DNA of 43,489 nucleotides from a virus: IMG/VR virus record IMGVR_UViG_3300030109_000449, positions 8,294 to 51,782 of that record. One strand, given 5' to 3'. Under the pieces are notes generated by a model. The model was given only the letters and a program-made list of their open reading frames with translations, was not told where the DNA came from and ran no database searches. Below are positions 1 to 43,489 of the stretch, piece after piece (position 1 is the first letter of the stretch; each line of letters begins with the position of its first letter). The position numbers were made by a program, and so were the translations under genes.

Positions 1-771
1 TGGGAATACGTAATAGAGTATTCAGACCACAAAGAGTTTGGAGAAGAGTTTGTTAACGAACAATATATGCTTCGTTACTTAGGAGATAAGTTTCTTATAA
101 AATTAAACTACGATTCAAGAGGATTGGAAGATGTAGAGTTTGCGGCTTTAGATATGAGATTTAAGAAAAACCTTGGTAATCTTGCATTGTCTATGGGAGT
201 TGCAGGTAGGAGCCACCCTGCATATTTAGATTTCAGACCTATTGATTTGTGGTGGGACGAACAAGGAATTGACATAGAAGAGTCTATACCTTTTTGGGAG
301 TTTGCATATTTCTATGGTTACACAGATGAGTGGGTAGAGCAGTTTACGCAATACGGTTATAGTTACTTTGATTATAAATGGTATAATGCAGAAGGTGAAC
401 TTGTTGCTAATACAGATGACCAATTTTACAAACAGATTTATGGTAGAATAGTAAGAGAGTACAACGAAGAATATGCAAAAGACTTAGGATATCAAAACGA
501 ATTATCTTTAAGTGTAGGTGCAGACTATTATAAGTATACACCTAAGAATTGGTTTCACTTCTGGGCAACTGCATATCCAGTAACTAAAGGTATGTCTGAC
601 TATTCATTTAACTATGAAGTAGCAGAAAATGGTATGGATTATGATTTAGGTTTAGTATATGGTTGGAAACTTACTAATAAGTTTGGAGTATTCCTAGAAG
701 GTAGATACTTAAATATGTATGACGTACAAAGTTATGAGTCCAAAGTTGGATTCAATTGGTTAATATACTAA
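1..771 (+). CDS. Beta-barrel-like protein, 5'-truncated by window edge
   Basis: The reading frame is open from base 1, so the gene starts outside the window; the first internal ATG is at 67, but the 22 codons before it are also open. The visible 256 codons are rich in aromatic and alternating polar/hydrophobic residues, for example KFGVFLEGRYLNMY near the end, and the protein finishes with FNWLIY. A C-terminal strand ending in an aromatic residue is typical of Gram-negative outer-membrane beta-barrels. There is no recognisable enzyme motif. It is followed by lysis and tail genes. An outer-membrane role (for example superinfection exclusion or lysis) is inference; a beta-rich virion protein is the alternative. 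Confidence 0.6.
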   Translation, partial: WEYVIEYSDHKEFGEEFVNEQYMLRYLGDKFLIKLNYDSRGLEDVEFAALDMRFKKNLGNLALSMGVAGRSHPAYLDFRPIDLWWDEQGIDIEESIPFWEFAYFYGYTDEWVEQFTQYGYSYFDYKWYNAEGELVANTDDQFYKQIYGRIVREYNEEYAKDLGYQNELSLSVGADYYKYTPKNWFHFWATAYPVTKGMSDYSFNYEVAENGMDYDLGLVYGWKLTNKFGVFLEGRYLNMYDVQSYESKVGFNWLIY

Positions 772-944
772 TGTTTAATGGACCTAACGGAGCTGGTAAA
801 GGCGATAAGCCTAGACAAGGCATACCTATGAAACAATGGGAAGAACGTTGGGAAAAGATATTTGGACATAAAGGTGTAAATAAAGATATTTTTAAGGAAG
901 AAAATGGCGAGAAAAAAAGCAAAAGCAATAAGAAAAACAACTAA
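771..944 (+). CDS. Small hypothetical protein, 57 aa
   Basis: It begins MFNGPNGAGKGDKPRQG and is glycine- and lysine-rich, with a W-rich middle (QWEERWEKIFGHKG) and a basic tail. I start it at 771, where the ATG overlaps the preceding stop as TAATG, the coupling arrangement used repeatedly in this genome; an in-frame ATG at 756 would overlap further. The GPNGAGKG stretch superficially recalls a P-loop, but the protein is far too short for an NTPase. Its 3' end overlaps the next gene by 41 bases. Function unknown. Confidence 0.6.
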   Translation: MFNGPNGAGKGDKPRQGIPMKQWEERWEKIFGHKGVNKDIFKEENGEKKSKSNKKNN

Positions 945-1206
945 GGGTAAAGGCGCTAATTACAGACCTACTAAAAAAGGTGCTGGTATGACCGCTAAAG
1001 GTGTTAAAGCTTATAGGAGAGCAAACCCTGGTAGTAAACTTAAGACCGCTGTTACTGGTAAAGTAAAGAAAGGTAGTAAAGCAGCTAAAAGAAGAAAGTC
1101 TTATTGCGCTAGGTCTTTAGGACAATTAAAACGAAGTTCTGCTAAAACTAGGAACAATCCTAATTCTAGAATAAGGCAGGCAAGAAGGAGATGGAAATGC
1201 AGATAA
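904..1206 (+). CDS. Very basic phage protein (DUF6321-like), 100 aa
   Basis: Extremely rich in Lys and Arg with no hydrophobic core. It contains the pattern AVTGKVKKGSKAAKRRKSYCAR followed by a lysine/arginine-rich tail ending RRRWKCR, which I recognise from the DUF6321 group of phage proteins. That family has no demonstrated function to my knowledge. Start supported by AAGGAAG just upstream of the ATG. The charge suggests nucleic-acid binding, perhaps packaged with DNA; this is inference. Neighbours are a small ORF (overlapping) and the holin. Confidence 0.75.
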   Translation: MARKKAKAIRKTTKGKGANYRPTKKGAGMTAKGVKAYRRANPGSKLKTAVTGKVKKGSKAAKRRKSYCARSLGQLKRSSAKTRNNPNSRIRQARRRWKCR

Positions 1207-1213
1207 TGTGTGA

Positions 1214-1600
1214 ATGTGGATGTGGAATATGCCTAAGCTAGATATAGTTGCAGGTATAATAGACAAGGTAGCTGGTCACGTAGACAAGTTTACTTTAGAC
1301 AAACAAGAAAAAGCTGAGTTAATAGCTGAGATAAACAAAGCTCAAATGGAAGTAAATAAAGTAGAAGCTGGGCATACGTCTATGTTTGTAGCGGGCTGGA
1401 GGCCCTTTACAGGCTGGATATGCGCTTCTGCTATGGCGTATCATTATATACTACAACCTTTACTTACTTTTATTTTGTATAGTTTTGGAAATGAAGTAGT
1501 ATTACCAACCTTTGATATGGGTACTCTTACTACAGTCTTACTCGGAATGCTCGGTCTCGGGGGAATGCGCAGTTTTGAAAAGGTAAAGAAGAGTGCCTAA
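1214..1600 (+). CDS. Holin, GTA-type 3-TM family
   Basis: Of 128 aa, the first ~55 residues form an amphipathic, charged helix (DKQEKAELIAEINKAQMEVN). Then come FVAGWRPFTGWICASAMAYHY and two more hydrophobic segments ending in GMLGLGGMRSFEKVKKS. The GWRPFTGW motif and the final GLGGxRSxEK are characteristic of the three-transmembrane holins first named from gene transfer agents. It should form inner-membrane holes for endolysin release; the endolysin gene lies 2.5 kb downstream. An ATG at 1229 (MPKLDIV) is an alternative and perhaps more natural start, as neither has a strong ribosome site. Its 3' end overlaps the next GTG start by 8 bases. Confidence 0.85.
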   Translation: MWMWNMPKLDIVAGIIDKVAGHVDKFTLDKQEKAELIAEINKAQMEVNKVEAGHTSMFVAGWRPFTGWICASAMAYHYILQPLLTFILYSFGNEVVLPTFDMGTLTTVLLGMLGLGGMRSFEKVKKSA

Positions 1601-3725
1601 AACTACAATAACATTAAACAGTTTTGAAAGAGGTCTAGATAGTAAAAATGCACCTAGAGATTTACAAAAAGGATTTTTGTCCTCAGCTACGAATGTTGAT
1701 GTAAGTTCTATTGGTAGAATAACTACACTAGGTAGTTTTAACAACGACTTAGATGCTCAAACAAATTTAAGTGGAATAGGTAATTTTCAACCTGGTTTCG
1801 GTTTGTTTAGAATTAATATAGATGGACCTCCAGAAGCTAGTGGTGCAGCAGGAGAATATTTAGTTCATACTGATGGTAATGGAGAAGTAAATATTGGAAA
1901 TAAATCTGTAGGTTTTAACGCCTGGAATGGGGCAGACTTAGGTAGTGTTTCTACTTGTAAACCAGTATATTATTATGCAGACGGTGGATTAAGGATAGCA
2001 GATTCTGTACTAGGCAATGCTTCTGAAACTATAGCTTTACAAAGATTAGTAAGAAGCGCGAATGGATATGCAGCTCTTACAGAAAGAATGGATTTAATTA
2101 ACGATGGATTTGCTGGACCTGTAAATGACGACTTTGAAGATAGTGACAGCAAAGATTGTGTGCCTGCAGATGTAAATGCAGAAGAAGGAGAAGAGCCTGC
2201 TGCAGGAGATGATTTTCTAGTACAGACATTACCTAGTGGAACAGATGGTCTATGGCCTGCAAGCACTTACACGTTTGGCGCTAGCTATGTATACTATGGT
2301 AATCAAGAGTCTAAGATATCTACAGGATTAACAAATATATCAGCAAATGGAACTATTACATTAACAGACGGACAGTATCCAAACATCAGTGTTTCTATTA
2401 AAGATGGACAAGTTAAGCTAGCAGAAATACAAGGAATGAGAATATATTTAAGAGATATTAATAATCCTGACGATGAATTTACTATGTTATTAGACATAGA
2501 TTTTGAACAAGGTTCTAGAATATCTTTGGCAGATGACTTTGACCCTCTTGTAGACGCAGCTGCTGGAGGTTTTGATGTTACTAATGATTCTAAAAATGTA
2601 GAGTCAGATACTAGGGCTTATGCTATTAAACAACCAGGTCTTGATACTTATGCTACTATAAATGGCTACTTATCAGATGAAAAAGAAATATCATTTAACG
2701 GAAACGCAGCATATGGATATAAAACTGCGGTAGTTGCTAATCAAAGAGCTTTTGTTGCAAACGTGGTTTATGCAGATTCTGAAAGTAGAGTTAAACAAAT
2801 GGGAGATAGAATACAGTATAGTCCAGTAAGAAAGTATGACTTGTTTCCACAAAGTTTTTATTTAGACATTGGAACAAACGACGGAGATGAGATTGTTAAG
2901 TTGCAAGAGTTTAATGATAAGTTGTTTGTCTATAAAAAAGACAAATTATATATTATAAACATAGCTTCTGGTTCTGATGCTGGTTGGTATGTAGAGGGAG
3001 AATATTTAAACAGAGGAGTTACTAGTCCTGCAGCTGTTACTAAAACAGATATTGGTATAATGTGGGCAAACAAAGACGGTCTTTTTGCTTATGATGATTC
3101 TGTTAGAAAATTATCTGGAACAATAAAAGATACAGATTGGAATGGAACTATTACAGATAATGCTGTAGTAGGATTTATACCTGTAAAAAATCAAGTTATC
3201 GTAATTGCGGATGCAAGCGATGAAACAGCAGATGGTTATATATATGACTTAGAGACTAGCTCTATTGTTCAAATTGATTCTTCTAGCGTCTTACATAATG
3301 ATAAAGTAAGTAACTTAGTAATTTTTGATGACAAGCTTTGTTATATGGAAGAAGATGGTAATACAAAACATTATAATCCAGCTCCTGCTGCTCAAGGTAA
3401 TTTAAACATAGTTACAAAAGAATTAGATTTTGAACTACCTTCAACAGATAAAAAGTTTTATAAAGTCTATATAACTCACATTGGTGGAGACAATATGCAA
3501 TTATATGCAGCATACAACGGAGCTTCACCTGTAAATGGTAGTATATTTACTGTAGATAATTTTACTGATAGCAGCGCATTAACAACACAAGAATTTATTA
3601 TTACAAATCCAATAGCAGCCAAGTCTATTACATTAAGAATTACAGACGACGACAGTAATGCATCGCAATCTGATTTTGAAATACAAGACATTAGTGTCAA
3701 CTTAAGAGCGAAAGGACAAAGATAA
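1593..3725 (+). CDS. Nozzle/stabilisation-like tail protein, 710 aa
   Basis: Starts at a GTG inside the holin end (MPKTTITLNSFERGLDSKNAPRDL). The N-terminus, with its 'this set of values was assigned' style loop (FLSSATNVDVSSIGRITTLG), and the later segment LQEFNDKLFVYKKDKLYIINI followed by GVTSPAAVTKTDIGIMWANKDGLFAYDD resemble beta-propeller tail nozzle or DNA-stabilisation proteins of podoviruses (T7 gp12 or P22 gp10 type). It is beta-rich, with no predicted membrane segment. Between residues ~190 and 205 there is an acidic, low-complexity insert. The assignment rests on pattern, not on a conserved catalytic motif; a generic virion structural protein is the fallback. Confidence 0.6.
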   Translation: MPKTTITLNSFERGLDSKNAPRDLQKGFLSSATNVDVSSIGRITTLGSFNNDLDAQTNLSGIGNFQPGFGLFRINIDGPPEASGAAGEYLVHTDGNGEVNIGNKSVGFNAWNGADLGSVSTCKPVYYYADGGLRIADSVLGNASETIALQRLVRSANGYAALTERMDLINDGFAGPVNDDFEDSDSKDCVPADVNAEEGEEPAAGDDFLVQTLPSGTDGLWPASTYTFGASYVYYGNQESKISTGLTNISANGTITLTDGQYPNISVSIKDGQVKLAEIQGMRIYLRDINNPDDEFTMLLDIDFEQGSRISLADDFDPLVDAAAGGFDVTNDSKNVESDTRAYAIKQPGLDTYATINGYLSDEKEISFNGNAAYGYKTAVVANQRAFVANVVYADSESRVKQMGDRIQYSPVRKYDLFPQSFYLDIGTNDGDEIVKLQEFNDKLFVYKKDKLYIINIASGSDAGWYVEGEYLNRGVTSPAAVTKTDIGIMWANKDGLFAYDDSVRKLSGTIKDTDWNGTITDNAVVGFIPVKNQVIVIADASDETADGYIYDLETSSIVQIDSSSVLHNDKVSNLVIFDDKLCYMEEDGNTKHYNPAPAAQGNLNIVTKELDFELPSTDKKFYKVYITHIGGDNMQLYAAYNGASPVNGSIFTVDNFTDSSALTTQEFIITNPIAAKSITLRITDDDSNASQSDFEIQDISVNLRAKGQR

Positions 3726-4111
3726 TGTCACTGACTAAAGGTAGAAGAATAGCAGGAACTAACAAACAAGTTAAACGTGGAGCTGTAGGTAAAAGCGAAA
3801 TGAAAAATGGAGAAGAAGTTATACAATATCATAACGGTAGATTAAAAGTTGTTAGAAAAGAATTTGGTAAGTTGTTTGAACTAGAGTTTGTTCAACAAAA
3901 AGGACCAGCAGAAATAAAAGAATTAAAAACATTTGCTAAGAACTCTGATGTAAAGAAACCAGCAAGAGATGCTATTAAAATTTTTGACGGAGGAGTTAGA
4001 GCTGCTACTGGTAAAAAGTTTTATGGTTCTGTTCCTGCTGCTGGAGATTCTAATGTAAAAACAGGAGAATTTGAAGTTGCACCAGACGGCGAAAGTCTAA
4101 TACTGAAATGA
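3725..4111 (+). CDS. Hypothetical protein, 128 aa
   Basis: Coupled to the preceding gene by TAATG. The N-terminus is basic (MSLTKGRRIAGTNKQVKRGAVGK), the middle has a compact mixed segment (VIQYHNGRLKVVRKEFGKLFELEFVQQ), and the C-terminus is glycine/alanine-rich. No family recognised. Its position between the nozzle-like gene and the endolysin suggests a minor virion or tail component, but this is only context. Confidence 0.55.
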   Translation: MSLTKGRRIAGTNKQVKRGAVGKSEMKNGEEVIQYHNGRLKVVRKEFGKLFELEFVQQKGPAEIKELKTFAKNSDVKKPARDAIKIFDGGVRAATGKKFYGSVPAAGDSNVKTGEFEVAPDGESLILK

Positions 4112-4117
4112 TAAACC

Positions 4118-4147
4118 TTGACATAAATAACAAATTTTTAGTACTTT
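4118..4147 (+). promoter_or_regulatory. Candidate promoter ahead of the endolysin
   Basis: TTGACA at 4118-4123, an 18-base spacer, then TACTTT at 4142-4147. The endolysin ATG begins 7 bases after the -10 element, so a transcript starting there would be leaderless for the long form but would carry the GGAG site for the GTG at 4211. The -35 is perfect; the -10 is weak (TAnnTT), a form repeated at several other gene starts in this window. Confidence 0.45.
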
Positions 4148-4153
4148 GTACAG

Positions 4154-4699
4154 ATGAGGTTTATACAAATTTTGCTTGTAATAGCAACAATAAATATAAC
4201 AGGAGATAATGTGAGCGTAAATAAAAATCAAATAAAAAATTTAATTAAAGACGTTTGCATTCAACTAGGAGATAAATATGCGAAGAAAGAGGCTTTGGAT
4301 ATCGTCTATGCAACTGGACTTGTGGAAAGTAAGTACGAGTACATTGAACAAATTGGAGAAGGTCCAGCAAGAAGCTTTTGGCAAGTTGAGCCAGAAACAG
4401 CCGTGGACAATTGTAAAAATTTTATATCAGCTCGTCCTGAACTTATGCAAGCTGCTGCAGATATTCTTGGTATTGACCCCTATCATTTTATTGACCCTGA
4501 GCCTGATAATTGGGACTGGATTCTTCGCACTAATATTGCTGCTGGTATCTTGCATTGTAGGATTAAGTACTGGCGCGTACCAGAGCCTATTGAGAATAGC
4601 AAAGAAGGATTAGCAAAGTATTGGAAAGAACACTATAACACAGCAGAAGGTGCTGGTAGTGTAGAACATTTTTTAAAATTAACGGAGGGTAAATTATAA
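4154..4699 (+). CDS. Lysozyme/transglycosylase-like endolysin with possible dual start
   Basis: A 181-aa protein. Residues 3-15 are hydrophobic (FIQILLVIATINI) and could act as a signal-arrest-release or signal segment. A soluble-lysozyme-like domain follows: GLVESKYEYI places a likely catalytic Glu at residue 58, and GPARSFWQVEP (71-80) matches the G-x-x-x-x-W/L-Q-x-x-P loop of lytic transglycosylases. It probably cleaves peptidoglycan. A second in-frame start, GTG at 4211, has a perfect AGGAG five bases before it and would yield a 162-aa form without the hydrophobic segment, whereas the ATG at 4154 has no ribosome site. So membrane-targeted and cytosolic forms may both be made. It lies downstream of the holin. 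Confidence 0.7.
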   Translation: MRFIQILLVIATINITGDNVSVNKNQIKNLIKDVCIQLGDKYAKKEALDIVYATGLVESKYEYIEQIGEGPARSFWQVEPETAVDNCKNFISARPELMQAAADILGIDPYHFIDPEPDNWDWILRTNIAAGILHCRIKYWRVPEPIENSKEGLAKYWKEHYNTAEGAGSVEHFLKLTEGKL

Positions 4700-5361
4700 T
4701 GGCAAGTTTTTCACAATTAATAGGAAGGCTTAAAGCTGAACAAGATTTTTTAGGAAAGTCAAACTTACTTGATTTAGGTATTGAGGTAGAGGGAGAGAAA
4801 CAAGATGTAGAAGAAGCTAGGTCTCAGTATATGACTGATGTACAATCAGCTCAAAGAGAAATGCAAAGAAGGCAACAGACAAGAAGTAAAAGAGGATTCT
4901 TTGGTCAACTTCTTGGTGCAGGTTTAAGTTTAGTAGGAGTGCCACCAGGTATAGGAGCAGCAATAGGGACAGGAGCTTCTTTACTTGGAAGAAGTTCAGT
5001 AGACCCTTACAGAGCAAATATATCAACTTCATTAGAAGGCGGTAGATTTTTAGCTCAATCAAGAAAAGATTTAAGTAGAGATATACAAGAAACTAATTTA
5101 TTTATACAAGACGCTGCCGACCAACAAAGTTTATTAAATATGACAGGAGCTTTGGCAGACGCTTACAGTATGTATAACATGAATAGAATGTTTACAGGAT
5201 ATGAGAAGATGAAACCTCCTACAAAACCTTCTACAAAAAAAGGCGAAACAGAAGAAGGTAAATATACTGAAGAAGACGGACCTTCTTTAACAGAAGAAGG
5301 CGGTTTCATTAACCCTTATTATGCTAATCCTATGGTCCAAGAAAGAACATTAGGAGAATAA
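4699..5361 (+). CDS. Putative internal virion / ejection protein, 220 aa
   Basis: The N-terminal ~65 residues are helical and charged, followed by a glycine-rich hydrophobic stretch at about 66-95 (FFGQLLGAGLSLVGVPPGIGAAIGTG), then helical sequence and a proline/acid-rich C-terminus. This helical-Gly-rich architecture resembles small podovirus internal core proteins (T7 gp14-like), which insert in the host envelope during DNA ejection. TAATG-coupled to the endolysin with GGAGGG upstream. The function is inferred from architecture and its position ahead of several large virion genes. Confidence 0.5.
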   Translation: MASFSQLIGRLKAEQDFLGKSNLLDLGIEVEGEKQDVEEARSQYMTDVQSAQREMQRRQQTRSKRGFFGQLLGAGLSLVGVPPGIGAAIGTGASLLGRSSVDPYRANISTSLEGGRFLAQSRKDLSRDIQETNLFIQDAADQQSLLNMTGALADAYSMYNMNRMFTGYEKMKPPTKPSTKKGETEEGKYTEEDGPSLTEEGGFINPYYANPMVQERTLGE

Positions 5362-5363
5362 TA

Positions 5364-6344
5364 ATGGCAATATATGACGACATACTAAAAAAAATGCAAT
5401 CAAATTTTATGGCTAACAGCCCACAAAGAATGGGACAGCCAGGAGGTTTTATACAACCAACTTTTAATTTTGGTGATGACGACCCAATGGGAGGAGATAA
5501 TCCTGCGGGCGGACAAGGAGGTAATGATAATCCTGTCGGTGGTGGTACTGGTAGTACTGGTAGTACTGGTGGTTCTAGTTATAGTCCTACTACATACGGA
5601 GGAACATATACATCTAATTTTTCTAGCATAGAAGATATTTTATCTTCCATAGGACAGTCTGGTTTTAATTTAATGAACCCTGCTTCGCAGTTAGGTTACT
5701 CACAATATGCTGATTTATTTGGCACATTTGATACAGCAGGGTACCAACAAGCTTCTCAAGCCCTTATGGATACAGAAGCTAGGTTGTTAGGAGAGATAGG
5801 TCAACAATTTCAGTCTAGTACAGGAGAGCTTCAAGGAGGTTTACAAGACACTTTACTTAATATGATGGGAGAAGAAAGTGTTACTGGTCTTGTTGGTGGT
5901 AGACAAGCTCAAAGAAGACAGCTTACTAGAGCAGGTGCAGAGTCACAATTGTTTGACCTTGGTGAAAGAGCTAGGTCTCAATACTCTTCAGCTCAAGAAT
6001 CAATAGGAGCTCAAATGGGTCAGTTAGAAGGAACGTTGTTAGACTTTATAAATCAACAAAAGAACGTTGCTCTTAACATACTTTCATCTGGAGGTACTCA
6101 AGACCAAGGAGCAGGAACAGATGCAGGATATACTGGATATGGCAGCATACCTAAAGGAAGTAGTATGACAGCTCAACAACTAGAGTCGTACTCAGGAAAG
6201 TTTTCAGACCTAGGAAATGCAACAGCAGCCTTTCAATATTTTGTAAGCCAAGCGCATAGCAATTTGACTGATGCTCATTTAAATCAATTAGCTAACGATG
6301 TTTACAATATGTATCAAAACATGGACGAATCAGGAGGAACGTAA
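5364..6344 (+). CDS. Putative virion protein with Gly-rich linker, 326 aa
   Basis: The N-terminus is low complexity: residues ~43-80 are mainly Gly, Asn, Asp, Ser and Thr, with GSTGSTG repeats. The rest is Gln/Ala/Leu-rich and probably helical (QQASQALMDTEARLLGEIGQQF, RARSQYSSAQESIGAQMGQLEG). No enzyme motif. AGGAGA precedes the ATG, and the gene ends in a TAATG junction with the next. Such flexible, glutamine-rich proteins are common among phage internal virion proteins; no closer assignment is justified. Confidence 0.5.
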   Translation: MAIYDDILKKMQSNFMANSPQRMGQPGGFIQPTFNFGDDDPMGGDNPAGGQGGNDNPVGGGTGSTGSTGGSSYSPTTYGGTYTSNFSSIEDILSSIGQSGFNLMNPASQLGYSQYADLFGTFDTAGYQQASQALMDTEARLLGEIGQQFQSSTGELQGGLQDTLLNMMGEESVTGLVGGRQAQRRQLTRAGAESQLFDLGERARSQYSSAQESIGAQMGQLEGTLLDFINQQKNVALNILSSGGTQDQGAGTDAGYTGYGSIPKGSSMTAQQLESYSGKFSDLGNATAAFQYFVSQAHSNLTDAHLNQLANDVYNMYQNMDESGGT

Positions 6345-7537
6345 TGGCTAGAAGAACTTTATATCCAAAAAAACCAAGCTCTACTCCGTTAGATGCTTTA
6401 CAAAAAATACTTGGACAGCTAGGAACAGAGGTTTCTAGACAGCAAAGACAGGATGCTACTTTAGAATATTATAGAGATAGAGACGCAGCAAAAGCTACGC
6501 AAGATGCTAAAGACGACGCTACGGATAAAGAAAATAAATTTAGGGATGAATATCATCAGGTAATGTTTGGCTATTTAAAATCTGGAGATTACAGAACAGC
6601 AAGAGCATATCTTGGCGAAGTTGATGGCGAGGAAGGTAAATATACCTATGATATGGCTAGAGATAGTATGGTAGAAAAAGGAAAGTTGCCTTTATATTAT
6701 AGTGCTACCCAGTGGTTAGATTTAATTAACAAGGAAGAAACACAAGGATTAAAAGGAGAAAACTTAGCTAAGAGCTTTTTAAGTAGGAACGCTGAAATAG
6801 ATAAGAGTGATATATATGACAATATGCTAGATGCTTTGGGAAATGGAGATATGAGTCAGGCAGAGTTTGATTTTGCTATGAAGAACGCAAAAAGCCAACC
6901 TTGGTTTGAAAGCTTAGGATTAAGTGCAGCTGAAAAAGCAGGTGGTCCAAGCGCTGATAGTGTACAAGCAGATTTAAAAACAGTTGGAGGTTTATTTAGG
7001 AGCTATGAAGCTAGTAATTTTTACAAACAAGCAGAAGCTTTTACGTGGGCTAATGCCACATATACTCCACAAGGATATACAAAATTATTGCAAGAAGCAG
7101 GTATAACTTCCAAATCTAGTGATACTGAAAGAAGAGAAGAATTTTTGAAAAATCTTTGGAGAACTAAAAAAAGTTCACCTGCAGCTGTAGCACTTATGGA
7201 TGAAATAGCTTTAACAGCTTTAGATAGGGGTGTAGACAAAGACGGACCCAGACCAAATTTATTTGAAATACTTGGAGAAGGAGTAAAGCCTGGAGAATCT
7301 AGAGGTCAACAATATTTTGTAAACACTTATGTTGGCTTAGCTATAGAAGCAGACCCAGAACTAAGAGGTATTAATAATAGAAGTGAACTCATTGAAAAAC
7401 TTAATAATTCAGAAACTCAAGCAAGGATAGTAAGAAGAGTAGAAGAATACCTTGGACCTTATGATACCTGGAGAGCATATATGGCTACTCCTGATGAACC
7501 AAATCCAAGATTTAGAATAAAATTAATAGAGGACTAA
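6344..7537 (+). CDS. Putative internal virion protein, 397 aa
   Basis: A mostly helical, charged, soluble protein with no signal peptide or transmembrane segment. The N-terminus is basic (MARRTLYPKKPSS), followed by a Gln/Asp-rich helix containing YYRDRDAAKATQDAKDDATDKENK. AGGAGG lies 6-11 bases before the start and the ATG overlaps the upstream stop. I recognise no domain. It sits directly before the 1719-aa protein, the usual order for the paired medium and large internal virion proteins of podoviruses, so a core/ejection role is inferred. Confidence 0.5.
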   Translation: MARRTLYPKKPSSTPLDALQKILGQLGTEVSRQQRQDATLEYYRDRDAAKATQDAKDDATDKENKFRDEYHQVMFGYLKSGDYRTARAYLGEVDGEEGKYTYDMARDSMVEKGKLPLYYSATQWLDLINKEETQGLKGENLAKSFLSRNAEIDKSDIYDNMLDALGNGDMSQAEFDFAMKNAKSQPWFESLGLSAAEKAGGPSADSVQADLKTVGGLFRSYEASNFYKQAEAFTWANATYTPQGYTKLLQEAGITSKSSDTERREEFLKNLWRTKKSSPAAVALMDEIALTALDRGVDKDGPRPNLFEILGEGVKPGESRGQQYFVNTYVGLAIEADPELRGINNRSELIEKLNNSETQARIVRRVEEYLGPYDTWRAYMATPDEPNPRFRIKLIED

Positions 7538-7541
7538 TACA

Positions 7542-10500
7542 TTGTCTAACGGCCCAACAAATCCACAGATAGATTTTTCAAATGCTCTATCATCCAGGAA
7601 ACAAACTGGTTTTGATGCATATCAAGGCAATCCTAATTTGATGTTAATACCTCAGCAGCCCGATTGGACTCCTGAAGAATATTCTGAAAAAGATTCTTAT
7701 TTTCAAGACCCTGAAAGATTAAAAAGAATTGAAAAATTAAAATCTCAAATTACAGAACTTCCTAGTAAAAAAGCATATGTAGAACCTACAGAAACAGAAT
7801 TAAAAAAAGACCTTGGTTATTGGAACAATGCGTTGAGGTGGTCAATAGGAGCTTATAATGGTCCAGGAGGTAATATGATGAAAGATGCATATAACAGAAG
7901 TATTCCTGGTATAGCAGAACAAATGATTTATGGAGAAACACCATTTTCATTACCTTTAAATGACCCTACTATGGTTTATAATCTTGGTGTAGCAATAGGA
8001 GGATTCTTAATGCCTTCAAGAGAAAATGTAGCTATAACTGCAGGTTCTTTAGGTCTTGGTAAAGTTGCAAAAGCAGGTATAAATGTTGGTGCAAAAAATT
8101 TAGGATTAAATTCTATAAATACTTACATAGCTAAACAGATGGTCAAAGGTAAAGTTATGCCTAAAAGGTCAACTAAGTCTTTTGTAAAAAACATGAATAG
8201 AATTACAGGTCAAGAAGGGATTACATTTGCTAACTTAGATATGCTTTATGGTTCAACATTAAACATGAGAGATGCTGTAATAGCAGGAGATTATGATTTA
8301 GACAAGTATGATGGTCTTAGTGAAATGCAAAGATACAATACGTTTGCAAAAGATTTAGCAATGTACGCAGACCCTAAAGATTTTTTAAAAGGATACGCTA
8401 TTGGTTTAGGTGGTGCTACAGGTTATGGTTTAAATAGATATACTAGAAAAGGTTTTTTCACGCCTGTATTGCCTAAGTCTTTTAAAGGAACAGCTGTTAC
8501 TAAAAAAGGAACAGAGTTTGGTATAGGTGGAGAAGTAGCTGGAGGAGTAGCTACAGCTGTTGCAGTAGAACCTGAATTACAAAAAGTTATAAGCGACGTA
8601 GAAAATGGAGACATAGGCGTAGGAGCTTTAATCATGGGAGCAGTTGCTGCTTCTTACATTCCAAGCAGTCTTAGAAGCGCTTACAGAACTGGAAAGTTTG
8701 CTCCAGGAGTAGACACAAGGTCTATGACTATGGAAGAATTTGTAAACGCTCAAAGTGAAGCAGTATCTTTAGCAGGTGGTAGAAAAAGAACAAAAGATAT
8801 ATATTCAAGAGTTCAAGACCCTTTAATTAAAGTAGAAAACACTTCAACAGATGTAACATCAAAACCTATCTTTGACGTAGACGCAGATGGTAATCAACAA
8901 CTAATAGGATATGATACAGAGCAGTCAGAAATGGCTATTAAAAGACTGAACTCAAGACAACTTCCTAAAGGAATGGCTACTGGACCATATATGAACACTA
9001 ATATTAAAGGTAAGATAGTAAGAGCAGACGGTAGTTTAGAACCTTCGCCACACGAAATACCAAAAGATTTAGATGTAAAAATAGACAGAAATACTTTTGA
9101 GGTTACTGAAAATGGTTATAAATTTCAAGCAAAAGCAGGTAGATTAAGATATGAATTAGATGAAGATAATGCTGAATTATTTTTTAAGTTCTATACATCT
9201 CAACCTCAATTAAGAAAAAGATTTGAAGCAAACAATAAGGGAGTATTTAATCAGAAGTTTGCATTAACTAGAATAAGAAGAAAAACATTAGAAGGATTAA
9301 AAAAAGATTCTTACGAAGGAAAAAATGGATTAAAGAAAGGCGACTACGATAGAGCTATTACGGCAGTAGGAGCAGAGTTAGACCTTAAAAAATTTCAAAA
9401 CCCAGATAAATTACCTGACATAAATGGTATGAGCGACATTGAAATGAGGCTTGTTACAGAACAATTTAATGATTTGCAATTATTAAGAAATCACGAAGAA
9501 TACATAAAGAGAGAATTTTTTGGAGAACTTGAAAATATATCTGGGGTAACAGGAGAATCTATAATGGAAAATCTTGCTAGGTCTATGTTTGCTGGATTTC
9601 AATCTTCATTACAAAGTCCTGCAGCAAAAACTGTTACAAGAATGATAGCTAGTTTAGATAGAAAAATTGTTAGAACTACTACGGACAGAATTGTAAGTAT
9701 GCAACAAGCTTTAGGTATGGATACTTCTGTTATAAGTTTAAGAAAAGCTGTTCTGCCTGTATCTAGAGTGTTTGGATACAATCCTTTTCAAAGCAGAAGG
9801 ACAGAAGAATGGTTGGTAGGAAGATTTGACGATGTTACTCTTCAAAACGGAACAAAGATACCTAATGCTTGGAGAACTTATCAAAAGTTACAAGGTGGAG
9901 AAGCAATTGGTAAAGACTATATGGCAGAAATGGTCAGAGAAACAGACAAGCTTATAAAAAGAGCAGACAAAAAAGGTGGACTAAAGTTTGGACTAACTCC
10001 TAATGAAAGATTCTTTTTAAAAAATAGAATAAAGATTATTAAAAATTTAAAAAGAGTAAATGACCCAATATACGAGGACGCTCTTGGTACAAAAATGAAG
10101 TTAGCTGGAAGACAAAAATGGTATTTGCCAAGCGTTATTAAAAAACCAATAAGAGATGCTATTTATTCTAATATGTTAAATATGTCTCAAAAAATGAAAG
10201 TTATTATGAGAGAGATGGATAACTTAAGCTTAGACTCTGATGTGGCTTTGAGGAATTTAGACCCAGAAAAAAAAGCAGAATTATCAGAGTACATGGAAGA
10301 ATATGTAGAAAAGTTAGCTAACTCTAAGACTGAGTCAGAAAGAGCTTTTGCGGACATTTGGGGAATGACAAAACAAGAACTAGAAGCTAACCCTGCAACT
10401 CTTTCGGACGTTCCAGACTATGATGTGTGGGCTAATATAAATGCTCAAATATATAATGACGGATTTAAAACATATGCTCCTTTGCAAAAAAGTAAAAAGC

Positions 10501-12701
10501 TTTTAGGTAAAGGAAAGAGTGTAGATGTTATGGCTTTGGCAGCAAAGAAAAAGACTGACTTGTTAGATAAAAACGTTATAACTCTTCAAACTGATTACAT
10601 TAATGGTTCTACAAAAGCTATAGAATTAAACAAAATGTTTATGCCAGAAGGAGCTTTGTTTGAAACTCTTGTAGATAAAATAGATGACTCTATTGAACTA
10701 AAAGGACCAGGAGCTTATATTGGTAAAAAATATCAGGGAGATAATCCAGTTACTAGCGAAAAACTTCCACAGTTTATTGTTAAAGAAAAGGACGCTGTTA
10801 GATTGTTAAAAGAAACAATTACTGGTGAAGACGCATTTACAAGATTTAATGGCTATACAGCTGGTGCAATGAAATTAGCAGAAATAGAGTTCTTCTTTAA
10901 AATTAATTTTGGTACTGCGGTTATTCCTAATTTAACTCAGACATTTATTTCTACGCTACCTCAACTTGGAGCTGCTTCTACAGTAAGAGGTTTGGTAAAC
11001 TATTGGACAAACCCTGCAGTAAGAGATATGGTAAAACGTTCTGGAGCTACAGCTTTAAATTTGTATGATGAACTTCTTGGTGGTAGTAGAGCTTTGCAAA
11101 GAGGTCAGTCTAGAGCAACGGGAGGTCTTACAGAAAGCTATGCTAGAGATGTTCTGGGTGCAGCTGATTATTGGCAAATCGCACAAGACGTTGCTTCTAA
11201 ACCATTTATGACTGTTAACGTCTGGAATAAAATTGTTGCTGCTTCTGCTGCAGAAGACTATATTATAAAAATGACTAAGATGTTAGATGGTAAACCTGGA
11301 TTTGATATTGGTATGCCAACTGTACTTACTGGAGCACAAAGAAAGTCATATGCAGCTGCTAAAGCAAAGCAAATATTTAATCTAAATCCAAAAGACCTTA
11401 CAAAATTTAAAGATTCTATTCTAAATAGAACTTATACTACCCCTGCTCAACTAAGACAGAAGAAAAAAATTATGGGAGCTATGGAAAGATTTGCTCAACA
11501 ATCACAGATGGGTAGAGATTTTGAATTAGATGCGTTAGGATTTACTGACCAATTTACAAAATCATTACTTTTATTTAAAAGGTTTCCTATTAGACAATCT
11601 AGATATACTTTTGAGTACAATAAGTTTGAGATGGAAAATGGAAATATTTTACAACCCTTGTATACTTTAGCATATGGTGCCGCTGGAGGTGCGATAGCTG
11701 TGTCAGCAAAAGATGCTTTCCTACAAGCGTTGTCTGGAGATAGAAATTTTTATGGACAAAGAGAACAAAAAAACTATATAGATAAAATAAATAAACAATT
11801 TTTCCAAGGACAGAAAGGACAGCTTGACCTTGAAGATGGATTAAACATACTAGCAGGTGCTGGTACTTTAGGTTCTTTTGGAGATATTATATCAAACATG
11901 GATACGTTTTACAGCAGTGTAGAGTTTGCTGTTAAACCTTTGATTGTTGACGACATGCTTAAGATAACAAGAAATCTTTTTGGAGACGAAGGTCAGTCAG
12001 GTCTAGTAGAGGGAATATTTTTCCAAGGTAAAACTCCTATTGATATAAAACTTAGAAAACTTATGAGAGAGAATGGTCCTATATTTGGGTCTATGCCTAA
12101 TGCTTTCTTTAAAAGATATCACTATTCTCCAGTTATTATTCCTTTAACCGACATAGAAGTTGCTCAATATCCAGAAGGGTTTGAAAGAGCTAAGGTATCT
12201 TCTATGAAGTCAAACATAATAAGCGAAGTAAATAACGCTTTATTGTTTTCTTACGACGATAGCGGTAATCCAGAAATAGGATATATGCCTAACAAACTAA
12301 AAAATTATGACCAGGTAATGGCAGAAATGAAAGAGAAAGTAGACACATGGAATGATTCTATATATGTTAAAAGATTCCCTAGTCTTATTATTACTCCAGA
12401 CGATTATTCTGATAAAAGAGTTATGGAATATTATGCAAGGTTTGTAAACCAGCACAAAAAACACTACGAATCAAACGTAAAAGATGAGTTTTTTGGTGTA
12501 GACGACGATGGTGTAACAGTTATACAAGGAAGAGGAAAGATGGCTTTTGGTAAACTAAGAGAAGACTTCCCTTCAGAAGAGTCTTATCAAAAAGCATTAG
12601 AAAGACAAGAAAAAATTAGGGAGAAGGCATTAAAACGACAAGAAGAATACGTAGCAGAAGGGGCAGAAAGACCTTTAAGAGGAATATTACAAAAAAAATA
12701 A
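7542..12701 (+). CDS. Giant internal virion / ejection-type protein, 1719 aa
   Basis: The largest gene here. It begins at a TTG (MSNGPTNPQIDF) 10 bases after GAGG; the next in-frame ATG would lose 30 residues. Several Gly/Ala-rich hydrophobic stretches occur between ~150 and 390 (GLGGATGYGLNR, GGEVAGGVATAVAV, GVGALIMGAVAASYIP) and again near 1130-1160 and 1370-1390; the intervening ~700 residues are charged and helical. This alternation fits large podovirus ejection proteins (T7 gp16-like) that form a channel across the envelope. I see no lytic transglycosylase Glu-Ser motif of the gp16 type, so the enzymatic activity seen in some homologues may be absent. Function inferred. Confidence 0.55.
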   Translation: MSNGPTNPQIDFSNALSSRKQTGFDAYQGNPNLMLIPQQPDWTPEEYSEKDSYFQDPERLKRIEKLKSQITELPSKKAYVEPTETELKKDLGYWNNALRWSIGAYNGPGGNMMKDAYNRSIPGIAEQMIYGETPFSLPLNDPTMVYNLGVAIGGFLMPSRENVAITAGSLGLGKVAKAGINVGAKNLGLNSINTYIAKQMVKGKVMPKRSTKSFVKNMNRITGQEGITFANLDMLYGSTLNMRDAVIAGDYDLDKYDGLSEMQRYNTFAKDLAMYADPKDFLKGYAIGLGGATGYGLNRYTRKGFFTPVLPKSFKGTAVTKKGTEFGIGGEVAGGVATAVAVEPELQKVISDVENGDIGVGALIMGAVAASYIPSSLRSAYRTGKFAPGVDTRSMTMEEFVNAQSEAVSLAGGRKRTKDIYSRVQDPLIKVENTSTDVTSKPIFDVDADGNQQLIGYDTEQSEMAIKRLNSRQLPKGMATGPYMNTNIKGKIVRADGSLEPSPHEIPKDLDVKIDRNTFEVTENGYKFQAKAGRLRYELDEDNAELFFKFYTSQPQLRKRFEANNKGVFNQKFALTRIRRKTLEGLKKDSYEGKNGLKKGDYDRAITAVGAELDLKKFQNPDKLPDINGMSDIEMRLVTEQFNDLQLLRNHEEYIKREFFGELENISGVTGESIMENLARSMFAGFQSSLQSPAAKTVTRMIASLDRKIVRTTTDRIVSMQQALGMDTSVISLRKAVLPVSRVFGYNPFQSRRTEEWLVGRFDDVTLQNGTKIPNAWRTYQKLQGGEAIGKDYMAEMVRETDKLIKRADKKGGLKFGLTPNERFFLKNRIKIIKNLKRVNDPIYEDALGTKMKLAGRQKWYLPSVIKKPIRDAIYSNMLNMSQKMKVIMREMDNLSLDSDVALRNLDPEKKAELSEYMEEYVEKLANSKTESERAFADIWGMTKQELEANPATLSDVPDYDVWANINAQIYNDGFKTYAPLQKSKKLLGKGKSVDVMALAAKKKTDLLDKNVITLQTDYINGSTKAIELNKMFMPEGALFETLVDKIDDSIELKGPGAYIGKKYQGDNPVTSEKLPQFIVKEKDAVRLLKETITGEDAFTRFNGYTAGAMKLAEIEFFFKINFGTAVIPNLTQTFISTLPQLGAASTVRGLVNYWTNPAVRDMVKRSGATALNLYDELLGGSRALQRGQSRATGGLTESYARDVLGAADYWQIAQDVASKPFMTVNVWNKIVAASAAEDYIIKMTKMLDGKPGFDIGMPTVLTGAQRKSYAAAKAKQIFNLNPKDLTKFKDSILNRTYTTPAQLRQKKKIMGAMERFAQQSQMGRDFELDALGFTDQFTKSLLLFKRFPIRQSRYTFEYNKFEMENGNILQPLYTLAYGAAGGAIAVSAKDAFLQALSGDRNFYGQREQKNYIDKINKQFFQGQKGQLDLEDGLNILAGAGTLGSFGDIISNMDTFYSSVEFAVKPLIVDDMLKITRNLFGDEGQSGLVEGIFFQGKTPIDIKLRKLMRENGPIFGSMPNAFFKRYHYSPVIIPLTDIEVAQYPEGFERAKVSSMKSNIISEVNNALLFSYDDSGNPEIGYMPNKLKNYDQVMAEMKEKVDTWNDSIYVKRFPSLIITPDDYSDKRVMEYYARFVNQHKKHYESNVKDEFFGVDDDGVTVIQGRGKMAFGKLREDFPSEESYQKALERQEKIREKALKRQEEYVAEGAERPLRGILQKK

Positions 12702-12710
12702 GGAAATATT

Positions 12711-13298
12711 ATGGCAGACAATAAAGATAAATTAACAATAAAAGATTATGTAGATTACTTTGGAGACAAAAGTGCTATGTCTGATGAGGTTATAGACCAA
12801 TTATTTGGTACTATAAAATCAAGAGGAGCTTCTATGGAGTCTCAAAGAGGACAAGCTATGACTCCAGAAATGATGCAATTAATTATGGGAGCAGTAGAAC
12901 CAGGCGGCGGTATAAAGGCTGCAGGTAAAGCAGTTGCAAAAGGTGGTAAAAACATATTAGATATATTAAGAGAATTAGTTGGTAAAGGTAAGCCAGAAAT
13001 GGGAGATGTGATGTCTGGTTTTAAAAGAGGAACTCAACCTTCTGAATTTTTAGGAAAAACAAAACCTGGACAACAAGAGATGTTTTCAAAAGAAGCATTA
13101 AAATTAACTCCACAAGAACTTCCAAATCTAATTCAAAAACCAATAAGTAGAACTCCAGAGCAGAATGTAGCTAAAAAAATTATGAAAGCTATTGATAGCC
13201 AGGCAAGAGAGGTTGGAGCTAGTAAAGAATCATACTTCTCAAGCATGATGAGCTATGATGACTTAATAGATATAATTAAAAAGGCTGGAGATAAATGA
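12711..13298 (+). CDS. Hypothetical protein, 195 aa
   Basis: It has an acidic/helical N-terminus (LTIKDYVDYFGDKSAMSDEVIDQLF), a Gly/Lys/Ala-rich centre (GGGIKAAGKAVAKGGKNILD) and an amphipathic C-terminus. No family recognised. Start preceded by AAGGAAATATT. The last four bases (ATGA) overlap the next start. As the penultimate gene of the rightward block it may be a minor virion component. Confidence 0.5.
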   Translation: MADNKDKLTIKDYVDYFGDKSAMSDEVIDQLFGTIKSRGASMESQRGQAMTPEMMQLIMGAVEPGGGIKAAGKAVAKGGKNILDILRELVGKGKPEMGDVMSGFKRGTQPSEFLGKTKPGQQEMFSKEALKLTPQELPNLIQKPISRTPEQNVAKKIMKAIDSQAREVGASKESYFSSMMSYDDLIDIIKKAGDK

Positions 13299-13702
13299 AC
13301 AATATAGAGACTAAAAATAAACAGAACAGTTTGTCTGATATGATGCAAGGTATTTTAAGAAACCTTAAGTCTTATGCAATCGACGAAGAGTCTGGTAAAC
13401 TTAGTTCTTCTTTATTAGGCGACGTAGCAATGACAGCTATTCCTGGAGTAGGTTTAGCTGGAACAATTGGAAGAAAACCTCTTTCTAGATTAATCCCTTC
13501 TTTAGCTAAAAAGATTGGCGGTAAACAATCAGACTGGAAAAAAGCTGGATTCAGCAGAGAAATTTTAGACGAGTTTGGTAGAGACCAATCATTCTTTTAT
13601 AATAGTGTTAGACTTATAGAACAAGGACTTCCTCAATCAGACCAAAGATACTTATTAGCTAAAAAAGCTTACGATTTTTATTATAACAAGATAAAAAAAT
13701 AA
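13295..13702 (+). CDS. Hypothetical protein at the end of the rightward block, 135 aa
   Basis: Starts in an ATGA overlap with the previous gene and has GGAG upstream. The middle is mildly hydrophobic (LLGDVAMTAIPGVGLAGTIG) and could insert into or touch a membrane; the rest is charged. The C-terminal part (YLLAKKAYDFYYNKIKK) is basic and aromatic. No family recognised. Its stop codon abuts the stop codon of the convergent dnaB with no spacer. Confidence 0.5.
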   Translation: MNNIETKNKQNSLSDMMQGILRNLKSYAIDEESGKLSSSLLGDVAMTAIPGVGLAGTIGRKPLSRLIPSLAKKIGGKQSDWKKAGFSREILDEFGRDQSFFYNSVRLIEQGLPQSDQRYLLAKKAYDFYYNKIKK

Positions 13703-15028
13703 TTAGAATGGAACGTCTGGCATCTGCTTCGCAACACTTGCTTCTGCTTCTTCCACAGTATCAAACAACGTACAACAATCTGGTGAGAATCCAACCGTTG
13801 CTTTCCCAGTTGACCCATACCTATTTTTAGCAACAACAATATCTAATCCGTACTTTCCATGTTTTGCATTCTCAAAGTTTACAGTCCAAGGGTAGTGTGT
13901 AAATGCTACAATTTCTGCGTCTTGTTCTAGATTACCTGACTCAGCTAAATCACTAAGCTTAGGAATACGTTCTGTTCTATACTCTATATTACGATTTAAT
14001 TGTGAAACTAAAATTACTGACATCTCTTCTGATTTACACAACCACTTATACCTTCTTGATGTATCGCCAATTTTGTGCCTTAAATCTCTCATGTCATTGG
14101 TAGGATATTCTATAAGACCGATATGGTCGTCAATGACCACATCAGGCTTTATACGTCTTATCTCTCTAAAAGTTCCCTCTAAATTACGTATGTTGTCAAA
14201 CATAAATAATTTGTCAGTATATTTTTGTTTAATAATATCTAAACTTTTTTCTATTTCTGATTTACTAGTAACTGCATTATGTCTTAACATATGATATGTA
14301 ATACCATCTGATTCCATAGCAATAAACTTTTTCATCATTTCAGTGTTAGGCATTTCTCTATTAAACATAATAACCTTCTTGCCAGACAACACAAGATTTC
14401 TAGCTATATTGGCAACTGTGGTAGTCTTAGCATTACCAGGTCGTCCAGCAAAGATGGTTATTTCTCCTCTGGTCATTCCAGATATTATATTATCTATAGG
14501 TGTGAAACCAGTAGTAGTTAGGTTACGTTTGGAGAATAAAGAATCTTTTGTCATAGATAATAATGTATTTAAATCAAATTTTTGTCCAGGTTCTAAATTT
14601 AGCAAAGAACTAGTAGTGTCGTGAACGTTTACAAGTAAACTGCTAATATCATTGTTATTGTCGTAAGCTTTCTTAGCAATCTCGTGTGATTGTAATACTA
14701 ACTTTCTTCTAAGCCAATCAGAATGTACTTGTTTTGCATACGACTCTACATGAGCAGTACTAGGAATTTCAGCTAATCCGCTTAAATAGTATGTAATACC
14801 TTTTATCTTACTTGATACATTAACTGTGTCTATTGGTATATTTTCTGACTTAAGCTCTGTCATCGCTTCCCAAATCTTTTTATTTTTTTCTATATAAAAT
14901 GCGTCGCTTTCTATGATATATTCTTTTACAACATCAAAACATTCATTTTTAAGAATAATAGAACCTAATACAGCTCTTTCTGCTTCGTCGCTAAATATTC
15001 CACCTACTGATTCTTGCATTTGTGACAC
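13703..15028 (-). CDS. dnaB: Replicative DNA helicase, DnaB family
   Basis: A 441-aa protein with the two-domain DnaB layout. The N-terminal helical domain spans residues ~10-110 (DEAERAVLGSIILKNECFDVV is the classic first helix pair) and the RecA-like ATPase follows. Walker A is GRPGNAKTT at 195-203, Walker B is PDVVIDD ending at Asp301, and LVSQLNRNIEYR followed by LSDLAESGNLEQDAE is the DnaB motif-4/arginine-finger region. It unwinds DNA at the phage fork. No primase is fused and no DnaC-like loader or DNA polymerase is visible, so the host replisome is presumably recruited. The 5' end overlaps the upstream zinc-ribbon gene by 25 bases. Confidence 0.95.
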   Translation of the reverse strand: MSQMQESVGGIFSDEAERAVLGSIILKNECFDVVKEYIIESDAFYIEKNKKIWEAMTELKSENIPIDTVNVSSKIKGITYYLSGLAEIPSTAHVESYAKQVHSDWLRRKLVLQSHEIAKKAYDNNNDISSLLVNVHDTTSSLLNLEPGQKFDLNTLLSMTKDSLFSKRNLTTTGFTPIDNIISGMTRGEITIFAGRPGNAKTTTVANIARNLVLSGKKVIMFNREMPNTEMMKKFIAMESDGITYHMLRHNAVTSKSEIEKSLDIIKQKYTDKLFMFDNIRNLEGTFREIRRIKPDVVIDDHIGLIEYPTNDMRDLRHKIGDTSRRYKWLCKSEEMSVILVSQLNRNIEYRTERIPKLSDLAESGNLEQDAEIVAFTHYPWTVNFENAKHGKYGLDIVVAKNRYGSTGKATVGFSPDCCTLFDTVEEAEASVAKQMPDVPF

Positions 15029-15366
15029 ACTCCTTTCACCATAGGTATGGTTTTATATACTGACTGGTCTAAATATCCAGGCTCAAATTTATTATTGTCT
15101 TGCATTTCTATAGCCCAAGCCTTACTGCAGACTGGACATCTTGTTGGAACTCTAACCATAGAATATTTCTCGTGGCTAGGTTTTGCTCTTTGTGAATAAA
15201 AGTGCGGGTTTCTTTTCTTATTGATGTATAAATCTATTACATCTTCGTCAAACCATTCTTCATACCCTTCTGGGTCTATTTGTTTTACATACAAATAATA
15301 AGTCATGAACTCCGCTTTTTCGCGTTCCCATTCCTCAGTTGTCTTATAAGTAAAGACACTTCTCAT
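15004..15366 (-). CDS. Zinc-ribbon protein upstream of dnaB, 120 aa
   Basis: Its N-terminal half is acidic and aromatic (EEWEREKAEFMTYYLYV), and the C-terminal half carries two Cys pairs, CPVC near residue 78 and CHKC at the C-terminus, spaced like a zinc ribbon. Strong ribosome site AGGGAG seven bases before the ATG. Overlap with dnaB implies coupled translation and perhaps a replication-associated role such as helicase loading or DNA binding, which is inference. Confidence 0.6.
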   Translation of the reverse strand: MRSVFTYKTTEEWEREKAEFMTYYLYVKQIDPEGYEEWFDEDVIDLYINKKRNPHFYSQRAKPSHEKYSMVRVPTRCPVCSKAWAIEMQDNNKFEPGYLDQSVYKTIPMVKGVCHKCKNQ

Positions 15367-15390
15367 ATTAATCTCCCTATTTAATTGTGA

Positions 15391-15729
15391 TTAGTTGAGC
15401 TGAAAAGCTAATTGGATTAACTCCAATAAGTCTTTGTATCGAATAGTTGCATATATTTCCCCTCTATCTTGTTTAATAAGAGTAATATCGCAATCTTCTG
15501 GTGGCAAAAGATAACTAGCAATAGACTTTCTTACTTTACATTGGACTTTCATCTCTCTTGATGTTTCCTCGTCTAATAAATAGTCTATGACTAAATCAAC
15601 CTCTGGAGACATACCTATACTTCTACCATCGCTACCCCAGGCTCTTTTTGCATTAAAGCCGTGTTGTTCTGCAATGTCTACGCATTCTCTTTCGAATCGA
15701 TTACCTTTTGCTTTTGATTTACTTGCCAT
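15391..15729 (-). CDS. PD-(D/E)XK nuclease, Holliday junction resolvase-like
   Basis: A 112-aa protein. KGNRFERECVDIAEQHGF (residues 9-26) is the N-terminal helix with the conserved Glu. Asp45 in SPEVDLVI, then QCK (63-65) in KVQCKVRK, form the nuclease active site in the order seen in archaeal/phage Hjc-type resolvases; the usual E-x-K is Q-C-K here. It would cleave branched recombination or packaging intermediates. The start has no ribosome site but is placed exactly for leaderless translation from the promoter at 15735-15764. Confidence 0.75.
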   Translation of the reverse strand: MASKSKAKGNRFERECVDIAEQHGFNAKRAWGSDGRSIGMSPEVDLVIDYLLDEETSREMKVQCKVRKSIASYLLPPEDCDITLIKQDRGEIYATIRYKDLLELIQLAFQLN

Positions 15730-15734
15730 ATTGT

Positions 15735-15764
15735 AATATACTTATATATTCTTTCTTCAGTCAA
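15735..15764 (-). promoter_or_regulatory. Strong candidate promoter giving a leaderless mRNA
   Basis: On the minus strand TTGACT (15764-15759), 18-base spacer, TATATT (15740-15735), then five bases and the ATG at 15729. It lies partly inside the 3' end of the upstream nuclease gene. One mismatch from consensus in each hexamer. The predicted start point coincides with the initiation codon. Confidence 0.65.
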
Positions 15765-16162
15765 CTCAAACGTTTTAATTTATCTATATCAAATCTTTCT
15801 GCTGTCCTTCTAACAAAATCGTCAAACACTATAAATGTGTCTTTCCACTCTCCGTCGTAGTATACTTTTGTTACAACGGTGTTAGCTAACATTATTGATT
15901 GCTCAGGACTTGTGCTATGTGTGGCTATAACGCCTAGTGATATCTTCCTGGTCGCTCTCCAGGTGTCAACAATTCTTTCTATTACTAGTCTTTGCCCTAA
16001 TGGAAACGGAGCGTCGTCTTTCTTACAGTCTCCTATTAATAGAAATTTATTGCCGACTTCAAAACAAAAGTCAATATCAGTAGGCGAAACAAGCCCATCT
16101 TGCAATCCATCAAATATTACTGGTTGTTTAAACCTTTTCTCGTATAAAATTGGTCTTTTCAA
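15761..16162 (-). CDS. Second PD-(D/E)XK-type nuclease-like protein, 133 aa
   Basis: TTG start (MKRPILYEKRFKQPV) overlapping the stop of the tiny upstream ORF as TTGA, with GAGGA nine bases before. Residues 27-48 read SPTDIDFCFEV then LLIGDCKK: an Asp in a beta-hairpin followed by D-x-K is the core of PD-(D/E)XK enzymes. The downstream helix contains RLVIERIVDTW. Paired with the resolvase-like gene next to it, it probably acts in recombination or DNA processing. Catalytic competence is inferred from the motif only. Confidence 0.55.
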   Translation of the reverse strand: MKRPILYEKRFKQPVIFDGLQDGLVSPTDIDFCFEVGNKFLLIGDCKKDDAPFPLGQRLVIERIVDTWRATRKISLGVIATHSTSPEQSIMLANTVVTKVYYDGEWKDTFIVFDDFVRRTAERFDIDKLKRLS

Positions 16163-16245
16163 ATTTTTTCCTCGTGAGAATGCCCCTCTAAGCGTTTATA
16201 ATTACACTTTCGACATAACTGTCGACTAATATGTGTTTCGTCCAT
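16159..16245 (-). CDS. Tiny putative zinc-binding peptide, 28 aa
   Basis: A small ORF filling an otherwise empty gap. The peptide contains QLCRKCNYKRLEGHSHEE: a CxxC pair followed by His-x-His, a plausible zinc site. Its TGA stop overlaps the TTG start of the next gene by sharing TTGA, and GAGG precedes its ATG by about 10 bases. Coupling and the Cys/His pattern support a real gene, but the length is very short. Confidence 0.4.
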   Translation of the reverse strand: MDETHISRQLCRKCNYKRLEGHSHEEKI

Positions 16246-16269
16246 AGAAGGGCAACCTCGTGCTTTATT

Positions 16270-16503
16270 TTAATTTAACTCTCTTTTTTGTGGAAAAACT
16301 ATATTTTTAGTACAATCTAACCAAAAAAACGATAAATCTATGTGGTCGTTAATGATACTTATGTTATATCCTTCTTCAATCATCTTCAATACTACTTTTT
16401 TTGTAAAAGAAGGAAAAGCTCTGTATCTGACAAAACATTCGTTAGTTGACGTTACTCCTGTTTTCTCTATCTTTTCTCTTATCTTTGTTTCTTTTAATGT
16501 CAT
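16270..16503 (-). CDS. Hypothetical protein, 77 aa
   Basis: Start chosen by AGGGAG seven bases before ATG. It overlaps the preceding gene by 62 bases in another frame. The sequence is mixed alpha/beta (FTKKVVLKMIEEGYNISIINDHIDLSFFWLD) with a Lys-rich N-terminus, and no recognised family. It lies in the leftward recombination/replication cluster. Confidence 0.5.
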   Translation of the reverse strand: MTLKETKIREKIEKTGVTSTNECFVRYRAFPSFTKKVVLKMIEEGYNISIINDHIDLSFFWLDCTKNIVFPQKRELN

Positions 16504-16693
16504 CTGATATCTCCCTATATCTTTTTCTTAAAATGTGGACGAGATACTTTTCCTCTCGACCGCTTATCTTTTCTATGTCTTTAAATCCTATAATACTAAA
16601 TCTCTTAGTCACCAAGACCTCAGTGATACCCTGCTGATATCCCATGAGGTCTTGGAAAGACTTCATAATGGAATTCCACTTGCTTATATCCAT
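16442..16693 (-). CDS. Hypothetical protein with basic tail, 83 aa
   Basis: Begins MDISKWNSIMKSFQDLMGYQ at an ATG that overlaps the previous stop as TAATG. A mixed alpha/beta core (ITEVLVTKRFSIIGFKDIEKISG) is followed by a strongly basic C-terminus (KRYREISDDIKRNKDKRKDR) that could bind nucleic acid. No family recognised. Confidence 0.5.
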   Translation of the reverse strand: MDISKWNSIMKSFQDLMGYQQGITEVLVTKRFSIIGFKDIEKISGREEKYLVHILRKRYREISDDIKRNKDKRKDRENRSNVN

Positions 16694-16926
16694 TAGTCGC
16701 AATTATCGCAGTATCCTGGTCCAAGAGTTTTTTTAGCAGCTTCTAAAACATCGTCAGCTTCTACTGTTACCGCATCCTCTTTTTCCATAAACTGTTCTTG
16801 AAATTGAGCTTTCACAGATGTTCGGACTAAAGAACATAAATCCTCTTCGCCTTCACATCTGTGTTTCTCTATCATTTCAATTAAAGCCATAAACTGCTCT
16901 TCATCTAATTTGATATTGTATATCAT
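16693..16926 (-). CDS. Small acidic protein with C-terminal CDNCD, 77 aa
   Basis: TAATG-coupled to the SSB-like gene. Sequence is acidic and helical (LDEEQFMALIEMIEKHR; EADDVLEAAKKTLGPGY) and ends CDNCD, a CxxC pair at the extreme C-terminus; another Cys pair is at ~24 and 30. Possibly a small metal- or protein-binding partner of the recombination proteins. Family unknown. Confidence 0.55.
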   Translation of the reverse strand: MIYNIKLDEEQFMALIEMIEKHRCEGEEDLCSLVRTSVKAQFQEQFMEKEDAVTVEADDVLEAAKKTLGPGYCDNCD

Positions 16927-17486
16927 TAGAAAGGCAACTCGTCTTCTGCCAACGGCTTATCTACTTTTCTGTTTGATTTAAAAACATTAACAGCTGTTGG
17001 TGTTACTCTTTCTTCACCTGACTGGTCAGTCCACTTGTCGTGAACAACCTTGATAGTCACAGGGTTTCCTGAAATATCAGACTCCATAACCATAGGCAAT
17101 AAGTATCTACCTTGGTCGTCTTTCTTCATTTCAAAACCGCAAGCTTCTGCGAATATCATATACCCTTTATTGTTTCCTTGATTGTCTTCAAGCTTAGGGT
17201 GCTTTTCTTTGTCAGGAGTCTTAAATCTAAAGTAACCTTTAGACTTAACCTCTCTACCTTTTAAGTCTGGATATCTACTATCGTCCAACCTATAAGTAGC
17301 TTCAAAAATATCGCTTAGATATTGATTTCTAACTACGATATCTTTTTTAATAACTAATTTACTAACAGTAGCTTCATAAGAACCTTCTTCAATAGTAGCA
17401 AACTTTTTGCCTGCTGTATCTTCTGAAGGATTATAATAAGCTACATTGTTATCTATGTCGTTTAATACATCTGTAACATTACTCAT
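16926..17486 (-). CDS. Single-stranded DNA-binding-like protein, 186 aa
   Basis: The central ~130 residues are beta-rich in OB-fold style (GSYEATVSKLVIKKDIVVRNQYLSDIFEATYRL; GYFRFKTPD; NPVTIKVVHDKW). It ends AEDELPF, the acidic-hydrophobic tip by which SSB proteins recruit repair and replication partners. Ribosome site GGGAG before the ATG. It sits between the Rad52-like annealing protein and small coupled genes, so it likely coats ssDNA in recombination-dependent replication. It resembles phage DUF669-type proteins more than classical SSB; the role is inferred from the tail and neighbours. Confidence 0.7.
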   Translation of the reverse strand: MSNVTDVLNDIDNNVAYYNPSEDTAGKKFATIEEGSYEATVSKLVIKKDIVVRNQYLSDIFEATYRLDDSRYPDLKGREVKSKGYFRFKTPDKEKHPKLEDNQGNNKGYMIFAEACGFEMKKDDQGRYLLPMVMESDISGNPVTIKVVHDKWTDQSGEERVTPTAVNVFKSNRKVDKPLAEDELPF

Positions 17487-18102
17487 CTTTACTCCCTATT
17501 AATTTAGACATTACTTTATCGTAATTGTCTTGATTTATCTTACCAGACGTAAGTGCTTTATGCACTTGGTCTGCTTCTTTTTTATCCATCTCTGCAATAA
17601 CGTCCATAAGATTATTTACTTGGACATCTCCAAGACTCTTATCTACATATTGCTTACGATAAACATCGTCGGCTACATTACATAGTCTATTTACTGCAAC
17701 CTTGAACGCATCTGAGTTAGCAGCTTTTAGGTCATTACCTAAGTCTACATACCCTGAGCCATTTCTAGATACAGCTATTCTATGTGCTGCTACTGAGTCA
17801 AAACTACGTGATATACCTTCGTCTACAATTTTTAGACGTCCATGCACTACTATAGCTTTGTCTCCAAGAGTCTCGTATTTAACTACTTCCCAAGACCAGA
17901 TAGGATAATGTTGGTTTAGACGCCAACGCATATATCCTTCGTCTACATAATCAAAACCATTTCTGCTTTTAACTACATCTTGAGGAGTAGGTTCTTCTGA
18001 AACCTTTTGATGTTTAGATACTAGCAAGTCGTATTGCATTGCTTCGTCGTGCAATGCTTCTAAGTCTTGCTTGTGCATATCTAATTCAGCCATTTTACCC
18101 AT
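17479..18102 (-). CDS. Rad52-family single-strand annealing protein
   Basis: A 207-aa protein in my start choice. RWRLNQHYPIWSWEV at about 59-73 and LGNDLKAANSDAFKVAVNRLCNVADDVYRK near 121-150 match the phage Rad52/Sak-type annealing fold, where the final 'A/K-A-x-S/T-D-A-x-K-x-A' helix is diagnostic. It anneals complementary ssDNA for recombination. Start at 18102 is favoured because GGGAG lies five bases before it; a longer in-frame ORF reaches 18144. It overlaps the upstream exonuclease stop (ATGGGTAA) and the downstream SSB start, a tight exonuclease-annealase-SSB cassette. Confidence 0.85.
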   Translation of the reverse strand: MGKMAELDMHKQDLEALHDEAMQYDLLVSKHQKVSEEPTPQDVVKSRNGFDYVDEGYMRWRLNQHYPIWSWEVVKYETLGDKAIVVHGRLKIVDEGISRSFDSVAAHRIAVSRNGSGYVDLGNDLKAANSDAFKVAVNRLCNVADDVYRKQYVDKSLGDVQVNNLMDVIAEMDKKEADQVHKALTSGKINQDNYDKVMSKLIGSKDE

Positions 18103-18976
18103 TAATACTCCCATTGTTGTAAGGACATAGATTTCTGACGTCACAATATGACTGACATTTTCTACCGTCCCAGGTTTGTTCTTTATTACATTTATGTGGT
18201 AAGTTTCCTGTTTCTAGAGCTTTTACAAGCTCATCTCTAGCAGATAGAAACTTATACTCTAGTACTTCATCATCGTACTTTGGTATTTCTATCAGGTAAA
18301 TATGTTTGTCTAGGCCTCTATCTCTAGATACTGCCAGACCTCCGTCTCTTAAAGTAACCTGAATATACATACTATCTACCTCATATCCAGCTTTATTTAA
18401 AAGATATCTATACCAATTTACCTGCCAGCCCCAATCTCCATAGTCTGCTAAACCTTCATCGCGATACCATTGTTTTATCATTTTAGGAGAACCTTTTTTT
18501 CCCCAATTACCGCTTTTTTTATATTTAGCACCAGACGGGTCTGGAATTAGTTTGTATGTCATCCCTAACAGTTTAGCACATTTATAAGAGCCAGTGTTTT
18601 TATAGTCTAGCAAAGTATTAGTCTCCTTGTCGTACAAGTCGGCTATACCAGTTATGTCAAACTCTTCTAGCTTTTCTTCTAACAAATGTCTGTCGTCTTC
18701 GTGTTGCTCTAGTCGAGCGTGGTGCATTGTTCCTGCTAGAGAAAATGCTCTATCTTGAGGGTCTATGTAATATTCTTTAGTCCTTTTAAGATAAGATTCA
18801 CACGCTCCATTTAGAAGCTCAGTAGTAGACGGCTTTCTATTAGGGTCTCTTTCTTTCGACATTTCAATTAAAGTAGGTAATGACATACCCATTCTAACAA
18901 CATCGACATTGCCCTTGCTTACGTCTTCAAATGATACTTTACTTCCATCGGGGTAAAGAAAACCAATTGCGGGCAT
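18095..18976 (-). CDS. Cas4/RecB-like exonuclease with likely Fe-S cluster
   Basis: A 293-aa PD-(D/E)XK exonuclease. AGTMHHARLEQ (81-91) carries the first-helix His, ITGIADLY gives Asp113, LLDYKNTG supplies Asp124 and Lys126, and WGWQVNWYRYLL is the QxxxY helix. Cysteines 274, 278 and 284 near the C-terminus plus Cys59 match the four-Cys 4Fe-4S arrangement of Cas4/AddB nucleases. It would resect DNA ends to provide ssDNA for the Rad52-like annealase encoded immediately downstream. Ribosome site AAGGAG precedes the ATG. No cas genes or CRISPR array nearby, so a phage recombination role is preferred over spacer acquisition. Confidence 0.88.
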   Translation of the reverse strand: MPAIGFLYPDGSKVSFEDVSKGNVDVVRMGMSLPTLIEMSKERDPNRKPSTTELLNGACESYLKRTKEYYIDPQDRAFSLAGTMHHARLEQHEDDRHLLEEKLEEFDITGIADLYDKETNTLLDYKNTGSYKCAKLLGMTYKLIPDPSGAKYKKSGNWGKKGSPKMIKQWYRDEGLADYGDWGWQVNWYRYLLNKAGYEVDSMYIQVTLRDGGLAVSRDRGLDKHIYLIEIPKYDDEVLEYKFLSARDELVKALETGNLPHKCNKEQTWDGRKCQSYCDVRNLCPYNNGSING

Positions 18977-19121
18977 TTTTTGTCTCCTTGTTATTTACAT
19001 AATCTGTCATCAAACTATGTAATTTATCTTTAATTGACACACCTTCTTTCAACGTCTTGGACTTAAACTTTATCCAAAGTTTCTTGTCCACAACGAAAGA
19101 AGTTTGATATCTATTTTTCAT
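18939..19121 (-). CDS. Ribbon-helix-helix-like DNA-binding protein, 60 aa
   Basis: MKNRYQTSFVVDKKLW starts with a strand of alternating residues, followed by two helices (WIKFKSKTLKEG and SIKDKLHSLMTDYVNN), the size and pattern of CopG/Arc-type repressors. I choose the ATG at 19121 rather than the in-frame one at 19136: the domain begins naturally there and a promoter places its start point on this codon. Likely a local transcriptional regulator; the operator is unknown. The C-terminus overlaps the exonuclease gene by 38 bases. Confidence 0.6.
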   Translation of the reverse strand: MKNRYQTSFVVDKKLWIKFKSKTLKEGVSIKDKLHSLMTDYVNNKETKNARNWFSLPRWK

Positions 19122-19126
19122 AATGT

Positions 19127-19156
19127 AATCTACCATAATACTCTTACTTGAGTCAA
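19127..19156 (-). promoter_or_regulatory. Candidate leaderless promoter for the RHH gene
   Basis: Minus strand TTGACT (19156-19151), 18-base spacer, TAGATT (19132-19127), five bases, ATG (19121). Same geometry as the promoter at 15735-15764. It would drive the recombination cassette from the RHH regulator onward. Confidence 0.55.
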
Positions 19157-19172
19157 ATAAAACTTTAAAACT

Positions 19173-19385
19173 TTATAAGTCAAGTTTCATAAGTTTTTTA
19201 TCTAAGTGTTTCTTCACATCATCAGGAAGACTATCAAAATAGTCGTGAAATAACTCGTATGCTTCTTTATATCTTTCCACATCGCTTAATGATTTAGCAT
19301 AATTTTCCTCTAATTTCTCTAGATACAGAAGTAGTAAATCTAATTCTGCGTCTACTTTTTTAAACTGCTCGTAACCTTTGCTCAT
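19173..19385 (-). CDS. Small coiled-coil protein, 70 aa
   Basis: Almost entirely helical with heptad-like leucines (LDLLLLYLEKLEENYAKSLSDVERYKEAYELF). GGAG lies seven bases before its ATG, which is within the end of the upstream gene. No family recognised; probably a small accessory or host-takeover factor of the leftward early block. Confidence 0.5.
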   Translation of the reverse strand: MSKGYEQFKKVDAELDLLLLYLEKLEENYAKSLSDVERYKEAYELFHDYFDSLPDDVKKHLDKKLMKLDL

Positions 19386-19566
19386 GATTTTCTCCAGTGT
19401 TGTTGTTTACTATTTCACTTGTCCAGCCTGCACCTGGTCGATAGATAGTTTCTATTCTGTAACCTATCTCGTCTAGTTCTGCAGTAAGTTCAAGTATCAT
19501 TTTATTAATTGCTATAGCTCTTTCAGACCTATATTTATTTAATTGTCTTTGTTCGTTTTTGTCCAT
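19360..19566 (-). CDS. Hypothetical protein, 68 aa
   Basis: A near-perfect ribosome site AAGGAGGG lies just before the ATG. Charged helical N-terminus (DKNEQRQLNKYRSERAIAINKMILEL) then a short segment IGYRIETIYRPGAGWTSEI. Overlaps neighbours at both ends. No family recognised. Confidence 0.5.
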   Translation of the reverse strand: MDKNEQRQLNKYRSERAIAINKMILELTAELDEIGYRIETIYRPGAGWTSEIVNNNTGENHEQRLRAV

Positions 19567-19724
19567 TTGCCCTCCTTGAGCACATATCGTCCTAGACTAT
19601 TATTAACTACTTGTAAGTCTTGGACTAGTTGTAACATTTTCTCATTAAATATAAGTTTGTTTCCTCTATTCAAATGACCTTCGTGTTTTATAGACCACGT
19701 TTTGTCTACTATCTCATTACTCAT
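19539..19724 (-). CDS. Hypothetical protein, 61 aa
   Basis: Two candidate ATGs six bases apart; the second (19724, MSNEIVDKTW) is preferred because GGAGG then sits nine bases upstream and it forms a TAATG overlap with the preceding stop. Sequence is polar with a middle helix (NEKMLQLVQDLQVVNNSLG). Family unknown. Confidence 0.45.
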   Translation of the reverse strand: MSNEIVDKTWSIKHEGHLNRGNKLIFNEKMLQLVQDLQVVNNSLGRYVLKEGKWTKTNKDN

Positions 19725-20080
19725 TAACATCTACCTCCGTCTAATATCCTATGATATTCATCTTTATTGCCCATTGTCTCTTCCGATACGCTCTCTTCAA
19801 ATTCAGAGTAAGTCACAACTTCTTCAGAACAACCGCAATCTTTCATATAAAATTCTTCAATACCACAATATCCACAGACCATCATATCGTCTGTATCTAT
19901 CATTTCTATAACACCTTCTTTGTGGTCAATCACATTTCCCTCACATTGTTCACATTCTTTAACATTAATACTTGGCTCGTCGCCTTCATGTCTATTACCA
20001 CACTTACAAAGAACTGTTGGTTCCCATAGACCTTTAGACGACTCGCCCTTTTCAATTGATATGAATCCAAGATAACTCAT
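19724..20080 (-). CDS. Double zinc-ribbon-like protein, 118 aa
   Basis: Contains CKCGNRH then CEQC (residues 25-46) and CGYC then DCGC (about 69-84): two potential four-Cys metal sites separated by an acidic strand. The C-terminus is acidic. Overlaps the upstream gene by ATGA and the downstream one by TAATG. The zinc sites suggest nucleic-acid or protein binding; no enzyme motif is present. Confidence 0.55.
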   Translation of the reverse strand: MSYLGFISIEKGESSKGLWEPTVLCKCGNRHEGDEPSINVKECEQCEGNVIDHKEGVIEMIDTDDMMVCGYCGIEEFYMKDCGCSEEVVTYSEFEESVSEETMGNKDEYHRILDGGRC

Positions 20081-20295
20081 CTTTGGTCATTCATATAATC
20101 TCTTTGCTTATCATTCCAAGCGTCATAACGCATATCATTGTCATTCTCAAACTCTTTGATAGCATTACCGAACTCATTGTAAGCAAAGTCTACATCCCAT
20201 ACATCTAGCCCAGTCTCTTCGTCGTGAGTAATCGGAACATATACTTTGATAAAAGCAGGGTCTTTATGTATTGACGTTTCTTTATTACCTCTCAT
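20077..20295 (-). CDS. Hypothetical acidic protein, 72 aa
   Basis: Start chosen at 20295 (MRGNKETSIHKDP) because GGGAG is seven bases upstream; a longer in-frame ORF to 20403 runs through a structured leader and has no ribosome site. Sequence has a beta-like segment (AFIKVYVPITH) followed by acidic, Asn-rich helices. Family unknown. It is the first gene downstream of the structured leader and the amidoligase terminator. Confidence 0.5.
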   Translation of the reverse strand: MRGNKETSIHKDPAFIKVYVPITHDEETGLDVWDVDFAYNEFGNAIKEFENDNDMRYDAWNDKQRDYMNDQR

Positions 20296-20317
20296 TTTAT
20301 CTCCCATTGTTGTATTA

Positions 20318-20371
20318 CAGGCAGTGTCGCCAGACCAAAAGACGTCTTTGCATAACCTCTTTGACTGCCTG
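20318..20371 (-). other. Inverted-repeat leader structure
   Basis: CAGGCAGT (20318-20325) and ACTGCCTG (20364-20371) are perfect 8-base inverted arms around 38 bases. The interior contains a 12-base palindrome AAAGACGTCTTT (20338-20349). It lies 23 bases upstream of the 20295 start and downstream of the amidoligase terminator, so it would fold in the 5' leader of the next transcript. Not matched to a known riboswitch. The remainder of the 250-base gap shows only a direct repeat GAGCTTTT twice near 20452-20470. Confidence 0.45.
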
Positions 20372-20490
20372 CAATTTTGTTTATATACATTTTTACTCCA
20401 CAAGTTATAAAAAATAATCTACAATTCCAAGAACTATATTGTCTTGCATCGAGCTTTTTGTCGAGCTTTTCTAAAAATTTCATAGTTAAA

Positions 20491-20534
20491 AGAAAAAAAA
20501 CCAAGCGACGCCCGACATATAATTGTCGGACGCC
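20491..20534 (-). terminator. Rho-independent terminator after the amidoligase
   Basis: On the minus strand an 11-bp stem (20524-20534 with 20507-20517, two G-U pairs) is followed within six bases by a run of eight T. It lies 14 bases after the amidoligase stop, separating the amidoligase/amidotransferase operon from the recombination genes. Confidence 0.85.
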
Positions 20535-20547
20535 ATCTTGATTGTCT

Positions 20548-22320
20548 TTACAACGTATAACTACGTAGCAATTCATAGTCTACACGTTGTTTTTGGTTGT
20601 ACATTGGTCTAAAATTATCATATCTGTCGTCGTTCACAAGTAGGAACGAATCATTAAATATGTCTTTATACTCAAATGACAACTTATCTTTGTCAAACTC
20701 TACAATTGTATCTATAGGATGAAATACGTCGTTGTAAAAGTCTGTCGCTACGTGTTCTGACATAGTATTACTCAACTGCTCTTTTCTACGTTTAAAGTAG
20801 TTTCTCGTTGAGTAGTCTATTTCAAACAACTCGTAGATATTATCTAATGACATTACACACCTATTTGCTCTATGTCTAAGATAATAGACCATAGGCTGTA
20901 ATAGGTACGGCTTGTCTTTCTTTGGTAAACCGAGGTATCGTCGCAATGCTTCAGACTTTTTCCTATACTCAAACACATCGGAAAAGTCTCCAAGGTCGTC
21001 TCTATTTTCCCACTTGTTTGTTAGTTGCGACAACTTAGTATTTACAGTTGGACTTACATATAAAGACTTAAACATATTAGTGTCTCCAAAATTTGAATAA
21101 CTAACCATATTGTCTTTGACGTCTTCAGCAATTTCGTAAGACTTGTCCACTACTTGTGTCCAAAACTTAGTCCAATGCTTTATTTTGTCTATCTGTAAAG
21201 TGCCTGAGTGATAACGTATTTCCAGACCTTGATTGGCTTGGAAATGACTATGCCAATTCAGTCCATGATATCTTTTGTCGTTATACTTTTCGTCTGAATA
21301 ACCACCATTGTCGTAGTAAAACTCTACAAAAGAGTCTCTATCGCTAATGTATTTGAAATCATTGACTGCTTGTGAGACTGGTCTACTCCAACGTTGTCCA
21401 CCACTACCATTGTGTCTAGACTTTGGCAACCACGTGTAAATATGTGGCTCCATTAGTTTAGTAAATAGTGTTAAGACAGAAGCGTGAACCCAGTCGTGGT
21501 CTGCAACATCTATATGTAGATGCAATCCAGTCTTCCAAGAGGCATATGCTTCCCAGTTTTTTTCTAGACGTTTACACATATGATGAGTATCCTTAAGCAA
21601 GATGTCTCCACGTCGTGGTCGCATTACAAGTTCGCCACCATATTGATGTCTTTCACTTGTGACGCTTCCATCGTGAACAAAGTTAGACTGACCAAGAACG
21701 TGGTAATTGTCTTCGTTGTCTGAATCCCTTGTTTTTCCTAAGGTATAGTTTAAATCATCTTGGACTTCATAGTGCGATTGGTCGTATCTAAAATTAGTCT
21801 CTAATTCTAAACCGACGTACCTTTTAGACTTTATCAAATAAAAAGTATCATTTGAGTAAAAATGTCTTTCAGGGTGTACGAAGTCAGTTCTGTTCTTTAC
21901 GTAATCATTACTATAGACTTCCCAATCAGGTTGTCTATTATATTCTTCTTGTTCGTAACAACTATCACAAAGATAATCACCATACCTGTCTGACCACTGC
22001 GCATCGTCTCGCCACATCTCGTAATCACACTCAGGACAACACATGACAGCGTCTTCATGGCAACCGTCGCAGAAATATTGTCCTTCAAACTCACGGGCTT
22101 CGTCTATGTGAACGTTTTGTCCACACTCACAAGATACATAATCCTCAGCGCACGTCTCACAGATTGCGTCGTCCATATCATTTGTGTATTCATCTTGTTC
22201 ACTGTCAATTTGTTCACTACAGTCTGCACAAGCACAAGGTGTTTCCAACTCCTCGTTGAGACGTTCTATTGCTTCCTCAGCTCTTCTGATAGCGTCAGGT
22301 GGCATTATATTCCTCTTCAT
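20548..22320 (-). CDS. Amidoligase (glutamine-synthetase fold) with N-terminal zinc ribbons
   Basis: A 590-aa protein. Residues ~28-125 contain paired Cys clusters (31/34 with 54/57; 64/66 with 84/87; 95/98 with 118/121), three probable zinc ribbons. The catalytic part begins near 165: GLELETNF (170-177, Glu172/174), HDGSV (216-220), GGELVMRP with Glu230, GLHLHID with His267/269, and GLEIRYHSG with Glu367/Arg369. This is the ordered motif set of GS-fold 'COOH-NH2 ligases', which use ATP to form amide bonds. About 190 residues after residue 400 match nothing I know. It overlaps the class II amidotransferase upstream by 26 bases, implying ammonia transfer between the two. ATG 22305 has the better ribosome site (AGAGGA) and may be the true start. 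Substrate unknown. Confidence 0.85.
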   Translation of the reverse strand: MKRNIMPPDAIRRAEEAIERLNEELETPCACADCSEQIDSEQDEYTNDMDDAICETCAEDYVSCECGQNVHIDEAREFEGQYFCDGCHEDAVMCCPECDYEMWRDDAQWSDRYGDYLCDSCYEQEEYNRQPDWEVYSNDYVKNRTDFVHPERHFYSNDTFYLIKSKRYVGLELETNFRYDQSHYEVQDDLNYTLGKTRDSDNEDNYHVLGQSNFVHDGSVTSERHQYGGELVMRPRRGDILLKDTHHMCKRLEKNWEAYASWKTGLHLHIDVADHDWVHASVLTLFTKLMEPHIYTWLPKSRHNGSGGQRWSRPVSQAVNDFKYISDRDSFVEFYYDNGGYSDEKYNDKRYHGLNWHSHFQANQGLEIRYHSGTLQIDKIKHWTKFWTQVVDKSYEIAEDVKDNMVSYSNFGDTNMFKSLYVSPTVNTKLSQLTNKWENRDDLGDFSDVFEYRKKSEALRRYLGLPKKDKPYLLQPMVYYLRHRANRCVMSLDNIYELFEIDYSTRNYFKRRKEQLSNTMSEHVATDFYNDVFHPIDTIVEFDKDKLSFEYKDIFNDSFLLVNDDRYDNFRPMYNQKQRVDYELLRSYTL

Positions 22321-23350
22321 CTACCCAGACACTACTTCCATACTTGTCTGCAAACATTTGTTCTTCACTAAATATTTGTCCCGTATCTGGGTGGGCATAG
22401 TACCAAGTATCGTCGTGTTCGTCAAAGAACCAAGAATTAGGACTTGTCTGAAATATATCAGCCAATTCTACAACCTCGTCATTTAACCATTGTTTGCTCC
22501 AATCATCGTCTTGGACTAAACCTAGTTCTAGACTTTTTTGATAGTCGTCTATTTGACGTTGTGATTTAAAGTGTCCATAACCTCTATTATAGTTATTAAT
22601 AGACCATTGATAGACTCTTGATTCATACTTGAACAATGTCTTTTCTACATTAGTTTTTAAATCGTCAAACTTTGACGCGTCAAAAGCATATAATGTATTC
22701 TTATTAAGACTATAAACAGTTGCGTCTATGTTATACTTAAGAAGCGCGTCATCAATAAATGACGACTCGCTTGCATAGAACAATGTTTTAAGTTCAGGAA
22801 TGTATGCGACATGTAAAGGACGATTCGTCTCTCTACATAGATACAATACCATTGGGTTTTTCTTAACGAACGATAACGCAAAGTCGCTGTCAAAATCTTT
22901 GACTGCTTCTTGTATACTATCATTGTCGTTTATTGATTTAAAGATAAGCTGTGAGTCTACAGGACATTGTTTGTCCAATTTACTCTGCATTTCTTTAATG
23001 TTGTAAACGCAACCATTATGAGCACCGACGACATCGCCGACTCTAAAAGGGTGTGCGTTTGATTTGACTATTGCTCCATCTGTTGCAAAGCGTGTATGTC
23101 CAAGCAATATATACGATTCGTCAAATAATGACTTGACTGCATTGTTATATTCTTTGGTGTCTACAAACTTCTCAGACGGCAATAGTGATTTATATATTCT
23201 AGTGCTAGCTCCGACTTTAGCAATACCAGACGAGTGAGAACCACGAGTCTGACTATCTACTGCTATTTCACGCAACACCTGTCTGACAATTTTATGTTGT
23301 CTTCTAGTGTAGGGCGTCGGAGACTTTGCTATTCCATATATACCACACAT
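22295..23350 (-). CDS. Class II glutamine amidotransferase
   Basis: A 351-aa protein starting MCGIYGIAKS: Cys2 becomes the N-terminal nucleophile after Met removal. RGSHSSG (36-42), GHTRFAT (84-90, Arg87), GAHNG (109-113, oxyanion-hole Asn112) and VDSQ (131-134, Asp132) complete the N-terminal-nucleophile (PurF/GlmS/AsnB-type) site. It hydrolyses glutamine to ammonia. There is no SIS, PRTase or synthetase domain; after ~230 residues comes a ~120-residue tail rich in Trp, Tyr and acid, so ammonia must go to a partner, most simply the overlapping amidoligase. Start has AAAGGAG eight bases before. Confidence 0.9.
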   Translation of the reverse strand: MCGIYGIAKSPTPYTRRQHKIVRQVLREIAVDSQTRGSHSSGIAKVGASTRIYKSLLPSEKFVDTKEYNNAVKSLFDESYILLGHTRFATDGAIVKSNAHPFRVGDVVGAHNGCVYNIKEMQSKLDKQCPVDSQLIFKSINDNDSIQEAVKDFDSDFALSFVKKNPMVLYLCRETNRPLHVAYIPELKTLFYASESSFIDDALLKYNIDATVYSLNKNTLYAFDASKFDDLKTNVEKTLFKYESRVYQWSINNYNRGYGHFKSQRQIDDYQKSLELGLVQDDDWSKQWLNDEVVELADIFQTSPNSWFFDEHDDTWYYAHPDTGQIFSEEQMFADKYGSSVWVDEEEYNAT

Positions 23351-23493
23351 AGTCTAATCTCCTTTGTTTTGTTTTATAATCCCTATATCCTGTATAGGCG
23401 AAGGTTTGCGACGAAAGCATAATCGGTGCGAAAGGAATAACACCCAGACAAACCGACTTATCTGTCTATATTGATTACGATTCGTCGCTATAA
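23351..23493 (-). other. Leader region upstream of the amidotransferase
   Basis: A 143-base gap. It holds the ribosome site of the amidotransferase gene and a TATAAA-like element near 23374-23382 with no convincing -35. Short inverted arms TCGGT/ACCGA are present. No gene or RNA recognised. Confidence 0.3.
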
Positions 23494-23709
23494 TCATTGT
23501 GTACCTGCTATTGCAAGCCAAAATTTTTCTCTTGTTGATAGTCGCTTTGATTGATTGCGACTATATGTATATCTTATGTCTGACATACCTATAAAATTCT
23601 CGTATTTTCTTTTAACAAACCATAGGCGTCGCTTGTATGCAAGACTCTTTTGCTCGTGTCTTGTTAGCTTACGTGGACGCCCTTTCTTATCTGGTTTGAG
23701 GTGTATCAT
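23494..23709 (-). CDS. Small basic protein, 71 aa
   Basis: Strongly basic (KPDKKGRPRKLTRHEQKSLAYKRR; SRNQSKRLSTREKFW). GRPRK resembles an AT-hook core, suggesting minor-groove DNA binding, though a single short motif is weak evidence. It begins immediately after the upstream stop with AAAGGG nearby. Possibly an early host-takeover or DNA-binding factor. Confidence 0.5.
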   Translation of the reverse strand: MIHLKPDKKGRPRKLTRHEQKSLAYKRRLWFVKRKYENFIGMSDIRYTYSRNQSKRLSTREKFWLAIAGTQ

Positions 23710-23931
23710 TTATATAATACCCTTTGTTATTTCGTAGTTCTCTTGTCTGACGTCTTCTAAGTCTTGACGTAGTTTTGCAATGTCTTGAACTACCTTGTCT
23801 CTCTTGTCTTTCACGACTTCACTATCTGCATAGAAATTGAAAATCGCGGACTGCAATTCCTTTAATTGTCTATCTATACCTGATAGCATTTGTAGATTGC
23901 GTCTATGCGTCTTTATCTTGTCTTCTATCAT
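23710..23931 (-). CDS. Small coiled-coil protein, 73 aa
   Basis: Helical throughout with heptad spacing (LSGIDRQLKELQSAIFNFYADSEVVKDKRDKVVQDIAKLRQDLEDV). AAGGAG lies 10 bases before the ATG. No family recognised. Precedes the basic protein with no gap. Confidence 0.5.
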   Translation of the reverse strand: MIEDKIKTHRRNLQMLSGIDRQLKELQSAIFNFYADSEVVKDKRDKVVQDIAKLRQDLEDVRQENYEITKGII

Positions 23932-23950
23932 TTTATTTCTACTCCTTTTC

Positions 23951-23969
23951 CTAGACTAATATAGTCTAG
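23951..23969. repeat. Perfect palindrome with embedded -10-like element
   Basis: CTAGACTA-ATA-TAGTCTAG, 8-bp arms and 3-base centre, 20 bases upstream of the 23931 start. On the minus strand TATATT lies in its middle, so a protein bound here would cover a -10 element. The 94-base gap (23932-24025) also holds a 10-base direct repeat TATCGTCTAT at 24002 and 24020. Confidence 0.5.
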
Positions 23970-24025
23970 CTCTTTGTTTGTATAAGTAATAAAAAATCTG
24001 TTATCGTCTATAATCATACTATCGT

Positions 24026-24511
24026 CTATGACATCATTGGCGTCCAAGCTCTACGTGCTTGACGATATGTTCTTTGTAGTGTCTTTAGTGCGTCTTGTAT
24101 GTTGTTAGCGTCTAATGCAATACGTCTGTCGCTTATCTCATAAGTGTCCATAACGTTAGACTCTACACGTAAATATGTATTGTCTTTTAAGTTGGTCTGG
24201 GCAAATACTGATATGCAGACGACTGCTTCGTTGAATGTAATGTCTGTGAGAACGTCTGTGTCTCCATTACGACTACTATCTATTACGTCATGAAACTCTA
24301 TTGTCAAGTCTACTTTACGTCTTGCGTTCATAACCACATAGAATGTCATTCCGTCTATAGGAGCAGGAACGTCAATCTCTCTAGTCCAACGCTGACTACA
24401 ACATGGACAAGGTTCGCTTATTGTCTTTTTTACAGTTTTCATAGTTTTCCTTTCGCCCGACGCTACGTCTGAAATCGTCGCTGACTTGTTTGCTATCGGG
24501 TCTTTTCTCAT
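24026..24511 (-). CDS. Hypothetical first gene of leftward block, 161 or 138 aa
   Basis: The sequence contains EPCPCCSQRW, a compact CxCC motif, then beta-rich sequence (GMTFYVVMNARRKVDLTIEF; TDITFNEAVVCISVFAQTN) and a helical C-terminus. No family recognised. Two starts are possible. ATG 24511 sits five bases after a strong -10 and would be leaderless. ATG 24442 (MKTVKKTISEP) has AAAGGA seven bases upstream. I keep the longer form because the promoter geometry matches other genes here; the shorter form is equally possible. Confidence 0.5.
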   Translation of the reverse strand: MRKDPIANKSATISDVASGERKTMKTVKKTISEPCPCCSQRWTREIDVPAPIDGMTFYVVMNARRKVDLTIEFHDVIDSSRNGDTDVLTDITFNEAVVCISVFAQTNLKDNTYLRVESNVMDTYEISDRRIALDANNIQDALKTLQRTYRQARRAWTPMMS

Positions 24512-24516
24512 GCCTT

Positions 24517-24525
24517 AATATACCA
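24517..24525 (-). promoter_or_regulatory. Extended -10 promoter for the leftward block
   Basis: TGGTATATT on the minus strand is an extended -10 (TGnTATAAT-like). Five bases separate it from ATG 24511. The -35 region (TAGGTA at 17 bases) is poor, as is usual for extended -10 promoters. It is probably the main leftward early promoter. Confidence 0.55.
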
Positions 24526-24555
24526 ATATTTAGCGAGAATACCTAGAACTGATTT

Positions 24556-24612
24556 GTCTAGCCTAGACTATTTTGTCGGGGTGTAAGAGCTAGACTGATA
24601 GAGTCTAGCTCT
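24556..24612. repeat. Pair of CTAGAC/GTCTAG palindromes in the divergent control region
   Basis: GTCTAG-C-CTAGAC at 24556-24568, and 11-bp arms AGAGCTAGACT (24586-24596) and AGTCTAGCTCT (24602-24612) around five bases. They share the half-site of the palindrome at 23951-23969, with inverted half-site order and different spacing. They lie between the leftward -10 and the rightward -35, where an operator would be expected. The second could also form an RNA hairpin. Confidence 0.5.
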
Positions 24613-24617
24613 GGGAT

Positions 24618-24646
24618 TTGTCAAAAAAAAATATCGTCAATATCAT
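24618..24646 (+). promoter_or_regulatory. Candidate rightward promoter
   Basis: TTGTCA (24618-24623), 17-base spacer, TATCAT (24641-24646): one mismatch per hexamer. It faces the gene ending at 25077. A second, weaker candidate lies at 24680-24708 (TTGACT, 17 bases, CAATTT). The 10-base direct repeat TATCGTCAAT occurs at 24632 and 24697, overlapping both. Confidence 0.5.
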
Positions 24647-24714
24647 AAAAATAAATATCAATATATATGCGAATAATTCTTGACTTTCTCGTATATTATC
24701 GTCAATTTATGGGT

Positions 24715-25077
24715 ATGAATAACAAGTTAACACAAGAAGCTTTCGCTAAACTTATGGTTAAGACAAGTTTAGACGAATCCCAATTAAATGATATGGGCAT
24801 CTTTTGTAAAGAAGCTTCTTCAAATGAAGGGCGTATCCTTGAGAATGCGTCCAAAGTCTTAACATCTCAAGATGACAAAGCAGTTAAAAAAGATATGTCT
24901 CGTTTAATTGCTATCGTAAATAATAAAGACGTGTTAAACGTTGCCGAAGGGAACGAATTAATCCGCAAATATAAAGACAATTTTGTCTTTTCTAAAAAGC
25001 TCAAGGTTGACGGCGAAAGCCAAAACGTTGATTGCTTCCCGTATCTATCGGTCAAGATAGAATCTCGTCAAGTCTAA
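24715..25077 (+). CDS. Hypothetical protein of the control region, 120 aa
   Basis: MNNKLTQEAFAKLMVKTSLDES starts a soluble, mostly helical protein with one Cys-containing segment (MGIFCKEASS) and a C-terminal strand. The frame is open from ATG 24667 and has another ATG at 24709; none has a ribosome site. I prefer 24715 because it sits six bases after the weak promoter at 24680-24708. It is the only rightward gene between the leftward block and its own terminator, the position of a phage regulator, but I see no clear helix-turn-helix. Codons look less AT-rich than in the virion genes. Confidence 0.5.
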   Translation: MNNKLTQEAFAKLMVKTSLDESQLNDMGIFCKEASSNEGRILENASKVLTSQDDKAVKKDMSRLIAIVNNKDVLNVAEGNELIRKYKDNFVFSKKLKVDGESQNVDCFPYLSVKIESRQV

Positions 25078-25085
25078 TCCAAATG

Positions 25086-25140
25086 CCCCCGATTGTAAAA
25101 AGTCGGGGGAATCTCTAGGGGCTAGGAATCTAGCCCCTAG
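25086..25140. repeat. Two strong G/C-rich hairpins
   Basis: CCCCCGA (25086-25092) pairs with TCGGGGG (25103-25109). Five bases later a 12-bp perfect stem TCTAGGGGCTAG/CTAGCCCCTAGA (25114-25125, 25130-25141) closes a four-base loop. Neither is followed by a T run, so they are not simple terminators; they may protect mRNA ends or form part of a structured RNA. Confidence 0.6.
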
Positions 25141-25162
25141 AATATCCACTACGTCGGGGGAT

Positions 25163-25212
25163 AGAGCCAGACAAGTGAAGCGTAGTCTGGCTCTAGAGCT
25201 GTTTGTTTTTTT
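25163..25212 (+). terminator. Probable rightward terminator
   Basis: Ten-base perfect stem AGAGCCAGAC (25163-25172) and GTCTGGCTCT (25185-25194) around 12 bases, then a T-rich tract (GTTTGTTTTTTT, 25201-25212). The tract starts six bases after the stem, further than ideal. It would end the transcript of the 25077 gene. Confidence 0.5.
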
Positions 25213-25222
25213 ATATATACTC

Positions 25223-25258
25223 AAAAAAAATACCCCAGGGTTGTTAGCCCCAGGGTAT
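25223..25258 (-). terminator. Leftward Rho-independent terminator
   Basis: On the minus strand ATACCCTGGGG, a seven-base loop and CCCTGGGGTAT form an 11-bp stem with two wobble pairs, followed directly by TTTTTTTT (25230-25223). It starts six bases after the stop of the 32-aa membrane protein. Confidence 0.8.
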
Positions 25259-25264
25259 CTATTG

Positions 25265-25363
25265 TTATTTACGGTCAAAGTAAACACTTATTGCTATTGG
25301 TCCAATCACCGCTATAAACACTACCAAGTTAATCATTATGTGTTCTAAACTACCATGTTCCAT
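25265..25363 (-). CDS. Tiny single-pass membrane protein, 32 aa
   Basis: MEHGSLEHIMINLVVFIAVIGPIAISVYFDRK: a short polar N-terminus, a continuous hydrophobic segment from about residue 9 to 28 and a basic C-terminus, so one transmembrane helix. Ribosome site AAAGGA lies six bases before the ATG, within a 15-base leader nearly identical to that of the other small membrane gene upstream. A terminator follows. Possible lysis-accessory or superinfection function; unproven. Confidence 0.6.
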   Translation of the reverse strand: MEHGSLEHIMINLVVFIAVIGPIAISVYFDRK

Positions 25364-25385
25364 ATTATATCCTTTCATTGTGGCA

Positions 25386-25399
25386 GGGGCCGAAGCCCC
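25386..25399 (-). other. UUCG-capped hairpin between two membrane-protein genes
   Basis: On the minus strand GGGGC-TTCG-GCCCC: the stable C(UUCG)G tetraloop on a five-base G/C stem. It lies 13 bases after the stop of the 58-aa gene and before the ribosome site of the 32-aa gene, with no T run. It may set the 3' end or mRNA stability. Confidence 0.6.
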
Positions 25400-25412
25400 C
25401 ACCGTGTTAGTG

Positions 25413-25589
25413 TTATCTCTTGGATAACTTATCTAAATCGCTGCTAATCATGCGATTCAACTTATCTTGTTGCTTCTGTTGGTACTCTAAAGTACGAACT
25501 CTACTGAATGCGCGTTCCATCATATAAAGATGAATGCCGAACATTACAAGAACAAGACACATTATTAGTACGCCTTCTAGTTCAGTCAT
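25413..25589 (-). CDS. Small single-pass membrane protein, 58 aa
   Basis: MTELEGVLIMCLVLVMFGIHLYMMERAFSRVRTLEYQQ: transmembrane helix at about 6-24, then a charged, coiled-coil-like tail (QQKQQDKLNRMISSDLDKLSKR). The arrangement (TM then Gln/Lys-rich helix) recalls small phage Rz/spanin-like or holin-like proteins but lacks a lipobox. Start chosen by AAAGGA six bases upstream; the longer in-frame ATG lies upstream of that leader. Confidence 0.55.
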   Translation of the reverse strand: MTELEGVLIMCLVLVMFGIHLYMMERAFSRVRTLEYQQKQQDKLNRMISSDLDKLSKR

Positions 25590-25630
25590 AGTATATCCTT
25601 TCATTATATTAGTTATTATTAACATAACAC

Positions 25631-25659
25631 AAAGTACATACTCTATAAATTAAAGTCAA
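25631..25659 (-). promoter_or_regulatory. Promoter for the two small membrane genes
   Basis: TTGACT (25659-25654), 17-base spacer, TACTTT (25636-25631) on the minus strand, with the 25589 ATG about 40 bases on and its own AAAGGA site. It has the TAnnTT -10 form seen elsewhere in the window. Confidence 0.5.
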
Positions 25660-25910
25660 GGATTATTTAAAAAAAAGTTATTGACGACAAGTATAAAAAA
25701 ATTAACATATATAACCAAAAACCGAATTTTCAACCAAATTTGCAATTTTGCATAATAAAAGAGGGGCGCGCCGATAGATAAAACAAAAGGGACACACAAA
25801 ATCCTGCGATTTTTTCAACAAAGGCTGGTTTTTCGGGGTAAGGTTGGTAAGGTAGTAGAAAACGACGACTAGAATAATTTTGTAAAAAATTTTGCGATAA
25901 GACCCTCTCT

Positions 25911-25976
25911 AGAGCACCGAACATTATATAAGAAATAGATTTAATATTCTATGTTATTCAAGAGCAACGAGCATTA
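25911..25976. repeat. Direct repeat, 16 bases, 50 bases apart
   Basis: AGAGCACCGAACATTA (25911-25926) and AGAGCAACGAGCATTA (25961-25976), 14 of 16 identical. A weaker third element AGAGCATTGG starts at 26070. Spacing of 50 bases is close to five helical turns, suggesting protein sites on one face of the DNA. Confidence 0.5.
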
Positions 25977-26004
25977 ATGTTTTTTTTTGTCCTTCGGACT
26001 GTCA

Positions 26005-26034
26005 AAGTTAGTATTTTTGTTTTATTGTTGTCAA
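26005..26034 (-). promoter_or_regulatory. Candidate leftward promoter in the gap
   Basis: TTGACA (26034-26029), 18 bases, TAACTT (26010-26005) on the minus strand. No gene lies within 400 bases downstream, so if active it would make a long leader or non-coding RNA running over the direct repeats. Confidence 0.4.
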
Positions 26035-26122
26035 GATTTATTTGTTTTATTTTATTTGTAGCGATTTATAGAGCATTGGAAACTAGAACATTGAGACGTC
26101 GTGCGATTTTTTTAAATAATAT

Positions 26123-26152
26123 TTGACTTGTGTAGCATTTTATTACTAATTT
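26123..26152 (+). promoter_or_regulatory. Promoter of the main rightward operon
   Basis: TTGACT (26123-26128), 18 bases, TAATTT (26147-26152). The first gene follows 30 bases later with a GGGAG ribosome site. No other promoter of similar strength lies upstream of the packaging genes. Confidence 0.5.
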
Positions 26153-26182
26153 GCATACACAATTAACTAATATGGGAGTATT

Positions 26183-26503
26183 ATGAGTAAAAAAACAACA
26201 AAAAAAGCTATGGAATTAAAGATAGGTGGTCATCTATACAAGATAGTAGAACTACCATTAAAACATGAAGATGAAACTAAAGAATTGTACGGTAGACATA
26301 TGGTAAAAGACAATATCATACTTATCAATAAGGACATACATCAATCAAGAAAGCAAGAAACCTTAGTACATGAGGTATTACACGCTATATTCTATAATTA
26401 TGGGTTAGAACACAAAGAAAACCTTATTGATGCTATATCAAACGGATTATTTCAACTAGGAGTAGGAGACTATCTATGGAAGACCTCAAAAAAGCAATCT
26501 TAA
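26183..26503 (+). CDS. IrrE/ImmA-like zinc metallopeptidase, 106 aa
   Basis: LVHEVLHAIFYNYGLEHKE contains HExxH (His63, Glu64, His67), and a Glu about twelve residues further may be the third zinc ligand. A strand-rich N-terminus precedes it. This is the size of the free-standing peptidases related to ImmA/IrrE, which cleave repressors in mobile elements, but no helix-turn-helix repressor lies beside it. GGGAG lies four bases before the ATG. As first gene of the rightward operon it may act early on a host or phage regulator; the target is unknown. Confidence 0.75.
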   Translation: MSKKTTKKAMELKIGGHLYKIVELPLKHEDETKELYGRHMVKDNIILINKDIHQSRKQETLVHEVLHAIFYNYGLEHKENLIDAISNGLFQLGVGDYLWKTSKKQS

Positions 26504-26661
26504 AAGCAAAAGAACAAGGAAACGCGCCATTAGTTCAGCGATTACAACAAGAACTAGATGAATTAGAAAAAATACGTCAAAACCTTAATTGGGAAAAATT
26601 AATACGAGAATTAGAAGACGTAAAAGATACGGAGGATTTTCCAAATGAACCAGAAAACTAA
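26476..26661 (+). CDS. Small coiled-coil protein, 61 aa
   Basis: A charged helix with leucine heptads (MEDLKKAILKAKEQGNAPLVQRLQQELDELEKIRQ) and an acidic tail. It overlaps the metallopeptidase end by 28 bases and the next gene by 17. AGGAG occurs ahead of the start. No family recognised. Confidence 0.5.
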   Translation: MEDLKKAILKAKEQGNAPLVQRLQQELDELEKIRQNLNWEKLIRELEDVKDTEDFPNEPEN

Positions 26662-27004
26662 TACAGCAGAAGACGTTTTTTCATATATAAAAGACAACTA
26701 CCCTTCTACAGAAAAAGAATTTCAAGCTCTTTTAAATAAAATGTACTTAACATTTTGTAAAAAACAGTTTGATTACGGTCCTGGCAATATTGCTATGGGT
26801 ACCACGTTAAAAAACGAAAAAGAAGTCAATACAGCCTTATTTGGTATAATTGTAAGGCTTAATGATAAGATAAACAGACTAATCAACTTGTCAACAAATC
26901 ATAATATGAAAGCAAAGAATGAACCAATAGACGATGCTTTTATGGATATTGCAGTATATGCAGTGATGGCAATGATAGTCAAACAAAACAAATGGGGTAA
27001 ATAA
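26645..27004 (+). CDS. DUF1599 / Nmad1-like protein, 119 aa
   Basis: An all-helical protein with KKQFDYGPGNI (39-49), GIIVRLNDKINRLINL (67-82) and EPIDDAFMDIAVYAV (93-107), the three motifs of the DUF1599 / nucleotide-modification-associated domain 1 family. The acidic and Lys residues resemble MazG-like NTP pyrophosphatases. Family members are often linked to modified-nucleotide metabolism or dNTP control; here no nucleotide-modifying enzyme is adjacent, so the role is open. GGAGG precedes the ATG. Confidence 0.75.
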   Translation: MNQKTNTAEDVFSYIKDNYPSTEKEFQALLNKMYLTFCKKQFDYGPGNIAMGTTLKNEKEVNTALFGIIVRLNDKINRLINLSTNHNMKAKNEPIDDAFMDIAVYAVMAMIVKQNKWGK

Positions 27005-27732
27005 TGCCTGGAGTAAAATGGACAGAAGATGAAATCAGAATATTAGACCAGTATGAACGTACTGCTAAGTCTGCATTCGTCCTGTATCAAGAAATACGTA
27101 TTGCTGGATATAATAGAACATATAAAGCAGTATCACGTAAAATAGAATCCTTAGGACTAAGAAAACCTACCAGATATACAACTGGACATGAAATGACTAT
27201 CGGATACCTAGATATTGAATCTACTGGATTTAGTGCTAATATTGATGTTATGTTGTCTTGGTGTATAAAAGGAAGAGGTGACAAGAACGTTGCTGGAGCT
27301 AAGATTACAAGAGAAGAGCTAATGTCTGAAAAACAAGATGCTAGAATAGTAGAGCTTTTAGTAGAAGAAATGAACAAGTATGATGTAATATTTACATATT
27401 ACGGTACTCGTTTTGATATTCCTTTTATTAGAACACGTGCATTGTATCACAAGACATTCTTTCCTTTGTATAAGCAAAAGTCACACAAAGACCTATATTA
27501 TGTAGTAAAATCTAAATTAAAGCTACATCGTTCATCATTAATGGCAGCTACAGAGTTTTTTGGTATTGCTGGTAAAACCAGAGTAAAACCAGAAATGTGG
27601 CAAAAAGCTAGATGGGGCGATGAAAAAGCTATGAAATACGTTTATGACCATAATGTAGCAGATGTAGTAATATTAGAAAGACTACATCGTAAATTAGAAG
27701 AATATGCACCACCACAAGTAAATCCATTATAA
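27004..27732 (+). CDS. DEDD-type 3'-5' exonuclease with N-terminal SANT-like domain
   Basis: Residues 1-55 (VKWTEDEIRILDQYERTAKS, TYKAVSRKIESLGL) form a SANT/Myb-like three-helix DNA-binding segment. The nuclease follows: YLDIESTG gives Asp70/Glu72 (ExoI), YYGTRFDIPF gives Asp138 (ExoII), and YDHNVADVVILERLH gives Asp220 (ExoIII). This is the RNase H-like fold seen in YprB-type proteins. It degrades or trims nucleic acid from the 3' end, perhaps during recombination or host-DNA breakdown. TAATG-coupled to the preceding gene. Confidence 0.8.
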   Translation: MPGVKWTEDEIRILDQYERTAKSAFVLYQEIRIAGYNRTYKAVSRKIESLGLRKPTRYTTGHEMTIGYLDIESTGFSANIDVMLSWCIKGRGDKNVAGAKITREELMSEKQDARIVELLVEEMNKYDVIFTYYGTRFDIPFIRTRALYHKTFFPLYKQKSHKDLYYVVKSKLKLHRSSLMAATEFFGIAGKTRVKPEMWQKARWGDEKAMKYVYDHNVADVVILERLHRKLEEYAPPQVNPL

Positions 27733-27743
27733 TAGGAGGAAAC

Positions 27744-27977
27744 ATGGCTGAAAAAGAAAAAAAGCTAAAAATAATGAGCAAGGATAAAGAACTTGAGTTT
27801 TTATTTTCTGAGTTGTCAGATGAAGCTCAAGCTCAATATATGCGCGCTAATGAAATTGCTGGTCAAATTATGAAACTAGACCAACAAACGAATGAATTGC
27901 GATTTCTTGCAAATAACTATGCTAGATTTGTTACAGACGAGATTCAAAAAAATGTTGACGACAAAGAAGAGAAATAG
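27744..27977 (+). CDS. Small acidic helical protein, 77 aa
   Basis: Lys- and Glu-rich (MAEKEKKLKIMSKDKELEFLFSELSDEAQAQYMRANEIAGQIMKL), no membrane segment or Cys. AGGAGG seven bases before the start. Located between the exonuclease and terminase small subunit; no family recognised. Glu/Lys-rich coiled-coil proteins often act as adaptors, but that is speculation. Confidence 0.5.
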   Translation: MAEKEKKLKIMSKDKELEFLFSELSDEAQAQYMRANEIAGQIMKLDQQTNELRFLANNYARFVTDEIQKNVDDKEEK

Positions 27978-27984
27978 TTAAATT

Positions 27985-28746
27985 ATGAAAGAACGTACAG
28001 TAAAAGGTGTAACTCACTACTTATTTGATAATATAGAGGAGTTTAGAGATAAACATAGCTCTATATCATTATTAAAAGATTGGAGACATTCTAATAAGGG
28101 AGATTGGATACAAACCGATGATGGTCAAGTATGCCAAGTGTTACACCTAGGCGTTCTGAAAAAACACGATAGAAAGAAAGAAACTACATTTATTAGAACT
28201 ATAATAGGTTCTTTTGTTTGTAGTCCTAATGTTGTAATGAAAGGAAACATGAAACCGAATATGTATACTTTCTCTACAGCAGGGGAATCTCCTTCTGTTA
28301 GAAAGAAAAACAGAAAACATACTACAGATAAAGAGTTTTTGTTTGGAAAGTATGTAGCTAAAGGAGATGATGTGGTTGAAGCGTATATGAAAGCATTTCC
28401 TAGTAAAAATGAAAATTATGCAAAATCACAAGCAAAACTATTATTAAAAACCGATAGGGTGAAGAGATTGATTAGAGAAGAAATAGATAAACACTTGAAT
28501 GAAGCTGAAATTACTCCTAAGTATTTGTTAGAAGAAATGAGAGACATTATTGATAAGGGAGGCTCATCAGATAGAGACAAGATAACAGCTATAACAACAT
28601 TAATGAAAATATCTGGAATGATGGATACAGAAAAGACTACAGAGTCTTTAACATTGTTTCAAGGATTTACACAGGAGCAACTAAATGCAATTCAAGGGTC
28701 CCAACACAAAAAATTGGCGGAAGTTAAAAAAGATAACGAAAAATAA
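27985..28746 (+). CDS. terS: Terminase small subunit-like protein, 253 aa
   Basis: The C-terminal half has the terminase-small helix-turn-helix signature: FLFGKYVAKGDDVVEAYMKAFPSKNENYAKSQAKLLLKTDRVKRLI, matching 'F-x-x-x-Y-[LV]-x-x-G-x-[DN]-x-x-x-A-Y-x-x-A-[YF]-P' of Terminase_2-type proteins. The first ~110 residues are unrelated and may bind DNA or modify the protein. It is encoded upstream of terL, with a zinc-finger and a cyclotransferase-like gene between them. It recognises the pac/cos site; the site itself was not found. Confidence 0.75.
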   Translation: MKERTVKGVTHYLFDNIEEFRDKHSSISLLKDWRHSNKGDWIQTDDGQVCQVLHLGVLKKHDRKKETTFIRTIIGSFVCSPNVVMKGNMKPNMYTFSTAGESPSVRKKNRKHTTDKEFLFGKYVAKGDDVVEAYMKAFPSKNENYAKSQAKLLLKTDRVKRLIREEIDKHLNEAEITPKYLLEEMRDIIDKGGSSDRDKITAITTLMKISGMMDTEKTTESLTLFQGFTQEQLNAIQGSQHKKLAEVKKDNEK

Positions 28747-28912
28747 ACGTTGTCACATATGCCACCACAGATTAAGTAAAACTGCTGTATTTTTATATAG
28801 TAAAGAAAAAAGAGACACAACTCACATAAAGTGTTTTAATTGTTTAACAGTTTATAACACATCTTTTGGAATTACAGACATAGGAATACCAGAAAAAATA
28901 GGTTACTCATGA
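28685..28912 (+). CDS. Zinc-finger protein in the terminase cluster, 75 aa
   Basis: Overlaps the terminase small gene by 62 bases in another frame, with GGAG upstream of its ATG. CHICHH (near residue 23) and CFNC (near 50) form a four-Cys metal site in a basic protein. The stop overlaps the next ATG as ATGA. Function unknown; DNA binding is plausible. Confidence 0.55.
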   Translation: MQFKGPNTKNWRKLKKITKNKRCHICHHRLSKTAVFLYSKEKRDTTHIKCFNCLTVYNTSFGITDIGIPEKIGYS

Positions 28913-29316
28913 GACTAGCAGTATACGGAACATTAAGAAACGGATTTGAAGAAACAGGTAAAATAGAAGGTTTTAGTCTTGTATTTCCTGGAACTAAGTC
29001 TTTTCCAGCGTTAATAAAGAATGAAAAAGGAAAAGGAGCAGTAGTAGAAGTTATTAAAGTAACTGAAGAAGATTTAAATATATACGATAAATACGAATCT
29101 ACAAAAGACGGTTTATATATAAGAACAACAGCTAATATTATTCTTGACAAAACAGACAAAAAAGAAAAATGTTGGGTATATGTAGCTGGTCCTTTATTAT
29201 GGCAAAGCTCTAGTATGTTTACAGAAGTACCAGATGGTGATTGGTTTTCACCTAAAACAATGACAATGATGGATAGAGTTTATGAAAAAGAATACGAAGA
29301 AGCCAGAAAATTTTAA
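28909..29316 (+). CDS. Gamma-glutamylcyclotransferase-like (AIG2/GGCT family), 135 aa
   Basis: MRLAVYGTLRNG gives the glycine/backbone loop YGTLR (6-10) that opens this fold. IYDKYESTKDGLYIR places the catalytic Glu at residue 63 in the usual Y-E-x-x-x-x-x-Y context, and the remaining strands fit the compact 'butirosin-type' barrel. Such enzymes release 5-oxoproline from gamma-glutamyl compounds or transfer glutamyl-like groups. It is coupled to the zinc-finger gene by ATGA and overlaps terL by 35 bases, an unusual place. Family members have been linked to amidoligase and class II amidotransferase genes, both in this window (20548-23350) on the other strand. Confidence 0.85.
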   Translation: MRLAVYGTLRNGFEETGKIEGFSLVFPGTKSFPALIKNEKGKGAVVEVIKVTEEDLNIYDKYESTKDGLYIRTTANIILDKTDKKEKCWVYVAGPLLWQSSSMFTEVPDGDWFSPKTMTMMDRVYEKEYEEARKF

Positions 29317-30868
29317 TATAATACCTCCTGACCTTTCTCAAAAAGAAAAAGCATTAGAGTTGGCTAAAAAAGATATTGTTACTTTTGGTCAAATGTTTCT
29401 ACCAGAAGATTTTATGAAATCAACTCCTGCTCCATATCAATACGAGTTAAGCAATATATTGTTAGGAGAAGAAAAACGTGTTTGTATTATACTTCCTAGA
29501 GGTCATGCAAAATCTACTTTAGCTAAAACAGCATTATTACATCAATTATATTTTTCACCTCCAGATAAAAAACAATTTATAGCTTGGGTGTCAGAAGAAC
29601 AGTCACAAGCTATTGACCACATTAAATATATACAAAACCATATTGATATAAATCCTGCTTTACAATACTACTTTGGAGACTTAAAAGGAACTAAGTGGAC
29701 AGAGAAAGAATTTACTACAGCTAGAGGTGACAGAATTATAGCTAAAGGTACAAGCCAACGTTTACGTGGTCGTTCTCAGCTAGGACTAAGATATACTAAT
29801 ATTATACTTGATGACTTTGAGTCAGAGTTAAACACTAAAACACCAGATAGAAGAAGGGAGATTAAAGAATGGGTAATGTCTACGGTAGAGCCCGCATTAG
29901 AAAATTCAAAAGAAAACGAAGGTTCAATATGGCTTATTGGTACAATAGTCCATTACGACTCTTTTCTACAAGGCGTTTATGACGGGTGGCTAGATGCAGA
30001 GAAAGAAAAAAGAAAATCTGCTTGGAATGTTTTATATAAGAAAGCTATGGTTGACGATGTTCCTTTATGGCCTAGTTATTTTACAAAAACAAAACTAGAT
30101 GACATTAAAAGAAGGTTTACTGAAATGGGACTTGTGCATAAGTTTGCACAGGAGTACATGAATGAAGCAAGAGATTTAGAAAGTGCGAAGTTTCACATTA
30201 ATAGAATAAATTATTATAAAGGAAATCTTACTGAAAGAAATGGATTTAACTATATGATGATAGATGATTCTGCTATACCTGTAAATGTATATATGGGAGT
30301 AGACTTAGCTTACGAAGCAAATGCAAGGAGCGACTACCAGGTGATAATGGTAATTGGTATTGATAGCGATAGAAATATATATGTTATTGATTATTACAGA
30401 GAACATTCGCCTTTATATGATATGCCAAAAAGAATTGTAGATATGGCAAAAGAATTTCACCCAGTAAGAAGGGTTAACGTAGAAAAAGTTGGAGCTCAAG
30501 GATTAGTAAAAGATTATGTAAATCAACTTGTCGGCAAGGAAAGAAAACTTGCACCTGGATTGTCTCAAGGTGTTAGACCTCCTGCTGGTATCAAAAAAGA
30601 AGATAGGTTAGAAGCATTGCTTTGTCCTATTGTAAATCGAAGAAAAATGTTTATTAAGAAAGAACACTCAAACCTAGTCGATGAAATGTTTGAGTTTCCA
30701 AAAGGTAGAAATGATGACCTTTTAGACGGACTATGGTACGCTGTCACTACAGCAAAACCGCCTAAAAGTTCTGCTATAGACGCTAATAAACTAGAAGACA
30801 AAATCGTAAAGCTAGAAGAAAGTAAGGCAAAAAGAGTCATAAACTGGGTTACTGGTCAAAAAATATAA
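29282..30868 (+). CDS. terL: Terminase large subunit
   Basis: A 528-aa packaging motor. ATPase: LPRGHAKST (71-79) is Walker A, IILDDFE (174-180) Walker B, and WLIGTIVHYDS the coupling motif. Nuclease: Asp341 in GVDLAYE, Glu401 in NVEKVGAQG, and the Asp pair in GRNDDLLDG (478-479). It translocates DNA into the prohead and cuts the concatemer. Starts inside the cyclotransferase-like gene. The C-terminal tail is Lys-rich. Strong identification. Confidence 0.95.
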   Translation: MKKNTKKPENFNIIPPDLSQKEKALELAKKDIVTFGQMFLPEDFMKSTPAPYQYELSNILLGEEKRVCIILPRGHAKSTLAKTALLHQLYFSPPDKKQFIAWVSEEQSQAIDHIKYIQNHIDINPALQYYFGDLKGTKWTEKEFTTARGDRIIAKGTSQRLRGRSQLGLRYTNIILDDFESELNTKTPDRRREIKEWVMSTVEPALENSKENEGSIWLIGTIVHYDSFLQGVYDGWLDAEKEKRKSAWNVLYKKAMVDDVPLWPSYFTKTKLDDIKRRFTEMGLVHKFAQEYMNEARDLESAKFHINRINYYKGNLTERNGFNYMMIDDSAIPVNVYMGVDLAYEANARSDYQVIMVIGIDSDRNIYVIDYYREHSPLYDMPKRIVDMAKEFHPVRRVNVEKVGAQGLVKDYVNQLVGKERKLAPGLSQGVRPPAGIKKEDRLEALLCPIVNRRKMFIKKEHSNLVDEMFEFPKGRNDDLLDGLWYAVTTAKPPKSSAIDANKLEDKIVKLEESKAKRVINWVTGQKI

Positions 30869-30876
30869 TATTTGTC

Positions 30877-30906
30877 TTGACTTTAATAGATAAAATTCTT
30901 TATTTT
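30877..30906 (+). promoter_or_regulatory. Candidate promoter between terL and portal
   Basis: TTGACT (30877-30882), 18-base spacer, TATTTT (30901-30906). The portal ATG follows 27 bases later with a GGGAG ribosome site. It would boost structural genes independently of the early rightward promoter. Confidence 0.5.
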
Positions 30907-30932
30907 TAGACTAAAAAATAAATTGGGAGTTT

Positions 30933-32936
30933 ATGGCTAATTACGACGAAAATAAATCAAAGCCTCAAGTTAGTAGAGAATTGTTTAGACGATGGAGAGA
31001 CGCTAGACAACAATGGGACGCTGAAGCAAGAAATGCAGTAGATTTTACTCTAGGAAATCATTATAGTAACGACGAATCAGATGCCCTACAAGCAGTAGGT
31101 CAAGCTGATTTTGTTATAGATAGGGTATACGCTGCTGTTGATAAATTAAAATCATTACTTACAGCAAGACCAGCAAGATTTTCTGTTATAGCTAGAGAAG
31201 ACTCTGATAACAAATTAGCAAATGTTTGGCGAACTATACTTGAATACGTATGGGATATTTCTAATGGAGATAGCACATTTAAACAAGTTGTTCACGATTA
31301 TGCTGTTACTGGACTGGGATATATGTATGTATATGTAGACCCTGAAGCAGATTATGGAAGAGGTGAAGTTAAGTATACTCACGTAGACCCTTTTAGAGTT
31401 TATGTAGACCCAGCATCAAGAGATAGATTTTTTAGCGATGCATCTGGTATTATATTGTCTACGTTTTTAACCAGGCAGCAAGTTTTAGACCTATATCCTC
31501 AAATGGAAGAGTTTATTGACGATATAGAAGTTGGAAATAATTCTTTATACGGAGAAGACTATCCAACATCTACTTTAAAAAACAGCAACAACGTATTAAC
31601 TCCCGCTGAAGCAAAAGATTTAGATTATAACGTAAATCAAAAATATCAAATACTTGATAGATTTTACAAAGTAAAAGTTCCTTTCTACAGACTGTTTAAC
31701 ACTTTAGATGGAAGCGAAAAAATAATAGATGTAGAAACTTATGCTTCTATTATAGAGCAAGAAGAAACTATGATTGCTATTGAAAATGGCGCTGTAGAAG
31801 TAGAAGAGATTATGCAAACAAGAATTATGCAATGCAGTAGCATGGGCGAAACTTTGCTTTATGAGCGTATTCTAAACACTGATATATATCCAATTGTTCC
31901 ATTTGCGAATATTTGGACTAATACTCCCTATCCAAAATCAGATGTGAACAAGGTTAAAGATTCACAAAGACTTTTAAATAAGTTATTTTCTCTAACCTTG
32001 TCACACGCTCAATCTGCTGCTGGATTAAAGCTTTTAATACCAGAAGGTAGTGTTGATAGTGTTAGTCAGTTAGAAAAAGATTGGGCTAATCCAAATGCGG
32101 TTATTGAATATAACCCAGAATTTGGTGAGCCACATTACCCACAACCAGCTCCGCTTACTAGCGAGTTTTATTATTTAATTGATAGGGTAGAAAAATATAT
32201 AGATTTAAACTTTGGTATACCTGAGTTATTACAAGGGTTTAAGGACTCGGCTCCAGAATCTGTTAGAGGCACAATGCTTTTATCAGAAATGGGAGAATCT
32301 AGAGGTAAATCAAAGTTAAGAGATATTGAATCAAGTTTATCTGTGGTTGGTCAAGTTGTTTACAACTTAGCTAAAGACCATTATAAATTTGCAAAAACAT
32401 TTAGAATTGTACAACCAAATAATGATATTACTGAATTTTCAGTTAATATGAGATTGTATGACGATAAATCGAAGGAATTGTTAACCTTGCAGAATGATAT
32501 TCAGCTTGGTCAACATGATATTCGAATTATATCAGGGTCAACTTTACCTAGCAACAAGGTATCTGAATACAACATGTATCTTGATGCGTATAAGCTTGGA
32601 CTGGTAGATGATGTCGAGGTTTTAAAGAAAACTGAAATCTTTGACAAAGAAGGTGTTCTTCAAAGAAAAGGACGCATGGCACAAATGCAACAATATATTG
32701 CACAACTTGAAAATCAAGTAAAGAAACTAAGCGGCGATTTACAAACATCTGAACGTGAGCAGGTATCTGCTAGAAAACGTACAGAAGTTGAGAAGTTTAA
32801 ATCTAATTTAAGCGAAATTACGTCTGCTACTAAAGTTAAAGAAAAAGAAAGCGCAATGAGGTTAGGTAATTTGATTAGTCAGGCAGAAAAGAATTTGGAG
32901 GAAGAAAACAATAACAACCCTGGTTCCGAGCAATAA
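30933..32936 (+). CDS. Portal protein
   Basis: A 667-aa protein beginning with a charged helical region (LFRRWRDARQQWDAEARNAVDF). YTHVDPFRVYVDPASRD (150-166) is the wing/crown core typical of P22-like portals, and HDYAVTGLGYMYVYVDPEA precedes it. A coiled-coil C-terminus (QYIAQLENQVKKLSGDLQTSERE, ~590-640) may form the barrel. It is the dodecameric entry channel for DNA at the capsid vertex. Position after terL and before scaffold is the standard order. Confidence 0.9.
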   Translation: MANYDENKSKPQVSRELFRRWRDARQQWDAEARNAVDFTLGNHYSNDESDALQAVGQADFVIDRVYAAVDKLKSLLTARPARFSVIAREDSDNKLANVWRTILEYVWDISNGDSTFKQVVHDYAVTGLGYMYVYVDPEADYGRGEVKYTHVDPFRVYVDPASRDRFFSDASGIILSTFLTRQQVLDLYPQMEEFIDDIEVGNNSLYGEDYPTSTLKNSNNVLTPAEAKDLDYNVNQKYQILDRFYKVKVPFYRLFNTLDGSEKIIDVETYASIIEQEETMIAIENGAVEVEEIMQTRIMQCSSMGETLLYERILNTDIYPIVPFANIWTNTPYPKSDVNKVKDSQRLLNKLFSLTLSHAQSAAGLKLLIPEGSVDSVSQLEKDWANPNAVIEYNPEFGEPHYPQPAPLTSEFYYLIDRVEKYIDLNFGIPELLQGFKDSAPESVRGTMLLSEMGESRGKSKLRDIESSLSVVGQVVYNLAKDHYKFAKTFRIVQPNNDITEFSVNMRLYDDKSKELLTLQNDIQLGQHDIRIISGSTLPSNKVSEYNMYLDAYKLGLVDDVEVLKKTEIFDKEGVLQRKGRMAQMQQYIAQLENQVKKLSGDLQTSEREQVSARKRTEVEKFKSNLSEITSATKVKEKESAMRLGNLISQAEKNLEEENNNNPGSEQ

Positions 32937-32960
32937 GCTAAATCAGGAGAGGAGAAAAAC

Positions 32961-33728
32961 ATGGCAAAAGAAGAACAACAACAGGTTGAACAACAAGACC
33001 CAATAGTAGATTCTGTAGTGGAAGAAACAATTTCATTAGAAGAACCTGCCGTAGAAGAAGGTGTGGAAGCATCTGAGGCTGTAGATTGGGAACAAGAAGC
33101 TAAAAAGTTTCAATCAATGTACGACAAGAAAACAGCAGAGCATGAGAATCTTACAAGAGAGTCGCAAGACTTACTTCAATTAAAAGATACTTTAAACTCT
33201 AGACCTGAACTTGTAAATGTAATTGAAAAAAGTCTTGCTGGAGAATCTATTGAGGACAAAGCTAAAGAGAAAAGTACAACCCCAGATAGCTTTGACCCTT
33301 GGGACGCCTACTACAAGCCAGACTCAGAATCTTACAAATTTAGAGTAAGTCAAGAGAAACAGCTTGTACATGAAACAGTAGATAACGAGTTAGCTAAACT
33401 ACAAAATCAAATGGCGATGAATAACTTAAAAACAGAATTGGTTTCAGAACATAATCTTGGAAAAGAAGACGCTGAAAGATTTTTACAATTTGCAACAACA
33501 CCAAAAGCTAACCTTCCTATTGAAACACTTATTAAAGTGTGGAAAGAGAACGAAGGCAAAGGTGTTAAAGTAAGTGAAAATATGGAAGCAGTTAAAAAAA
33601 CTAAATCAATTCCTAAACCAGCTGGAGTCGTTCAGGGTGGTCAACAACCACAAAAATCTGAAGCAGACCAAGTTTGGGATAGAGTTATGAGCGCTGGTAC
33701 TCGTGGTAGGCTAACTAAACAATCATAA
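32961..33728 (+). CDS. Scaffolding-like protein, 255 aa
   Basis: N-terminus very acidic (EEQQQVEQQDPIVDSVVEETISLEEPAVEEGVEA), then a helical region (FQSMYDKKTAEHENLTRESQDLLQLKDTLN) and a basic end. No protease motif. It lies between portal and capsid with AGGAG upstream, the usual place and composition for a head scaffold. Assignment from context and composition. Confidence 0.7.
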   Translation: MAKEEQQQVEQQDPIVDSVVEETISLEEPAVEEGVEASEAVDWEQEAKKFQSMYDKKTAEHENLTRESQDLLQLKDTLNSRPELVNVIEKSLAGESIEDKAKEKSTTPDSFDPWDAYYKPDSESYKFRVSQEKQLVHETVDNELAKLQNQMAMNNLKTELVSEHNLGKEDAERFLQFATTPKANLPIETLIKVWKENEGKGVKVSENMEAVKKTKSIPKPAGVVQGGQQPQKSEADQVWDRVMSAGTRGRLTKQS

Positions 33729-33744
33729 ATAGTTAGGAGACAAA

Positions 33745-35118
33745 ATGGCTATAAACAAAGGAATACTTAAAGCTTCCGACGTTACAGCTTCAACAACAAG
33801 TGCTGGTTACGGGCAGGCCCCAGACCAAAGAAAACTGTATGATTTCTCTGATAGAGTTGCGGAATTAACTCCAGAAGAATCACCTTTTTTCACCTACTTG
33901 GCTAATGTTTCTAAAGTTGCGACTGATGATAATGTTTTCAGATTTCTTGAAAACAGAAGTCAAATCAATCACACTGACAGAAGCTTTTTGTTAGCAGCAG
34001 CACCAAATGGTACTGATGCAGTTGTAAAAAATAGAGTTTACGGATTTACCGTTGATACAGCAGCAGGAGCTGCAGTAAACTTCCTTACCAAAGGAATGGT
34101 ATTTGCAGTAAGCACTCTAGATGGTAACGCGGGATATACTCAAGCTTTGGTTAGAGTTGAATCTGGTCCAGAAGTATCTGGCTCAACTTCAACCTTCCAA
34201 GGTAGAGTAATTGGCTTGTCTGATGCTAATACATCTTCTGGTTACAATGTTCTTGAAGATAACGATGTATGTCAAATTATTGGTACATCATTTGAAGAAG
34301 GAACTGCGTCACCAGACACATTTTCAGACAGTCTAGATGACGGATTTGGTTATACACAAATCTTTAAAACAGCTTGTGAACTAACAAACACAGCAATCGC
34401 AACACGTCACCGTGGATATGCGAATGAGTTTGATAGAATATGGGCTCAGAAATTACGCGAGCATAAAATTGACATTGAAAGAGCAATGCTTTTCGGTCAA
34501 AAAGCTCGTTACTCAGGCGTTCAATATACTGAAGGTCTAGTAGGAAACATATTAAAGAATGTTGCTCCAGTTGGCGCTGGTACAGCATTATCATACTCTT
34601 CAGGTAAAGCTTATCACAGAACTTTAGCTGAATCAGAGTTAACATATGACCAACTACTATCAGACTTAGAGGTTATATTTGACCCTGCAAGAGGCGGAGC
34701 AAGTGAAAAACTTGTTATGGCTTCTTTACCAATTATCTCATTTTTTAACAAAATGGGCGACGGTGCATTCGTAGATGCTTCTGTAGGTTACTCAAATGCT
34801 CCATATAGAATAAATATGGGCGAAGTAGACGGTGCTTTCGGACACAGATTAATGGAAATTAATACTGTACACGGAAGTATGTTCTTGGTTAAGCAACCTT
34901 TATTTAGAGGTATTACAAGTGGAATGATGGTTATGGCTGACATGAGTCAGTTAGCATATAGACCATTAGTAGGTAATGGATTAAATCGTGATACTCAAAT
35001 CATGACAAATGTACAAAGTGCAGATGAAGATTTGAGAAAAGACATGATTCTTACCGAAGCAGGTCTTGAAATCACACTTCCTGAATCTCATGCCCTATAC
35101 AACATAGAGGGGTTATAA
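33745..35118 (+). CDS. Major capsid protein
   Basis: A 457-aa protein right after the scaffold. VAELTPEESPFFTYLANVSKV and FEEGTASPDTF... then WAQKLREHKIDIERAMLFGQKARYSG occupy positions of the E-loop/spine helix in HK97-fold capsids of the SU10-like (DUF5309-type) group. The C-terminus, DMILTEAGLEITLPESHALYNIEGL, is characteristic of that group. It builds the icosahedral shell. GGAG precedes the ATG. Confidence 0.9.
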   Translation: MAINKGILKASDVTASTTSAGYGQAPDQRKLYDFSDRVAELTPEESPFFTYLANVSKVATDDNVFRFLENRSQINHTDRSFLLAAAPNGTDAVVKNRVYGFTVDTAAGAAVNFLTKGMVFAVSTLDGNAGYTQALVRVESGPEVSGSTSTFQGRVIGLSDANTSSGYNVLEDNDVCQIIGTSFEEGTASPDTFSDSLDDGFGYTQIFKTACELTNTAIATRHRGYANEFDRIWAQKLREHKIDIERAMLFGQKARYSGVQYTEGLVGNILKNVAPVGAGTALSYSSGKAYHRTLAESELTYDQLLSDLEVIFDPARGGASEKLVMASLPIISFFNKMGDGAFVDASVGYSNAPYRINMGEVDGAFGHRLMEINTVHGSMFLVKQPLFRGITSGMMVMADMSQLAYRPLVGNGLNRDTQIMTNVQSADEDLRKDMILTEAGLEITLPESHALYNIEGL

Positions 35119-35119
35119 G

Positions 35120-35584
35120 ATGAAATCAGATAGTATAAATAAAAACAGTGGAGCATACGGTTCATTACCACGAAAAGTGGTTCTTGTACCAGATGCAGCA
35201 ACTTACGAAATCAAAGCAGCAGACTCAGGCATCATTCATGTTTGCCCTGACCTTACTGCAGATATTGTAATTAGTTTACCAGCAGAAGAACAAGGATTAA
35301 GTTACGAGTTCTGGTATGGTGGAAGCTTAGCTGATGCTCAAGACTGGCAGTTCGACACAGGCGCAGATGTTAACTACTTCATTGGTGGATTAGTTCATAA
35401 TGACACTGATGGCGATGTAACAAACGTTGTAGACTCAGATGGCGATAGTAATTCAAAGGTTAGTGTTTTAACACCAATCGCAGGTACTATGGTTAAATTT
35501 GTTTGCAATGGTCAACAATGGTATTTAAACGGACACGTTGTGTCTGCTACAAATACTGCTATTGTATTTGCAGACCAGTCATAA
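35120..35584 (+). CDS. Putative head decoration or minor capsid protein, 154 aa
   Basis: Begins one base after the capsid stop. Beta-rich (KVVLVPDAATYEIKAADSGIIHVCPDLTADIVISLP), with Asp-rich loops and WYLNGHVV near the end, like small immunoglobulin/jelly-roll decoration proteins. No enzyme motif. Position directly after the major capsid protein supports a capsid-surface role, inferred. Confidence 0.6.
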   Translation: MKSDSINKNSGAYGSLPRKVVLVPDAATYEIKAADSGIIHVCPDLTADIVISLPAEEQGLSYEFWYGGSLADAQDWQFDTGADVNYFIGGLVHNDTDGDVTNVVDSDGDSNSKVSVLTPIAGTMVKFVCNGQQWYLNGHVVSATNTAIVFADQS

Positions 35585-35602
35585 TAGTTAATTAGGTACT
35601 AT

Positions 35603-35624
35603 GGAGTGGGTAAATTCCCACTCC
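35603..35624 (+). other. Intergenic hairpin after capsid genes
   Basis: GGAGTGGG-TAAATT-CCCACTCC, an eight-base perfect stem with a six-base loop, without a T run. Placed between the highly expressed capsid genes and the next ORF, it could slow transcription, protect the capsid mRNA or be a processing site. Confidence 0.55.
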
Positions 35625-35644
35625 GAAACCTATAAGGAAAAATT

Positions 35645-35860
35645 ATGTGGAAAATATTTAAAGACGACAACGATTATAACGAGAAAGCAATTATAGGGTT
35701 TATCTCATTTGCTATTATGGTTATGTTTGGATTAGTTGACCTGGGGACAGGATTGATGGGAAAAGATTTAGTTATCAATGACAATGTATATAATTCATTT
35801 GTTTGGGTAACATTAGGTAGCTTCGGTATAGCTGGAGCAGAAAAAGTTTATAAAAAATAA
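35645..35860 (+). CDS. Two-TM membrane protein, holin-like, 71 aa
   Basis: Charged N-terminus (MWKIFKDDNDYNEK), a hydrophobic segment from about residue 15 to 40 (AIIGFISFAIMVMFGLVDLGTG), a short polar loop and a second hydrophobic stretch (NSFVWVTLGSFGIAGAEKV). It resembles two-TM phage holins in size and layout, but the genome already has a 3-TM holin at 1214; it could be an antiholin or a head-associated membrane protein. AAGGAA lies before the ATG. Confidence 0.55.
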   Translation: MWKIFKDDNDYNEKAIIGFISFAIMVMFGLVDLGTGLMGKDLVINDNVYNSFVWVTLGSFGIAGAEKVYKK

Positions 35861-35872
35861 TAGGAGAATAAA

Positions 35873-36064
35873 ATGGCGAATTTTGATACTGTGACAAAAG
35901 TTATTATTAACGATATTAGCACACTAGCAAGTACAGCAAGCGGCTCTTTAGCTAAAGAAATCAATGACTATATTGAAACTATAGATGATGCAAAGCTTGT
36001 AGCTACTAACGCAGTTAGGTTAGATAGAACTAGAATTGCATATATTATAATTACTAAAGTTTAA
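35873..36064 (+). CDS. Hypothetical protein, 63 aa
   Basis: MANFDTVTKVIINDISTLAS is followed by a helical region and a hydrophobic strand end (IAYIIITKV). AGGAG eight to ten bases before the ATG; TAATG with the next gene. Likely a small structural or connector component; family unknown. Confidence 0.5.
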   Translation: MANFDTVTKVIINDISTLASTASGSLAKEINDYIETIDDAKLVATNAVRLDRTRIAYIIITKV

Positions 36065-36312
36065 TGGCTAATTGTCAACATTGTAATGAGCCAAATCCTG
36101 AAGGAATGTTTAACTGTCCATGTTGTGGACAAAGAGCTAATCCACCAAGGTGGAGTACTCAATTTGTTGTAAGAGAAAACAATCGTTTTGCAACAGCTAT
36201 TAGAAAAGACCAGATTGATATAAGAACAATGTCTCACAAAGAAGGTATGGAAAAGCTTAAAGAAGGAGCTTCTAAAGTATCTCGCAAGGGACAGTCAAGG
36301 AGGATAATATAA
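36064..36312 (+). CDS. Zinc-ribbon protein, 82 aa
   Basis: CQHCNEPNPEGMFNCPCCGQRANPP gives CxxC and CPCC pairs, a four-Cys zinc ribbon. The rest is basic (FATAIRKDQIDI; SKVSRKGQSRR). It may bind nucleic acid or a virion protein. Overlapping TAATG junctions on both sides suggest coupled, stoichiometric expression with the capsid-region small proteins. Confidence 0.6.
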   Translation: MANCQHCNEPNPEGMFNCPCCGQRANPPRWSTQFVVRENNRFATAIRKDQIDIRTMSHKEGMEKLKEGASKVSRKGQSRRII

Positions 36313-36425
36313 TGCCAATGGGTAAAGGAACTTACGGAAGTAAAAGAGGTAGACCACCTGCAAAAGGTAAAAAAGGTAAGAAAAAAAGAGGAATGAAACG
36401 TGCCAGCAAAAAAAAGAAAAAGTAA
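36312..36425 (+). CDS. Tiny very basic protein, 37 aa
   Basis: MPMGKGTYGSKRGRPPAKGKKG continues as Lys/Arg repeats to the end. GRPP resembles an AT-hook-like turn. Starts by TAATG overlap with the zinc-ribbon gene. Very short but consistent with a run of similar basic ORFs. Probably binds DNA or neutralises charge inside the head; inference. Confidence 0.6.
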   Translation: MPMGKGTYGSKRGRPPAKGKKGKKKRGMKRASKKKKK

Positions 36426-36585
36426 AAGACCAGGCTTGTATGCTAACATACACGCTAAACGTAGACGTATTAAAGCAGGTTCAGGAGAGAAAATGAGAAA
36501 GCCTGGAGCTAAAGGCGCTCCTACAAAAGCTCAATTTAAAAGAGCTGCTAAGACTGCTAAAAAACGTCGTCGTAAGAAGAAATAA
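36400..36585 (+). CDS. Very basic small protein, 61 aa
   Basis: GTG start (MPAKKRKSKRPGLYANIHAKRRRIKAGSGEKMRKPG) overlapping the previous gene by 26 bases, with AGAGGA seven bases upstream. The block GLYANIHAKRRRIKAGSGEKMRKPG is familiar from marine phage small proteins located near head genes. Probably a minor virion or DNA-binding protein; no proven function. Confidence 0.65.
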   Translation: MPAKKRKSKRPGLYANIHAKRRRIKAGSGEKMRKPGAKGAPTKAQFKRAAKTAKKRRRKKK

Positions 36586-36728
36586 TGAGAAGACCAGCTT
36601 TTGGAACACAAGTTAGAAAGTCTAACGGTAAAAAGAAAACTAGACAAGGTATGAGTAAAAATACTAAATACGGAAATAAGATGAGTAATAAAAATTACAA
36701 AAAACAATACAGAGGACAAGGTAGATAA
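36585..36728 (+). CDS. Basic, Asn/Gly-rich small protein, 47 aa
   Basis: MRRPAFGTQVRKSNGKKKTRQG with repeating K/N/Y residues to the end. Joined by TAATG at both ends, making it the third in a chain of basic small proteins. Family unknown; a nucleic-acid-binding or virion role is inferred. Confidence 0.55.
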   Translation: MRRPAFGTQVRKSNGKKKTRQGMSKNTKYGNKMSNKNYKKQYRGQGR

Positions 36729-38935
36729 TGGCAACATTTCAAGTACAGATAGAAGACTTAACGGGTTCTATTGGAGACACAACAGCTATAGATAGCTGGC
36801 TACAAGATGGAGCAAAAGAAGTTCTTGGTTTTATACCACAAGAAAGACTTGAGGAAGTTGCAAGCACAGATAATTTTACAAACGAAATAGATGTAGAAGG
36901 TAAAAAAATTCTATCTGTATTAAGAAAAGATGCTAATAATAGTAATTATCATATGCCTTGCAGAAAGTTGCCACCAAGTAAAATGGGAATGGTCAACGAT
37001 GTTTCTAATATGGATTTTGCTAGTACAAGCGACCCAGCATATATTATATATACCGATGTTTTAAATACATTTCCTTCTAGTGCTAGTTCTAACGATAGTC
37101 GTCTTGTATCTATTAATTTAGATTTTTCTGCATTAACTTATGATGATAGTACAATAGCTAACTTTCCAGATGAAGCAGAACCTGCGGTAGTATTATATGC
37201 AGCAAGAAATGGTATACAAAGATTAATGAATGATATAAACCTTTCTGTTTCTGACTTATCTATATCTACTACATTGCCAGTAGCACCAACATTAAGTACT
37301 GTAACTTATAGCGATGCAACAAATGCTGATGCAGTTGCTTCGGACATATCTGCAATTACAGTAGCATCTGTTACTGATATTGACCCTACAGGTTCAGTAC
37401 CTACTTATACAAAACCAACAGTAAGTTTAAGTGTTGTTTCTATACCAGATTTAAATATTAGTTCTAGTGCTCCTTCAGTTCCAAGTATAGGAACTGTAAG
37501 TTATGCTGACGCTAGCAATCAAGCAGGGTTTGCAGAAGATATGTCTTCTGTATCATTCGGTACTGTTCCTAACAAAATAGATGTTAGTCAAGATGTTCCA
37601 ACGTATACAAAACCTACTATTAATTTAAGCAGTGTAGCTATATCAGATTTAAGCATAAGTGCAAGTGCGCCTAGTGCATTAAATATTGAAGCAGCTTCTG
37701 TAAGCTTTAGTGCTAGTACTCCTAACTTTGTTCCTCCAACCTTATCAACTGATATAGTTCAGTTTGAAACGTTTTTAGAAACAGATGAAGATGCAGAATT
37801 AGCTCAACTACAACTAGGTAGACTAAACAATGAAGTACAACAATACCAAGCTAATATACAAAAAGAAGTTGCTAGCTTTAATAGAGATGTTCAAGTTTAT
37901 CAAGCTGAATTACAAAAATCAATTAAAAATGCAGAATTAACATCTGCCTCAGAAGCACAACAGATGCAAGAGTATAGTAATGATATACAGTTGTACGCAA
38001 CAAATGTTAATAAGGAAGTACAAGAATATCAACAAAACACACAAAAAGAATTAACGTTATATCAAGCAAGAACAGGTGCAGAATTGCAACAATATTCCCA
38101 AGATATACAAAACGAATTAAATGAATTTAATAAAGAAAACGCAAGGTATCAAGCAAATGTCCAAGGACAAATACAAAAACATAATAGCGATTTACAAAAA
38201 GTAGTTGAACAAGCTAGACTTGATTTAACAAAAGCACAACAAGATGCACAAAATGCTACGAATGTAGACATAGCAAATAAAGCAAAAGACCAAGAGTTAT
38301 CTTTACAAAATGCTATAAACAATATGCAAGAAACAATTAATAACAACAATAGTTTGTTAGCTAAGTTTCAACAAGAGTTAGGATTGTATGCACAGAATGT
38401 AGCTAAAGAAGTTCAAGAGTATCAACAAAATACTCAAAAAGAAATAACATTGTTTCAGTCTAGAACTAGTGTAGAATTACAAAAGTATGGTCAAGATATA
38501 CAAAATGAACTTAATGAGTTCAATAAAGACAATGTTAGATATCAAGCAGAGATGCAAGATGAAGTTGCTAAACATAATACTGCTTTACAAAGAGCTATTA
38601 CTCAAGCACAATTAGATGCAGCTGATGCTCAACAAGAAGCACAGCAAGCTACTAGTGTTAGCTTAGCAAACAAAGCAGCAGACCAAGCTTTAGCATTGCA
38701 AAACTCTGCACAAAATATGGCAGCTAAAATACAAGATAATAATGCTTTAATGTCAAAATACGGAGCAGAGCTACAAGCATATGGAGCTAATGTTGGAAAG
38801 GAAGTACAAGAGTACGGAAACAACTTGCAAAAAGATACAGCTAAATATACTTGGTACACTCAACAATATCAAATGTTAGATGCACAATATAAAGAATTTT
38901 TACAGTCCCTACAAGGACAATTGAATAAAAAATAA
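36728..38935 (+). CDS. Tail-connector/whisker-like protein with 131-residue repeats, 735 aa
   Basis: The first ~175 residues (IDSWLQDGAKEVLGFIP; FPDEAEPAVVLYAARNGIQRLM) look like a head/tail connector domain. Then come beta repeats containing VPTYTKPT twice, each preceded by ISDLSIS or IPDLNIS. From ~370 onward it is Gln/Asn-rich helix with exact 131-residue repeats built around KEVQEYQQNTQKE. A long coiled-coil fibre attached to the virion is the likeliest role. No enzyme motif. Coupled by TAATG to the basic protein gene. Confidence 0.6.
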   Translation: MATFQVQIEDLTGSIGDTTAIDSWLQDGAKEVLGFIPQERLEEVASTDNFTNEIDVEGKKILSVLRKDANNSNYHMPCRKLPPSKMGMVNDVSNMDFASTSDPAYIIYTDVLNTFPSSASSNDSRLVSINLDFSALTYDDSTIANFPDEAEPAVVLYAARNGIQRLMNDINLSVSDLSISTTLPVAPTLSTVTYSDATNADAVASDISAITVASVTDIDPTGSVPTYTKPTVSLSVVSIPDLNISSSAPSVPSIGTVSYADASNQAGFAEDMSSVSFGTVPNKIDVSQDVPTYTKPTINLSSVAISDLSISASAPSALNIEAASVSFSASTPNFVPPTLSTDIVQFETFLETDEDAELAQLQLGRLNNEVQQYQANIQKEVASFNRDVQVYQAELQKSIKNAELTSASEAQQMQEYSNDIQLYATNVNKEVQEYQQNTQKELTLYQARTGAELQQYSQDIQNELNEFNKENARYQANVQGQIQKHNSDLQKVVEQARLDLTKAQQDAQNATNVDIANKAKDQELSLQNAINNMQETINNNNSLLAKFQQELGLYAQNVAKEVQEYQQNTQKEITLFQSRTSVELQKYGQDIQNELNEFNKDNVRYQAEMQDEVAKHNTALQRAITQAQLDAADAQQEAQQATSVSLANKAADQALALQNSAQNMAAKIQDNNALMSKYGAELQAYGANVGKEVQEYGNNLQKDTAKYTWYTQQYQMLDAQYKEFLQSLQGQLNKK
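38009..38935 (+). repeat. Tandem 393-base repeats within the coiled-coil gene
   Basis: The segment at 38009 (NKEVQEYQQNTQKE) recurs at 38402 (AKEVQEYQQNTQKE) and partially at 38795 (GKEVQEYGNNLQKD), each exactly 393 bases on. Copies are diverged at third positions, so the duplication is old and constrained. Confidence 0.75.
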
Positions 38936-38944
38936 GGAAACATA

Positions 38945-39445
38945 ATGGCAAACGAAATTAGAGTACAAACATCAGTTCAAATTGTTAACGACGTAAGTGT
39001 TGCAAATGATGGTGGTGCAGCTGGAGATTACACAAACTATGCTTTAGATGTCTTTTCAGGACAAAGAAGTTGGGGCGGAAGCTATACTATGAATCAAGAA
39101 TATGACACGTCAAAAGTTGCTTACTGGAGTAATGTGGTTTGTTCAGCTCAGGATAGTGCAGATTTTTTAGACAACTCAGGTTGGACAGAAGCTTCTGACG
39201 TAACAGCAGGAACACTACCAACTACAGCTCACGTTGTAGCAGTAGAATACGTTAGCGCACTTGGCTCACCAGGAACTATATCAGTTACAGTAAGTGGTGA
39301 AATATTTGCAGTATTAGACCCAGGTCAAGCAGTAGTCATTCCTATGGAAATGGGAGAAGTTGTTGGCAGTATAGGAATACACGCAACAGACTATGTAGAT
39401 GGAACTAATGAAGCAACAGTTAATGTCTTAGTAGCAGGCGTATAA
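38945..39445 (+). CDS. Beta-rich virion protein, 166 aa
   Basis: Highly beta, Gly/Ser/Thr/Val-rich (ISVTVSGEIFAVLDPGQAVVIPMEMGEVVG), like decoration or fibre-base proteins. AAGGAAA precedes the start. Located between the coiled-coil protein and adaptor genes; no catalytic motif. Role inferred from composition. Confidence 0.6.
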   Translation: MANEIRVQTSVQIVNDVSVANDGGAAGDYTNYALDVFSGQRSWGGSYTMNQEYDTSKVAYWSNVVCSAQDSADFLDNSGWTEASDVTAGTLPTTAHVVAVEYVSALGSPGTISVTVSGEIFAVLDPGQAVVIPMEMGEVVGSIGIHATDYVDGTNEATVNVLVAGV

Positions 39446-39446
39446 T

Positions 39447-39650
39447 ATGCCTAAAACTAGTTGGACTAAGCAAGGAGTAAGGTCAGATAGTACCTGGACA
39501 GAGCAAAGTATTTCTCCAAGTTCATCTTGGACAGAACAAGCTTTATCTTCTATAGGTTCTATATGGGCAGAAGTTCTTACAGAGTTTTCTCTGTGGGCTT
39601 CTTTTAATATGGACTGGGCAGATACTACTCAAAATTGGGAGGATTTTTAA
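39447..39650 (+). CDS. Trp-rich repeat protein, 67 aa
   Basis: Three imperfect repeats TSWTKQGVRSD / STWTEQSISPS / SSWTEQALSSI, then a Trp-rich acidic end (WASFNMDWADTTQNWEDF). Begins one base after the previous stop. Many tryptophans on short repeats suggest a beta-type protein-protein surface; a small virion component is likely. Confidence 0.6.
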   Translation: MPKTSWTKQGVRSDSTWTEQSISPSSSWTEQALSSIGSIWAEVLTEFSLWASFNMDWADTTQNWEDF

Positions 39651-39955
39651 TGGCAGCTATAGAATTTAGCGTAAGAGAAATAGTAAGTAGAGTTAGGCAA
39701 GCAGTGCCTGAAGCTAGTGAAAACTATATAATAAACCTTATTAATCAAGGATTAATAGATATGGGTAAGTATAGTACTAAAATGGAATATGGTAAAACTA
39801 ATCTTATTAACGACCAACTATGGTATGGTATAGATGACGATAGAGATATTACAATTAACAAAGTTTTTAAATGTAGTATCTTAAATGCTGATGGAGAGTA
39901 TATAAGAATACCTAGACTTGTTAATCAAGATATTAAACTAACAGATACGGAGTAA
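39650..39955 (+). CDS. Head-tail connector-region protein, 101 aa
   Basis: Start chosen at 39650 (MAAIEFSVREIVSRVRQAVP), the TAATG overlap; an in-frame ATG at 39635 would overlap more. Helical N-terminus and a beta-rich C-terminus (TINKVFKCSILNADGEYIRIPRL). It lies beside the adaptor gene and probably forms part of the neck; low-specificity inference. Confidence 0.5.
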   Translation: MAAIEFSVREIVSRVRQAVPEASENYIINLINQGLIDMGKYSTKMEYGKTNLINDQLWYGIDDDRDITINKVFKCSILNADGEYIRIPRLVNQDIKLTDTE

Positions 39956-39957
39956 AA

Positions 39958-40425
39958 ATGGCAGCAGTAACTAGTACATACAAAGACCCTTCTGATTCAT
40001 TTGTATGGTGGATAGAAGGCGATAAGCTTGCAATAGCTACAACTTTAGGAGACGGTGGTACAAATGAAACATCTGAAGGTAAATTTAAAGCTGCTAGTAT
40101 AGGTTCTGGAACAGACTATATTACAAATGGTCTTTTAATTTCATATTATGCAGAACCAGATAAGATAGATAATTCATCAGGCACAGGAATATCTGCCACA
40201 ATAGATTTAGACAATGCATTACAACCATTGTTAATAGATTATGTAAAAGGAAATCTTTTAATAGATTCAGCAGCTAGAGCTAAAGACCCGCAAAGTGCTG
40301 CGTTAAAAATGCAGATGGGACAACAGTTTTTAGCTACATACAAAGAAGGTATTAGAAGACACGGAATGAAAAAGAATGATAAAACTGGCGGAACAAGAGC
40401 TATAGTTCCAGCTGATATGAGGTAG
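39958..40425 (+). CDS. Head-tail adaptor-like protein, 155 aa
   Basis: ISYYAEPDKIDN then LQPLLIDYVKGNLLIDSA and FLATYKEGIRRHG match the conserved end of phage adaptor proteins (long helices with 'L-x-D-Y-V-K-x-x-L' and a basic terminal helix). It should seat on the portal and connect to the tail nozzle. Order adaptor then fibre is typical. Confidence 0.7.
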   Translation: MAAVTSTYKDPSDSFVWWIEGDKLAIATTLGDGGTNETSEGKFKAASIGSGTDYITNGLLISYYAEPDKIDNSSGTGISATIDLDNALQPLLIDYVKGNLLIDSAARAKDPQSAALKMQMGQQFLATYKEGIRRHGMKKNDKTGGTRAIVPADMR

Positions 40426-40426
40426 C

Positions 40427-43400
40427 ATGGCAACACTAACAGGACAAAGAATAAAAGATAGTTATAAAGATTTATTACAAGTCTCTAATAGCAATTCTGG
40501 AATTACAGCAACTTTAACTGCGGTGCAAGATGGAGAAGGTAATTCAAGTAAATTAGAGCTTAGCACTAATTATGTTAATGTAAATACAGCAGGAGCTTTA
40601 TATTATGCTGGTACTGCTATTACTTCTACAGCTGCTGAACTGAATATATTAGACGGAGCTACAATTACAGTAGCAGAACTTAACATACTAGATGGTGTTA
40701 CTTCTACAGCAACAGAAATAAATCTATTAGATGGAGTTACGGCAACTACTTCAGAATTAAATATTTTAGATGGTGTAACAGCCACAGCCTCTGAACTAAA
40801 TATCTTAGATGGTGTGACAGCAACTGCTTCTGAATTGAATATAATGGATGGAGTGACTGCTACTACAGCAGAATTAAATTATGTAGATGGAGTAACTTCT
40901 AATATTCAAACACAATTAGATTCAAAAATAAGTGCTACACTAACACAAGAACAGGTAGAAGATTTTGTTGGAGGTATGTTAGATGGTACAGAAACAGGTA
41001 TTTCTGTTAGCTATGACGACACAGATGGTAATATAGATTTTGTTGTAGCTACACAATCAGACAACAACTTTACAACCACACTTTTAAATAAATTAAATGC
41101 AATAGAAGCAAGTGCAGATGTAACAGATACTGCCAATGTAACAAGTGCTGGTGCGTTAATGGATAGCGAACTAACAAGTATCGCAGATGTAAAAGCGTTA
41201 GACCAGTCAGTAATAAGTGGAGCTTCTCCAACATTTGGCACAGCAAATATGTCTGATGCTTCTAATAAAAGATTTATGACTGATGCTCAAGAAACTAAAC
41301 TTGACTCAGTTGAAAGTAATGCGACTGCCGACCAAACCGATGAAGAAATACAAGATGTCGTAGGAGCAATGTTTGATAGTAATACCGAAACTGGAATTAC
41401 TGCTACCTATCAAGATGCTGATGGAACAATAGATTTAGTTGTTGGTACACTTAACCAGGATACAACTGGGAATGCAGCTACTGCAACTAAGATTGCATCT
41501 ATTACTAATAGTGATATTGTACAACTAACAGATACACAAACACTTTCTAACAAAACTTTAGCAAGTCCTACTTTTACTGGAGATGTAACATTTAATGATG
41601 CTTCAACTCCACAATTAAACATAACAGATACTACAAATACTGTAAGTGCAAGAGTTGCTGCATCAGATACTACTGTTACTTTTGGCTCAACAACAGACAA
41701 CAATGTTAATATTGTTAGAAATGATGTAGGGCATTTTACTTTATATAGTAATTACACAATGCACAATAACGGTGGTAATGATGTAGATTTTAGAGTAAAA
41801 GATAGTAGTGGTAATGTAATATTTAAAGTAGATGCTGCAAATTCAGATGTAGATATAACAAATTTAGATGTATCTGGAGATGCAGACATTGATGGAACAT
41901 TAGAAGCAGATGCTATTACGGTTGGAGGAACTGCTTTAAACACAGTTATTGCAGGAGTTACAGTAGCAAATGCAACATTAGCTGCAACTGCAACAGTATC
42001 AGATAGCACAGCAAACACAAACTTTCCAGTTGTATTTCACGATGAGTCAAATGCTTTATTAGATGACACAGGTGCATTAAGATATAATCCAAGTACAGGA
42101 ACATTGTTAGTTCCTAATCTTTCTGTTGCTGGTACTACAACAACTGTAGATACAGTTACAATGGAAGCATCAAATGCTATTATCTTTGAAGGAGCAACTG
42201 CAGACGCACACGAAACTACATTATCTATTGTAGACCCTACTGGAGATAGAACAATTAATTTACCAAATGTATCAGGTACTATACCAGTATTAGCAGCAGC
42301 TTCTACTACACAAATTTCATCTACCCCAGAAGAATTAAATATATTAGATGGTAAAGCTTTCTTAGATGAAGATAATTTTTCTTCTAACAGTGCAACAGGT
42401 ATTGCTTCTCAACAATCTATTAAAGCTTACGTAGATGCAGAAGTTACATCAGCTGGAGCTGGAGACATTACTACAGTAACTGCTGGAGATGGTTTAACTG
42501 GAGGTGCAACAAGTGGAGCAGCTACTTTAAACATTGGAGCAGGCACTGGTATTGATGTAGCAGCAGATGCTATTTCAGTAGATGTATCAGACTTTATGTC
42601 TAATGGAGCAGACAACAGAGTATTAACTGCTACTGGTACAGATGCTATGAACGCAGAAGCTAACCTTACTTTTAGTCCAAGCAATAATTATCTTACTGTT
42701 CACGAAGATGGAGCAAGTACTGGCTCACATCTAAGACTTGCAACAGACAATTCAGATTTTATTTTTACTGCAAGTGGAGCATCAAATCAATTAAGTATTT
42801 ATGATGTAAATGCGACTGCTAATAGTTTAGTAATGGATAGTGCTGGTAAAATTACACTTAGAGATAGTCTTAAAATACCAGCAGCTAAAAGCGTATTTTT
42901 TGGAGCAAGTGAACATACATTTATTAGGGAAGTAAGTGATGATAACTTAACTATTGCAGTTGGTGGAACTAACTTACTTGAATTAGTTGAAGATAGTACA
43001 GACTATGTAAGAGTGTTAGATAATACATTATTAGGTGTTGGTAGTTCTAATGATATGAACTTGAAACACGATGGTACTAACTCATTTATAACTAATGGTA
43101 CTGGTGCATTATATATTGATGCACTTGCACAAGATGAAGACTTTTTTATTAGAGTAAACGATGGTGGTTCTACGATTACTGCAATGAAAATAGATGCAAG
43201 TGAAGTTGCAAGAGTACAATTCCAAAATGATAACCAAGTAGTAGCGATAGGAGCATCTGACGATTTACAATTCTATCACGATGGTTCTAGCAACTACATA
43301 AATAATAATACATCAGACCAAGACTTATTTATTAGAGTAAATGATGGTGGAAGTCATATTAACGCAATTCAAATAGATGCAAGTGCAGAAGGTAGAGTAA

Positions 43401-43489
43401 TATTACCAAGCGATAATCAACATTTAGCTATTGGAGCTGGACAAGATTTAAGACTATATCACAGTGGTACAGACTCTTATTTACAAAAC
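40427..43489 (+). CDS. Tail fibre protein, 3'-truncated by window edge
   Basis: The frame is open for 1021 codons to the window end, starting MATLTGQRIKDSYKDLLQ. Residues ~66-156 carry seven 13-residue repeats around ELNILDGVTAT, a beta-solenoid-like motif common in marine phage fibres. Further on, TSPTFTGDV-like segments (SNKTLASPTFTGDVTF) and QDLFIRVNDGGS-type repeats of 61 residues follow. The receptor-binding tip is beyond the window. The end codon is complete, and the last repeat is unfinished. It mediates host adsorption. Confidence 0.9.
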   Translation, partial: MATLTGQRIKDSYKDLLQVSNSNSGITATLTAVQDGEGNSSKLELSTNYVNVNTAGALYYAGTAITSTAAELNILDGATITVAELNILDGVTSTATEINLLDGVTATTSELNILDGVTATASELNILDGVTATASELNIMDGVTATTAELNYVDGVTSNIQTQLDSKISATLTQEQVEDFVGGMLDGTETGISVSYDDTDGNIDFVVATQSDNNFTTTLLNKLNAIEASADVTDTANVTSAGALMDSELTSIADVKALDQSVISGASPTFGTANMSDASNKRFMTDAQETKLDSVESNATADQTDEEIQDVVGAMFDSNTETGITATYQDADGTIDLVVGTLNQDTTGNAATATKIASITNSDIVQLTDTQTLSNKTLASPTFTGDVTFNDASTPQLNITDTTNTVSARVAASDTTVTFGSTTDNNVNIVRNDVGHFTLYSNYTMHNNGGNDVDFRVKDSSGNVIFKVDAANSDVDITNLDVSGDADIDGTLEADAITVGGTALNTVIAGVTVANATLAATATVSDSTANTNFPVVFHDESNALLDDTGALRYNPSTGTLLVPNLSVAGTTTTVDTVTMEASNAIIFEGATADAHETTLSIVDPTGDRTINLPNVSGTIPVLAAASTTQISSTPEELNILDGKAFLDEDNFSSNSATGIASQQSIKAYVDAEVTSAGAGDITTVTAGDGLTGGATSGAATLNIGAGTGIDVAADAISVDVSDFMSNGADNRVLTATGTDAMNAEANLTFSPSNNYLTVHEDGASTGSHLRLATDNSDFIFTASGASNQLSIYDVNATANSLVMDSAGKITLRDSLKIPAAKSVFFGASEHTFIREVSDDNLTIAVGGTNLLELVEDSTDYVRVLDNTLLGVGSSNDMNLKHDGTNSFITNGTGALYIDALAQDEDFFIRVNDGGSTITAMKIDASEVARVQFQNDNQVVAIGASDDLQFYHDGSSNYINNNTSDQDLFIRVNDGGSHINAIQIDASAEGRVILPSDNQHLAIGAGQDLRLYHSGTDSYLQN
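40622..40894 (+). repeat. Seven 39-base tandem repeats in the tail fibre
   Basis: Encodes T-x-T-x-x-E-L-N-I-L-D-G-V seven times without interruption, with codons changed between copies. The final copies drift (NIMDGV, NYVDGV). Such repeats build rigid fibre shafts and are prone to copy-number change. Confidence 0.85.

Follow-up and report, generated by a model that had tools for sequence, protein, structure and literature searches.

The locus and its genes

The analysed stretch (hereafter the window) covers 43,489 nucleotides of a 51,782-base IMG/VR viral record (IMGVR_UViG_3300030109_000449, positions 8,294 to 51,782), whose source is an uncultured, marine-type phage. On its minus strand, two overlapping genes encode a stand-alone class II (Ntn) glutamine amidotransferase of 351 amino acids (aa) (22295-23350) and a predicted GS-fold amidoligase with an N-terminal zinc region (20548-22320, open reading frame [ORF] of 590 aa), both lying where the original prediction had placed them. 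A third gene of interest, on the plus strand (28909-29316), encodes a 135-aa gamma-glutamyl cyclotransferase of the GGACT/AIG2 family. According to a Pfam/PHROGs scan of the ORFs, the pair sits on the strand of the replication genes, beside helicase and exonuclease genes, a location that might suggest that DNA bases or nucleotides are hypermodified through amide formation. This reading is highly improbable, and was rejected because the same scan of ORFs revealed no thymidylate-synthase-like, hydroxymethylase or other base-modification gene.

A class II amidotransferase lacking a synthetase domain

The amidotransferase starts with MCGIYG, which places Cys2 at the position of the N-terminal nucleophile, and harbors the glutamine-pocket residues Arg87, Asn112-Gly113 and Asp132. 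Pfam assigns it to GATase_6 (PF13522, E=1.8e-13) and detects the glutaminase domain alone, with no synthetase domain in the 351 aa, which confirms the residues and the domain content initially proposed. Cys2 is present in the 68 distinct relatives that have this position (the 69th being truncated), and R87, N112, G113 and D132 are invariant in 69/69 distinct relatives. The product can thus be named a class II glutamine amidotransferase, with a predicted activity as glutaminase.

The AlphaFold model of the protein (mean pLDDT 78.5) finds its best Foldseek match in the glutaminase domain of GlmS (E=2.8e-12), followed by PurF, asparagine synthetase and EgtC, with E about 1e-8 for the EgtC structures. 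This last match makes gamma-glutamyl hydrolysis possible for the modelled fold, and introduces the main rival to an amide ligase fed with ammonia: the GS-fold ligase would join the gamma-carboxyl of glutamate to an amine (as YbdK/GCS2-like enzymes or EgtA), the Ntn enzyme would be an EgtC-like amidase instead of an ammonia donor, and the cyclotransferase would act as a second, late remover. We consider such ligation and removal somewhat unlikely. Profile comparisons favor the glutaminase reading, with GlmS (E=9e-15) ahead of EgtC (E=4e-5) by about nine orders of magnitude, although the GlmS profile is the longer of the two. The NCBIfam equivalog model for EgtC (TIGR03442) gives 23.2 bits, under its cut-off of 218.65. 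A mode of action through ammonia is thus plausible, the glutaminase domain being closest to GlmS, yet with a modelled structure that also matches EgtC.

The C-terminal part of the protein contains a W-x8-W(Y/F) module (about residues 303-330; 22361-22444, minus strand), in which the AlphaFold model predicts three strands, and whose W307 and W316 are invariant across 30 relatives. No convincing Pfam family was found for it, and by motif it is recognised in the clade with a single ligase only, being absent from the clade with two ligases. A match to ZapC (E=0.025), obtained in the Pfam search of this module and of the ligase zinc region, was dismissed as weak.

A predicted GS-fold amidoligase fused to a LIM-like zinc region

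The next gene was expected to encode a GS-fold amidoligase, and Amidoligase_2 (PF12224) indeed covers residues 166-389 of its product (21154-21825, minus strand) with E=5.3e-18 and 66.2 bits, against a curated cut-off of 22. In this catalytic core, E172, E174, D217, E230, H267, H269, R350, E367, R369 and H371 are invariant in 69/69 distinct relatives. The best solved fold for the AlphaFold model (mean pLDDT 80.8) is the carboxylate-amine ligase YbdK (E=5.4e-4), followed by glutamine synthetases, with a single Foldseek match to solved structures under E=0.001 and low whole-protein TM-scores (0.27), because the model is multidomain; the fold assignment therefore rests mainly on Pfam and on the motifs. 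In a viral structure library, the model matches other phage amidoligases, one of them named LIM domain containing protein. YbdK as the nearest solved neighbour is what gamma-glutamyl ligation would lead one to expect: YbdK/EgtA (GCS2-like) ligases and EgtC combine a GS-fold carboxylate-amine ligase with an Ntn enzyme acting on gamma-glutamyl groups, and the models of the window pair match their folds, with low TM-scores in the case of the ligase. To our knowledge, these enzymes carry no zinc region.

The zinc region of the phage ligase (residues 31-121; 21958-22230, minus strand) contains twelve cysteines arranged in pairs, seven of which are invariant in 69/69 relatives and the other five present in 66-67 of 69. 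It has no Pfam name, and appears LIM-like, since the ligase family profile matches LIM domains of the PDB (best E=0.0023). Together with the C-terminus it is the fastest-changing part of the protein: compared with the window ligase, relatives show 23-63% identity over the zinc region, 14-75% over the C-terminus and 49-83% over the catalytic core.

A LIM-like region found on the ligase of nearly all relatives, and evolving faster than the core, is what would be expected of a partner-recognition module, and the pair could then amidate or tag a protein, of the host or of the virion, that this module recognises. Phage ATP-grasp R2K peptide ligases have been predicted to modify proteins (PMC7824862). 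Zinc regions can equally be structural, however, and no ATP-grasp tagging enzyme accompanies the pair: neither PF08443 nor PF18299 has a match in the window's own record, which may be a fragment, and PF18299 is absent from 17 related records (possibly fragments too), while both control phages match. Modification of a protein is regarded as unlikely.

Translational coupling and termination

The mechanical ORFs of the two genes overlap by 26 bases, as originally described. The ligases of close relatives all begin with MPP/MN..., corresponding to Met6 of the window ORF (base 22305), and a Shine-Dalgarno-like AAGAGG (22317-22312) stands six bases ahead of the Met6 ATG; the true overlap is therefore probably 11 bases (22295-22305, minus strand), and the ligase probably starts at this conserved Met6, with a length of 585 aa. 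The overlapping starts and their Shine-Dalgarno-like sequences have been kept among relatives. Such close coupling of translation fits a stoichiometric complex better than two opposed enzymes, which speaks against the ligation and removal of gamma-glutamyl groups.

Past the ligase gene, a 12-pair stem followed by a T run (20535-20506, minus strand; fold z-score of -7.2 against shuffles) forms an intrinsic terminator. Hairpins occur at the same place in all seven other relatives folded, with a stem sequence that differs in several of them, and the terminator attributed to the pair is thus real. Just past it (20428-20480), the window contains repeated AAAGCTCGA motifs, which are also found downstream of the ligase gene in three relatives (L015, L016 and L019), and GCTAGA repeats occupy the matching place in other relatives. 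These repeats possibly have a regulatory role.

Conservation and distribution of the pair

Active-site residues have not been lost in close relatives: a check for such losses found none among the 69 distinct relatives of either protein. Between close relatives, dN/dS of the pair is about 0.08-0.43, and this selection, together with the residues kept in the 69 relatives of each protein, excludes chance. Adjacency is nearly as strict: of the 79 distinct ligase ORFs, 78 have an amidotransferase no more than 500 bases away and on their own strand, the lone exception being the split-off tail of a frameshifted ligase whose main part adjoins an amidotransferase. In one contig (L026:10610-12350), a frameshift splits the ligase gene into two overlapping ORFs, reflecting either a sequencing error or a pseudogene. 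Among 80 loci anchored on TerL, both genes are present in all 28 whose upstream DNA exceeds 7.4 kb, three further loci stop partway but include the beginning of the amidotransferase, and no locus long enough to show the pair lacks it. The pair is thus core to this phage lineage.

The original prediction of a two-subunit ammonia-dependent enzyme holds in its first part, a coupled two-gene enzyme being strongly supported by the invariant active sites, the universal adjacency and the translational overlap, while the ammonia route stays at the level of the plausible. The zinc region, the cyclotransferase at 28909-29316 and the core status of the pair go beyond that prediction.

Outside the close relatives, the order of the two genes may vary. 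The ligase comes first in two loci (L211 and L212) and in a contig of an Elusimicrobia MAG. Even there the genes remain neighbours or lie 411 bases from each other, and their linkage has thus been kept through rearrangement. The Elusimicrobia contig (L216:9716-12487) encodes a very cysteine-rich amidoligase, with the class II amidotransferase 411 bases further on. In a distant phage clade (L199, L203, L206-L210, L213-L215), two Amidoligase_2 genes flank the amidotransferase, and a gene of about 100 aa precedes the second.

With the ligase as query, tblastn found no match in 50,697 phage records, and only distant family members reach cultured phages; a related amidotransferase occurs in 329 records of the phage collection. 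On the cellular side, a pattern-based scan of 84,980 genomes with the ligase profile, of limited sensitivity, retrieved one distant relative only, that of the Elusimicrobia MAG. This distribution bears on a role in auxiliary nitrogen metabolism, as proposed for genes of the same families in phage ZRK32 (PMC10945688), where the enzymes would pass on the nitrogen of glutamine or produce small amides to supply the phage with nucleotides and amino acids. A single distant cellular relative in that scan argues against this role. So does the ligase itself, since a core, fast-diverging and zinc-fused gene carried by all genomes of the lineage does not resemble the usual metabolic gene derived from a host; we hold this role to be improbable.

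A gamma-glutamyl cyclotransferase in the terminase operon

The cyclotransferase (PF06094, E=3.4e-14), whose Glu63 is invariant in the alignment, is encoded between the terminase small and large subunit genes and overlaps the latter by 35 bases. It occupies this position in 80/80 TerL-anchored loci, and of 17 related records scanned over their full length, 16 contain the GGACT family. The terminase operon is an unusual place for a metabolic-type enzyme such as this one. From the co-occurrence of the cyclotransferase with the pair, both here and in other phages, we infer a functional link between them. Its presence speaks for chemistry on gamma-glutamyl groups and not for plain amidation, and its occurrence in all 80 loci counts in favor of gamma-glutamyl ligation and removal.

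Relation to known phage cassettes

Cassettes with an amidotransferase and an amidoligase are common in phages, and the role ascribed to them in the literature is a predicted one. In LUZ24-like phages, a class II amidotransferase and an amidoligase occur with an ATP-grasp protein, a COOH-NH2 ligase and a gamma-glutamyl cyclotransferase (PMC3890496). The same gene set in RIO-1-like, phiEco32, PaP3, tf and CW02 phages has been proposed to be a peptidoglycan modification cassette (PMC5498523), a proposal for which PMC5498523 and PMC10580990 cite Iyer 2009. Pseudomonas phage U17 carries the cassette as well (PMC11945000). The original statement that the product of such pairs in phages was unknown overlooked this published hypothesis of peptidoglycan modification (PMC5498523, PMC10580990, PMC11945000).

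Three cassette-bearing phages were checked directly for these genes. The window resembles the cassette of PaP3/LUZ24, tf, UFV-P2, phiEco32, RIO-1, PSA-HP1 and CW02, in which the amidotransferase adjoins Amidoligase_2 and the genome contains GGACT (PMC3890496, PMC5498523). It differs from it in having no detectable ATP-grasp protein or PF14395 ligase, in the zinc region that its ligase carries, and in the location of the cyclotransferase in the terminase operon. For the PF14395 family (the second COOH-NH2 ligase), Pfam gave no match in the scanned ORFs of the window and phmmer none in the related loci, whereas the three cassette-bearing control phages match. The system would work like the cassette, yet lacks two of its defining features, and is therefore filed, on its predicted domains, as a reduced and zinc-fused variant of a published cassette whose cell-wall role is predicted. 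It is a variant of that prediction and not a new kind of system, the new elements being the reduced set and the zinc fusion.

In marine phages, a parallel by Pfam family is the pair of the OM43 phages MEP401 and MEP402 and of over 30 metagenomic genomes (PF13522 and PF12224, as here; PMC10580990). These belong to a different phage group, and the parts of the description available to us mention neither a zinc region nor a link to a cyclotransferase (PMC10580990). What the window lineage offers is a reduced version that every member tested has kept, made up of a single glutaminase, a single ligase with its zinc fusion and a single cyclotransferase, and therefore a simpler system in which to find the substrate.

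Proposed mode of action

How would the pair act, and on what? A class II glutaminase domain feeding an ATP-dependent amidation is known from LtsA/AsnB, which amidate diaminopimelate. In these enzymes, the glutaminase and an AMP-forming synthetase domain are fused, in contrast to the separate GS-fold protein of the window. The reading we prefer, with a probability of roughly one in two, is that the two proteins are the subunits of one amide ligase, dependent on glutamine and directed at an envelope peptide, with the cyclotransferase working later in the same pathway. The Ntn subunit would split glutamine via Cys2 and hand ammonia to the GS-fold subunit, presumably by channelling within a complex of the two, and the GS-fold subunit would use ATP to activate a carboxylate and then form the amide. 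Amide-ligase chemistry is well supported by the anatomy of the two predicted proteins. The substrate may be recognised by the zinc region of the ligase and its variable C-terminus, and the likeliest candidate is a carboxylate of some peptide in the host envelope, for example the Glu or diaminopimelate carboxyl of a peptidoglycan stem or precursor. The cell-wall role predicted for relatives (PMC5498523, PMC10580990) speaks for such a target, while the window itself shows no direct tie of the pair to peptidoglycan. An altered wall might exclude other phages or control lysis, and the terminase-linked cyclotransferase would act later in infection on gamma-glutamyl amides of the same pathway. If true, modification of the wall or of a protein would explain superinfection control or lysis control by such phages.

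In a quite unlikely variant of this scheme, a widespread phage lineage would use its GS-fold ligase, fed by glutamine and guided by the LIM-like zinc finger, to add a new amide early in infection to one specific polymer or protein of the host envelope, and the cyclotransferase of the terminase operon would undo or process this mark late. Such marking would represent, if true, a reversible phage-encoded modification that is so far undescribed.

Other observations in the window

Two further features were recorded outside the loci discussed above. A stretch of 61 bases (41863-41923) shares 93% identity with the gene for the tail fibre in Pelagibacter phage HTVC033P, which gives a weak hint at a SAR11-type host. 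At the other end of the window, a DUF6321 gene adjoins a gene for a GTA-type three-TM holin (904-1600, plus strand).
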